Program-made: the position numbers and the translations under genes
Shown: in pieces, positions 1 to 47,027 of the stretch
Position numbering within the stretch: position 1 is the stretch's first letter
How the letters are laid out: every line of letters starts with the position of its first letter
Origin: Bacteroides sp.
GTDB taxonomy: Bacteria > Bacteroidota > Bacteroidia > Bacteroidales > Bacteroidaceae
DNA: 47,027 nucleotides
Assembly (NCBI GenBank): GCA_017471925.1
Contig: JAFURM010000009.1
Location: forward strand, 1 to 47,027
Direction of reading: 5' to 3'
Notes under the pieces: model-generated
Told to the model about the DNA's origin: nothing
Seen by the model: the letters and a program-made list of their open reading frames with translations, nothing else
The model's database searches: none

Positions 1-1
1 A

Positions 2-2044
2 AAATACCTCACTGAAATCAAGGGAGTAGCACCCGAAAGGATTTTGCTTATCAGTTATACCAATAAGGCTGCTGCCGAACTTACCGAAAGAATGGCGACC
101 AATGGATTGAGAGGTTACACATTTCATAAGTTAGCCATTGATATTATCGGCAAAACAACAGGTGCAGAACCATCTATTTGCGACAATACAGATTCATTGT
201 TTGTAGATATATATCACAAATTGTTAGGTAAATCGTCTTTCAAGAAAAGTATCGTGGAATACTTTATTGATTACCAAACGAATGAAGCTGATTGGGAACA
301 ACGCAAGAATGAAAGACGAGAGCAATTATCAGAGCAAAAGAATGTGCAGCTAAAGGCGATGTTCCCCGATATGGACGGTAGAGCCATATATGTGAGAAGT
401 GAACAAGAACAAAAAATATGTTTTGCTTTGTCCTCGCTTGGAGTGAAATTCAGATATGAAGAATCATACGAGCATCAATTAGCAGATGAGATGCACTCAC
501 AATATCGTCCCGACTTCTCAATATATTTTGAGCAAGGAGGAGTAACCAAACGCATCTATCTTGAACATTTCGGAGTTGATGAACACGGGCTTGTTCCTGC
601 TTGGTTCGCAAAAGATAAGGGTATAACCTACGAAGAAGCCAATCAGAAATACAATGATGGTATAACTTGGAAGAAAGCGGCTCACGAGAAATTTGGCACA
701 CAACTATTAGTGACATCAAGTGCTGATTTCCATTATTCTGATATTAGGGATAAACTCCGTAAATTATTAGATGATGCAGGTGTACCAATTCAAGAAAAGA
801 CCGATGAGGAGTTATACGATTTAGTACTACCCAAAGGTAGCAAGCAGGAAAAGGCGTTTATACGACTTGTCGTCACTTTCGTTACATTGGTGAAGTCAAG
901 TTGCAAATCAGTTAAAGAGGTCTTGAAACAAGCCAAAAATGCAGATGATGAACGAAGTGTATTTATCATCAAGAACATATTTCAACCTGTATATGAACGC
1001 TACATAAATGCGTTAAGCGATAGTAACCAAATTGATTTTACCGATGCTATTATTCAAGCCACAGAGATATGTCGTACTTTACACCCTGTTGAGTATGATT
1101 ATATCATAGTGGATGAGTTTCAAGATATTTCAGTTGACCGTTACAATTTCTTGAAAGTATTGCGAGAGGGTAATCCTCCTGCAAAGTTGTATTGTGTGGG
1201 TGATGATTGGCAGTCTATCTATCGCTTTTCGGGAAGTGATATGGCTCTATTCAATCAATTCCCCGAATATTTTGGAGCAACGGAGATAAACAAGATTGAA
1301 ACGACATACAGATTTGGAGAGCCTTTGGTTTCTTTATCCTCGAACTTCATACAACGCAATAAAGCCCAAATACAAAAGAATATCCATTCGTTCAGTTCTG
1401 AAATGAAAACTGAGCTGGAATTCTATGCTTACGATAGACGAGATTACTGCAATACGATAGGGCAACTTGTAGCTTCTATTCCATCGGATAAATCAATATT
1501 CCTATTGGGGCGTTACTCTTTTGATGATTATTACCTCTCCTTTATGTACCAATCAATTAAAGAGGGTAATAGATTCTACTATGTGATAGGAGGACGAAAG
1601 ATAGAATTTTTAACCGTACATAAGTCAAAAGGTCTTGAAGCGGATTATGTAATACTCTTACAATGCAATAAAGATACATACGGTTTCCCATCACAGGTGA
1701 GTGACGACCCTGTGCTTAACTATGTACTCACTAAAAGCGACCAATTCCCATACGGAGAAGAAAGAAGATTATTCTATGTTGCAATAACAAGGGCTAAGAT
1801 AAAAACGCTTGTATTATACGATAAGCGTTTTCCGTCTGTATTTGTGGATGAGTTCTTGCACCCCGAAAAGGTTTCCGAAGAAAGCTATGTAAAACACCCC
1901 AACGCTAATAAAAGATGGACGAGAGGTGCAGACCAATTCCTATTGAAGTTACACAGCGAGGGAAAGAGTGTGAAATACATTGCTGCTAAAATGGGCAGAA
2001 GCCAAACATCTATCGTTATGCGATTGAATAAGCTTAAACAATAA
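2..2044 (+). CDS. UvrD/Rep-type superfamily 1 DNA helicase with nuclease-like insert (5' end outside window)
   Basis: The reading frame is open from the first bases of the window, so the N-terminus with Walker A lies outside; a TTG at 44 is not a real start. Numbering from that TTG, motif Ia (SYTNKAAAE) is residues 4-12, Walker B VDEFQD 356-361, motif III QSIYRF 390-395, motif V TVHKSKGLEAD 524-534 and motif VI RLFYVAITRAK 575-585. This is an ATP-driven 3'-5' DNA helicase of the UvrD/HelD group. Between motifs Ia and II is a long insert with RPDF (155-158) and YLEHFG (172-177), the D/E pattern of a PD-(D/E)XK or Vsr-like nuclease. The last 40 residues resemble a small helix-turn-helix. The gene is AT-rich like its neighbours up to about 4.5 kb. 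Helicase assignment is firm; nuclease activity and a role in repair or defence are inferences. Confidence 0.9.
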   Translation, partial: KYLTEIKGVAPERILLISYTNKAAAELTERMATNGLRGYTFHKLAIDIIGKTTGAEPSICDNTDSLFVDIYHKLLGKSSFKKSIVEYFIDYQTNEADWEQRKNERREQLSEQKNVQLKAMFPDMDGRAIYVRSEQEQKICFALSSLGVKFRYEESYEHQLADEMHSQYRPDFSIYFEQGGVTKRIYLEHFGVDEHGLVPAWFAKDKGITYEEANQKYNDGITWKKAAHEKFGTQLLVTSSADFHYSDIRDKLRKLLDDAGVPIQEKTDEELYDLVLPKGSKQEKAFIRLVVTFVTLVKSSCKSVKEVLKQAKNADDERSVFIIKNIFQPVYERYINALSDSNQIDFTDAIIQATEICRTLHPVEYDYIIVDEFQDISVDRYNFLKVLREGNPPAKLYCVGDDWQSIYRFSGSDMALFNQFPEYFGATEINKIETTYRFGEPLVSLSSNFIQRNKAQIQKNIHSFSSEMKTELEFYAYDRRDYCNTIGQLVASIPSDKSIFLLGRYSFDDYYLSFMYQSIKEGNRFYYVIGGRKIEFLTVHKSKGLEADYVILLQCNKDTYGFPSQVSDDPVLNYVLTKSDQFPYGEERRLFYVAITRAKIKTLVLYDKRFPSVFVDEFLHPEKVSEESYVKHPNANKRWTRGADQFLLKLHSEGKSVKYIAAKMGRSQTSIVMRLNKLKQ

Positions 2045-2069
2045 CTACCATTGTTTTTATGGTATGACA

Positions 2070-2100
2070 TTGCTTGTGTCGAATAAATCTATTACCTTTG
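2070..2100 (+). promoter_or_regulatory. Bacteroidetes-type promoter
   Basis: TTG at 2070-2072 and TACCTTTG at 2093-2100 match the Bacteroidetes -33/-7 pattern with 20 bp between. It lies just after the helicase stop and points into the broken surface-protein gene; the expected transcript start is near 2106. Confidence 0.6.
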
Positions 2101-2216
2101 TAGCATCAAGAGTTATCACATTGGAGCATAACAATGAAGAACTCAGAAATACGAACGGTTGCTATCTCGTTACCCAATTTTCAAGCAATCCGAATAACCG
2201 TTTAATTCTAAGATAA

Positions 2217-3002
2217 TTATATTTTGAGAACAATTCATACAAAGAGATTCTTTTAGGACTTTACACGAAAGGGGGATTTAACCTCACATATAATGGTTTT
2301 AGCGAACCTCAACATTTTTATTTGGAATATAATAAAGAGGGGGACAATGATATTATTTACCATCGAAATCCATTTGAGTTTGTTGACTTAGGATTGAGTG
2401 TTAAATGGGCATCAAATAATATTGGAGCCAAATCCATAGGAGAACCAGGTTATTATTTGGGATGGGGCGAAACCAATCAGTAAGCAAATAATATTCCTTA
2501 TGATGCTGAACATAATCTTTTTGGGTACCGTAGAAAAAATAAAGATGGTATAGTGGAATGGCATTACCGAAGTATTGGGACTTCGATATGTGGAACTAAT
2601 TATGACGCAGCAAGGCTACACTGGGGAACGTCATGTAGAATGCCTTCAAATAAAGAAGCCGAGGAATTAATTACCAAGTGCCGATTTATCACTGGCAGTG
2701 AAAATGGTCTCTCTGGCAGGTGGGCAATCGGTCCTAATAATCATGCTATTTTTCTGCCATCAGGGGGAATTACAAATCCGACATTGAACGATGTGAAAAA
2801 TCATCAGTATGACGCGCGAGGTTGGTATTGGACAGGGGAGATAAGTTCAACTAATTATCCATATTCAGGATGGGCTTGTTCAATCTGCGAACATTACGCA
2901 GGATCATTTTTTGTAACTACTGGAACATCCAGTTTGGGAGAGGAATATGGTAAAAGTGAAAGATGTACCGGTATGAATATACGTGCTGTATGTTCAAAAT
3001 GA
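2217..3002 (+). pseudogene. Broken Fib_succ-type surface/paralog domain gene with in-frame TAA
   Basis: Frame-consistent translation on both sides of a TAA at 2481-2483 gives one recognisable protein. Before it stand VDLGLSVKWAS and YYLGWGET; after it come HWGTSCRMPS, GRWAIGPNNHAIFLPSGG, GWYWTGE and a terminal IRAVCSK. These blocks occur in this order in the Fib_succ_major / DUF1566-like proteins that Bacteroides carries in many copies, often as secreted or lipoprotein paralogs. No ATG exists in this frame between the stop at 2214 and 2481, so the signal peptide is also missing. An ATG at 2134 downstream of the promoter opens only 23 codons and stops at 2203. The likeliest reading is a decayed gene; a sequencing error at 2481 would not restore the missing 5' end. 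Confidence 0.75.
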
Positions 3003-3113
3003 TGAGATAATAAAATATATACTATTTTTTGCAATTCGGGTAAAAGTTATTCACTATTTAGTTATTCATCATTTGAAACCTCAACCATTTGCAATAGGGG
3101 TATATACCTTAAG

Positions 3114-3144
3114 AAATAGCCGTTCAGTTCATGGACGGCTATTT
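3114..3144 (+). terminator. Hairpin after the broken gene, possibly bidirectional terminator
   Basis: A perfect 10-bp stem AAATAGCCGT (3114-3123) / ACGGCTATTT (3135-3144) lies between the pseudogene and the convergent ATPase gene ending at 3220. T-rich but no clean U-tract follows, so terminator strength is uncertain. Confidence 0.5.
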
Positions 3145-3219
3145 CCATTTATTATTGGGCAGTGAAATTATCCGGTGCTATCGTGTTAGCAGATGAAGAC
3201 TTTCCCGCCCTCTGATAGT

Positions 3220-4425
3220 TCAATATAACAAACCAAACATCCAGAGTGGAATGCGATTGTGATGTCCTACTTCGGTGTTATCAACAGCCAGGTAGCTGTC
3301 AGGGATATCCTTTATTTGTTGAAATGTCTTTGTCCGGCCTCTTACTTCAAACAAATACTTTCTATTCACTTCAAAATCTCCTTGCATTGGCAAAAACACT
3401 TCATACAGCACTTTTAGCTGATTGTTGAAGAAACATTCCCTGACAGTGCCGATATCAGTATTCGCAGAGAGAGCGTACATTAAATTCGTATTATCCAGAT
3501 AGATTTTATTCGGTCTTGAGAGGCTTTTATAATTTTTAATTTGGTTGTTTAATAGTGCCAACAGCCCTCCCCGTTCCAAAGCATATAGCATTTTAAGCCC
3601 TTGCTCTCGATTGGTTTCTAATTCCTTGTAAAGCTCACTCATATTTGGGGTATGAGGAACTCTTTCTGCCAAAATCATCAACATCTTCTTGAGCTTTTGT
3701 GTAGTGACGTATTGAACATCTTCTACTGCCGGCAAATCCGATTCTATCACCTGCCGGATTACTTCCTGCAATCGAAATTCGAAACCCTCATGGGTTTCCT
3801 TGTAGAAAGGATAGTGTCCTTTCCGCAAATATTTTTCGAATGCAGGTAGAATCTTCATCTGTCCGACGAGTTGCATAGCTATAGAAACGTGTTGTTGCAG
3901 AAGTTCTTCCAAAGTATATGTGGGAACCTTCATCCCATACTCGAAATCCAGAAATTCTCTGAAAGAAAGTCCCGCAAGTTGATACACAATCTGTCTTCTC
4001 GACAAGTCTCCTTGTCGGTTTTCGATTTCGAGCATGGAAGAACCTGTATATACAATTCTCAGATTGGGGTAGTCATCGTTCAGATTTTTAATCAATGTTT
4101 GCCATTGCGGGTAGCGATGCACCTCGTCAAGAAAAACATGTGTACCTCCGTGAGTATAATGATATTCAATCAAATCTTCTAAAGAGTGGGTCATGAACCA
4201 TAGATTATCCAATGATACATATAATGCAGCATCAGGATTAGGAAAACTGCGTTTGATATGTTGCAGTATAAGTGTGGTTTTACCTACTCCTCTTGCACCT
4301 TTAATACCTATAAGTCTGTCTTCCCAATTTATTCTTTTATATAGGTATCGGATAAAATCCAGTGAAGTATCTTGCAACTTACGATGAAATGACCTATAAA
4401 TTCTTTCGATGTCTTTTTCGTCCAT
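3220..4425 (-). CDS. AAA_14 / DUF4143-type ATPase
   Basis: The 401-residue protein starts at the ATG at 4425. An upstream in-frame start at 4482 is rejected because the promoter -7 element (4458-4465) lies inside it. Walker A GARGVGKTT is residues 43-51 and Walker B HVFLDE 96-101, followed by the sensor-like YTGSSMLE. The C-terminal half carries the DUF4143-like region with the YLDNTNLMYAL segment. Family members are common, patchily distributed bacterial and archaeal ATPases of unknown role; many seem to be stand-alone mobile or accessory genes. AT-rich composition and an unrelated decayed neighbour fit recent acquisition. The family call is strong, but no cellular function can be given. Confidence 0.85.
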   Translation of the reverse strand: MDEKDIERIYRSFHRKLQDTSLDFIRYLYKRINWEDRLIGIKGARGVGKTTLILQHIKRSFPNPDAALYVSLDNLWFMTHSLEDLIEYHYTHGGTHVFLDEVHRYPQWQTLIKNLNDDYPNLRIVYTGSSMLEIENRQGDLSRRQIVYQLAGLSFREFLDFEYGMKVPTYTLEELLQQHVSIAMQLVGQMKILPAFEKYLRKGHYPFYKETHEGFEFRLQEVIRQVIESDLPAVEDVQYVTTQKLKKMLMILAERVPHTPNMSELYKELETNREQGLKMLYALERGGLLALLNNQIKNYKSLSRPNKIYLDNTNLMYALSANTDIGTVRECFFNNQLKVLYEVFLPMQGDFEVNRKYLFEVRGRTKTFQQIKDIPDSYLAVDNTEVGHHNRIPLWMFGLLY

Positions 4426-4457
4426 AGCACACTTACTTTTATTTGTCGAATAATGTG

Positions 4458-4465
4458 CAAATATA
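4458..4465 (-). promoter_or_regulatory. Promoter -7 element of the DUF4143 ATPase gene
   Basis: Reads TATATTTG on the minus strand, an exact TAnnTTTG match, with a short leader of about 26 nt to the ATG at 4425. No convincing -33 element at the usual distance. Confidence 0.5.
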
Positions 4466-4694
4466 CAAAATAAATCTTCCAATGTTCAAATATGCAGCAG
4501 AAATCAATCTTTGAAGATTGAATTTGTCGCACAAAAGCAATCTTCAGACATCTAAATTCCTTATCAACACCTTTACATTACTTGCAGCTACCTCAAATCT
4601 ACCTTACGAAACTTCCAATTCTATTTGTTATACACCATATTCATTTCTTGCCCATCTATCTGGGCTTCTATCAAATATCAGAACGTATATATTA

Positions 4695-4726
4695 AAGCAG
4701 GCCTTGTCTCACGACAAAGCCTGCTT
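4695..4726 (-). terminator. Large hairpin, candidate distal terminator for galE
   Basis: AAGCAGGC-C-TTGTC, a 4-nt loop, then GACAA-A-GCCTGCTT: 13 paired bases with one mismatch. On the minus strand it is followed by TTTAATATATA. It lies 210 bp beyond the galE stop, so it may be a backup terminator or a separate element. Confidence 0.45.
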
Positions 4727-4856
4727 ACAACACAAACACAAAATAAAACACGACAAAACTACTATGCAATCTTACCTGTCTATGCCGGGAGGCATACGTA
4801 CCATACTATGAATATTCACATACTACACAGACGGTTCAGGTTGATTGACATCCATG

Positions 4857-4883
4857 TAAACAAGTGAAAGAACCACTTGTTTA
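4857..4883 (-). terminator. Hairpin 3' of galE
   Basis: Perfect 10-bp stem TAAACAAGTG / CACTTGTTTA with a 7-nt loop, about 50 bp beyond the galE stop codon. The right position for a terminator, but with only a short T-rich tail. Confidence 0.5.
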
Positions 4884-4935
4884 CGAAGTTTTGTTAATTT
4901 AACTTTTGCATATTATATAATTCTTTATCCGTTAC

Positions 4936-5970
4936 TTACTGGATGCCACGTTCACGAAGCTTCAGCTGCCAATTCCAGGCAGAACGCAACGTGTCTTCCA
5001 CACTCGTTTCAGCCTTCCAGCCCAGTTCGTTATTGGCTTTCTCGGGATTGGCCCACACCTTTTCAATATCTCCGGCACGACGACCCACAATCTGATAGTT
5101 CAGCTTGACTCCGGTGGACTGCTCGAAAGCATGAATCAACTCCAGCACGGAGAGTCCACGACCAGTACCGATATTGAACACTTCGACTTTCTCTCTCTGC
5201 TTCTGCTCAAGAATGCGACGGATGGCAATCACATGTGCCTTGGCCAAATCCACGACATTGATGAAGTCACGGATGCAGGAGCCGTCGGGCGTGTTGTAAT
5301 CATCACCAAAGACACTCAACTTTTCACGTATGCCGATAGCCGTCTGAGTCAGATAGGGAATCAGGTTCTGAGGCACGCCGTTGGGCAACTCGCCAAGCAG
5401 GGCCGTGGGATGCGCACCTATAGGATTGAAATAGCGCAGAAGGATGGCACTGATGGGCGAACCGGAGGTAATGGTATCACGAATAATCTCTTCATTGATT
5501 TGCTTGGTGTTTCCGTAAGGAGATTCAGCTTTCTTGATGGGAGCCGCCTCTGTCACGGGCAACTCATCCGGCTGGCCATACACCGTACAGGAGGATGAGA
5601 AGACAATGCCTTCCACTCCGTGCTTGGGCATCAACTCCAAGAGATTGATTAAAGAGACCAGGTTGTTGCGATAATAAAGCAAAGGCTTCTGTACGGATTC
5701 ACCTACGGCCTTGCTCGCTGCAAAATGAATAATGGCCTTGATGCCCTGATATTTGGCAAAGACCTTGTCCAGGCCAGCATAATCCAGGCAATCAAGTTCC
5801 TCAAATGCCGGACGAATGCCCGACACCTTTTCTATATTGTCTACTACATCTGCACTTGAATTGGACAAATTGTCTATAATAACAACTTCATAACCGGCGT
5901 TCTGAAGTTCAACTACTGTATGAGAACCGATATAGCCGGTACCACCAGTCACTAAAATTCTTTCTTTCAT
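4936..5970 (-). CDS. galE: UDP-glucose 4-epimerase
   Basis: A 344-residue extended short-chain dehydrogenase, the usual length for GalE. It interconverts UDP-glucose and UDP-galactose in the cytoplasm using bound NAD+, feeding galactose use and surface polysaccharide synthesis. The NAD-binding GGTGYIGSH is at residues 8-16, the FSSSCTVYG serine region and the catalytic YxxxK (SPYGNTK) follow in order, and the C-terminal third has the family RRAGDIEKVWA stretch. The start at 5970 is the first ATG after a well-formed promoter. It is transcribed alone, bounded by the rnf terminator upstream and hairpins downstream. Epimerases acting on N-acetylated sugars look similar, so substrate preference is inferred. 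Confidence 0.95.
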   Translation of the reverse strand: MKERILVTGGTGYIGSHTVVELQNAGYEVVIIDNLSNSSADVVDNIEKVSGIRPAFEELDCLDYAGLDKVFAKYQGIKAIIHFAASKAVGESVQKPLLYYRNNLVSLINLLELMPKHGVEGIVFSSSCTVYGQPDELPVTEAAPIKKAESPYGNTKQINEEIIRDTITSGSPISAILLRYFNPIGAHPTALLGELPNGVPQNLIPYLTQTAIGIREKLSVFGDDYNTPDGSCIRDFINVVDLAKAHVIAIRRILEQKQREKVEVFNIGTGRGLSVLELIHAFEQSTGVKLNYQIVGRRAGDIEKVWANPEKANNELGWKAETSVEDTLRSAWNWQLKLRERGIQ

Positions 5971-6012
5971 AATATTAATCGAGTTTTATCTGTCTTATGT
6001 ATGTTTACGCTA

Positions 6013-6042
6013 CAAATGTAAGCAAATAAATCGAGAGGCCAA
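6013..6042 (-). promoter_or_regulatory. galE promoter
   Basis: On the minus strand TTGG (6042-6039) and TACATTTG (6020-6013) with 18 bp between, a full Bacteroidetes -33/-7 pair; the transcript would start about 35 nt before the galE ATG. Confidence 0.65.
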
Positions 6043-6053
6043 CAAGTATGCGC

Positions 6054-6119
6054 AAAAAAAAAGCAGGCCAGTACACTTTTTATGGAAGCCAGGCTTCCAC
6101 GCCAAGTCTACTGACCTGC
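6054..6119 (-). terminator. Terminator of the rnf operon
   Basis: On the minus strand GCAGGTCAGTA pairs with TACTGGCCTGC (one G-U) and is followed by nine T residues. The long loop holds its own GGAAG/CTTCC hairpin, so the folded end is branched. It lies 28 bp beyond the rnfA stop. Confidence 0.8.
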
Positions 6120-6146
6120 AACACTATCCCTTCAGAGGGAGGAATA

Positions 6147-6725
6147 TCAAATCTTCACCACACCCGAGAAGCCCATGAAAGCCATGGCCAGCAGGCCGGC
6201 AGTAATCAGGGCGATGGGAGTGCCTTGCATACCCTTGGGTATATTCACCAAGCTCATCTGTTCGCGCAGGCCGGCAAAGAGGGTCAATGCCAGGCCAAAG
6301 CCGAGAGCTGTAGAGAAGGCGTAAACTACACCGGTAAGGAGATCGTAGTCTTTCTGGATAACCAGAATGGCCACACCCAAGATACAGCAGTTGGTGGTAA
6401 TCAGAGGGAGGAAAACGCCCAAAGCCTGATACAAGGAAGGAGAGACCTTCTTGAGGATGATTTCAACCATCTGTACCAAGGCTGCAATTACCAGAATGAA
6501 GGTGATGGTCTGCAGGTAGGCCAGGCCAAAGGCATCAAGCACATACTTCTGGATGAGGAATGTTACGATAGTGGCAATGGTGAGCACAAAAGCAACGGCT
6601 GCCGACATGCCCAATGCTGTATCTACCTTCTTGGAGACGCCCAGGAAAGGACAAATGCCCAAGAACTGTGACAATACGATGTTGTTTACAAAGATTGCCG
6701 AGATAAATATCAATATATATTCCAT
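6147..6725 (-). CDS. rnfA: Electron transport complex subunit RnfA
   Basis: Integral membrane subunit (192 residues, about six hydrophobic segments) of the Rnf complex, which couples electron transfer between reduced ferredoxin and NAD+ to Na+ or H+ movement. RnfA and RnfE form the inverted pair that holds a membrane-embedded [2Fe-2S] cluster. The family signature NNIVLSQFLGICPFLG is near residues 14-29, and the cysteine of the second repeat lies in LITTNCCILG. It is the last gene of the operon, 28 bp after rnfE, with the terminator directly behind. Length and motifs are normal. Confidence 0.95.
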   Translation of the reverse strand: MEYILIFISAIFVNNIVLSQFLGICPFLGVSKKVDTALGMSAAVAFVLTIATIVTFLIQKYVLDAFGLAYLQTITFILVIAALVQMVEIILKKVSPSLYQALGVFLPLITTNCCILGVAILVIQKDYDLLTGVVYAFSTALGFGLALTLFAGLREQMSLVNIPKGMQGTPIALITAGLLAMAFMGFSGVVKI

Positions 6726-6753
6726 AATCTAATCTCTTGTTTTATTAATTGTC

Positions 6754-7338
6754 TTATGCTTTCTTCATGCTGTTGATGAGGGCAATGAGATAACCCAACG
6801 CAATGAATGCACCGGGAGCAAGCACAAACACCAGCATGCCATACTCTTCGGGAAGAATCGTCAGGTTGAAAATCTTGCCGGTACCCAGGAACTCACGGAC
6901 AGCACCCAGCGTGGTAAGACCCAGCGTGAAACCGAGTCCCATGCCGATACCATCGAACATGGAGGCTACAGGACCGTTCTTGGCCGCAAATGCCTCGGCA
7001 CGTCCCAGCAGAATACAGTTAACTACAATCAACGGAATGAAGAGTCCCAATGTGGCATAGAGCGAAGGGACAAAAGCCTGCATAAGCATCTGCAACAGTG
7101 TCACAAACGAGGCGATAACCACCACAAACACAGGGATGCGGACCATGTCGGGCACCAGATTCTTGATGGCCGAGATAACCACATTGGAGCAAATCAGCAC
7201 AAACATCGTGGCCAAGCCCATGCCCATACCGTTGATGGCCGATGAGGTAGTACCCAACGTAGGACACATACCGAGCAGGAGCACAAACGTAGGATTCTCT
7301 TTGATGATACCGTTCATCAAAACTTTAAAGTTATTCAT
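6754..7338 (-). CDS. rnfE: Electron transport complex subunit RnfE
   Basis: Membrane subunit of 194 residues, the structural partner of RnfA. The matching motifs are LLGMCPTLG (about residues 21-29) and IVVNCILLGRAEAFA, with the cysteines expected to hold the shared Fe-S cluster. The N-terminal MNNFKVLMNGIIKENPTFV is the usual RnfE opening. It lies 17 bp after rnfG, in the standard Rnf gene order BCDGEA. Confidence 0.95.
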   Translation of the reverse strand: MNNFKVLMNGIIKENPTFVLLLGMCPTLGTTSSAINGMGMGLATMFVLICSNVVISAIKNLVPDMVRIPVFVVVIASFVTLLQMLMQAFVPSLYATLGLFIPLIVVNCILLGRAEAFAAKNGPVASMFDGIGMGLGFTLGLTTLGAVREFLGTGKIFNLTILPEEYGMLVFVLAPGAFIALGYLIALINSMKKA

Positions 7339-7355
7339 ATCTTATACTCCTTTCT

Positions 7356-8018
7356 TTAATTTACAGCGGTAGAGTCTGTCGGAGCAGCCTCTTCAGCAGG
7401 TTGTTCAACATTGGTTTGGACTGTGGCACCGGTCAATCCGTCAGCGGTATGTTGCCCGGCATAGGCCGCATAAGCCAGGTTCACAGCCTTCAGGAAAGCA
7501 CGTGAAGTGATGGTGGAGGCCGTGATGGCATCTATCTGACCACCGTCTTTCGATACCTTCAGTTCACCTTCACCGGGATTCATGCCGATGATGTCACCCT
7601 TCTGGTCTTTCTTGAACCAAACATCGGCCTTTGAACCAAGTCCCGGTGTCTCTGCATGAGAAAGCAGTGAATAGTCGATAATCCGGCCATCGGCATCAAA
7701 GCCGACCAGTATCTTCAGGTCACCGCCAAAACCCATGGCCGAAGACTCTACGGCAGCACCGATATGCTTGCCCTCCTTGGTAGCCGGATAGACGGCATAT
7801 TCCACACCGTTGACCTCCTGCATCTTCTTCTCGGCAATGGGGTCATTGTCGAAACCGGGAACCACGGCACTTACAGCATCGCTCAACGTCTTGGCATTGG
7901 CGGCTGCAATCGGCTCCTTGGTCAACTCATTCACGTAGGCCAGCAGAGCCACACAGATTGCTGTAATGCCCGTAAGCACCAGCAACATATTCGTCAAAGA
8001 TGATTGTAACTTTTTCAT
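7356..8018 (-). CDS. rnfG: Electron transport complex subunit RnfG (FMN-binding)
   Basis: A 220-residue protein with one N-terminal membrane segment (about residues 10-28) and an extracytoplasmic FMN_bind domain. In the family FMN is attached by ApbE through a phosphoester to a Thr in a (S/T)GAT-type motif. The expected site is DAITASTITS, with Thr169. A second, closer match to the consensus, DGLTGATV (Thr199), occurs in a C-terminal extension that ends in a Pro/Glu/Ala-rich tail. The PGLG block and DVWFKK are in their normal place. The start overlaps the rnfD stop by 4 bp, suggesting translational coupling. Whether both threonines carry FMN is unknown. Confidence 0.93.
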   Translation of the reverse strand: MKKLQSSLTNMLLVLTGITAICVALLAYVNELTKEPIAAANAKTLSDAVSAVVPGFDNDPIAEKKMQEVNGVEYAVYPATKEGKHIGAAVESSAMGFGGDLKILVGFDADGRIIDYSLLSHAETPGLGSKADVWFKKDQKGDIIGMNPGEGELKVSKDGGQIDAITASTITSRAFLKAVNLAYAAYAGQHTADGLTGATVQTNVEQPAEEAAPTDSTAVN

Positions 8019-9016
8019 TTCTTCTTCGCTACCTCCCCAAAGCGTTTAGGTTTAACATAAGTGTTGATGAGCGGAGTGAACGCGTTCATAATCAGGATGG
8101 CGAAAGACATACCTTCGGGATATGCGCCAAAGAGACGGATAATCACGGTCAGCAAACCGATGCAGACACCATAGATCAGCATGCCCTTCTTGCTCATGGG
8201 CGAGGTCACATAATCGGTAGCCATGAAGATGGCACCCAACATCAGGCCACCCGTAAACAGATGAGTCACCGGAGAGGCATAGACTTCGGGGTCCGCCAAA
8301 TGCATGATACCGGCAAACACGAACACCGTAACCAAGATGGAAACAGGAATGTGCCAGGAAATAATCTTCTTCCAGAGCATATAGGCCAGACCCAGCAACA
8401 GGGCCAAAGCACTGACTTCGCCCAAGCAACCGCCGTTCTGTCCAATCAGCAGCGAGAAGGCATCCGGCAGGTCCTTCAAGGCATCAGGATTGCCGTTAAC
8501 AGCCTGCTTCATCAAGCTAAGCGGAGTGGCAGCCGTCTGTGCATCGACATTCTCCAGCAGATAGGCCATAGTGCCGCTTTTGGGCCAAGTGGTCATCTGT
8601 ACGGGGAAAGAGAGCAACAGGAATACACGACCCACCAATGCGGGGTTGAAAGGATTACAGCCCAGTCCGCCGAAGGACATCTTGCCCACACCGATAGCGA
8701 ACAAGGCACCGATGATGATGATCCAAACCGGCAGATTGGAAGGCAGGTTAAAGGCCAACAGTACACCGGTGATAACGGCAGATCCGTCGCAAACGGTAGT
8801 AGTGGCTTTCTTCAGGATAAACTTTGCAATGGCCCATTCAAAGAACACACAGGCCGCAACGGAAGTGAGTGTCACGACCAACGCACCCAAGCCAAAGAAG
8901 TAAAGTGACACTAAAAATGCAGGCAATAAGGCTATGAGCACGCCATACATGTTCTTCTTTACGCTGTCACCACTGTGTACGTGGGGCGAATTGGATACAT
9001 ACAATTTATTTTCCAT
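8015..9016 (-). CDS. rnfD: Electron transport complex subunit RnfD
   Basis: A 333-residue polytopic membrane subunit that carries covalent FMN and lies on the electron and ion path of Rnf. The ATG at 9016 is chosen over an upstream start at 9046 because it gives the family opening MENKLYVSNSPHVHSGDS and sits 7 nt after the rnfC stop instead of overlapping it. The flavin site is DAQTAATPL, with Thr164; the canonical motif reads SGAT, so the serine and glycine are replaced here. The conserved FGGLGCNPFNPALVGR block is near residues 115-130. Confidence 0.94.
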   Translation of the reverse strand: MENKLYVSNSPHVHSGDSVKKNMYGVLIALLPAFLVSLYFFGLGALVVTLTSVAACVFFEWAIAKFILKKATTTVCDGSAVITGVLLAFNLPSNLPVWIIIIGALFAIGVGKMSFGGLGCNPFNPALVGRVFLLLSFPVQMTTWPKSGTMAYLLENVDAQTAATPLSLMKQAVNGNPDALKDLPDAFSLLIGQNGGCLGEVSALALLLGLAYMLWKKIISWHIPVSILVTVFVFAGIMHLADPEVYASPVTHLFTGGLMLGAIFMATDYVTSPMSKKGMLIYGVCIGLLTVIIRLFGAYPEGMSFAILIMNAFTPLINTYVKPKRFGEVAKKK

Positions 9017-9023
9017 ATCTAAA

Positions 9024-10361
9024 TCATTTTTTAGCTTGACGGGCACGTATCATGGCTCCCACCTTTGCCTTGCCCAGACGGCAATAGTCAAGCAACGGAC
9101 GGTTGGCAGGACAAGTGAACTGACAAGAACCGCATTCGATACAATCCATAATATTCTCTTTCTCCATACGCTCGAAGTCGCCACGCTCGGCCAGCAGTCC
9201 CAACAGATAGGACTCCAACCCCATGGGGCAGGCACTGACACACTTGGCGCAACGGATACAGGACTGGGCCTCTCCGCGCTTGGCTTCCTTCTTGTTCATA
9301 ATCAGGATACCGGAGCTGCCCTTGGCTGTGGGAACTTCGGTGTTCACCAGTGCCTTGCCCATCATCGGACCACCACCGATAATCTTACCGGTATCTTCGG
9401 GCAAACCGCCACAAGCATCAATCAACTGCTGCATCGGCGTACCGATACGGGCCAGGAAATTGGAAGGCTTGGCCAATGACTTGCCGGTCACGGTAATGAT
9501 GCGTTCAAAGAGGGGCTTGTTCTTCTGCACAGCCTGATAAACGGCAAATGCCGTACCAACATTCTGCACAACCGCACCGGTGGAGATGGGCAACTGGCCA
9601 CTGCCAACCTGACGACGGGTAATGGCATCAATCAACTGCTTCTCACCTCCCTGCGGATACTTCACCTTCAAGGGAACGACCTCAATGCCGGCATAGGTGG
9701 AAGCCACCTTGGTCATCAACTGGATGGCATCGGGCTTGTTGTTCTCAATACCGATGAATGCCTTGTTCACCTTCACCGCCTTCATCAGGATGGAGACACC
9801 CACCATAATCTCTTCGGCATGTTCCAGCATCAGTTGATGGTCGGCCGTCAGATAGGGTTCACACTCTACGGCATTGATGATGACGCACTCGGCCTTGAAG
9901 GCAGGAGGCGGACAGAGTTTCACCTGAGTGGGGAAACAGGCACCGCCAAGACCTACGATACCGGCGTCGGCTATCTTCTTGACAATCTCCTCGGGAGAAA
10001 GTGTACACTCTTTCACCAAGGTCTCCGAGCGGTCAATGCTCTCTTCCCATTCATCACCCTCCACATCAATGAAAATGGCCGGTTTGGCGTAGCCACTGGC
10101 ATCAACAATAGTATCTATCTTGGCCACTTTTCCGCTGACCGACGAGTGGATAGCTGCAGACACGAAACCACCGGGTTCGGCAATCTTCGTACCCACCTTC
10201 ACCACGTCACCCTTTGCCACGATAGGCTTGGCAGGAGCACCGATGTGCTGCCCCAACAAGATAACGGCCTTGGCCGGAATCTCTGCCTTGACAATAGGCT
10301 GATGAGCTGAAAGCTTATTTTCGTGTGGATGAACTCCACCGATTGAAAATGTCTTCAACAT
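9024..10361 (-). CDS. rnfC: Electron transport complex subunit RnfC
   Basis: Peripheral 445-residue subunit that exchanges electrons with NAD(H). It opens with FSIGGVHPHENK, the RnfC N-terminal signature. A GGACFPTQVK flavin/NADH-binding stretch lies near residue 140, and the C-terminus holds two [4Fe-4S] motifs, CIRCAKCVSACP and CIECGSCQFTCP. The length is that of short RnfC without the long C-terminal repeats of enterobacterial RsxC. The gap from rnfB is 44 bp. Confidence 0.95.
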   Translation of the reverse strand: MLKTFSIGGVHPHENKLSAHQPIVKAEIPAKAVILLGQHIGAPAKPIVAKGDVVKVGTKIAEPGGFVSAAIHSSVSGKVAKIDTIVDASGYAKPAIFIDVEGDEWEESIDRSETLVKECTLSPEEIVKKIADAGIVGLGGACFPTQVKLCPPPAFKAECVIINAVECEPYLTADHQLMLEHAEEIMVGVSILMKAVKVNKAFIGIENNKPDAIQLMTKVASTYAGIEVVPLKVKYPQGGEKQLIDAITRRQVGSGQLPISTGAVVQNVGTAFAVYQAVQKNKPLFERIITVTGKSLAKPSNFLARIGTPMQQLIDACGGLPEDTGKIIGGGPMMGKALVNTEVPTAKGSSGILIMNKKEAKRGEAQSCIRCAKCVSACPMGLESYLLGLLAERGDFERMEKENIMDCIECGSCQFTCPANRPLLDYCRLGKAKVGAMIRARQAKK

Positions 10362-10405
10362 ACAAATCTGTATTTATTTCGTTTACTGTTTTTCTTTGAT
10401 TCAAA

Positions 10406-11320
10406 TTATGCTTCCGTCTTCGGAGCTTCGGCTACCTTTGCGGCTGCCGGTTGGGGAGTTTCCACTTTCTTGGGAGCGGCTTCACCCTCAGCCTTCGGCT
10501 TGCGCGGCGGGAAGTTCAGCGCAATGATGCTACCCTGCGGACAAGCCTCTTCACACTTGCGGCAAAGCTTGCACTTATTGTAGTCGATGTAGGCCAGATT
10601 GTTCTCCAAGGTAATAGCCTCGAAAGCACATGCCTTCACACACTTGCCACAACCGATACAAGCCACCTTGCAAGCCTTGCGGGCTACGGCACCCTTGTCC
10701 TTGTTGACACACTGCACGTAGACACGGCGCGACTTCTTGCCTTGGAAACGGAGTTCGATGATGGACTTGGGACAAGCCTTCACGCAAGCACCACAAGCCG
10801 TACACTTGGACTCATCCACCTCGGGCAGACCGGTTTCGGCATTCATGTGGATGGCATCGAACTGGCAGGCTGCCACACAGTCACCACAGCCCAGACAGCC
10901 AAAGCTGCATCCCGTTTCGCCACCATAAAGTGCAGCGGCAATGGCACAGCTTTTAGCACTGTCATACACATTGGTACGCGGACGGTTGGCACAAGTACCA
11001 TTACACCTCACCACTGCCACCATAGGTTCGGCGGCCGTAGCATCCAATCCCAAGATTTCGGCAATCTTTGTCATCACGGGCTGACCACCCACCGGACAAA
11101 GTTTTCCTTCCAGCGAGCCGGCCTTTACACAGGCATCGGCAAAGCCGCTGCATCCAGGGAAACCACATCCACCGCAATTTGCTTGAGGAAGCACTTCGGC
11201 AACCTGAGCAATTCGCGGATCTTCATACACGGCAAACTTCTTGGAAGCAACAAAAAGTATAGCTGCCGATACCAGCGCTATTACTCCCAAAGAAATCACT
11301 GCAATCAGAATTTCACTCAT
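10406..11320 (-). CDS. rnfB: Electron transport complex subunit RnfB, multi-ferredoxin form
   Basis: A 304-residue ferredoxin-like subunit that passes electrons between soluble ferredoxin and the membrane part of Rnf. It has one N-terminal membrane anchor (residues about 5-25), then the CGGCGFPGC cluster motif of the Fe-S domain, then four CxxCxxCxxxC motifs: CLGCGDCVAAC, CTACGACVKAC, CIGCGKCVKAC and CKLCRKCEEAC. Enterobacterial RsxB has two such motifs, so this is the long form found in anaerobes. The final 40 residues are Pro/Ala/Lys-rich and probably disordered. It follows rseC by 34 bp. Confidence 0.95.
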   Translation of the reverse strand: MSEILIAVISLGVIALVSAAILFVASKKFAVYEDPRIAQVAEVLPQANCGGCGFPGCSGFADACVKAGSLEGKLCPVGGQPVMTKIAEILGLDATAAEPMVAVVRCNGTCANRPRTNVYDSAKSCAIAAALYGGETGCSFGCLGCGDCVAACQFDAIHMNAETGLPEVDESKCTACGACVKACPKSIIELRFQGKKSRRVYVQCVNKDKGAVARKACKVACIGCGKCVKACAFEAITLENNLAYIDYNKCKLCRKCEEACPQGSIIALNFPPRKPKAEGEAAPKKVETPQPAAAKVAEAPKTEA

Positions 11321-11354
11321 AATTAGTTAGTTATTAATTAATTGTTATTTTATG

Positions 11355-11774
11355 TCACGACATAGGCAAAACGGAGAAAGAGAATTTCTTTCCCAGTTTA
11401 GACCTGTTCAACTTCAATATATAATAATAAGGTATAAGGAGAGCCAATGAGCACAGGGCAGCCCCCAACTCATCTCCCCATACGTTCATGAAAAGAAACA
11501 ATGAAACAAGTACTACCAGGAATGGCAGCACAAAGGCCAACAATACGGCCAGGATTCCCATGGAGAGTTCACCGATGACCCACACCCTGTCGCCCACCCG
11601 ATAGGACTCATCCTCACCGACAGTCACATCTATGAGTTTTTCCTTGGTGTCGGCTGAGGTGCAATGTCCTTTCGCACTACATGCGGCACATGCAGAAGTC
11701 TGAACAATCCTCACCTGCAAACGGGAACCGTCTATGTTTTCCACAATACCTTGATGTTTTATAGTATCTGCCAT
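11355..11774 (-). CDS. rseC: RseC/MucC-family protein (SoxR-reducing system)
   Basis: A 139-residue membrane protein with an N-terminal Cys cluster CAACSAKGHC (about residues 29-38), a small beta domain ending at DRVWVIG, and two adjacent transmembrane segments (about residues 75-125). This is the RseC/MucC arrangement. In enterobacteria RseC and the Rsx (Rnf) complex together keep SoxR reduced; in Bacteroidetes it is regularly the first gene of the rnf operon, as here. A maturation or redox role for Rnf is plausible, but the biochemical activity is not established. Confidence 0.88.
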   Translation of the reverse strand: MADTIKHQGIVENIDGSRLQVRIVQTSACAACSAKGHCTSADTKEKLIDVTVGEDESYRVGDRVWVIGELSMGILAVLLAFVLPFLVVLVSLFLFMNVWGDELGAALCSLALLIPYYYILKLNRSKLGKKFSFSVLPMS

Positions 11775-11802
11775 TTTGCAAAGTGTACATTACAAATCTC
11801 GG

Positions 11803-11831
11803 CAAATTTACGCATTATTTGGGAACTGCAA
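11803..11831 (-). promoter_or_regulatory. Promoter of the rseC-rnf operon
   Basis: Minus strand TTGC (11831-11828), 17 bp, then TAAATTTG (11810-11803): a complete Bacteroidetes-type promoter, with a leader of only about 20 nt before the rseC ATG at 11774. Confidence 0.65.
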
Positions 11832-11881
11832 GAGATTCCGCCCCATTTTCTGTGTGCGCAAACGCTCTTTTTTATAAAAAA

Positions 11882-11915
11882 GTCCGTTTCACCCTCTGAA
11901 AACGGGGAAACGGAC
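11882..11915 (-). terminator. Terminator of the DUF3078 gene
   Basis: Minus strand GTCCGTTTC pairs perfectly with GAAACGGAC and is followed by TTTTTTA; it starts 9 bp beyond the stop codon at 11924. Confidence 0.8.
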
Positions 11916-11923
11916 CGATGAGA

Positions 11924-13366
11924 TTACCACGTATAGTTGATACCGAAGCTCAGGAATTCCTTGAATTGGAAATAGCTGCTGCCATCAGTGGGCTTGCTGC
12001 TATCGTCAAACCGGGGATAGAGATAGAGCTTGGTAGAGAGGTAACGATTCAACACAAAATTAAATGTATTCTCCCAATCGATACGTACCCATTCATAACT
12101 CGTCAGATAGTTCAGGCGGGAGTCCCAACTGATGACCGGCGTTATCTGCCATACAAAAGTGGTCTTCAGTTCCGAACCGAAGTTGTGGCGAACGCTCTTG
12201 CCCTCTTCCAGACCGTAATCCACTTCATTGACCTCTTTGTTGCCCACATAACGCATAGTCCAGGTCAAGGGTGCCATCAGGACGGAGAGGGTGAATTTCT
12301 TCTTCTTCAACTTGTAGTCCATACCGATATTGGCTGACCAGTCGGCCGGCGCCAGAAAGGCAGAAACCAGTTTGTCGCTGTTGGACTTATAGCCATTGAA
12401 TATCTGGGTGACGAATTCCGTTGAGACGGTATAGTACCAGTTGGTGGCGGCCTGAATACCCAGCTTGCTATAGAGACGGAGTTGGTTGGTATTCACCAGG
12501 AAATTGTGTACCGTGTCCGAGGGTGCCGAAGTGAATCCTATTTTGGCATCCAACAGGTTTTCCCATTGGATTTTCTCCCGGTCATTATAGTTGGCATAGA
12601 GTTGCAGATTGGCCATCAGGGTCATGTTGCTCTCACCACCCTTGTGCCAGTTGTCCGAAATATAGTTCTGGGTAAACTGTGCCGAGCCACTTCCTCCCGT
12701 CACCCACCAGTTGGGCTTATGGATGATGACTTCTGCATCTTCTTCCACAGTGGCCATGGGTTCCTGCGCAAACAGTTTCACGACCGATGGTTTGGAGGAG
12801 GCCTCCTTCTCTATGTTGTCCTTGAAAGCCCGTTTCTGGGAAATCTCGTCTTCCGTCCTTACCACCAGATTGGGACAGTTCACGTATGCGTTGAGCAAGG
12901 CATGATCAACCATGGCATTGACCTTTTCCTTCCCCTCCCAGGTCGAAGTGTCATAGGCTGGAAGAACGGCGGGAGCCGAAAGGGTATCAAATGGCTGGAA
13001 ACTCCACTCTACCGTGGACACCCGTTCTATCGGAGCATAATAATAGGTAAAGGGCACAAACAGGCGATAGTAGTCCGCATCAAGGTCTATATAACGTTCC
13101 GGTGTGGAGGGATGGTTCAGATATTCCAGTACGCCGATGTTCTTTTCATAGGCCATAGAGACCGTATCCATCTTCACCAGAACGCCATCCTGAGTCACCG
13201 GTTTCAGGATGAAATACTCCTTTAGGAAATCCGGCAAGGTGTCTGTCTGCATCACGGTATCCTGTGGCTGCTTTCCACCGATAGTATTGGGCATGTTCTG
13301 CCCCATCGAAGAGAGCGTACAGAAGGCCGCTGCCACACAGGTCCATATCATTCGTTTATTCTTCAT
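11924..13366 (-). CDS. DUF3078 family outer-membrane-type protein
   Basis: 480 residues from the ATG at 13366, chosen because the hydrophobic signal peptide MKNKRMIWTCVAAAFCTL starts there; a longer frame to 13453 runs back toward the yidC promoter. After a variable N-terminal half, the C-terminal half (from about WWVTGGSGSAQFTQNY) has alternating aromatic/polar beta strands such as LQLYANYNDREK, with the final strand in FGINYTW ending on an aromatic residue, as outer-membrane barrels do. DUF3078 proteins are restricted to Bacteroidetes and their function is unknown. It is divergent from yidC and followed by its own terminator. Confidence 0.8.
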   Translation of the reverse strand: MKNKRMIWTCVAAAFCTLSSMGQNMPNTIGGKQPQDTVMQTDTLPDFLKEYFILKPVTQDGVLVKMDTVSMAYEKNIGVLEYLNHPSTPERYIDLDADYYRLFVPFTYYYAPIERVSTVEWSFQPFDTLSAPAVLPAYDTSTWEGKEKVNAMVDHALLNAYVNCPNLVVRTEDEISQKRAFKDNIEKEASSKPSVVKLFAQEPMATVEEDAEVIIHKPNWWVTGGSGSAQFTQNYISDNWHKGGESNMTLMANLQLYANYNDREKIQWENLLDAKIGFTSAPSDTVHNFLVNTNQLRLYSKLGIQAATNWYYTVSTEFVTQIFNGYKSNSDKLVSAFLAPADWSANIGMDYKLKKKKFTLSVLMAPLTWTMRYVGNKEVNEVDYGLEEGKSVRHNFGSELKTTFVWQITPVISWDSRLNYLTSYEWVRIDWENTFNFVLNRYLSTKLYLYPRFDDSSKPTDGSSYFQFKEFLSFGINYTW

Positions 13367-13475
13367 ACAATCGCTTTTATTTTGATTTGAGTGCAAAATA
13401 AACAATTTTTTGTTTAGCAAACAACTCATAATACAAATTCTATTTGATTTCATCGTCTACTTCCTTTTTTTTTCC

Positions 13476-13483
13476 TACTTTTG
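13476..13483 (+). promoter_or_regulatory. yidC promoter -7 element
   Basis: TACTTTTG matches TAnnTTTG exactly, 65 bp before the yidC ATG, in the 180-bp divergent region shared with the DUF3078 gene. The -33 element is not clear. Confidence 0.5.
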
Positions 13484-13548
13484 CAGTTCTAAAATAGATT
13501 AATGCAAACTGATAACAAATCAAATCATTTAATACACAATTCTAAGAA

Positions 13549-15405
13549 ATGGATAAAAATACAATTACGGGACTTGTGCTGATAGGCATTCTGCTGGTTG
13601 GGTTCAGTATACTGAGCCGTCCGTCGAAAGAGCAGATTGAGGCACAACAACGCTATTATGATTCTATCGCATTGGTGCAACAACGTGAGGCAGAATTGAA
13701 AGCCAAAGCCGAATTGGCACTGGCCAATGAGCGGAATGCCCAGGCTGCTGACTCAACCTCTATTTTCTTCAATGCCCGACAAGGACAGGAAGAGACCATC
13801 ACTATCCAAAACAACCTGGCCACGCTCACCGTGGACACCAAAGGAGGACGGATTGCCTCGGCTACATTGAAGGAGTATATGAGCCAGGACAAGGAGACTC
13901 CCGTCACCCTGTTCAACGGTGACGACGCTTCGATGAATTTCCTTTTCTACAACCAGAAAGAGACCATCCTGACCGAGAACTACTTCTTCACACCGGTAAA
14001 CGCCAACGACAGCACCGTAACCATGCGACTCAGTGCCGACAGCGCCAGCTACATTGACTTCACCTATGCCATGCACCACGACAGCTACCTGGTGGACTTC
14101 ACCATCCGTGCCGTAAACATGCAGGACAAGTTGGCCGCCAGCACCGACTACGTGGACATTGAGTGGAAACAACGCGCACGTCAGATTGAGCGTGGCTACA
14201 CCTATGAGAATCGTCTGGCCGAACTGACCTATAAGATTGCCAATGACGGCACCGACTATTTGTCCAACATGAAAGACGACAAGAAAGAAGTGACCGAGCC
14301 GTTGGAATGGATTGCATTCAAGAACCAGTTCTTCTCATCCGTGTTCCTGGCAGATGCCAACTTTGAAAAGACCAAGCTGACTTCCAAGATGGAACAGCAG
14401 GGCAGCGGATACATCAAAGACTACACTGCAGACATGAGCACAACCTTTGACCCGACCGGAAAGGTTCCCACACAGCTGTACTTCTACTTCGGCCCCAACC
14501 ACTACAAGACCTTGAGTGCAGTAGGCGAGCATATAGACAAGGATTGGGAGCTGAACCGTCTGGTCTACCTGGGATGGCCGCTTATCCGTTGGATCAACAA
14601 GCTGTTCACCATCAACCTCTTCGACTGGCTTTCCGGTTGGGGACTGAGCATGGGCATCGTATTGCTGCTGATGACGCTGATTGTGAAGATTGTGGTATTC
14701 CCCACAACCTGGAAAACCTACATGTCTTCGGCCAAAATGCGTGTATTGCGTCCCAAGGTGGAAGAAATCAACAAGAAGTATCCCAAGCAGGAGGATGCCA
14801 TGAAGAAGCAGCAAGAGATGATGACCCTCTACAAACAATACGGTGTAAGCCCCATGGGAGGATGTCTGCCTATGCTCATCCAGTTCCCCATCATGATTGC
14901 CCTCTTCATGTTTGTGCCCAGCGCCATCGAGCTGCGCCAGCAGAGTTTCCTTTGGGCCGATGACCTCTCTACGTATGACGCCTTCATCACCTTCCCCTTC
15001 CATATTCCGTTCCTGGGCAGTCACCTCAGCCTTTTCTGCTTGCTGATGACTGTAACCAACCTGCTGAACACCAGATACATGATGCAACAGCAAGACACGG
15101 GAGCCAATCCGCAGATGGCAGCCATGAAGTGGATGTCCTACCTCATGCCGATAATGTTCCTCTTCGTGCTGAATGACTATCCTTCGGGACTGAACTACTA
15201 CTACTTCATCTCCACTCTGATCAGTGTGGCCACGACGTTGATTATGCGCAAGACAACCAACGAAGCTGCCCTGCTGGCCCAGTTGGAAGCCAACAAGAAA
15301 GACCTCAAGAAGATGAAGACCACCGGTTGGGCAGCCCGCCTGGAAGCCATGCAGAAACAGCAGGAAGAGCTGATGAAGCAACGCCAGCAACAGCAGAAGA
15401 AGTAA
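13549..15405 (+). CDS. yidC: Membrane protein insertase YidC
   Basis: A 618-residue inner-membrane insertase (Oxa1/Alb3 superfamily) that inserts and folds membrane proteins alone or with SecYEG. Residues 5-22 form the first membrane segment, followed by the large periplasmic YidC domain to about 340 and then the conserved core with the remaining segments. The groove residue equivalent to E. coli Arg366 appears to be Lys380 (LIVKIVVFP), a conservative change. [16 protein letters not shown] is the family signature. The C-terminal tail is rich in Lys and Gln, as is usual for ribosome contact. It is transcribed alone, divergently from the DUF3078 gene. Confidence 0.97.
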
Positions 15406-15444
15406 AGAGGAGCACCAATCGCCTCTCATATCCTCTTCTTTTTT
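15405..15444 (+). terminator. Probable yidC terminator
   Basis: AAGAGGA and TCCTCTT can pair across the 19 nt between them and are followed by CTTTTTTT; the first arm begins at the last base of the yidC stop codon. The stem is short. Confidence 0.45.
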
Positions 15445-15518
15445 AGGCACGGACTAAACGGATCAAACGGTTATTAGAGTACATAATTCCGTGAGAATCC
15501 GTATAATCCGTGCCTAAA
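15442..15518. repeat. Nested inverted repeat, MITE-like intergenic element
   Basis: A perfect 12-bp terminal inverted repeat, TTTAGGCACGGA (15442-15453) / TCCGTGCCTAAA (15507-15518), encloses a second pair ACGGAT/ATCCGT and a third ACGG/CCGT, so each arm reads as short ACGGA-type units repeated about every 9-10 nt. It follows the yidC terminator and lies upstream of the MATE gene. It could fold into one long hairpin of 77 nt. Similar ATCCGTG-rich repeats are common between Bacteroides genes; dispersal cannot be tested within this window. Confidence 0.6.
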
Positions 15519-15564
15519 GTACATTTTGACACAGTTCCCTTTATGTTCATAACAATCCCCCAAG

Positions 15565-16896
15565 ATGCAAACCCGATATAGCTATAAAGAAATTTGGGTG
15601 ATAGCCTACCCCATTCTCATCAGCCTGTTGATGGAACAGATGATAGGCATGACAGACACGGCCTTTCTGGGTCGGGTGGGCGAAGTGGAGTTGGGGGCTT
15701 CGGCCATCGCCGGTGTCTTCTATACCGTCATCTTCATGGCGGCCTTCGGCTTCAGTATAGGCACACAGATACTTATCGCACGGCGCAATGGCGAAGGACA
15801 ATATCGTGAGATAGGCAATCTGTTCTACCAAGGCATCTATTTCCAAATGGGGCTGGCCATCGTCATGTTTCTGCTCTCCCACTTCCTCTCCCCCATCATC
15901 CTGAGACAAATCATTTCATCACCGGCCGTTTGTGAAGCAGCCGTATCCTATCTGAATTGGCGTGTATTCGGCGCGCTATTCTCTTTCACCGGGGTCATCT
16001 TCCGTGCATTCTTCCTGGGCACCACACAGACCAAGACGCTGACCCTGAACTCCATCGTAATGGTGCTGAGCAATGTGGTATTCAACTATCTCCTCATCTT
16101 TGGCAAGCTGGGCTTTCCGGCCTTGGGCATTGCAGGGGCGGCCATCGGTTCGTCATTGGCCGAACTGGTTTCCCTGATATTCTTCATCCTCTACACCCGC
16201 AAGCGCATAGACTGCCACAAGTATGGTCTGGACAGGATTCCTCTCTTCAATCTGTCCGCCTTGCGCCGCATATTGGGTGTCTCTCTCTGGACCATGATTC
16301 AGAATGTGGTTTCACTCTCTACCTGGTTTCTTTTCTTCCTCTATGTGGAACATTTGGGTGAGCGTGCCTTGGCCGTGACCAACCTGGTACGCAACGTTTC
16401 CGGCATTCTGTTTATGGTGATGATGGCCTTTGCCGCCACCTGCGGTTCACTGGTCAGCAACCTTATCGGTGCAGGACAGAGCGATTGTGTGCGCGGCACC
16501 ATCCGGCAGCACATCCGCATTGCCTACCTTTTCGTATTGCCCTTAGTGGTGATATTCATGCTTTTCCCCCAAGGCATCCTGAGCATATATACCGATATGG
16601 AGGAGCTGCGTGAAGCAGCGGTACCCTCTCTGTGGGTCATGTGTAGCATCTATATACTGCAAGTGCCCTCCAATGTCTACTTCCAGGCTGTATCCGGCAC
16701 CGGCCACACACGCACGGCCTTTATGCTGGAGTTCTCCACCCTGCTCATCTATGTAGCCTATATCACCGTGGTTGTCCTGTGGCTCCGCCTGGATGTAGCC
16801 ATCTGCTGGACTGCCGAACTGGTCTACACCTTCTTCATTCTACTCTTCTGCCGACGCTACATGCAGCGGGGCAGATGGAACAGCCCGGCTAAGTAA
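15565..16896 (+). CDS. MATE family multidrug/sodium antiporter
   Basis: A 443-residue inner-membrane protein with twelve predicted hydrophobic segments in two matching halves, the MATE (NorM/DinF) architecture. Such proteins export cationic drugs or metabolites in exchange for Na+ or H+. The N-terminal block PILISLLMEQMIGMTDTAFL and ASAIAG in the first half, and GHTRTAF near residue 391, match the family. The substrate cannot be read from sequence. It is monocistronic, ending at a bidirectional terminator shared with the convergent TPR gene. Confidence 0.92.
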   Translation: MQTRYSYKEIWVIAYPILISLLMEQMIGMTDTAFLGRVGEVELGASAIAGVFYTVIFMAAFGFSIGTQILIARRNGEGQYREIGNLFYQGIYFQMGLAIVMFLLSHFLSPIILRQIISSPAVCEAAVSYLNWRVFGALFSFTGVIFRAFFLGTTQTKTLTLNSIVMVLSNVVFNYLLIFGKLGFPALGIAGAAIGSSLAELVSLIFFILYTRKRIDCHKYGLDRIPLFNLSALRRILGVSLWTMIQNVVSLSTWFLFFLYVEHLGERALAVTNLVRNVSGILFMVMMAFAATCGSLVSNLIGAGQSDCVRGTIRQHIRIAYLFVLPLVVIFMLFPQGILSIYTDMEELREAAVPSLWVMCSIYILQVPSNVYFQAVSGTGHTRTAFMLEFSTLLIYVAYITVVVLWLRLDVAICWTAELVYTFFILLFCRRYMQRGRWNSPAK

Positions 16897-16965
16897 TTCA
16901 TCAGAAAAACAAGTTCCGGACAACAAATGAAAGGACCACGTTCCTCCTGAAAAAGCCCCCAAAAG

Positions 16966-17003
16966 AAAAGGTGCCCTGTCCATCATCGGTCAGAGCACCT
17001 TTT
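16966..17003. terminator. Bidirectional terminator between MATE and TPR genes
   Basis: AAAAGGTGC (16966-16974) pairs with GCACCTTTT (16995-17003), extended by CTG/CAG after one mismatch. A-run and T-run on the two sides make it symmetrical, serving the plus-strand MATE gene and the minus-strand TPR gene. Confidence 0.75.
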
Positions 17004-17036
17004 ACACCTATTTATATTATATAGGGGGATATCGGA

Positions 17037-18329
17037 TTATTTCAGATTCATCAGCGTGTCGATTTCTTCGAACTCAGGTCCCATGTTCAACATGTAGTAC
17101 ACACGATGCAGACCCTGCATCCACAAGTCATCCTGATTAGGTTTCAACTGACGGGCCTTCTCGTAGCAGGGCTTTGCCTTCTCGTAGAAAGTTCTCAGTT
17201 TGGCCTGATCTTCCTTGTACTTGGGATCGTTGGTGTCGGCTGTAGATTTCTCAGAGAAGTCCTGAGCCTGCAGGCAATATACCAGACCCATGTTGGAGTA
17301 AGCTTCAGCATAGGTGGGGTCTACTTCCGTTGTCTTAGTGTAGTAAACAATGGCATTTTCCAAAGTTTCGGCAGCTTCCTGCTCCTTCTGTTCGCTCTTG
17401 AAGTTGTTGTACATGTTGTGATACAAGTAACCCTTTACGTAGAGATAGAACGTATTGTTGGGTTCTTTGGCCAACATTTCATCGGCAAAAGCCATAGCCT
17501 CATCATACTTGTTGTTGTTGCTATAGTAGTCAATCAGATGACCGAAGAAGAAAGGATGGTCGGGATATTTCTGGATACCTTCCTTCAGAGAAGCAATCCA
17601 CTTGTCTGTTTCGCCCTGAGCCTTCAGCGCCGTAGAGATGAATTCCATGGCATACTTGCCCACTTCCTTGTCATCCTGAGCATAGGGAGCATACTTCAGC
17701 ACGTTGGCATAGTCTTCATTCTTGGCAGCTGCCAAGCTGGCATAGTAAGCAATCTGAGGCAGCAGTGTGTCGGTCTTCAACAGGTTCTGTTCAGCCAGCA
17801 TGGGATGGGCAGCGGCATCAATGTAGGCTGCAAAGAAGGTCAACGCCTTGTTGTTGTTCTCCTTGGCGGCTTCACCTTCCTGGCCGGTAGCGATATTGAA
17901 GTATTGGATACCGCCATTGATCAGGTTGCCACGTTCTGCCACAATTGCAGCAGCATTGGCCTTGCGGTATTTGTTCTTGATTTTACCTTTCTCATTGGGA
18001 ATCTGAGCCAGTTCGTCACACTTGAAGTAGTAGTTACACATGCTCAGGGCACTGTTGTAAACCTGCAACGTATCGTAAGGCTTTCTGAGATAGGCATTTT
18101 CCATCTCTTTCTCACCTCTTCTCTTCTGTACAAAGCCGGCTACGTTCCATGTCTCGGCATTGTCCTTAGACTCGGGATTGGTCAATGCTGCATTAATCAA
18201 CTGTTCTGCTTTTGCAAAATCAGGATTCGTTCCACTGGCAATACTCTTGGCTTCCTTCACAGTCTTCATCTGAGCAAAGGCACCGCCGGCAACTGCCAAC
18301 AAAACCATAGAAAATAAAACTTTCTTCAT
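17037..18329 (-). CDS. Secreted tetratricopeptide-repeat protein
   Basis: 430 residues with a signal peptide (MKKVLFSMVLLAVAGGAFAQ) and several TPR-like helical pairs. Clear ones are near KYDEAMAFADEMLAKEPNN, and NAIVYYTKTTEVDPTYAEAY followed by NMGLVYCLQ; a last one is AKPCYEKARQLKPNQ. TPRs are protein-binding scaffolds, so the protein probably acts in a periplasmic or outer-membrane complex. Only 40 bp separate it from gyrA on the same strand and no promoter is apparent there, so it is probably co-transcribed with gyrA. Partner and role are unknown. Confidence 0.85.
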   Translation of the reverse strand: MKKVLFSMVLLAVAGGAFAQMKTVKEAKSIASGTNPDFAKAEQLINAALTNPESKDNAETWNVAGFVQKRRGEKEMENAYLRKPYDTLQVYNSALSMCNYYFKCDELAQIPNEKGKIKNKYRKANAAAIVAERGNLINGGIQYFNIATGQEGEAAKENNNKALTFFAAYIDAAAHPMLAEQNLLKTDTLLPQIAYYASLAAAKNEDYANVLKYAPYAQDDKEVGKYAMEFISTALKAQGETDKWIASLKEGIQKYPDHPFFFGHLIDYYSNNNKYDEAMAFADEMLAKEPNNTFYLYVKGYLYHNMYNNFKSEQKEQEAAETLENAIVYYTKTTEVDPTYAEAYSNMGLVYCLQAQDFSEKSTADTNDPKYKEDQAKLRTFYEKAKPCYEKARQLKPNQDDLWMQGLHRVYYMLNMGPEFEEIDTLMNLK

Positions 18330-18369
18330 GATTGGTAAGATTTTAAATTAGTATTATTATGTCTATTCA

Positions 18370-20877
18370 TTATTCCGCTCCGTTCTCATCAACCGTTGCC
18401 TCCAATTCCTCCTCGCTTTCAGAAGAGACCTTGCAGACAGAGCCAATTTCATCATTACGCTTTTCCAGATTTATCAGACGTACTCCCTGTGTAGCACGTC
18501 CCATGATGCGTACATCAGCGACTTTCAGGCGAATGGTAATACCGGACTTGTTGATAATCATCAGGTCGTTCTCATCGGTTACCGACTTGATGGCCACCAG
18601 TTTGCCGGTCTTGTCCGTGATATTCAGCGTCTTCACACCCTTGCCACCACGGTTGGTCTTGCGGTAGTCTTCAATGTCGGAACGCTTGCCGTATCCCTGT
18701 TCGGAAACGACCATTACGGTTTCCGCCTCCGGATTCTTGATGCATACCATACCGATGACTTCGTCCTGGTCGTCTTCGTCCAGCGTGATGGCCTTCACAC
18801 CGGTAGAGACACGTCCCATGACGCGCACCGCACTTTCATGGAAGCGGATGGCACGTCCGTTGCGGTTGGCAATGACTATTTCGTTGTCACCATCGGTCAT
18901 GCGTACCTCTATCACCTTGTCCTCTTCACGGATGATGATGGCGTTGACACCATTCTGTCTTGGGCGTGAATACTGTTCGAGCAGCGTTTTCTTGATGACG
19001 CCGTTCTTGGTACAGAACACGACGTAATGGCTGTTGATGTATGCTTCATCATTCAGACTCTTCACACGCAGATAGGCCGTCACGGCATCGTCTGCCTCAA
19101 TATTCAGAAGGTTCTGTATGGCTCTGCCCTTGGAATTCTTGGTGCCTTCGGGAATCTCATATACCTTCAGCCAATAGCAGCGTCCCTTCTGGGTGAAGAA
19201 CATCATGGTGTTGTGCATGGTGGCCGGATAGATGTGTTCCACGAAATCTTCATCGCGCGTATCACTGCCCTTAGAGCCTACTCCGCCACGATTCTGTGCA
19301 CGGAATTCACTCAACGGTGTACGTTTGATGTAGCCCATGTGTGAAATGGTGATAATCATTTCATCGTCGGCATAGAAGTCTTCGGGATTGAACTCCTCGG
19401 ATGAGTAAACAATCTCCGAACGACGCTCATCGCCATATTTCTCCTTGACCTCAATCAGTTCGTCCTTGATGACCTTGCGGCAAAGTTCATCATTCACCAG
19501 CACCTCTTCCAGGAAGGCTATCTGTTTCTGGATTTCCTCATATTCAGCATGCAGCTGATCCTGCATCAGTCCTGTCAGCTGACGAAGACGCATCTCTACA
19601 ATGGCACGTGCCTGCAACTCGGAGAACTGGAAACGTTCCATCAGGCCATTGATGGCGTCGACCGGAGTCTTGGCGGCACGGATGATGCGAATCACCTCAT
19701 CGATATTGTCTGAGGCGACAATCAAGCCTTCCAGGATGTGGGCACGCTCCTTGGCCTTGCGCAGGTCGTAGTGGGTGCGACGGATAACCACATCATGACG
19801 GTGTTCCACGAAGTAACGGATCAGTTCTTTCAGATTCAGCAGACGAGGACGAAGTTTGCCCTGTCCGTAAGGTACCAATGCCACGTTGTTCACACCGAAA
19901 GAGGTCTGCAACATGGTCATCTTATAGAGTTTGTTCAGCACCACGTTGGCGTTGGCATCACGCTTGATGTCTATGACGATACGCATACCCTCACGGTCGG
20001 ACTCGTCATTGACGTTGAAGATGCCTTCAATCTTCTTCTCCACAGCCAGGTCGTGTATGCTCTTGACCAATTCAGCCTTGTTCACGCCATAGGGTATCTC
20101 GTTCACCACAATCTTGTCGTGAGTGGAGCCGGACTCGATTTCAGCCCTTGCTCTCATGACAACACGTCCACGACCTGTCAGATAGGCTTCGCGCACACCG
20201 CTCATGCCATAGATGTAGCCGCCTGTGGGGAAATCGGGAGCCTTCACATAATTCATCAGCTCCTCAATCTCAATATCATTGTTGTCTATGTAGGCCACAC
20301 AGGCATCGATGACTTCCGAAAGGTTGTGGGTCGGCATGTTGGTTGCCATACCTACGGCAATACCCGATGCACCGTTCACCAGCAGGTTCGGGATACGGGT
20401 AGGCATCACGGTAGGTTCATCCAGCGTATTGTCGAAGTTTCTCTGCATGTCTACAGTCTCCTTGTCCAGGTCCTGCATCATGTCTTCTCCCACCTTCTGG
20501 AGGCGGCACTCCGTGTAACGCATGGCCGCTGCGCCGTCACCGTCCACAGAGCCATAGTTGCCCTGTCCGTCTACCAGCATATAGCGCATGGCCCAAGGTT
20601 GTGCCATACGTACCAAGGCACCATATACGGAAGAATCGCCATGAGGATGGTATTTACCCAATACTTCACCCACGGTTCTTGCTGATTTCTTATAGGGCTT
20701 GTCTGAAGTGTTGCCCAATCCCATCATACCATAAAGGATTCTACGATGAACGGGTTTGAACCCGTCTCTAACATCCGGAAGTGCACGTGATACGATTACC
20801 GACATGGAGTAGTCAATATAGGCTGACTTCATCTCCTCCTCGATGTTAATCTTTATAATTCTGTCTTGTTCAAGCAT
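18370..20877 (-). CDS. gyrA: DNA gyrase subunit A
   Basis: An 835-residue type IIA topoisomerase subunit that, with GyrB, introduces negative supercoils by double-strand passage. The catalytic tyrosine is Tyr121 in [10 protein letters not shown]. The quinolone region reads HGDSSVYG at residues 79-86: Ser82 (E. coli Ser83) is intact, but residue 86, the place of E. coli Asp87, is Gly. The C-terminal beta-pinwheel carries the GyrA-box-like NRGGKG and a second NRGGVG, and the tail is acidic, as in many GyrA proteins. The start at 20877 gives the usual [17 protein letters not shown] opening. The TPR gene follows after 40 bp. Confidence 0.97.
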
Positions 20878-21063
20878 TTAAAAAGATTATTAATTATACA
20901 TTTCTTGGTTTATGGAAAAACCACGCTAAATTACTGCTTTTTTATAACATACAAAAGTTTTCTTTCATAAACTTTCTTATTAAGGACGCTTTTCCGGATG
21001 TTCCAACCAACGGCCTGCCCGGCCCCACAGGGATTCATACTATTAGAAAAGGTATAAGAGAGC

Positions 21064-21118
21064 AGGAAAGAAGAAGGAAAGAAGAAGGGAAGAAGCAGGG
21101 AAGAAGAAGAAAAGAATG
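21064..21118 (+). repeat. Five-copy 11-bp purine tandem repeat upstream of clpC
   Basis: Consecutive units AGGAAAGAAGA, AGGAAAGAAGA, AGGGAAGAAGC, AGGGAAGAAGA and AGAAAAGAATG lie in phase. The surrounding stretch 21058-21141 is almost all purine on this strand. The period is close to one DNA helical turn, and the tract ends about 40 bp before the candidate -24 element of clpC. Confidence 0.8.
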
Positions 21119-21156
21119 GAAGTATGAAAGGGAATGAAAGGTTGCTTGGGAAAACG

Positions 21157-21171
21157 TGGCACAAAATTTGT
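21157..21171 (+). promoter_or_regulatory. Candidate clpC promoter, sigma-54-like
   Basis: TGGCAC (21157-21162) and TTGT (21168-21171) fit the sigma-54 -24/-12 spacing (GG, ten bases, G at -12), but the -12 dinucleotide is GT instead of GC. The same stretch can be read as a housekeeping promoter, TTGC at 21142 and AAAATTTG at 21163-21170, with one mismatch. Either would start transcription about 80-90 nt before clpC. Which factor is used cannot be decided here. Confidence 0.4.
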
Positions 21172-21262
21172 AGAGACTCTATTGCCGGTCAAGGCGCACG
21201 GCCTGCAAGGGCGACACACTCCTGCCCGGCACCTATAACCGTATATAATGAAGTGAGATAAA

Positions 21263-23779
21263 ATGGACAATCAATTTTCACAAAGAGTTTCTGATATCAT
21301 TGCTTATGGTCGGGAAGAAGCCTATCGACTGAACAACAAGATGATAGACCCCGAACATCTGCTGCTGGCCATGATGCGCGACAGCAAAGGAAAGGCTGTC
21401 GGATTACTGCACATGCTGAATGTGGATTTCTCCAAGCTGAAGAGGGAGGTGGAATCATTCCTGACGAGTTCCGCAGAGAGCAAGCTATCACCGGACACTG
21501 AGATTTTCCTCTCTGCCAAGACGGCCAGGGTATTGAAAATATGTATTCTGGAAGCCCGCGTCCTGAAAGCAGAGACAGCCGATACCGAACATCTGTTGCT
21601 GGCCCTGCTGAAGGTGAACGACAACATGGCCGCCACTCTGCTGCAAGAGCAACGGGTGGACTATGACGCCGTATTGGGAATGCTCTCCAAGAAGACGGCC
21701 AACCCCAACATCAACATGGGATTCACGCAGGACGATGAGGAAGAAGAGGAGAACATGTCTCAAGAATCATCGGAGAAATCCACCCCTTCCACAGCCAAGA
21801 GTTCGGTTAAAAAGCCCAACAATGACACGCCCGTATTGGACAACTTCGGAATAGACATGACCGCCATTGCCATGGAGGGAAAGATGGACCCCGTTGTAGG
21901 ACGTGAAAAAGAGATAGAGCGTGTAGCTCAGATTCTGAGCAGAAGAAAGAAGAACAACCCCATTCTGATTGGTGAGCCAGGTGTAGGCAAATCAGCTATC
22001 GTAGAGGGACTTTCACTACGCATTGCACAGAAGCGGGTCTCCAGGGCCTTGTTCAACAAGCGGGTCATCATGCTGGACATGGGAGGCGTAGTGGCCGGCA
22101 CCAAATACCGGGGACAGTTCGAAGAGCGGATGCGCTCCATCATTACCGAGGTGAAGCGCAACCCCGACATCATCCTTTTCATTGACGAAATACATACTAT
22201 CATAGGTGCCGGTTCGGCTGCCGGAACCATGGATGCGGCCAACATGCTGAAGCCGGCTCTGGCACGCGGAGAGATTCAATGCGTCGGTGCAACCACCCTG
22301 GACGAATACAGGAAAAGCATTGAGAAGGACGGTGCCCTGGAACGTCGTTTCCAGAAGATTATCGTGGAACCGACCACGCCCGAAGAGACCCTGCAAATCC
22401 TGGAGAACATCAAGGATAAATATGAAGAGCATCACAACGTGGTCTACACGGAGGAGGCTCTGAAGGCATGTGTCAAATTGACAGAGTTATACATCACCGA
22501 CCGCAAGTTCCCGGACAAAGCCATTGATGCCCTGGACGAATCAGGCTCACGGACACACCTGAGCAACATATCGGCTCCCAAAGAGATCGAGAAACAGGAG
22601 AGACTGATAGAAGAGACGCAGCGGCAGAAGACGGCAGCCATACAGTCGCAGAACTTTGAACTGGCCGCCAGCTACCGCGACCGCGAAAACATGCTCACCA
22701 CCCAACTGGAAGAGATGAGACGCCAGTGGGAGAACGAGCAGAAAGAGCAACGCCAGGTGGTAGATGCCGAGGACATCGCCCACGTGGTCTCCGTGATGTC
22801 CGGCATTCCCCTGCAACGCATTGCCCAAAGCGAGAATGCACGACTGGCCGGCATGAAAGACGAACTGAAAAAGCGTGTCATCGCCCAGGATGCCGCCGTA
22901 GAGAAGCTTTCCAAAGCCATCCTGCGCAGTCGCGTGGGACTGAAAGACCCCAACAGGCCCATCGGGACGTTCATGTTCCTCGGACCGACCGGAGTGGGCA
23001 AGACCCACCTGGCCAAGCAGTTGGCTACGCTTATGTTCGGATCGGCCGATGCCCTTATACGCATAGACATGAGCGAGTATATGGAGAAGCACACCGTGTC
23101 TCGCATGGTAGGTGCCGCGCCCGGTTACGTAGGATATGAAGAGGGGGGACAGCTGACGGAAAAGGTAAGACGCAAGCCCTACTCCATCGTACTGTTAGAC
23201 GAGATAGAGAAGGCCCATCCCGAGGTGTTCAACATCCTGCTGCAAGTGCTTGACGAGGGACGCCTGACCGACAACGTAGGCCGGGTGGTGGACTTCAAGA
23301 ACACCATTATCATCATGACCTCCAACATCGGAACACGCCAACTCAAGGAGTTCGGCCGCGGAGTAGGCTTTGCCGCACAGACCCGCACGGACGACAAGGA
23401 GTATTCAAGAGGAGTGATACAGAAGGCACTGAACAAGAGTTTCTCGCCCGAATTTCTGAACCGTCTGGACGACATCATCACCTTCGACCAGCTTCCGTTG
23501 CCGGCCATCAAGCAAATCGTCGACATTGAGTTGAAGGCTCTATTGAGCCGCGTCGAAGCCCTGGGCTATCAGATGACGGTGGAGGATGACGCCAAGGAGT
23601 TCATCGCGTCCAAGGGTTATGACACACAATTCGGTGCCCGACCGCTGAAGCGTGCCATCCAGACCTACCTGGAAGACGAACTTTCCGAGCTGATTATCTC
23701 GGGAACCATCCAGGCCGGCGACACCATCTGTGTCTCCAAAGAGAGCGGACAGGAGAAGCTCAGCCTGCAAAAGGCATAG
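21263..23779 (+). CDS. clpC: ATP-dependent Clp protease ATP-binding subunit ClpC
   Basis: An 838-residue Hsp100 unfoldase that recognises misfolded or tagged proteins and feeds them to ClpP. The double Clp_N repeat covers residues 1-145, followed by a Glu- and Ser-rich linker. The first AAA+ module has Walker A GEPGVGKS at 237-244. A middle domain with a UVR-like segment ([14 protein letters not shown]) marks the ClpC type rather than ClpB. The second module has GPTGVGKT at 574-581 and the VGF loop (701-703) for docking ClpP. The ATG at 21263 follows GATAAA with no strong Shine-Dalgarno, as usual in this phylum. htpG follows 119 bp later with its own promoter. Confidence 0.96.
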
Positions 23780-23811
23780 CATACGGCCAAACAGATGCAC
23801 GCGCTTAAGCG

Positions 23812-23824
23812 TGACAAAATGTCA
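23812..23824. promoter_or_regulatory. Palindrome TGACA-N3-TGTCA upstream of htpG
   Basis: A perfect 5-bp inverted repeat with a 3-base AAA centre, ending 12 bp before the -24 element of the htpG promoter. A dyad of this size is the usual footprint of a dimeric regulator. It is too small to terminate clpC. Confidence 0.55.
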
Positions 23825-23836
23825 GTTCATCGCAAC

Positions 23837-23852
23837 TGGCATTTTTTTTGCA
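23837..23852 (+). promoter_or_regulatory. Sigma-54-type promoter of htpG
   Basis: TGGCA (23837-23841) and TTGCA (23848-23852) place GG and GC exactly ten bases apart, a full match to the -24/-12 core of RpoN promoters. A T-tract fills the spacer. The predicted start near 23862 leaves a leader of about 37 nt. No TAnnTTTG element is visible between clpC and htpG, which supports this reading. A sigma-54 activator gene is present in the same window at 34586-35800. Confidence 0.65.
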
Positions 23853-23898
23853 CACGTGTCTGCAGAATCAAAAACAAACTAAAAACAGTATATAAGTT

Positions 23899-25953
23899 AT
23901 GCAAAAAGGAAACATTGGGGTTACTACCGAGAACATATTCCCCGTCATCAAGAAGTTCCTCTACAGCGACCATGAGATTTTTCTCCGCGAACTGGTGTCC
24001 AACGCTGTCGATGCCACACAGAAGCTGAAGACCCTCTCCTCCATAGGAGAATATAACGGCGAACTGGGCGACCTGACTGTACACGTTGCCGTAGACAAAG
24101 AGAAAGAGACCATCACCGTCTCCGACCACGGTATCGGCCTGACGACCGAAGAGATAGACAAGTACATCAACCAGATTGCCTTCTCCGGCGCCAACGACTT
24201 CCTGGAGAAATACAAGAACGACGCCAACGCCATCATCGGCCATTTCGGTCTGGGCTTCTACTCGGCCTTCATGGTAGCCAAGAAGGTGGAAATCGTGACC
24301 AAGTCCTATCAGGAAGGAAGCCACGCCGTGAAATGGAGCTGCGACGGAAGTCCGGAGTTCACCATCGAAGAGTGCGACAAGGCCGAACGAGGCACCGACA
24401 TCATCCTGCACATCGACGATGACTGCAAGGAGTTCCTGGAAGAGAACCGCCTTTCCGGCCTGCTGAAGAAGTACTGCAGTTTCCTGCCCGTGTCCATCGC
24501 CTTCGGCAAGAAGAAGGAGTGGAAGGACGGCAAGCAAGTGGAGACGGCAGAGGACAACATCATCAACGACTCCAACCCCTTGTGGACACGCAAGCCCGGC
24601 GACCTGAAAGACGAAGACTACAAGAACTTCTATCGCGAGCTCTACCCCATGAGCGACGAGCCGCTCTTCTGGATTCACCTCAATGTGGACTATCCCTTCC
24701 ACCTCACCGGTGTGCTCTACTTCCCGAAGGTGAAGAGCAACATCGAGCTGAACAAGAACAAGATACAGCTCTATTGCAACCAGGTCTACGTGACCGACTC
24801 GGTGGAAGGCATCGTGCCCGACTTCCTGACCCTGCTGCACGGTGTACTTGATTCGCCCGACATTCCGCTGAACGTTTCGCGTTCCTATCTGCAGAGCGAC
24901 AGCAATGTCAAGAAGATTTCCACCTACATCACCAAGAAGGTATCCGACCGTCTGCAGTCCATCTTCAAGAACGACCGCAAGCAGTTCGAGGAGAAATGGA
25001 ACGACCTGAAGATTTTCATCAACTACGGTATGCTGACTCAGGAAGACTTCTATGAGCGGGCACGCAACTTCGCCCTCTTCACCGACACCGACGGCAAGCA
25101 CTACACCTATGAAGAGTATAACACGCTCATCAAGGAGAACCAGACGGACAAGGACGGCAACCTCGTCTACCTCTATGCCGCCAACAAGGACGAGCAATAT
25201 GCCTACATCGAAACCGCCAAGAACAAGGGTTACAGCGTGTTGCTCATGGACGGGCCTCTGGACATCGCCATCGTAGGCATGCTGGAGCAGAAGTTCGAGA
25301 AAAGCCACTTCACCCGTGTGGACGGTGACGTGATAGACAACCTCATCGTCAAGGAAGAGAAGAAGGCCGACACACTGAAGGCCGGACAGTCCGAAGCCCT
25401 CACCGCCATCTTCAAGAGCCAGATTCCGCAGATGGAGAAAGCCGAGTTCCACATCCAGCCGATGGCTATGGGCGAGAACAGCCAGCCCATCACCATCACG
25501 CAGAGCGAATACATGCGACGCATGAAGGAGATGGCCAACATACAGGCCGGCATGAGCTTCTACGGCGAGATGCCCGACATGTTCAACCTGGTGGTGAACA
25601 CCGACCATCCGCTCGTCAAGGGTATCCTGACCGATGAAGAGAGCAGTTGTGCCGCCAAGCTCACTCCGCTGCAAGCCGCTCTGGAAGAGAACGAGAAGCA
25701 GATAGATGTCCTCAAGAAGGCACAGGAAGGCAAGAAGGACGAGGAGATTTCCACGGACGAGAAAGACGAGAAAGAGGCACTCCACAAGAAGCAGGACGAG
25801 CTGAAGACACAGAAGGAAGCCGTCTATGCAGCCTATGCAGCCGACAACAAGATTGTGCGCCAGCTCGTAGACCTGGCCCTGCTGCAGAACGGCATGCTGA
25901 AGGGAGAGGCGCTGAACAAGTTCGTCACCAGAAGCATCGAACTGATCAAATAA
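23899..25953 (+). CDS. htpG: Molecular chaperone HtpG (Hsp90)
   Basis: A 684-residue cytoplasmic Hsp90 that uses ATP to remodel client proteins. The GHKL ATPase domain occupies about residues 1-215, with the conserved ELVSNAVDA, DHGIGL and GHFGLGFYSAFMV motifs for nucleotide binding. The middle domain has the RSYLQSDSNVKKI stretch with the catalytic-loop arginine, and the C-terminal dimerisation region is lengthened by a charged, Lys/Glu-rich insert around 595-635, giving a protein longer than E. coli HtpG (624). There is no MEEVD tail, as expected in bacteria. It is monocistronic with a strong terminator. A 727-codon frame on the opposite strand is a codon-bias shadow. Confidence 0.97.
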   Translation: MQKGNIGVTTENIFPVIKKFLYSDHEIFLRELVSNAVDATQKLKTLSSIGEYNGELGDLTVHVAVDKEKETITVSDHGIGLTTEEIDKYINQIAFSGANDFLEKYKNDANAIIGHFGLGFYSAFMVAKKVEIVTKSYQEGSHAVKWSCDGSPEFTIEECDKAERGTDIILHIDDDCKEFLEENRLSGLLKKYCSFLPVSIAFGKKKEWKDGKQVETAEDNIINDSNPLWTRKPGDLKDEDYKNFYRELYPMSDEPLFWIHLNVDYPFHLTGVLYFPKVKSNIELNKNKIQLYCNQVYVTDSVEGIVPDFLTLLHGVLDSPDIPLNVSRSYLQSDSNVKKISTYITKKVSDRLQSIFKNDRKQFEEKWNDLKIFINYGMLTQEDFYERARNFALFTDTDGKHYTYEEYNTLIKENQTDKDGNLVYLYAANKDEQYAYIETAKNKGYSVLLMDGPLDIAIVGMLEQKFEKSHFTRVDGDVIDNLIVKEEKKADTLKAGQSEALTAIFKSQIPQMEKAEFHIQPMAMGENSQPITITQSEYMRRMKEMANIQAGMSFYGEMPDMFNLVVNTDHPLVKGILTDEESSCAAKLTPLQAALEENEKQIDVLKKAQEGKKDEEISTDEKDEKEALHKKQDELKTQKEAVYAAYAADNKIVRQLVDLALLQNGMLKGEALNKFVTRSIELIK

Positions 25954-25994
25954 CATCAGACATAGGGAGGCATTCTCCCGCCTACAGATGACAA

Positions 25995-26031
25995 GGCATT
26001 GCAGCCCCAATAGGTTGCAATGCCTTTTTTT
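25995..26031 (+). terminator. htpG terminator
   Basis: GGCATTGCA (25995-26003) pairs perfectly with TGCAATGCC (26016-26024), followed by a run of T residues; 40 bp after the htpG stop. Confidence 0.85.
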
Positions 26032-26096
26032 CGTCCTTTTTTCCTATAAATAAGAGTTTTCAGCCTTGGGCATACCGTTATTTGCAAACAAATCTT

Positions 26097-26104
26097 TATA
26101 TTTG
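26097..26104 (+). promoter_or_regulatory. Promoter -7 element of the patatin gene
   Basis: TATATTTG, an exact TAnnTTTG match 32 bp before the ATG at 26136; the -33 element is unclear. It argues against a start at 26082. Confidence 0.5.
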
Positions 26105-26135
26105 GACGTTTTTCCATACTAAAAACGACAAAGAC

Positions 26136-28439
26136 ATGAAGAAGACCGTTTCTCTGCTGACACTGCTTGCCATGCTGATGCTTGCACCTTTGAACGCCCG
26201 GGCGCAAAAGGTGGGACTGGTATTGAGCGGTGGCGGTGCCAAGGGCATGACCCACATCGGCATCATCAGGGCACTGGAAGAAAACGACATACCCATCGAC
26301 TACATCACGGGCACCTCCATGGGAGCCATCATCGGCTCACTCTATGCCATGGGCTACTCGCCCGACGAAATGGAGGAGCTGCTCCGCTCGCCCGACTTCA
26401 AGCGGTGGTACACCGGACAGGTGGAGCCACAATATGAATACTACTTCAAGAAGGGCCGTCCCAACCCCGCCTTCTTCAACATCCGCTTCTCGCTGCGCGA
26501 CTCGCTGAACACCACCTCCCTGAGACTGCCCACCAACATGGTGCCGCCCATACAGATGAACCTCGTGTTCGTGGAGCTGTTCGCCCGCTCAACCGCCGCA
26601 GCCCAAGGCGACTTCAACAACCTCTTCGTCCCCTTCAGGTGCGTGGCTTCCGACGTCTACAACAAGAAGGCACTCATCATGCGCAAGGGCGACCTGGGAG
26701 ATGCCGTGCGGGCCTCCATGAGCTTCCCCTTCGTCTTCAAGCCCATTGAGATAGACAGTCTGCTGGCCTATGACGGCGGCATCTACAACAACTTCCCCAC
26801 CGACGTGATGCGCGAAGACTTCCACCCCGAAGTCATCATCGGCAGCGTGGTGGCCACCAATCCCAGCCGCCCCACGGAGAGCGACCTCATGAGCCAGATA
26901 GAGAACATGGTGATGCAGAAGACCGACTACACCATCCCCGACTCCCTGGGGCTCGTCATGACCTTCCGCTATGACGACGTCAGCCTGCTGGACTTCGACC
27001 GCCTGGACGAACTGCACGACATCGGCTACAACCGCACCATGCAGCTGATGGACTCCATCAAGGGACGGATTCAGCGGCGAAAGCCTCTCGAGGAGGTGCA
27101 ACGCCAGCGGACGGAATACCGCCACACCCTGCCCGAACTGCGCTTTCAGGAGATTCAGATAGAGGGAGCCAACGAGCAGCAGCAGGCTTACATCCGGAAA
27201 GAGTTCCATGACGAAGAGCAGGACATATTCACCTACGAAGACCTGAAGCGCGGCTACTTCCGCCTGCTGTCGGACAATATGATTTCCGAAATCATCCCCC
27301 ACGCCGTCTACGACCCCGAAAGGCAACTCTACAAGTTGCACCTGAAGGTGAAGATGGGAGCCAACTTCTCCGCACGAGTGGGCGGCAACGTCTCCACCAC
27401 CAGCTCCAACCAGATATACCTGGGACTCACCTATCAGGACCTGAACTACTACTCCAAGGAACTGTCGTTGGACGGACAGATAGGCAAGATATATAATAAT
27501 GTGCAGTTCATGGCCCGCATGGACTTCCCCACCCGCATCCCCACCTCCTACCGCTTCATCGCCTCCATCAGCACCTTCGACTACTACGAGAAGAGCAAAC
27601 TCTTCTCGCGCAACGACCAGCCCACGTTCAACTCCAAGGACGAGAGGTTCGTGAAGCTCATGGTGGCCCTACCCTTCATGGCCAACAAGCGGGCGGAGTT
27701 CGGTGTCGGCTACGGACGGCTCACGGACAACTACTTCCAAAGCAACGTCATCAACTTCGGCGAAGACCGGTTGGACAGAAGCACCTATCACCTCCTGGGA
27801 GGCTCCATCGGCTTTTATGGCAGCACCCTGAACGCTCGCCAATATGCCACAAGAGGCTACTACGAGAAAATGCTGGCCCAAATCTTCACGGGCAAGGAAC
27901 GCTTCACGCCCGGCAATCCCGCCAAGCAAGCCTCGGCCAAGGAACGGCAGTCGTGGCTGCAGGTATCCTACCTCAAGGACTCCTACCATCCCCTCTCCCC
28001 CCATTTCACCCTGGGATGGATGGCCGAAGCCGTCTACTCCTCCAAGAACTTCTCGGAAAACTACACGGCCACCATGATGCAGGCCTGCGAATTCTCCCCC
28101 ACCCCGCACAGCAAGCTGATGTACAACGAAGCCTTCCGCGCCAACCAATACATGGCGGCAGGCATCAAGCCCATCTTCAACCTGAACGACATGTTCCACA
28201 TGCGGATGGAATTCTATGGCTTCATGCCCATCTTCCCCATCAAGAAGAACACGATGGACAAGGCTTACTACGGCAAAGCCTTCTCGCGCTTCGAATACAT
28301 GGGCGAGATGTCCATCGTCTGCCAGCTGCCCTTCGGAGCCATATCGGCCTACCTAAACCACTATAGCTCACCCGCTAAGGAGTGGAACGTGGGACTCACG
28401 CTGGGTTGGCAGCTGTTCAACTACAGGTTTGTGGAGTGA
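26136..28439 (+). CDS. Patatin-like phospholipase fused to Omp85-type barrel (type Vd-like)
   Basis: 767 residues from the ATG at 26136, which begins a clean signal peptide (MKKTVSLLTLLAMLMLAPL, cleaved near ARAQ). The patatin domain covers about residues 25-310: oxyanion loop SGGGAKG (31-37), nucleophile GTSMG with Ser61, and the second dyad residue Asp213 in YDGGIYNNFP. A single POTRA-like segment follows (about 330-420), then a C-terminal beta barrel of the surface-antigen/BamA class ending in GWQLFNYRFVE. This order matches type Vd secretion proteins such as PlpD and FplA, where a lipase is delivered to or displayed on the cell surface. The catalytic pair is intact, so lipid-acyl hydrolase activity is expected. 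Substrate and release are unknown. Confidence 0.9.
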   Translation: MKKTVSLLTLLAMLMLAPLNARAQKVGLVLSGGGAKGMTHIGIIRALEENDIPIDYITGTSMGAIIGSLYAMGYSPDEMEELLRSPDFKRWYTGQVEPQYEYYFKKGRPNPAFFNIRFSLRDSLNTTSLRLPTNMVPPIQMNLVFVELFARSTAAAQGDFNNLFVPFRCVASDVYNKKALIMRKGDLGDAVRASMSFPFVFKPIEIDSLLAYDGGIYNNFPTDVMREDFHPEVIIGSVVATNPSRPTESDLMSQIENMVMQKTDYTIPDSLGLVMTFRYDDVSLLDFDRLDELHDIGYNRTMQLMDSIKGRIQRRKPLEEVQRQRTEYRHTLPELRFQEIQIEGANEQQQAYIRKEFHDEEQDIFTYEDLKRGYFRLLSDNMISEIIPHAVYDPERQLYKLHLKVKMGANFSARVGGNVSTTSSNQIYLGLTYQDLNYYSKELSLDGQIGKIYNNVQFMARMDFPTRIPTSYRFIASISTFDYYEKSKLFSRNDQPTFNSKDERFVKLMVALPFMANKRAEFGVGYGRLTDNYFQSNVINFGEDRLDRSTYHLLGGSIGFYGSTLNARQYATRGYYEKMLAQIFTGKERFTPGNPAKQASAKERQSWLQVSYLKDSYHPLSPHFTLGWMAEAVYSSKNFSENYTATMMQACEFSPTPHSKLMYNEAFRANQYMAAGIKPIFNLNDMFHMRMEFYGFMPIFPIKKNTMDKAYYGKAFSRFEYMGEMSIVCQLPFGAISAYLNHYSSPAKEWNVGLTLGWQLFNYRFVE

Positions 28440-28467
28440 TTTTCTCGCAAAAAAACATCGTTTTTAT

Positions 28468-28497
28468 TTGCTAATTCAGAAAAAGGCCGTATCTTTG
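28468..28497 (+). promoter_or_regulatory. Promoter of the tRNA-Arg pair
   Basis: TTG at 28468-28470 and TATCTTTG at 28490-28497, 19 bp apart, a near-ideal Bacteroidetes promoter ending 17 bp before the first tRNA. Confidence 0.7.
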
Positions 28498-28514
28498 CAC
28501 CCGTTAAACGAAAC

Positions 28515-28588
28515 GGCTCCGTAGCTCAACTGAATAGAGCATCTGACTACGGATCAGAAGGTTACAGGTTTGAATCCTGTCGGAGTCA
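28515..28588 (+). tRNA. tRNA-Arg (anticodon ACG)
   Basis: Folds as a full cloverleaf: acceptor GGCTCCG with CGGAGTC (one G-U), D stem GCTC/GAGC, anticodon stem TCTGA/TCAGA with loop CTACGGA giving anticodon ACG, and T stem ACAGG/CCTGT. Discriminator A; CCA is not encoded. The A34 would be edited to inosine to read CGN codons. Confidence 0.92.
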
Positions 28589-28610
28589 CTTCTTCCTTAA
28601 CGCAAACAAT

Positions 28611-28684
28611 GGTCGCGTAGCTCAACTGAATAGAGTAGCTGACTACGGATCAGCCGGTTACAGGTTTGAATCCTGTCGCGATCA
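28611..28684 (+). tRNA. tRNA-Arg (anticodon ACG), second copy
   Basis: Same anticodon loop and T arm as the tRNA 22 bp upstream, but a different acceptor stem (GGTCGCG / CGCGATC) and anticodon stem (GCTGA/TCAGC); every change is compensated so pairing is kept, with a G-U in the D stem. It shares the upstream promoter and ends at the terminator at 28689. Confidence 0.9.
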
Positions 28685-28688
28685 CCAA

Positions 28689-28726
28689 AGAGGATGCATC
28701 AAATGAATGATGCATCCTCTTTTTTA
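28689..28726 (+). terminator. Terminator of the tRNA-Arg transcript
   Basis: AGAGGATGCATCA and TGATGCATCCTCT form a perfect 13-bp stem with a 6-nt loop, followed by TTTTTTA, only 4 bp after the second tRNA. Confidence 0.88.
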
Positions 28727-29001
28727 TGCCACGACTGACCCGGGTCAGCAGCTCCCCTCCCTTTCCCACCACCCGACGCCCCTGCACGCAATGCCCGATG
28801 CGCCTATACGCAACAGCCAACGCCTGTCATACGCAACAGGCAATGCGTCTAAGCCCACCGATGATTGCGCATAAACGACCAACAGTCCACCATAGTCGAC
28901 AAACTCTTCCACAATGCCAAGCAGACTCTTCCATAAAGAGCCGAGCGAAACCCTTTCTGTTCAGGCTATCCAAGTTGTGCGCATGAGTGCGAGAGGTTGT
29001 A
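28727..29001. other. Intergenic region between tRNA terminator and tmRNA terminator
   Basis: About 275 bp with no supported gene; a frame at 28726-28986 starts inside the tRNA terminator and has no family features. It contains the degenerate 23-nt tandem repeat at 28774-28860 and otherwise nothing recognisable. Confidence 0.6.
28774..28860 (+). repeat. Degenerate tandem repeat, about 23-nt period
   Basis: Three consecutive units (28774-28795, 28796-28818, 28819-28841) and a partial fourth share the plan [A/G]CGCC...TACGCAACAG[C/G]C; TACGCAACAG is exact in units two and three. It is a direct repeat without spacers, so it is not a CRISPR. It is not coding as far as can be seen. Confidence 0.6.
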
Positions 29002-29046
29002 AAACAGAGCAGGGGACTGATGCGCAATCAGTCCCCTGCTCTGTTT
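29002..29046 (-). terminator. tmRNA terminator
   Basis: A perfect 19-bp stem (arms 29002-29020 and 29028-29046, core CAGAGCAGGGGACTGA) with a 7-nt loop, followed on the minus strand by TTTTA. It lies 39 nt beyond the mature tmRNA 3' end. Confidence 0.85.
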
Positions 29047-29084
29047 CCTAATCTCTCCAACATTCTGTCTTCGAGAGCCTTTTG

Positions 29085-29480
29085 TGGAGCTGGAGGGAAT
29101 CGAACCCTCGTCCAAACGAGGAAATCATAAGCTTTCTACATGCTTATCTTTGCCTAAGTTTTCGTGCGGTGGCAGAACCAAAGCCATCAACCAACGCCTT
29201 ATCCTCTGAAGTTTCGCCTACACCGCGAGGCCGATGCCGACTATCTCCGATTTAGCTGCACCACTGAGCCGGAATGCTTCGGAGCCAGAGCTTCCGAGTG
29301 ATGTCACGTCCCAGCACCTGGTGCCGGGATTAAGCTTCAATCTACTGTACTTCGATTAAGCAGCGAGAGCGTAACGAGTTTCGCCAGATAAAATTTTGAG
29401 GACTGGGATTAAAGTGCCAATCAACGACGCACTGCATGCTTACCTACCATTTCTACCCGCTGTCAAATCCAGTCAACCCC
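29085..29480 (-). ncRNA. ssrA: Transfer-messenger RNA
   Basis: About 396 nt. The 5' end GGGGTTGACTGGATTTGACA pairs with the 3' segment CAGCTCC to make the tRNA-like acceptor, and the T arm is GAGGGTTCGATTCCCTC. The mRNA part (29385 down to 29356) reads GGC GAA ACT CGT TAC GCT CTC GCT GCT TAA, so the tag added after the tmRNA alanine is GETRYALAA, ending in the ALAA degron recognised by Clp proteases. CCA is not encoded. tmRNA with SmpB frees stalled ribosomes and marks the product for destruction; ClpC in this window belongs to the same quality-control branch. Confidence 0.96.
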
Positions 29481-29528
29481 AGAGTTATCCGGTGATGCCG
29501 TGCCACAGGCTCAAACGATTAGTGGCTG

Positions 29529-29558
29529 CAAAGATAGAGGTTTTCCCTTCAATAACAA
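29529..29558 (-). promoter_or_regulatory. ssrA promoter
   Basis: Minus strand TTG (29558-29556) and TATCTTTG (29536-29529), 19 bp apart. The transcript would start about 43 nt before the mature 5' end, leaving a leader for RNase P to remove. Confidence 0.65.
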
Positions 29559-29631
29559 TGCACGAAGGAGAGAAATCCTCTCTTCTACGTTAATCTTTCG
29601 TAAATTGGCACGCTACAACAAAGAACTTCAC

Positions 29632-29639
29632 TAACTTTG
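29632..29639 (+). promoter_or_regulatory. Promoter -7 element of the DUF4831 gene
   Basis: TAACTTTG matches TAnnTTTG, 30 bp before the ATG; a TTGG lies 24 bp upstream, slightly too far for a -33. Confidence 0.45.
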
Positions 29640-29668
29640 TTAGCTGTATTATATCACACGTATGCACT

Positions 29669-30739
29669 ATGAAGAAAAGTATCTTATACCTGGCAGGCCT
29701 GCTACTGATGGCCGACTATGGCTATGCACAGACTGAAGTCACCGCAGGGGTGATGAGGGGCAAGGACTATGGCGTGACCTACTGCCTGCCGAAGACCGAA
29801 ATAGAACTGACCATACAGGTCTCCAAACACAGCTACCAACCGGGCGAGTTCTGCAAATATGCCGACCGCTACTTGAGGCTGGACAAGGTGTCGGCCTCGC
29901 CTTATGAATACTGGACGTTGGACAAGGTGCAGACCAAGGTGGTGGGAGTGCCCGACAACAGCAAGGTCTACTTCGTGAAACTGAAGGACAAAAGCTCTGC
30001 CCCACTCATGGAACTGACCGAGGAGGGCGTGGTGCGTTCCATCAACCACCCCTACAGCGGAGGCAAGAAGGCACAGCAGCAGACACAGGAAGAGGCCACG
30101 CCCAAGAAGCAGCTGCCCGACCCCAAGAGTTTCCTGACGGAAGAGATTCTGACCGCCAACTCCACAGCCAAGATGGCCGAACTGGTGGCCCAGGAAATCT
30201 ATGACATACGCGAAAGCCGTAACGCCCTGCTGCGTGGCGAGGCCGACAACACGCCCAAGGACGGTGCCCAGCTGCAAATCATGCTGGACAACTTGCAACT
30301 GCAGGAAGAGGCACTGACCGGCATGTTTGCCGGAAGGGAAAAGAAGGAGTCAAAGAGCTACACCATACGCATCACTCCACGGGAGATGAAGGACGAAGTG
30401 GCCTTCCGCTTCTCCAGGAAGTTGGGACTGGTGGACAAGGAGGACCTGGCGGGAGAGCCGGCCTACCTCAGCATCACGGACCTGAAGTCCATCCACATTC
30501 CGCCCGTAGTGGAAAGCGAAAAGAAGGAGAAAAGTCTGGAGGGAGTAGCCTACAACGTGCCGGGACGCGGACATGTGGTGCTGACCTACAACAACAGCAC
30601 CCTGTATGACGGGGAACAGCAGTTCACCCAGTTCGGCATCGTGGAATACCTGGCCGCCGTATTGTTCAACAAGAACGCCACGACCAAGGTGAGGTTTCAC
30701 GTATCTACCGGAGCCTTGGAAAAGGTGGAGACGGAATAA
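29669..30739 (+). CDS. DUF4831 family exported protein
   Basis: 356 residues with a signal peptide (MKKSILYLAGLLLMADYGYA, cleaved after the second Ala) and then the DUF4831 opening, GVTYCLPKTEIELTIQV. The body is rich in beta strands and has a Gln/Glu/Pro linker near residue 135. The C-terminal half contains a conserved-looking NVPGRGHVVLTYNN segment. DUF4831 proteins occur in Bacteroidetes; no activity is known. Its stop lies 5 bp from the convergent PqqD-like gene, with no hairpin in between. Confidence 0.85.
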   Translation: MKKSILYLAGLLLMADYGYAQTEVTAGVMRGKDYGVTYCLPKTEIELTIQVSKHSYQPGEFCKYADRYLRLDKVSASPYEYWTLDKVQTKVVGVPDNSKVYFVKLKDKSSAPLMELTEEGVVRSINHPYSGGKKAQQQTQEEATPKKQLPDPKSFLTEEILTANSTAKMAELVAQEIYDIRESRNALLRGEADNTPKDGAQLQIMLDNLQLQEEALTGMFAGREKKESKSYTIRITPREMKDEVAFRFSRKLGLVDKEDLAGEPAYLSITDLKSIHIPPVVESEKKEKSLEGVAYNVPGRGHVVLTYNNSTLYDGEQQFTQFGIVEYLAAVLFNKNATTKVRFHVSTGALEKVETE

Positions 30740-30744
30740 CGGCA

Positions 30745-31083
30745 TCACCCCACCGTCAGTGCGATAAAGCCGTCTTTACGAAGTTGCATCACATAAGCGG
30801 TGATGCGCGATTCATAGCCCTGCTCACCGGAGAAATGTCCGGCAAGCAGGGTTATGATTTCCTGCACCGTATGCTTCCCGTCTATCAGCTGCCACACGGC
30901 CGTGCCATGCTCTTCCAGCTTCACACGGATATCGGGATTCATCCCACGCGGCAGGAACAGTCGGCGCATCCAGGCCTTCCGGAAACGGGGATAGGCCAGG
31001 ACCGCACACGCACCGTCCCACTCGGTACGCACATGGCTGCAACGGACGGGGACGGTTTCAAGCAGGTTTATCTTTGCTTTCAT
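30745..31083 (-). CDS. PqqD family protein
   Basis: 112 residues with the PqqD-like fold signature: LEEHGTAVWQLIDGKHTVQEI, then a short helix pair ending in YVMQLRKDGFI. PqqD domains bind the leader of ribosomally made peptides and present them to a radical SAM or other modifying enzyme. No precursor, PqqE-type enzyme or PQQ gene lies nearby; the gene is 6 bp after an MFS transporter and surely shares its transcript. The basic N-terminal half (about residues 25-45) is not part of the usual domain. The role is unknown. Confidence 0.8.
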   Translation of the reverse strand: MKAKINLLETVPVRCSHVRTEWDGACAVLAYPRFRKAWMRRLFLPRGMNPDIRVKLEEHGTAVWQLIDGKHTVQEIITLLAGHFSGEQGYESRITAYVMQLRKDGFIALTVG

Positions 31084-31089
31084 GAAGAA

Positions 31090-32751
31090 TCACTTGATGT
31101 TGGGTTCTTCCAGGCCAAGACCCTTCTTCTTGTCCACCATCTTCAGGACAAAGCCCAGAACGAGAGCGGCCACTCCAAGGGAAGCCAGCATCACGAGGGG
31201 AGCCGTGTAGTCATAGGAGACGGCAGCCTGCTCAGAAGTGATGACCCCGTTCTGCAAGTCGGCCACCAGCTCGGCATTCGTCTTGTCCAGCACCTTGCCG
31301 ATGAGCAAGGGGAAGAGCCAAAGGCCGATGTTCTGAATCCAGAAAATCAACGCATAGGCACTGCCGATAATCTTGGCATCCACCAGCTTGGGAACACTGG
31401 GCCAAAGGGAGGCAGGAACCAGAGAGAAGCTGGAACCGAGAACAAGGATGGTGAGATAGGCCACAATGATGCCGCCCACGGCATTGCCCTTGAACATGGG
31501 GAGCACGAAGGCAAACGTCAGGTGGCAGGCAATGAGCAGCAAAGAGCCGAGAATCAGCATGGTAGCGGCCTTGCCCTTATGGTCCACATAATTACCCAGG
31601 ATGGGCGTGATGCCCACAGCCAACAGCGGGAACACGGCAAAGACGGTCTCTGCACTCTGACGCATGTAGCCCATATAGCAGAAGACAACCAAAGCCACGA
31701 CAGCCACCACCAGCAGACCGTTCTTCATGGACTTCTTCTTGGAGAAGTTGCTGGCAAACGCAGCAGCTGCCACAACCAGCATGATGCAATACTGGATGAC
31801 CGTCACCGTATTGGTGGCCCAGAAGGAGTCGGGAGAGACCTCCGTAAACGTGAGGTTGCACTGCAGCATGTTCACCGCATACTTCTGGAAGGGGAATATG
31901 GCCGAATAATAGAGCACGCAAAGCAGGGCAACCAGCCAAAAGCCGCTGCTGGTCAGAATCTTGCCCAGGTCACTGATTTTGAAGGGGTCGTCCTTCTCTT
32001 CGGCTTCACCGGTCTGAGCATCCAGCTTCTTGTCCATGAAGAAGTAGACGATGAACATGATGAGGGCAATCAGAAGCAGCACCACGCCGAAAGCTACCGA
32101 GCGGGAAACGTCGACATCACCGCCCAGCTTGGCAAACACCGGCGAGAATATCATGCAGGTGGCCACACCCAAACGGGCCAAAGCCATCTCCGAACCCATA
32201 GCCAAAGCCATTTCGCGTCCCTTGAACCACTTGACGATGCCACGGCTGACCGTAATGCCGGCCATCTCCACACCACAGCCGAATATCATGAAACCCACAG
32301 CCGCAAACTTGGCCGATGCGGGCATGCCGCGATAGAAGGGAGAGATGCCCAGTTCGTCAAAGCCGGGGATGTAGTTGAGGTTGTCCGTGAACCATCTTTC
32401 CAGGCCGCTTCCAGCAAAGCCCTCGGTCACTGCATACCAGTTGATAGTAGCTCCCACCAGCATCACCACGCCGGAAAGCAGGGCCGTGAAGCGCACGCCC
32501 ATCTTGTCCAGGATGATACCGGCAAAGATAAGGAAGAAGACAAATACATTGAGGAAGGTTTCCGAGCCCTGCATGGTGCCGAAAGCCGTAGAGTCCCAAC
32601 CGCGAGTGGACTGCATGAGGTCCTTGATGGGAGAAAGAATATCCATGAAGATATAACTGAAAAACATGGCCGAAGCCAACAAAAGCAACGCTGTCCAGCG
32701 CATGGCTGCAGAATCGCGCAGCGTCAGATGAATCTTGTTTGTAGTAGTCAT
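31090..32751 (-). CDS. Major facilitator superfamily transporter
   Basis: 553 residues with about twelve membrane segments, longer than a standard MFS protein because of a charged central loop (around residues 235-260, near DAQTGEAEEKDDPFK) and a long extracytoplasmic loop near residue 100. The GIILDKMGVRFTALLSG stretch after helix 2 is the MFS loop-2/3 signature. The substrate is not predictable. It is co-transcribed with the PqqD-like gene, which suggests a linked function, possibly export of a modified peptide, but this is only context. Confidence 0.85.
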   Translation of the reverse strand: MTTTNKIHLTLRDSAAMRWTALLLLASAMFFSYIFMDILSPIKDLMQSTRGWDSTAFGTMQGSETFLNVFVFFLIFAGIILDKMGVRFTALLSGVVMLVGATINWYAVTEGFAGSGLERWFTDNLNYIPGFDELGISPFYRGMPASAKFAAVGFMIFGCGVEMAGITVSRGIVKWFKGREMALAMGSEMALARLGVATCMIFSPVFAKLGGDVDVSRSVAFGVVLLLIALIMFIVYFFMDKKLDAQTGEAEEKDDPFKISDLGKILTSSGFWLVALLCVLYYSAIFPFQKYAVNMLQCNLTFTEVSPDSFWATNTVTVIQYCIMLVVAAAAFASNFSKKKSMKNGLLVVAVVALVVFCYMGYMRQSAETVFAVFPLLAVGITPILGNYVDHKGKAATMLILGSLLLIACHLTFAFVLPMFKGNAVGGIIVAYLTILVLGSSFSLVPASLWPSVPKLVDAKIIGSAYALIFWIQNIGLWLFPLLIGKVLDKTNAELVADLQNGVITSEQAAVSYDYTAPLVMLASLGVAALVLGFVLKMVDKKKGLGLEEPNIK

Positions 32752-32787
32752 CGCTATTCTATTTATTGATTATACGACATAAAAGGA

Positions 32788-32828
32788 AAGCGGGACTGCA
32801 CACTTGTATAGTTGTACAAATCCCGCTT
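32788..32828 (-). terminator. Terminator of the rlmN-secG operon
   Basis: Minus strand AAGCGGGA pairs with TCCCGCTT and is followed by TTCCTTTT; the loop has an inner TTGTA/TACAA pair. It lies 28 bp beyond the secG stop. Confidence 0.7.
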
Positions 32829-32855
32829 GAAAAATCTCTTTATTAAAATTACGCC

Positions 32856-33242
32856 TTAATTGGCCGGAGCATTCGTATTGTCGGTAGCAGACTGGTCGGC
32901 ACCATCGGTTGCCGGAGTGTCCATAACCGGAGCATCCGTACCTACAGGCATGGTATAGGGGTTGGTTACACCTTCCTGCTGGGCCTGCTCATAGATTACA
33001 CTGCCCTCCTTCTGTGCGGCAGAAGGAAGCGTATAGGCAGAAACGATACTGAAAACAACCATCACTGCAGCCAACGTCCAAGTGGTCTTCTCCAGGAAGT
33101 CGGTCGTCTTGCGCACACCCATAATCTGGTTGGAAGATGAAAAGCTGGAGGCCAGGCCGCCACCTTTAGAATTTTGAATCAATACAATGAAACACATCAG
33201 CACGGATGCAATCACCATTAAGATAACTAATAATAAGTACAT
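32856..33242 (-). CDS. secG: Preprotein translocase subunit SecG
   Basis: 128 residues: two membrane segments (about 2-21 and 54-73) flanking the conserved NSKGGGLASSFSSSNQIMG loop, the SecG signature. SecG assists SecYE and SecA in moving proteins across the inner membrane. The C-terminal tail of about 50 residues, rich in Ala, Thr, Asp and Asn, is an extension common in Bacteroidetes SecG. It is the last gene of the envelope operon, 6 bp after the TPR-like gene. Confidence 0.95.
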   Translation of the reverse strand: MYLLLVILMVIASVLMCFIVLIQNSKGGGLASSFSSSNQIMGVRKTTDFLEKTTWTLAAVMVVFSIVSAYTLPSAAQKEGSVIYEQAQQEGVTNPYTMPVGTDAPVMDTPATDGADQSATDNTNAPAN

Positions 33243-33248
33243 TTTCTA

Positions 33249-34064
33249 TTATTTTGATTTAGCGTTAATAATCAATTTCTCTAAGAATCTTATTTGGTCT
33301 GCAAAGTAAGCATTTTTTTTTGGATAATTCAAACTTAATTTCTTTATAATTTCAAGAGCTTTCTCATATCGGTGCTGTTTTATATAGATTTTAGCCAAAG
33401 TTTCGGTAAAACAGTTCTCCTCAAGCTCCTCTTCCCCGCCCAAAAGACGCTCTTGCCAATCGGCCTCCGGGCTGTCCCCTACTCCGCTTTCAGCCCTATC
33501 CGCCTCCTCCTCGCTTTCTGAAAAGCCGACAAACTCCCGTGTCTCCTCACTCTGCCGGAGGAAGCCGTCAATGAGTTGCATGCTTCGCGGCCGCTCCTCT
33601 TCCCCTGCGGGCTGTCGGAGCGGCCCCTCTTCGCTCACCTGTTCTTCCGTTCCCTCCTCGTCCTGCATCAGATAGGCGGTATAGTCCATGGCATAATCCA
33701 ACTCCCCACTGTCCGCAGTATGTTCTTCGGGCAGGGTGGCCAGGAAAGAGTCTATCAGGAACAGGGTGCGGTCCATGTCCGGTTCCGCCTCCTGCATCTC
33801 GGGCACACTTGGACGGGGTTGCATCCGATAGCGGTCTCCCTCTATCAGATAGAACAGCATGCGACGGTCGGCCACATAAAGTACCGACTTGCGCAGTTCG
33901 CTGCCGAAGTCAATGTCGTGCAGCAGGAAGAGGTTCTTCAGATAGAGCAGACGGGCCGTCTGGAAATAGGGATAGCGGGCCACCAGGTTGCGCAGTTCAT
34001 ACAAGGTGTCCCTGTTCAGTTCTTCAGGATGCTCCATCCATCGTTGCAGGCGTGTAGATGTCAT
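33249..34064 (-). CDS. TPR-like protein between lptE and secG
   Basis: 271 residues from the ATG at 34064; an in-frame TTG at 34112 would run back into lptE. The N-terminal third (ELRNLVARYPYFQTARLLYLK) is a helical block found in Bacteroidetes proteins at this locus. The middle is a long Glu-rich acidic, probably disordered stretch. A final TPR-like helix pair, ETLAKIYIKQHRYEKALEII, ends with SLNYPKKNAYFADQIRFLEK. No signal peptide is seen, so it is probably cytoplasmic. The function is unknown; fixed position between lptE and secG suggests a link to envelope export. Confidence 0.78.
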   Translation of the reverse strand: MTSTRLQRWMEHPEELNRDTLYELRNLVARYPYFQTARLLYLKNLFLLHDIDFGSELRKSVLYVADRRMLFYLIEGDRYRMQPRPSVPEMQEAEPDMDRTLFLIDSFLATLPEEHTADSGELDYAMDYTAYLMQDEEGTEEQVSEEGPLRQPAGEEERPRSMQLIDGFLRQSEETREFVGFSESEEEADRAESGVGDSPEADWQERLLGGEEELEENCFTETLAKIYIKQHRYEKALEIIKKLSLNYPKKNAYFADQIRFLEKLIINAKSK

Positions 34065-34071
34065 GGCGTTA

Positions 34072-34599
34072 TTACCAGTTAGCAACAGTGGAGTTAAAGA
34101 TTTGTTCGGCAATATCCTTCACCATGACGGTTATCAGGCCATCCTGAACGGACGTGAGTTGCTGGGAGGAGTCATAGGTCTGGAAGGCGGAGAACTGCTG
34201 GTCGGTAAAGTCCTCCTCATGGTTCGTGTTGTTCACGTAAGAGACCTTGACCGTCAGGGTCAGTTTCACCTTGGAGGAGTAACCGCTGGCATCCACGGCT
34301 TCGTTGTACTGGTTGTAGCCAGTAATCTCACCGCTGATTTCCAGGTCACCGCCCGAATCAACCAGCTGCAGACGTGTCTGCTGGATAAACATATCCTTCA
34401 GTTTCTGATTGAATTCCACCGCCAACGGACCGTAGACATACTCTGCCCTGTTCTCGAAATCGGTTATCGTGATGGTCTTTACCTTATTATAATCTATGGA
34501 ACTGATAGGGGCCAATCCAAAGGAGACCTTGCACGAGTAGACTACCAGTGCCACAATCATCAGTCCCAGGGGAACTATCATCTTCTTAATACAAGCCAT
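34072..34599 (-). CDS. lptE: LptE-family LPS assembly lipoprotein
   Basis: 175 residues with a lipoprotein signal ending in the lipobox VYSC (Cys23) and the LptE-like fold, with ITDFENRAEYVYGPLAVEF early on. LptE plugs LptD and helps place LPS in the outer leaflet. The start at 34599 is preferred to Met7 because only it supplies the positive n-region (KK) of the signal. It overlaps the end of the sigma-54 activator gene by 14 bp, so the two are translationally linked. The window also encodes LptC. Confidence 0.88.
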   Translation of the reverse strand: MACIKKMIVPLGLMIVALVVYSCKVSFGLAPISSIDYNKVKTITITDFENRAEYVYGPLAVEFNQKLKDMFIQQTRLQLVDSGGDLEISGEITGYNQYNEAVDASGYSSKVKLTLTVKVSYVNNTNHEEDFTDQQFSAFQTYDSSQQLTSVQDGLITVMVKDIAEQIFNSTVANW

Positions 34600-35800
34600 A
34601 TTCTTTTATCTTTCTGTATAAAGTGCGCTCTGAGATTTTCAGGTCCTGTGCAGCCGCCTTGCGTTTGCCGTGATGTTTTTCAAGGGCTTTGCGTATCGTT
34701 TCCTTCTCGTTTTCGTCCAGTGCGAGACTCTCTTCCACATACTCTTCCGTGTCCTGGATGTCATCATCCACAGGCTGCACGGGAGCTGCCGGTCTCACTG
34801 CCGTATGGATAATCGTGGGCACGGCATCTGTCTGCATCGGTGCGTTGACAACACCTCCGGCACGCTCGGCCATGATGTTATGCACCAGTTTCTTCAACTC
34901 GGTCACATCCTTGCGCAGGTCAAACAGGATTTGGTAGAGGATTTCGCGCTCACTCTCAAAGCTCTGCGCCTCCTTCGTGCCCAGCAGTGCCGGCAGATGC
35001 GACACATTAAGCGGCATGGGCAGGTAGGTTTTCAGTATGGGGGCATCAATTTCGCGCCGGGTCTCTATGATGGAAATCTGCTCGGTGATGTTCTTCAACT
35101 GGCGCACGTTTCCGGGCCAGGAATAGCTCTGTAGCAGGTGTCGGGCCTCTTCCGTCAGTTGGATGGCAGGCATGCGGTACTTCTCGGCAAAGTCGGAAGA
35201 GAACTTGCGGAACAGCAGGGAGATGTCCTCTCCGCGTTCACGCAGGGAAGGCACCTGGATAGGGATGGTGTTCAAGCGGTAATACAGATCTTCACGGAAG
35301 CGTCCGTTGGCAATGGCCTGTGTCAGGTTCACGTTGGTTGCCGCCACAATACGCACATCGGTCTTCTCCACCTTGGAGGAGCCTACCTTGATGAACTCTC
35401 CACTCTCCAGGACACGCAACAGGCGGGCCTGTGTGGAGAGCGGCAACTCTCCCACTTCATCCAGGAAAATGGTTCCGCCATGAGCCTCACCAAAGTAGCC
35501 TGAACGCTCACCGATGGCACCGGTAAAGGCTCCCTTCTCGTGACCGAAGAGTTCCGAATCTATCGTACCTTCCGGAATGGCTCCACAGTTCACGGCAATA
35601 TATTTCCCATGCTTGCGCTTGCTGTACTGATGGATAATCTGCGGGAAACTCTCCTTACCCACACCGCTCTCTCCCGTTATCAGGACAGAGAGGTCTGTAG
35701 GGGCCACCTGAATGGCTATATCAATGGCCCGCATCAATGCCTCATTGTTGCCAATGATGCCGAAGCGTAGTTTCACCTGCTGTAGTTCCGCTCTCGTCAT
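34586..35800 (-). CDS. Sigma-54-dependent transcriptional activator without sensor domain (PspF-like)
   Basis: 404 residues. The AAA+ domain begins almost at the N-terminus: Walker A GESGVGKES (43-51), the sigma-54 contact loop GAFTGA (90-95) and Walker B GTIFLDE (109-115). There is no receiver, PAS or GAF domain in front. A linker of about 90 residues with Pro and Glu/Asp follows, then a Fis-type helix-turn-helix (about 365-402, ending RTLYRKIKEYGLY). With GAFTGA intact it should remodel RNA polymerase carrying sigma-54 at GG-N10-GC promoters. Lack of a sensor means control by a partner protein, as PspA does for PspF, or by amount. It is 3 bp after pdxA and overlaps lptE. Confidence 0.93.
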   Translation of the reverse strand: MTRAELQQVKLRFGIIGNNEALMRAIDIAIQVAPTDLSVLITGESGVGKESFPQIIHQYSKRKHGKYIAVNCGAIPEGTIDSELFGHEKGAFTGAIGERSGYFGEAHGGTIFLDEVGELPLSTQARLLRVLESGEFIKVGSSKVEKTDVRIVAATNVNLTQAIANGRFREDLYYRLNTIPIQVPSLRERGEDISLLFRKFSSDFAEKYRMPAIQLTEEARHLLQSYSWPGNVRQLKNITEQISIIETRREIDAPILKTYLPMPLNVSHLPALLGTKEAQSFESEREILYQILFDLRKDVTELKKLVHNIMAERAGGVVNAPMQTDAVPTIIHTAVRPAAPVQPVDDDIQDTEEYVEESLALDENEKETIRKALEKHHGKRKAAAQDLKISERTLYRKIKEYGLY

Positions 35801-35803
35801 AGT

Positions 35804-36892
35804 TTATTCTGAAGTATCCAGTTTCAACTTGTCACTATCGTCACGTTTCTCGTAATACTGTTTTCTCAAGGGGTTGGAGCGTATGCTCTGTTCACGCTGG
35901 CGGTTGCGCCACACGTCAATGGCCACATATACGGCCTGGCGGAAAGAGTCCTCGGAAGCGACACCCTTGCCGGCAATGTCATAGGCCGTGCCATGGGCAG
36001 GCGAAGTGCGCACCACCGGCAGACCGGCCGTATAGTTCACCCCTTCGTCCATAGCCAATGCCTTGAACGGAGCCAGGCCTTGGTCATGATACATGGCCAA
36101 TATGCCATCAAAGTGCGTGTAATTGCCCGAGCCCATGAAGCCGTCCACCGGATAGGGGCCGAAGCATTGGATTCCCTTGGCCCTCATGGCCTGAATGGCG
36201 GGGATAATCACCTCCTGCTCCTCGTTGCCCAGCAAGCCGTTTTCACCGGCATGGGGATTCAGGGAGAGAACGGCAATACGTGGTGAGTTGATGCCGAAGT
36301 CCACCTTCAGGGAGCGATGGAAGATGAGCAGTTTCTCCTCAATGGCCTCCTTGGTCACGGCCTCTGCTATCTTGCTGACAGGTATGTGAGCGGTGACCAG
36401 TGCCACACGGAAATCATGTTTCATCAGAATCATCAGTGCCTTGGCACCATTCCCCAGCTTCTCTTCCACATACTCCGTATGTCCCGGGAAAGAGAAGGTT
36501 TCCGACTGGATGGTATGCTTGTTGATGGGAGCCGTCACGATGACGTCTATCAGACCGGCCTTATACTCTTCCACAGCTTTCTCCAGTGCACCCAAAGCAG
36601 CCTTTCCGGCTTCGGGGTCCTGCTTGGAGAACTCCACCTTCACTTCATCGTCCGTACAGTTCACCACGCTCAACCTGTTGGGAGAGGCTTCGGAAGCCGA
36701 GTTCACGATGCTGAAATTGGCGGAGATGTCGAGTGCCTTCCGGTGATAGGCCGCCACCTTGGGCGAGCCATATATAATAGGTGTACACAGCTCCAACATA
36801 GCCGGTTCGGCAAAGGTCTTCAAAATCACCTCATAGCCGACACCGTTGATGTCGCCCTGCGTAATGCCGATTCTTATTTTGTTTTCTTCCAT
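35804..36892 (-). CDS. pdxA: 4-hydroxythreonine-4-phosphate dehydrogenase
   Basis: 362 residues; makes the 3-amino-2-oxopropyl phosphate precursor of pyridoxal 5'-phosphate in the cytoplasm, with NAD+ and a divalent metal. Family motifs in order: ITQGDINGVGYEV, APINKHTIQ, FPGHTEYVEE, LNPHAGENGLLG, YHDQGLAPFKAL and the C-terminal RTSPAHGTAYDIAGKG, which provide the metal-binding His residues. A charged tail of about 30 residues extends past the usual end. It lies 19 bp after the DUF4837 gene. Confidence 0.96.
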   Translation of the reverse strand: MEENKIRIGITQGDINGVGYEVILKTFAEPAMLELCTPIIYGSPKVAAYHRKALDISANFSIVNSASEASPNRLSVVNCTDDEVKVEFSKQDPEAGKAALGALEKAVEEYKAGLIDVIVTAPINKHTIQSETFSFPGHTEYVEEKLGNGAKALMILMKHDFRVALVTAHIPVSKIAEAVTKEAIEEKLLIFHRSLKVDFGINSPRIAVLSLNPHAGENGLLGNEEQEVIIPAIQAMRAKGIQCFGPYPVDGFMGSGNYTHFDGILAMYHDQGLAPFKALAMDEGVNYTAGLPVVRTSPAHGTAYDIAGKGVASEDSFRQAVYVAIDVWRNRQREQSIRSNPLRKQYYEKRDDSDKLKLDTSE

Positions 36893-36911
36893 GTGCGTAA
36901 TATCTGTTTCT

Positions 36912-37952
36912 TTATTTCTGGTTAGTATCCGTATCGTTTGTAATCACCACCGTGGGCATCATGACCTCCATCTGACGCTCATCGGGCATCTTCAGGGTGT
37001 ACAGAGAGGCCTCCATCTGGCGGACGAGGTTACGTTTCAGCTTATCCGGTGAATAGACGAATATCTCTGCCACGACAATGCGTTGGTTGGTCTTGTCTAA
37101 ACGCATGTGGGAGACATACGGCCCACCCATGAAGTCGCCCTTTATTCTCCACAGGCCGCGTGCTTCCAGCGCATATTCTCCCTGCACGGCAATGGGGCGT
37201 ACATCGGTCATCAGCGAATCGGTCATCATGTACATGCCTTCGCGTGCACCGGGAATATTGGCCTTCATCACCGAGTCGCGTTTGTGCACGAAGTATTCCT
37301 TGGTAAAGGTGTCTTTGTCCGTATAGGGGAAGGAGTAGATGACGAAGTTTCTGTCGGCCGTTGCCGTATTGGTACCGGCCCAGAAGAAGTCTTCGCCCGT
37401 CTTGCTGGAAGTCAGTTCGCCCGGCAGCCACACGCTGCAGCCGAAGAGGCTGTCCACTGCATTGGAAATCATATTGCTGTGTTTGTTTTCCAGCAAGATG
37501 ATCTGTCGGTTCATCTCGGCATGGGTAAAGTAGTCCAGGATGACCTGCTTGTTCTTGGTCACATACTCGGCAAAGGATTCTTCGTCGGGGGCCTGGATGG
37601 TAAGCAGTGCCTGCGGATTGGCATAGACATTCTTCGCAGCCGTGAATTTGGGCTGGGTATAACGCTCGCCGTTCACGTCGGCAATGATGATGTTGCGGAT
37701 GAGTTTCAGGGTGGAATCATAATTGGCCGGATCGGTGTACATCATGCGGAAGGAGCGTTCCGACTGCGGGAGTCCGGGTACGTCAGTATCCAACACATTA
37801 TAGAGTGCCCGGCCGGCAGGACGTTCCCACATGTCCTGGTCTATCACCACCAGAATCTCATAAGCGCGTCCACTGGAAGTAGGCGTCAGCGCATCGCACG
37901 AAGAGAGCACCATCGTCACAGCAATGCATACATAAAACAAAATCTTCTTCAT
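36912..37952 (-). CDS. DUF4837 family lipoprotein
   Basis: 346 residues from the ATG at 37952; the longer frame to 38009 begins upstream of the promoter -7 element. The signal ends in a lipobox LSSC (Cys19), so it is a lipoprotein. The mature part opens with the DUF4837 block SGRAYEILVVIDQDMW and contains YTDPANYDSTLKLIRNIIIA. This family is found next to pdxA or rlmN in Bacteroidetes and has no known activity. It has its own -7 element but probably also receives transcript from rlmN. Confidence 0.85.
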   Translation of the reverse strand: MKKILFYVCIAVTMVLSSCDALTPTSSGRAYEILVVIDQDMWERPAGRALYNVLDTDVPGLPQSERSFRMMYTDPANYDSTLKLIRNIIIADVNGERYTQPKFTAAKNVYANPQALLTIQAPDEESFAEYVTKNKQVILDYFTHAEMNRQIILLENKHSNMISNAVDSLFGCSVWLPGELTSSKTGEDFFWAGTNTATADRNFVIYSFPYTDKDTFTKEYFVHKRDSVMKANIPGAREGMYMMTDSLMTDVRPIAVQGEYALEARGLWRIKGDFMGGPYVSHMRLDKTNQRIVVAEIFVYSPDKLKRNLVRQMEASLYTLKMPDERQMEVMMPTVVITNDTDTNQK

Positions 37953-37973
37953 ATCATTTCTTTTTATTGGGTA

Positions 37974-37981
37974 CAAAACTA
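37974..37981 (-). promoter_or_regulatory. Promoter -7 element of the DUF4837-secG unit
   Basis: TAGTTTTG on the minus strand fits TAnnTTTG, about 22 nt before the ATG at 37952. Directly upstream is an inverted repeat CAGATAA / TTATCTG (37982-38006 region) that could be a regulator site or a weak rlmN terminator. Confidence 0.45.
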
Positions 37982-38019
37982 CAGATAAATCCATACATCT
38001 TATCTGCAAAGTCTATAAA

Positions 38020-39066
38020 TTATATTAATTCCGGGTTATTCTCTTCCTGCTTGGCCGTGGAGAGCATGCCGCATGCGGCATAGATATCTTCTCCACGCGA
38101 AGCCCGGATGGTGGTGAACAGTCCGTGGGAGGTCAGATAGTCACGCAAGGCCGTCATGGTCTCCATGTCGGCTCCCTGTAGTTCCACTCCCGGTATGGCA
38201 TGGAAACGAATCAGGTTGATGCGACAGTCCATTCCCCGCAAGAGTTTCAGCAGTTCCTTGGCATAGAGCAACGAGTCGTTCACTCCCTTGAAAACAATGT
38301 ATTCAAAGGAAAGACGACGCTGTTTGCTAAAATCATAGTTTCTTAACAGGTCTACAATCTCCGTGATGGAGAAGGCCTTCTCGGCCGGCATCAGGTCGCG
38401 GCGCTGATGGGGTATCGGCGAATGCAGGCTGATGGCCAGATGGCACTCCGACTCTTCCACAAAGCGTTTCAAGCCCTTGCGAAGTCCCACCGACGAGAGG
38501 GTCACCCGCTTGGGGCTCCAGGCATAGCCATAGGGGGCGGTCATGATTTCCAACGCCTTCAGCACTTCGTCCAGGTTGTCCAAGGGTTCGCCCATTCCCA
38601 TCATGACCACGTTAGTCAGCTTGTCCCGCTCCGGCAGCGAGTTGATTTGATTGATGATTTGATGGGCGGTCAGATTGGCAGTAAAGCCCTGCTTGCCGGT
38701 CATGCAGAACTTGCAGTTCATCTTGCAGCCCACTTGGGAGGAGACGCAAAGAGTGGCCCGGTCTTCATCCGGGATATAGACGGCTTCCACATAGTGTGCG
38801 TCACCTGCGCGGTAAAGGTACTTCACCGTACCGTCCACCGAGCGCATGGCATCCACCGGAGGCTCTGCGCCCACCTCATAGATATCCTTCAAAAATCCCC
38901 GGTGTTTCAGTGACAAGTTGGTCATCTCATCAATGGTGGTCACCCTTTTCACATAGAGCCACGAAGCTATCTGCTTGGCCGTAAAGGCGGGCATTCCCAG
39001 GTTCTTCACCACTTGCTGCAACTCCGGCAATGTCATTCCTAAAAGAGGCTGTTTGTGCATATCCAT
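38020..39066 (-). CDS. rlmN: Dual-specificity 23S rRNA/tRNA methyltransferase RlmN
   Basis: 348 residues from the ATG at 39066 (alternatives are GTG 39069 and ATG 39060). A radical SAM enzyme that puts a C2 methyl on A2503 of 23S rRNA and on A37 of some tRNAs. The [4Fe-4S] cysteines are Cys114, Cys118 and Cys121 (GCKMNCKFCMTGK), and the C-terminal cysteine that forms the methyl-transfer intermediate is Cys332 in YAACGMLS. The MMGMGEPL motif binds SAM. Presence of the catalytic cysteine pair separates it from plain radical SAM relatives; Cfr, which modifies C8, is the nearest alternative, but length and context favour RlmN. Confidence 0.95.
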   Translation of the reverse strand: MDMHKQPLLGMTLPELQQVVKNLGMPAFTAKQIASWLYVKRVTTIDEMTNLSLKHRGFLKDIYEVGAEPPVDAMRSVDGTVKYLYRAGDAHYVEAVYIPDEDRATLCVSSQVGCKMNCKFCMTGKQGFTANLTAHQIINQINSLPERDKLTNVVMMGMGEPLDNLDEVLKALEIMTAPYGYAWSPKRVTLSSVGLRKGLKRFVEESECHLAISLHSPIPHQRRDLMPAEKAFSITEIVDLLRNYDFSKQRRLSFEYIVFKGVNDSLLYAKELLKLLRGMDCRINLIRFHAIPGVELQGADMETMTALRDYLTSHGLFTTIRASRGEDIYAACGMLSTAKQEENNPELI

Positions 39067-39091
39067 CACCTTTTCTTATTTATTCATTACG

Positions 39092-39122
39092 CAAAGGTAA
39101 CAATAAAGTTGCAGAAAGGCAA
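39092..39122 (-). promoter_or_regulatory. rlmN promoter
   Basis: Minus strand TTGC (39122-39119) then TACCTTTG (39099-39092), 19 bp between: a complete Bacteroidetes promoter with a leader of about 20 nt. Confidence 0.65.
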
Positions 39123-39157
39123 CGATGCCCACGAAAATGAGTGGACAAAGCATGAAA

Positions 39158-39186
39158 AAAGCCATCCGGCACAACCGGATGGCTTT
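39158..39186 (-). terminator. Terminator of the coaX-ppiD operon
   Basis: AAAGCCATCCGG and CCGGATGGCTTT form a perfect 12-bp stem with a 5-nt loop; on the minus strand six T residues follow. It lies 35 bp beyond the foldase stop. Confidence 0.85.
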
Positions 39187-39220
39187 CTTTGAGGATATCT
39201 GATGAATGAATCTTGCCGAC

Positions 39221-41350
39221 TTAGAAATAGAGGTAACGGCTGTCCTTCACCTCTGCCTTCAGATAGAGGTCATTGATGAACTGGGTAGCCATACGCACAT
39301 GCATATTCTGCAGTGTGGCCTCTTCAGTCTCCTGATTGTAGGTGTCGTTCATCTTCTCTTCGCCGTAAGCCTGCAGAACAAAGACTCCGGCATTACCCTT
39401 GATGGGAGCACTCAGCTTGTTCAGTTCGGCAACCGATGCATAGGCACTTACCAAAGGCTCGCTGCTGCGCAAAGCAGGCACATAGGCGGGAGCGGCAAAA
39501 GTGACATGCTTCACGGAGTCGCTCACGGCATTTTCCATGGCCTTATACTGCTCGAAGGTAGTGGCACCCGCAGCCTTCATGTCGGCCATAATCTTCTCGG
39601 CCTTCTTGTCGCGGATGATTTCTCTTCTCAGTTCATCCTTCACCAGTGCAAACGGACGATAGCCTTCAGGAATGATGGCAGAAACGCCAACCACCATCAT
39701 GTGGTCGCTTTCTCCACATTCGTACAGACCGGACACCTCACCTACCTTGGCATCGAAAATCCATCTCAAGGCGGGCAGTGTGTTCTTGATACCGGCAACG
39801 CCATGTCTGTCGCTGCTCAGGTTGTCCATCGGGTAGAGTCTGTAGCCTGCATCTTCAGCGTTGTCCATCATCTTCTGCAGCGTGTTGTTGGCAGTGATGA
39901 ATGAGCTGAAATCGTTGTAGGCTTTATTATAAGTCTCCTTGCTGAATTCCACCTGACGCTTCACGACAGCCACCTTATATTTATCCTGCATGTCTTTTCT
40001 GTCCAGAATCTGCAGGATGATGCTGCCCTGTCCCAACGGGAGATTAAGCAGTTCCTTGGGAGCGGCAGTGGTGATGGCCGTAAGGTATTTCAGGTCATCG
40101 CCGGAAATCTGTGCGCCTTCATACTGGTTAGAGGTCAGTGTCTGTGTGTCACCGGTCTGACCGTACTTCTTGGCCAGTTCCACGAAATCGGCACCGTTCC
40201 TGATAGCTGTGTAGATGCTGTCGGCCAGCGTCTGGGTCTTGGCAGCACTTTCGGCAATCACCTGAATCTGACGGAACTCTATGGCATCAGGCATGGAAGC
40301 CTTGGCCAGCACTTTGAAAGAGTTCAGGGTGTTGTCGGACATGTTGTAGTAAGGACCGAACACGCCACCTACTGCGACAGAATCCAGACGGCTTGCGACG
40401 TCTGTAGGCAAAGCACGCGTCGTGTAGTACAAATCCACGTAAGGAACTTCAGAACCGGTGGAGCGTACAAAGGAGGTATAGTCTGCAGGAGCAGCTTCCA
40501 GCTGTGCGGTATACTCTTCCATCTCGCTCTGCAGGGCGGCTCTGTCTTCTTCACTGGCTGTTACCTCTACGTCAATGTAACGGATGTTACGGGTTTCGGC
40601 CATCTGTTTGTAGCGTGCCTTCTTCTTGTCATAGAGTGCCTTCAGCTCGGAATCGCTCACGGTAATGGTAGAATCGGCAATGGCTGAATAAGGCAAGGCA
40701 GCCAGCAGGAGGTCCTTCTGGTTCACACGGGCATCGAAAGCGTCCTGTGCCTCAACCGGATTGGCAATCAGGGAATTGGCAATCAGAGAAGTGTACTTCT
40801 CCTGCAGGCGGGTCTGTGCCAGTGTTTTTTCCACAAATGACCAATAGTTGAACACCTTGTCATATCCCGTTTGGGTTCTGTATTGTTCGGGCATTGCTGC
40901 ATAGTCTGCCAGGAACTTCTTCAGGGCATCCTTGTCAAACACGCCGGTCTGTTGGTTGGTAAAGGGAGTTCTTTGGAGCAAGGGGTGCGTACCTTCGTTC
41001 ACCAGAGCCTCAATTTCAGCCTTGGTCACGGTCAGGCCCAGCTTCTTGGCTTCGCTTTCCACCAGCTTGTTGTTGACGTATGCGCTCCACACTTGGTCCT
41101 TGATTTGGTTGCTCTGTTCTTCGCTCAGTGCGTTGAGGTTACTGGTAAACTTCACCACTTCCGTGTATTCCTCTACCAATGCCTGATAATCCTGAGCAGA
41201 GAGTGTCTCTCCGTTCACTTCACCAACGTCGTGTGACTGTTGGGGTGCAAACGCTTTCCAGGCATCACCGGCCACGAAAGCAAACAAGGCTACGCCCACC
41301 ACAATCACCAATAAAGGTCCTTTAGACCTGATCTTTTGTAATGTTGCCAT
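39221..41350 (-). CDS. ppiD: PpiD/SurA-like peptidyl-prolyl isomerase
   Basis: 709 residues with one N-terminal membrane anchor (about 12-29) and a long periplasmic part: a SurA_N-like chaperone segment with GEVNGETLSAQDYQAL near residue 43, a parvulin (rotamase) region in the middle with KKYGQTGDTQTL, and a C-terminal helical part. This is the PpiD plan, a membrane-tethered foldase near the Sec exit that helps outer-membrane proteins fold. The gene closes an envelope operon. The symbol reflects architecture; substrate range is not shown. Confidence 0.88.
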   Translation of the reverse strand: MATLQKIRSKGPLLVIVVGVALFAFVAGDAWKAFAPQQSHDVGEVNGETLSAQDYQALVEEYTEVVKFTSNLNALSEEQSNQIKDQVWSAYVNNKLVESEAKKLGLTVTKAEIEALVNEGTHPLLQRTPFTNQQTGVFDKDALKKFLADYAAMPEQYRTQTGYDKVFNYWSFVEKTLAQTRLQEKYTSLIANSLIANPVEAQDAFDARVNQKDLLLAALPYSAIADSTITVSDSELKALYDKKKARYKQMAETRNIRYIDVEVTASEEDRAALQSEMEEYTAQLEAAPADYTSFVRSTGSEVPYVDLYYTTRALPTDVASRLDSVAVGGVFGPYYNMSDNTLNSFKVLAKASMPDAIEFRQIQVIAESAAKTQTLADSIYTAIRNGADFVELAKKYGQTGDTQTLTSNQYEGAQISGDDLKYLTAITTAAPKELLNLPLGQGSIILQILDRKDMQDKYKVAVVKRQVEFSKETYNKAYNDFSSFITANNTLQKMMDNAEDAGYRLYPMDNLSSDRHGVAGIKNTLPALRWIFDAKVGEVSGLYECGESDHMMVVGVSAIIPEGYRPFALVKDELRREIIRDKKAEKIMADMKAAGATTFEQYKAMENAVSDSVKHVTFAAPAYVPALRSSEPLVSAYASVAELNKLSAPIKGNAGVFVLQAYGEEKMNDTYNQETEEATLQNMHVRMATQFINDLYLKAEVKDSRYLYF

Positions 41351-41444
41351 TTTAGTTAATCGATTATATTATTGTTACTATTTTCTCTACTTTTTCATTT
41401 TAGCGCACGAAGATACAAAAAATGCCGATACGTATCTATTTATT

Positions 41445-41468
41445 CCTGAAAAAAATGCTTTTTTCAGG
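41445..41468 (-). terminator. Hairpin directly after gldE
   Basis: CCTGAAAAAA / TTTTTTCAGG, 10 bp with a 4-nt loop, starting 2 bp after the gldE stop on the minus strand. The A/T-rich stem may be only an attenuator before ppiD, which has a poor -7 (TATCTTCG, 41408-41415) and a palindrome GATACGTATC (41427-41436) ahead of it. Confidence 0.4.
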
Positions 41469-41470
41469 GA

Positions 41471-42739
41471 TTATTCCCTCACTTTAAGGCGTACCAGCTC
41501 TATTTTCGTGGCCGAAACCTTGATTATCTTGAATTCATAATTGCCAATCGTCACCACCTCGTGCAGTTTGGGGAAACTCTGGTAGCGGTTCAATATCAGA
41601 CCGCCAATCGTGAGGTAATCGTCCGACTCCGGCAGCTCCAGGTTGAAGGTCTCGTTCACCTTCCAAATCTCCAAGCGTGCCGAGAGCACATACTCATGTT
41701 CGCCCAGCTGCTTGCAGACGTAGGAGGTGTTGTCGTGCTCGTCCTCAATATCGCCGAAGATTTCCTCCACCAGGTCTTCCAGGCAAACGACTCCCGATGT
41801 TCCGCCAAACTCGTCCACCACCACGGCAATGGTCTTCTTCTGCTGCATGAAAAGTTTCATCAGCTTGTGGGCAGCCATGGTTTCGGGCACGATAGGCACC
41901 TCCTTGATGTGGTCACACCAGTTCTGCGGATTGCGGAACATTTCCGAGGAGTGGATATATCCCACCACATTATCAATATTACCGTTATAGACCAATATCT
42001 TGGAAATGCCCGACTCCACGAAGAGACTCTTCAGCTCTTCCAGGGAGGCAGAACGCTCCACGGCGACAATCTCCGTGCGGGGCACGATGCAGTCCCTGAT
42101 CTTCACATTGGAGAAGTCCAGGGCATTCTGGAAAATCTTCACCTCAGCATCCAGTTCCTCCTCACTGGTCGCATTTTCAATACTGGATTGCACGAAATAG
42201 TCCAGGTCCACCTTTCCGAAAGCCTTGGCCTGCACATCCTTATTGATTTTCATGCCGAATATGCGCAGGAAGATGTTGGAAAGTCCCGAAGCCAACTTGG
42301 AAATGGGATAGAGCACCACATAGCACACCCCAAGAGGCAGGGCAAAGATGCGCAGCATGAGGTTGGGGTCTATCTTGAAGAGGGTCTTCGGCAAGAACTC
42401 TCCGGTCACCAGTATAATCAGAGTGGAGAGCACCGTCTGGGTCAATAGCATCAGGAAATCATTGGGTATCAGTCCGGCCATAAGCCCCACAATCAGCTTG
42501 GCCATGAAAATACTGTAGACAACCAGCGCGATGTTGTTGCCCACCAGCATGGTGGAGATGAAATTATCGGCATGGGCAAAGAAGCGCGACAGGATGGACG
42601 ACGTCAGTCCCTCCTTGCGGTCCATTTCAAAACGCAGCTTGTCCACAGAGACAAAAGCAATCTCCATGCCCGAGAAGAAGGCGGAGAAAGCCATAGCTAC
42701 CAACAAACAAATTATTTCGGATATCGTCAAAATTTCCAT
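41471..42739 (-). CDS. gldE: GldE-type CNNM/CBS domain membrane protein
   Basis: 422 residues: an N-terminal CNNM (DUF21) membrane domain of three to four segments with FSGMEIAFVSVDKLRFEMD, a pair of CBS domains (about 200-330) beginning at the RDCIVPRTEIVAVE stretch, and a C-terminal CorC_HlyC domain (DDYLTIGGLILNR). The CorC/HlyC family is linked to Mg2+ and other metal transport; the Bacteroidetes branch is named GldE after gliding motility, although gut Bacteroides do not glide. It follows lptC by 10 bp. Hemolysin activity is not implied. Confidence 0.85.
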   Translation of the reverse strand: MEILTISEIICLLVAMAFSAFFSGMEIAFVSVDKLRFEMDRKEGLTSSILSRFFAHADNFISTMLVGNNIALVVYSIFMAKLIVGLMAGLIPNDFLMLLTQTVLSTLIILVTGEFLPKTLFKIDPNLMLRIFALPLGVCYVVLYPISKLASGLSNIFLRIFGMKINKDVQAKAFGKVDLDYFVQSSIENATSEEELDAEVKIFQNALDFSNVKIRDCIVPRTEIVAVERSASLEELKSLFVESGISKILVYNGNIDNVVGYIHSSEMFRNPQNWCDHIKEVPIVPETMAAHKLMKLFMQQKKTIAVVVDEFGGTSGVVCLEDLVEEIFGDIEDEHDNTSYVCKQLGEHEYVLSARLEIWKVNETFNLELPESDDYLTIGGLILNRYQSFPKLHEVVTIGNYEFKIIKVSATKIELVRLKVRE

Positions 42740-42749
42740 AGTAACAACA

Positions 42750-43400
42750 CTATTTTATGCTGTCTGCACGTACCGGCGCAAGGGTGTCGGCCGGTGCCGG
42801 TGCCGCCGCCATCTGTTCTTCGTCCACATAGAAGATGCCTTCCGTCTCAAAGAACGTGTATTTGGTCAGCTGTTCATTCGATTCAAATCCAACGGCAAAG
42901 ATAACCCTGTCCGGCTGTTCAATGCGTACCCGCCTGTCCGAATAGACCTTTTTCTTCCGTTGGTCCCAGTAGAGCAAATCAGTATCAAACTTCTCTCCCT
43001 GCAGGTTCTGTATATGTACATGGCCCATCAGCTTCCACAACTCCTGCTTATTGTAGAAATAGGCCGTATCGGCTTCGATGCTGGCCTCTACATAGAAAAG
43101 CGTATCGAACTTCTCCAGGTAGACCCCCTTCTCGAAAGCCCAATAGGGCGGATTCTTCTTGTCAAAGACCAGCCATTCCTCGGCATTGACCCGATAGCGG
43201 GTGACACCGGAGTCGGAGACCAGCGTGGTGACCCCCAGTGTCTCCATCACCGGCAGGGAGTCGCGTTCCGTAATGGCTTCGCCCATGATTTTTTTCCTTC
43301 CCGAGCAGGAAGAAAATAAAAGAAGCATAACCATTGTCCCGAGGACAATGGTTATGCCAATAGTTTTATGAAAAGCAGTGCTTATCAATGTCGGATACAT
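42750..43400 (-). CDS. lptC: LPS export ABC transporter periplasmic protein LptC
   Basis: 216 residues with a signal ending in a lipobox FSSC near residue 32, so probably a lipoprotein rather than the membrane-anchored E. coli form. The LptC domain follows, with YRVNAEEWLVFDKKNPPYWAF and FDTDLLYWDQRKKKVYSD. LptC carries LPS from LptB2FG to the periplasmic LptA bridge. The C-terminal tail is Ala/Pro-rich. It begins 6 bp after the TPR protein gene. Confidence 0.9.
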   Translation of the reverse strand: MYPTLISTAFHKTIGITIVLGTMVMLLLFSSCSGRKKIMGEAITERDSLPVMETLGVTTLVSDSGVTRYRVNAEEWLVFDKKNPPYWAFEKGVYLEKFDTLFYVEASIEADTAYFYNKQELWKLMGHVHIQNLQGEKFDTDLLYWDQRKKKVYSDRRVRIEQPDRVIFAVGFESNEQLTKYTFFETEGIFYVDEEQMAAAPAPADTLAPVRADSIK

Positions 43401-43406
43401 TCTTCT

Positions 43407-44735
43407 TTATCTGATTGTTGTAGTTTCGCCAATCCATCCACCGATCGTGATGCTTTGGCCGGCCACCTTGCCCAGCATGAAGAAGTCCTTGGCAGCCGGT
43501 GCATAGGGAGCATACTTTCTGATAGCTTCGTCAGCATCCGCAGCCACACTGGGGTCTACGGCCTTGGCCTTGCGCAGCTTGTCCAGCACGACATAATAGG
43601 TAGCCTTGTTCCAGATGGGGTCTTCGTCACTCCAACGGGGACTGGAAGCATAAGCGTGGGCAATCAGGATGTAGGGCTGTCCATAGTCAGCCTTGTAGCT
43701 CAGGGCCTTCAGGCAGTACTTCTTGGTGTCCACATACTTCTTGGCGCTGAAGAGAGCCAGTGCTGTAGCGTAAGCCATTTCGGCCTTCTTGGCATCGTCA
43801 GTCTCCATATTCAGAGCCTCATCGAAATACTTCACGGCAGTGGTATAGTCACCCTTCTTGAAATACATGTAAGCCACGCCTACCGCTGCATCGGCAGTGG
43901 GGTCAATGCGATAGAGGTAATCGGAAGCCTTGAAGTAAACTTCGCTTTCGTTACACTTCATCATCTTCAGGATGGTGATGGTCTTCTTCAGGAAAGCGGA
44001 GTCAGCCTTGTTCTCCTCCACCTTGGGACCATAGATGTTCTGCAGGGATTCGCAGTCGGCCACGCCGCTCTGGATGAACATGGCTACGAGGTTCTCCTTG
44101 ATACCCTCCAGGTTGGCCTTCTTGTTGGGCTTCGTTTCTGTAGCGATAGCCTCGTCCACACACTGTGAAGCCAGCAGGTAGTCCTGGAAGAACTGGTCTG
44201 TATGGTCTGTATTGGCCTTCACCTTATTCATGGAGGTCTCCAGGAAGAAGTGGAGTACGGCACCGGCCGAGTTGGCCTTGGCACCCTCTACAGACTCCTT
44301 CAGCCAGGCATATGCCTGGTTCAGGTCAGCTTGGGGAGCGAACTGCAGGTAGTCCACAGCCTTCGTACCCAGTGCCTCGGCAGCGGAAGGAATGCCCTTG
44401 CCGTTATATTTCACTTCAAATTCGGGCAGGTATTGCATCTTCTTGTCATGAACCATCATCAGTTCATCGAAATACTTCTTATAGTCGGCCGATTTGCGGT
44501 CCTTGATGTCCTGCAGGAAAGCCTTCAGAATTTTCGTGGCATCCGTAAAGGTGTAGTAGCGCAAAGTAGGGCACTCGTTCAAGACGGCCATACAGGGTGC
44601 ATAGGCATCCTTCAGACTACCGGCTTTCACGGCTTCGTGAGAGATACTGCTGTTTGCTTTACAATCATTCTGTGCATAAGTGCTGGTTGCTCCAACAGCA
44701 AGGAACACCGCAGCCACAAGCGTTCTAATCTTCAT
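43407..44735 (-). CDS. Secreted TPR protein of the coaX-lptC operon
   Basis: 442 residues with a signal peptide (MKIRTLVAAVFLAVGATSTYA) and several TPR-like pairs in the C-terminal half, such as VAYMYFKKGDYTTAVKYFDE followed by ALNMETD, and AYATALALFSAKKYVDTKKY. The N-terminal part has a Cys pair (DCKAN and APCMAVLNEC). It resembles the secreted TPR protein after gyrA in plan but not in detail. Position between a barrel protein and LptC suggests a scaffold for envelope assembly; nothing more can be said. Confidence 0.82.
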   Translation of the reverse strand: MKIRTLVAAVFLAVGATSTYAQNDCKANSSISHEAVKAGSLKDAYAPCMAVLNECPTLRYYTFTDATKILKAFLQDIKDRKSADYKKYFDELMMVHDKKMQYLPEFEVKYNGKGIPSAAEALGTKAVDYLQFAPQADLNQAYAWLKESVEGAKANSAGAVLHFFLETSMNKVKANTDHTDQFFQDYLLASQCVDEAIATETKPNKKANLEGIKENLVAMFIQSGVADCESLQNIYGPKVEENKADSAFLKKTITILKMMKCNESEVYFKASDYLYRIDPTADAAVGVAYMYFKKGDYTTAVKYFDEALNMETDDAKKAEMAYATALALFSAKKYVDTKKYCLKALSYKADYGQPYILIAHAYASSPRWSDEDPIWNKATYYVVLDKLRKAKAVDPSVAADADEAIRKYAPYAPAAKDFFMLGKVAGQSITIGGWIGETTTIR

Positions 44736-44779
44736 CCTATTAATTTTTTAGTTAGTGTTTTTTGTCTATTCATTCTTTA

Positions 44780-46042
44780 TTAGTCCACCGTACGCTTGAA
44801 GAACCAACGTTCATTGAAGGTCACTCCCACGCAGATACGGAACGTGTTTTCCGTCAGGAAATTGCTCTTCGCGCCCTCTGTACGCACATATTGTGCCGAC
44901 AGGCTCAGCACGGAGCGTGAACGCAACACCGGAAGGCCGAAGCCCATGCTCACGCCATACTCCTTGGCTGCATCCACACCGTCTATCTTGTAATACGGTT
45001 TGTTATAGAATGCGCCTACGCGATACTTCACGTGCGACAGATAGCTTCTTCCCTGCGGGTTGGGCAGGTATTCCGCTCCGACGGACACCCTTGTACGGTT
45101 GGTGAAGGCCTCCTTGTTGCTCATGAAAGCCGTACTGCTCCAGTTCTGGAACATCACGTCCATCCCTACGGTCAGCCGCTCGTTATAGGTATAGGTGGCG
45201 CCGACACCGAAAGTGGTAGGTATGCCACAGGTCACCACCGTATCCTTCTGCGAGCTGGTATAGCCCGTGGTCGAGTTGCCCAGGGTCACCGCCGTATAGG
45301 CTTCGTTGCTCACGTCGTGTCCCGGTGAGAACACCACGCCTACCGTCAAGGCATGCTTCTTGTCAAAGCGGTGTGTATATTGCGCCCCGAAATCCAGCTT
45401 GTAGCTGGTAATGTCCAAGTTCGTCGTTTTGCTCCATGGCATGATGCTTGAGCTGTTCGGGAAGGTCTGCGCCACTCCGTGCGTCATGTCTCCCCACAGG
45501 TAGGAGACGTTGGCACCGATGGAGAAGTTGCTCCACACCTTGTATCCCAATCCGATGTAGAGCTGGTGCAATCCGCCCTCTCCGTAGTAGTTCACGTTGC
45601 TCGAGCTGGTAGTCACCTCCTCGTTCTCCTGAGTCTCGTTCATGTTGTAGCCCACGTTGGAATAGGGCAGCAATCCCAGGCTCATGGCGCATTTCGGGTG
45701 CAGTCTGAACATCATGGTCACATAATCCACGCTGGAGTTCTTGGCGTTACGTTTCAATTTTCCATCGCTAAGGTTGGTGTTCTGCAGCGACACGCCGCCA
45801 TCAAAAATAAAAGTCAGCGAATCCACCGCCGTATAGGAGGCCGGATTGGCAAAGTTCACCTGATACTTGTCCCTCAAGCCGTAGGCCACGCCACCCATTG
45901 CCTTGCTGTTTCCCGAGCCTTGGTCGGCCAGTTGGCCATATCCATAGCGCGTATAGGGAGAATTCGTGTTGTTTTGGGCAACAGCCACGCCGGCCATCAT
46001 TGTGAACAAAAGCACCAGAAGTGTTTGTCTATACCTTATCAT
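44780..46042 (-). CDS. Outer-membrane beta-barrel protein, FadL/PorV-like
   Basis: 420 residues with a signal peptide ([23 protein letters not shown]) followed by [17 protein letters not shown] and [22 protein letters not shown], an opening shared by Bacteroidetes barrel proteins of the OmpP1/FadL and PorV type. Regular amphipathic strands continue to the C-terminal [12 protein letters not shown]. Transport or secretion-related roles are both possible. Its first 14 bp overlap the end of coaX, so translation is probably coupled. Confidence 0.78.
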
Positions 46043-46760
46043 TATTATAGTCTAATATTCTATTTAATCCTTTCAAAACTAAAAATCTGTCTGCAAAGAT
46101 GATACTTTTTAAGTTTGTATCAAAAGAAAAATCATCCCCGCCCGTTAAAAAAACCAAAAGTTCAGGATATTTATGTTTCATGGCATGGATATAGCCCGAA
46201 ATTTCGTGCTCCATGCCTCCCACGACCCCTGCCCTTATGGCCGTTTCCGTGTCGCGCCCCACCTCGAGCCTTCTTCCTTCCGCCTCCACCAAAGGGAGTT
46301 TTTCGGTGAACTGATGCAACGCCTTGAAGCGCATCTGCATGCCTGGCGAGATGTTTCCGCCATGATAGTTTCCGGCAGCGTCAATGAACTCATAGGTGAT
46401 GCAGGTGCCGGCATCTATCACCAGCAGGTCACGCTCCGGACAGACCGCCTGTGCGCCCACTACAGCCGCAATGCGGTCATACCCCAAGGTGTGCGGAGTT
46501 TCATAGAGGTTGTTCACCGGCAAGGGCGTATCAGCACCCAGTCTCATCAGGGGGATTCCCATGCCGTCCAGTTCTTTCTCTGCAGCATCAGTCAGGTTGA
46601 TGACCGTTGCCAGGATGGCCCTGTCCGGCTTATATTTGCCACATATTCCGGCCAGCCGTCCCAGGGTGCGGTTGTCATCACGGACCACCTCCAGGAGTTC
46701 ACCCTCCCGGAACACCGCCACCTTGGCCACCGTATTTCCTATATCTATAATAAGGTTCAT
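46029..46760 (-). CDS. coaX: Type III pantothenate kinase
   Basis: 243 residues; phosphorylates pantothenate in the first step of coenzyme A synthesis. ASKHA-fold motifs: DIGNT (6-10) for phosphate binding, the [12 protein letters not shown] segment, [12 protein letters not shown] with the catalytic Asp, and [19 protein letters not shown]. Type III enzymes are not inhibited by CoA. It is first in the envelope operon with a good promoter, and overlaps the next gene by 14 bp. Confidence 0.96.
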
Positions 46761-46787
46761 GCGTCACTCCTTTACTGTTTCGGGCTG

Positions 46788-46818
46788 CAAAGATAGTGCA
46801 AACCGAGCGCAGAAGCAA
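46788..46818 (-). promoter_or_regulatory. coaX operon promoter
   Basis: Minus strand TTG (46818-46816) and TATCTTTG (46795-46788), 20 bp apart, with a leader of about 22 nt to the coaX ATG. Confidence 0.65.
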
Positions 46819-46862
46819 ATAATAATTGTTATGCCGAGTGCCGGTTAACTTCGCTCTTGCTG

Positions 46863-46870
46863 CAAAGATA
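46863..46870 (-). promoter_or_regulatory. Second upstream -7 element
   Basis: Another exact TATCTTTG on the minus strand, 75 bp farther upstream and just after the stop of the edge gene; possibly a second coaX promoter. Confidence 0.4.
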
Positions 46871-46884
46871 AAAAACAGATAAAA

Positions 46885-47027
46885 TCATTCATCAAAGTTA
46901 TATGGTGGCCACATCTTGATATAACGGCCCATTTCGGGTGTAGGGGGATAAGACAAAGAAGGGCTTGTCCCGTTTTCCAAAGCATCAATGCTCAAATCAT
47001 ACCGTTGCAAAAACATATTTCCTCTCC
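46885..47027 (-). CDS. C-terminal end of an unidentified gene (cut by window edge)
   Basis: On the minus strand a frame enters from outside the window and stops with TGA at 46885-46887. The visible 47 residues end in EMGRYIKMWPPYNFDE. An in-frame ATG at 47016 could be internal or the start of a 43-residue peptide. No family is recognised; being followed by promoter elements fits a true gene end. Confidence 0.45.
   Translation of the reverse strand, partial: RGNMFLQRYDLSIDALENGTSPSLSYPPTPEMGRYIKMWPPYNFDE

Follow-up and report, generated by a model that had tools for sequence, protein, structure and literature searches.

The htpG gene is preceded by a predicted sigma-54 promoter and a palindrome

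We analysed a stretch of 47,027 nucleotides (hereafter the window), which belongs to a 2.87-Mb genome that, judging by its relatives, would be a member of Bacteroidota. The element under study lies between a gene for a ClpC/ClpB-type AAA+ protein and htpG. A patatin-like phospholipase gene (26082-28439) comes after htpG on the same strand. The features are as follows.

21263..23779, plus strand: ClpC/ClpB-type AAA+ gene (838 aa), upstream of htpG and on the same strand
23812..23824, plus strand: predicted activator site TGACA-AAA-TGTCA, TGACAAAATGTCA; from sequence, recurring before chaperone genes at a fixed or helically phased distance
23816..23849, plus strand: hairpin and T tract, the probable clpC terminator; from RNA folding, covariation and congeners
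23816-23827 and 23834-23845, plus strand: the two stems of the hairpin; from RNA folding
23825-23836, plus strand: 12-nt spacer between palindrome and promoter
23837..23852, plus strand: predicted sigma-54 -24/-12 promoter TGGCATTTTTTTTGCA, GG-N10-GC; from sequence, TGG-N10-G being kept in congeners
23838-23839 and 23850-23851, plus strand: GG of the -24 box and GC of the -12 box, N10 between them
near 23863, plus strand: expected htpG +1, from the position of the predicted promoter
23899..25953, plus strand: htpG (Hsp90), 684 aa; NCBIfam HtpG, 663.9 bits against a cut-off of 371
32856..33242, minus strand: SecG; precedes groES in Flavobacteriales
33249..34112, minus strand: 287-aa ORF, whose relatives follow the activator gene in 8 of 12 Flavobacteriales regions (L402 included)
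34072..34599, minus strand: LptE, the next gene after the activator
34586..35800, minus strand: candidate activator of the receiverless sigma-54 type, 404 aa; from domain matches, synteny and single-activator genomes

The original prediction had placed TGACA-AAA-TGTCA 12 bp before a TGGCA/TTGCA box with GG-N10-GC spacing, and we found both the arrangement and the spacing to be base-exact. It had also stated that no housekeeping -7 element is seen; TAnnTTTG was indeed absent within 300 nt upstream of htpG, and a sigma-70 promoter scan of 23700-23950 gave zero matches. The genome has rpoN, with all three domains. A small inverted repeat, CACGCGCTTAAGCGTG (23798-23813), borders the palindrome upstream; it is listed on the minus strand by the terminator scan and was not seen in the congeners compared.

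Among 70 congeneric htpG upstream regions, 68 were parsed automatically, and the other two (L007 and L109) also carry the element on re-reading. TGG-N10-G was invariant in 68 of 68, with CA-T8 or CAC-T7 alike, and the gap from TGTCA to TGG was 12 (41 regions), 13 (25) or 14 (2). The exact left half TGACA occurred in 7 of the 68. The -12 dinucleotide was GC in 17, GT in 50 and GA in one, the G being kept in all. Two degenerate TGNCA half-sites make up the palindrome, and GT usually replaces the -12 GC in congeners; the window's copy is thus tidier than the genus norm. Sigma-54 control of htpG with a nearby activator site, as first proposed, is supported at the level of sequence; the strict palindrome and the GC rule did not hold across the genus.

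The predicted htpG promoter shares its bases with a probable clpC terminator

The palindrome and promoter bases of the window fold as a hairpin with a T8 tail (-15 kcal/mol, z -3.28), and 2 of 200 shuffles reached an equally good fold. The inner stem covaries among congeners: 30 distinct arm pairs were found, and all four base pairs form in 73% of cases, compared with 23% (maximum 40%) after permutation. By the criterion of this analysis, 65 of the 68 htpG upstream regions have both the hairpin and the T tract, and the clpC tail lies upstream in 63. L097 fails the criterion through one extra base. A consensus terminator scan missed the hairpin and listed just another, minus-strand one; in our own reading, pairing between the A tract and the first T's leaves a shorter tail to be counted. 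The hairpin and T tract, which the original prediction overlooked, are probably the clpC terminator: the hairpin would end clpC transcription and the promoter would start that of htpG.

These data also bear on the explanation that the element is the intrinsic terminator of clpC only, the sigma-54 look arising incidentally from a TGTCAG/CTGGCA stem and the T run after it, with htpG served by another promoter. A well-folding hairpin whose inner stem covaries, its presence after the clpC tail in nearly all congeners and the loss of the -12 GC in 51 of 68 would all suit such an explanation. However, TGG-N10-G is exact in every one of the 68, and L004 and L024, which lack the hairpin by the criterion, retain TGTCA, TGG and N10-G at promoter spacing. 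No other promoter was seen upstream of htpG. We demoted the terminator-only explanation on the grounds that clpB, hsp20, grpE and groES carry the composite of site and promoter without the hairpin (see below), and we now consider it improbable. The covariation of the hairpin together with the invariant TGG-N10-G therefore points to two constraints acting on the same bases, with a sigma-54 promoter as one of them.

The composite recurs before chaperone genes across Bacteroidota

The exact 13-mer palindrome occurs at two places in the 2.87-Mb genome, before htpG and before clpB. The clpB copy ends 79 nt before the start codon, and 12 nt further on comes TGGCAAATCTTTTGC (TGGCA-N6-TTGC), so that palindrome and GG-N10-GC, expected to recur at other chaperone genes of this genome, do so before clpB with a 12-nt spacer again. 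The composite is beyond chance because the exact 13-mer recurs there with the same spacing. A search for GACA-N3-TGTCA-N(2..30)-TGGCA-N6-TTGC in this genome returned the htpG and clpB places only, and the reversed control gave 0 matches in 296 genomes of the phylum. The strict composite was found in just 6 of these 296, as seven matches with spacings of 12, 12, 12, 23, 11, 11 and 10. TGGCA-N6-TTGC alone was rejected as evidence; with 83 matches in the genome and 19 for the reversed control, it is uninformative by itself.

We further scanned one genome for each of 84,980 species with GACA-N3-TGTCA-N12/13-TGGCA-N6-TTGC and obtained at least 116 stretches, 8 of them with no readable downstream ORF. 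Among the 80 titles listed, 78 were Bacteroidota and the other two Mycoplasma and Agrobacterium. A chaperone or Lon/Clp gene lay downstream in 103 of the 108 stretches with a readable ORF among the matches listed. Pfam assigned these downstream ORFs, again among the matches listed, to HSP90-type ATPase (26), GrpE (22), HSP70 (17), HSP20 (12), Cpn60 (11), Clp_N (7), Lon (4) and Cpn10 (2); the total of 103 includes one htpG and one clp-like gene recognised by signature or lid domain only. The same composite precedes hsp20-like genes in five congeners (L134-L138). For dnaK, groES, grpE and hsp20, the evidence comes from the genomes of relatives. The original prediction had regarded htpG as an exceptional chaperone gene under RpoN; it appears instead to belong to a chaperone regulon that many Bacteroidota share.

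The five other downstream ORFs were non-chaperone (L154, L170, L201, L245 and L265). At L154, an uncultured Taibaiella sp. contig (motif at 2957-2995, minus strand), the composite lies 31 nt before a CD-NTase-like gene (Pfam SMODS), a kind of gene found in CBASS anti-phage defence. This single case could be chance or defence under stress control.

A receiverless sigma-54 activator is encoded near groES-groEL in relatives

The candidate activator gene lies about 11 kb from the htpG element in the same window. Residues 15-182 of its product form a sigma-54 AAA+ domain and residues 361-401 a Fis-type HTH; the protein has no receiver. With GAFTGA in the sigma-54 interaction domain and a DNA-binding HTH, it belongs to the sigma-54 activator (EBP) family. 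The genome encodes five true sigma-54 activators, four with receiver domains and the receiverless one of the window. Its architecture is PspF-like in that no receiver or sensor domain precedes the AAA+ domain, but it scored 266 bits with TIGR02974 (PspF) against a cut-off of 443.55, indicating that it is not a PspF equivalog. In an alignment of 7 activators (13 sequences had been intended), the recognition part of the HTH was nearly unchanged from the window to a 0.34-Mb genome. The linker, about 100 residues long, was variable save for the stretch ExxxLYxxLFxxxxDxxxLKxL, which is kept in all 7 and is a possible regulatory handle.

Matches to the C-terminal part of the activator were present in 111 of 119 Flavobacteriales genomes. 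Twelve regions from this order were read first, and in 11 of them groES-groEL followed the activator gene on the same strand; 8 of these 11 had an lptE match in between, and 8 a secG match. Of the 49 genomes examined overall, 43 had groES downstream of the activator, and the two genes shared a strand in 35 of 35 loci checked. In the window, lptE and secG follow the activator gene and groESL is not adjacent. The 287-aa ORF beside them gave zero matches in Pfam and NCBIfam. From this co-occurrence and synteny, the activator is likely the protein that pairs with the palindromic site.

Sites stand at helically phased distances from the promoter

We searched the genus with TGTCA-N(4..22)-TGGCA-N6-TTG and examined the spacing in the 150 matches listed, which come from 21 of 46 genomes. 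The distribution peaked at N=12 (35 of 150), with a second rise at N=21 (19) and N=22 (14), and every other spacing was seen 11 times or fewer. A stricter search of 60 genomes gave 76 matches, with 17 at N=12, 7 at N=13 and no other spacing above 5. All six loci fetched with N=21 or 22 are dnaK promoters; these six, and five clpB loci at N=12, were picked for their spacing, so they identify the genes and are no test of spacing. Several further fetched loci (L412-L415, L417, L419, L420 and L422) had zero matches to chaperone references. TGTCAAGGCGGTTGGCACTYGTYTTG recurs at N=7 in many genomes of the genus. No second conserved block was found upstream at 87 N=12 loci.

Because these loci had been found by the motif itself, we also assembled groES upstream regions in Flavobacteriales by synteny with the activator gene, which yielded groES in 43 genomes. 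A TGGCA promoter lay 43-82 nt before the groES start codon in 41 of the 43, and the promoter score was reached in 42 of 43, as against a mean of 1.3 and a maximum of 5 in base shuffles. The set of 41 loci omits L438 and L445, whose promoter score or distance was outside the limits. As strict patterns had proved nearly or wholly empty, a looser half-site description was adopted, and the best TGWCA-N3-TGWCA scored 9-10 of 10 in 36 of the 41 regions; the half-sites are degenerate and may stand in either order. In dinucleotide shuffles, 0.63 of 44 rows on average reached this score (maximum 4), the 44 including three duplicated genomes (L395/L426, L396/L433 and L397/L423) that were removed from the 41-locus set. 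The -12 dinucleotide of the 41 promoters was GC in 23, GA in 14 and GT in 4, with the G always kept.

The distance from the site to TGGCA fell into clusters of 12 (4 loci), 23 (5), 34-35 (2) and 42-44 bp (22), and three sites lay outside them (62, 65 and 76). With a 10.5-bp period, R was 0.85 over all groES distances, 0.90 in the 22 sites from non-reduced genomes and 0.80 in the 14 from reduced ones, in genomes that are related and hence not independent. Many of the 42-44 bp sites in free-living species lie inside the secG terminator, whose hairpin holds a TGCCA-N3-TGTCA-like sequence at that distance from the groES -24 box (L391-L394, L443, L446, L451 and others). This is a second case of a site within a terminator, and a different constraint may hold these sites in place.

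Most of the known inverted repeats at heat-shock genes are repressor sites. We also considered that the sigma-54 promoter is real and that the palindrome binds a repressor, like HrcA or RheA sites elsewhere, the driving activator being another protein or binding elsewhere. Sigma-54 activator sites usually lie farther from the -24 box than 12 bp, a distance that would suit an operator. However, the position of the site shifts by whole helical turns (12, 23, 34-35 and 42-44 bp, and N=21-22 at the six dnaK loci picked for that spacing), which blocking would not need, and the upstream regions of the 87 N=12 loci offer no second block for another activator. Reduced genomes with one activator moreover retain the site at groES and grpE, and we judge a repressor site unlikely. 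The phased spacing would fit binding by an activator on one face of the helix.

Reduced genomes keep one activator together with groES and grpE sites

Each of 14 reduced genomes (0.3-0.6 Mb) had the window-type activator as its only activator above 200 bits; the other matches reached at most 39 bits and were read, by frame length, as ClpB, FtsH and ClpX. Genome size and placement suggest that these small genomes are those of insect symbionts. In the 0.6-Mb group, grpE had TGGCA-N6-TTGC with TGTCATWATGACA 11-13 nt upstream in 11 of 11 loci (TGTCATTATGGCA in one), and Pfam confirmed grpE in the four loci tested. The strict composite with TGGCA was found in 0 of the 14 genomes.

Two further kinds of match in the reduced genomes were dropped. 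A recurrent TGGCACGGAGTTTGC (L331, L340, L341, L343, L346 and others) was rejected as a promoter since it looks like 16S rRNA, presumably the 530 loop, which seems to be a trap for sigma-54 promoter scans. Other non-grpE matches (for example L333, L342, L349, L354, L357 and L359) look coding.

The reduced genomes also speak to the possibility that the receiverless activator serves envelope biogenesis and is a mere neighbour of groESL, a receiver-type activator controlling the chaperones. In the window it lies closest to lptE and secG, and four receiver-type activators are available in the genome, both of which favour such a role. Against it, three reduced regions that we read keep the activator before groESL with no BLAST-visible lptE, so LptE seems unneeded, and the reduced genomes retain promoter and palindrome at groES and grpE although no other activator exceeds 200 bits. 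An envelope role is thus a doubtful alternative, and the receiverless protein is favoured as the activator of the chaperone promoters.

Discussion

Taken together, our results make it probable that the htpG element combines a sigma-54 promoter with an activator site close to it, and that it is one member of a Bacteroidota chaperone regulon (htpG, clpB, dnaK, grpE, groES-groEL, hsp20 and lon) driven by the receiverless activator. We propose that RpoN-containing RNA polymerase is poised at the -24/-12 box, and that the activator would bind TGNCA-N3-TGNCA on one face of the helix, either 12 bp upstream or farther away by one to three turns. Under protein-folding stress, free activator would open the promoter through ATP hydrolysis; otherwise, chaperones or another partner probably hold it inactive. 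The idea of titration by chaperones draws on an analogy to known heat-shock circuits. At htpG in the window's genus, the element appears to have merged with the clpC terminator: one stem arm would contain the right half-site and the other the -24 box, with the T tract as the promoter spacer.

Several observations count against this explanation. The C of the -12 box is replaced, by GT or GA, in three quarters of the htpG promoters and in 18 of 41 groES promoters. The strict composite is rare in the phylum and absent from the reduced genomes searched. Finally, groESL is not adjacent to the activator gene in the window's own genome, and the 42-44 bp sites coincide with the secG terminator.

A wider proposal, to which we give somewhat better than even chances, is that the heat-shock response of Bacteroidota has one master regulator, a receiverless sigma-54 activator titrated by chaperones and acting from helically phased, proximal TGNCA-N3-TGNCA sites instead of a freely placed enhancer; that its duty at groESL and grpE explains the persistence of RpoN in insect endosymbionts whose genomes measure 0.3-0.6 Mb; and that htpG of this genus fuses the site, the promoter and the neighbour's terminator. 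This proposal names a promoter type, a site and one gene whose loss should abolish the heat-shock response. It may also explain why flavobacterial insect endosymbionts have retained RpoN, and presents a promoter and a hairpin on the same bases under two constraints. The presence of rpoN in Walczuchella, Uzinura and Blattabacterium is reported in PMC3971599 as unusual for insect endosymbionts and is tied there to nitrogen.

Predicted sigma-54 chaperone promoters in Bacteroidota are already known. A 2025 study predicted them before GroEL, GroES, IbpA/Hsp20, GrpE and DnaK/DnaJ in Bacteroidota and Planctomycetota; its predicted targets also include HSP90, which is enriched in Bacteroidia, and COGs of the Clp/Lon type in those two phyla (PMC12316311). 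The same study calls grpE and groES of B. thetaiotaomicron sigma-54-dependent, citing the Blattabacterium genome paper. Its predicted regulon has the same promoter type and chaperone set as ours; the sections of PMC12316311 considered here give no activator site, spacing rule or responsible activator, whereas all three are proposed here, and the strings 'palindrom' and 'upstream activat' are absent from its text. PMC3162934 has no mention of 'Bacteroid-' or groES. Our literature search found no activator or site assigned to the chaperone promoters, although an earlier description is possible, and no experimental account of heat-shock gene control in Bacteroidota. The activator site, its phasing, the identity of the activator and the fusion with a hairpin were not found described and are apparently new.

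The candidate activator resembles the sensorless activators of the PspF type in its N-terminal AAA+ domain, its Fis-type HTH and, presumably, a separate control partner. It differs from PspF in scoring below the family cut-off, in its long linker with a conserved stretch, in lying beside groESL rather than pspA, and in having sites that are proximal and phased. Heat-shock regulons elsewhere are run by sigma-32 or by HrcA, HspR and CtsR. Like the regulon predicted here, these place one switch over dnaK, groESL, clpB, grpE, hsp20 and lon; unlike it, they use a sigma-70-family factor or repressors, where we predict sigma-54 activation. In Proteobacteria, sigma-54 promoters occur at single heat-shock genes, such as E. 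coli ibpB and rpoH. Those cases likewise put a heat-shock gene under RpoN, but they concern one or two genes, whereas in Bacteroidota the predicted regulon would take in most of the classical chaperone set of a phylum.
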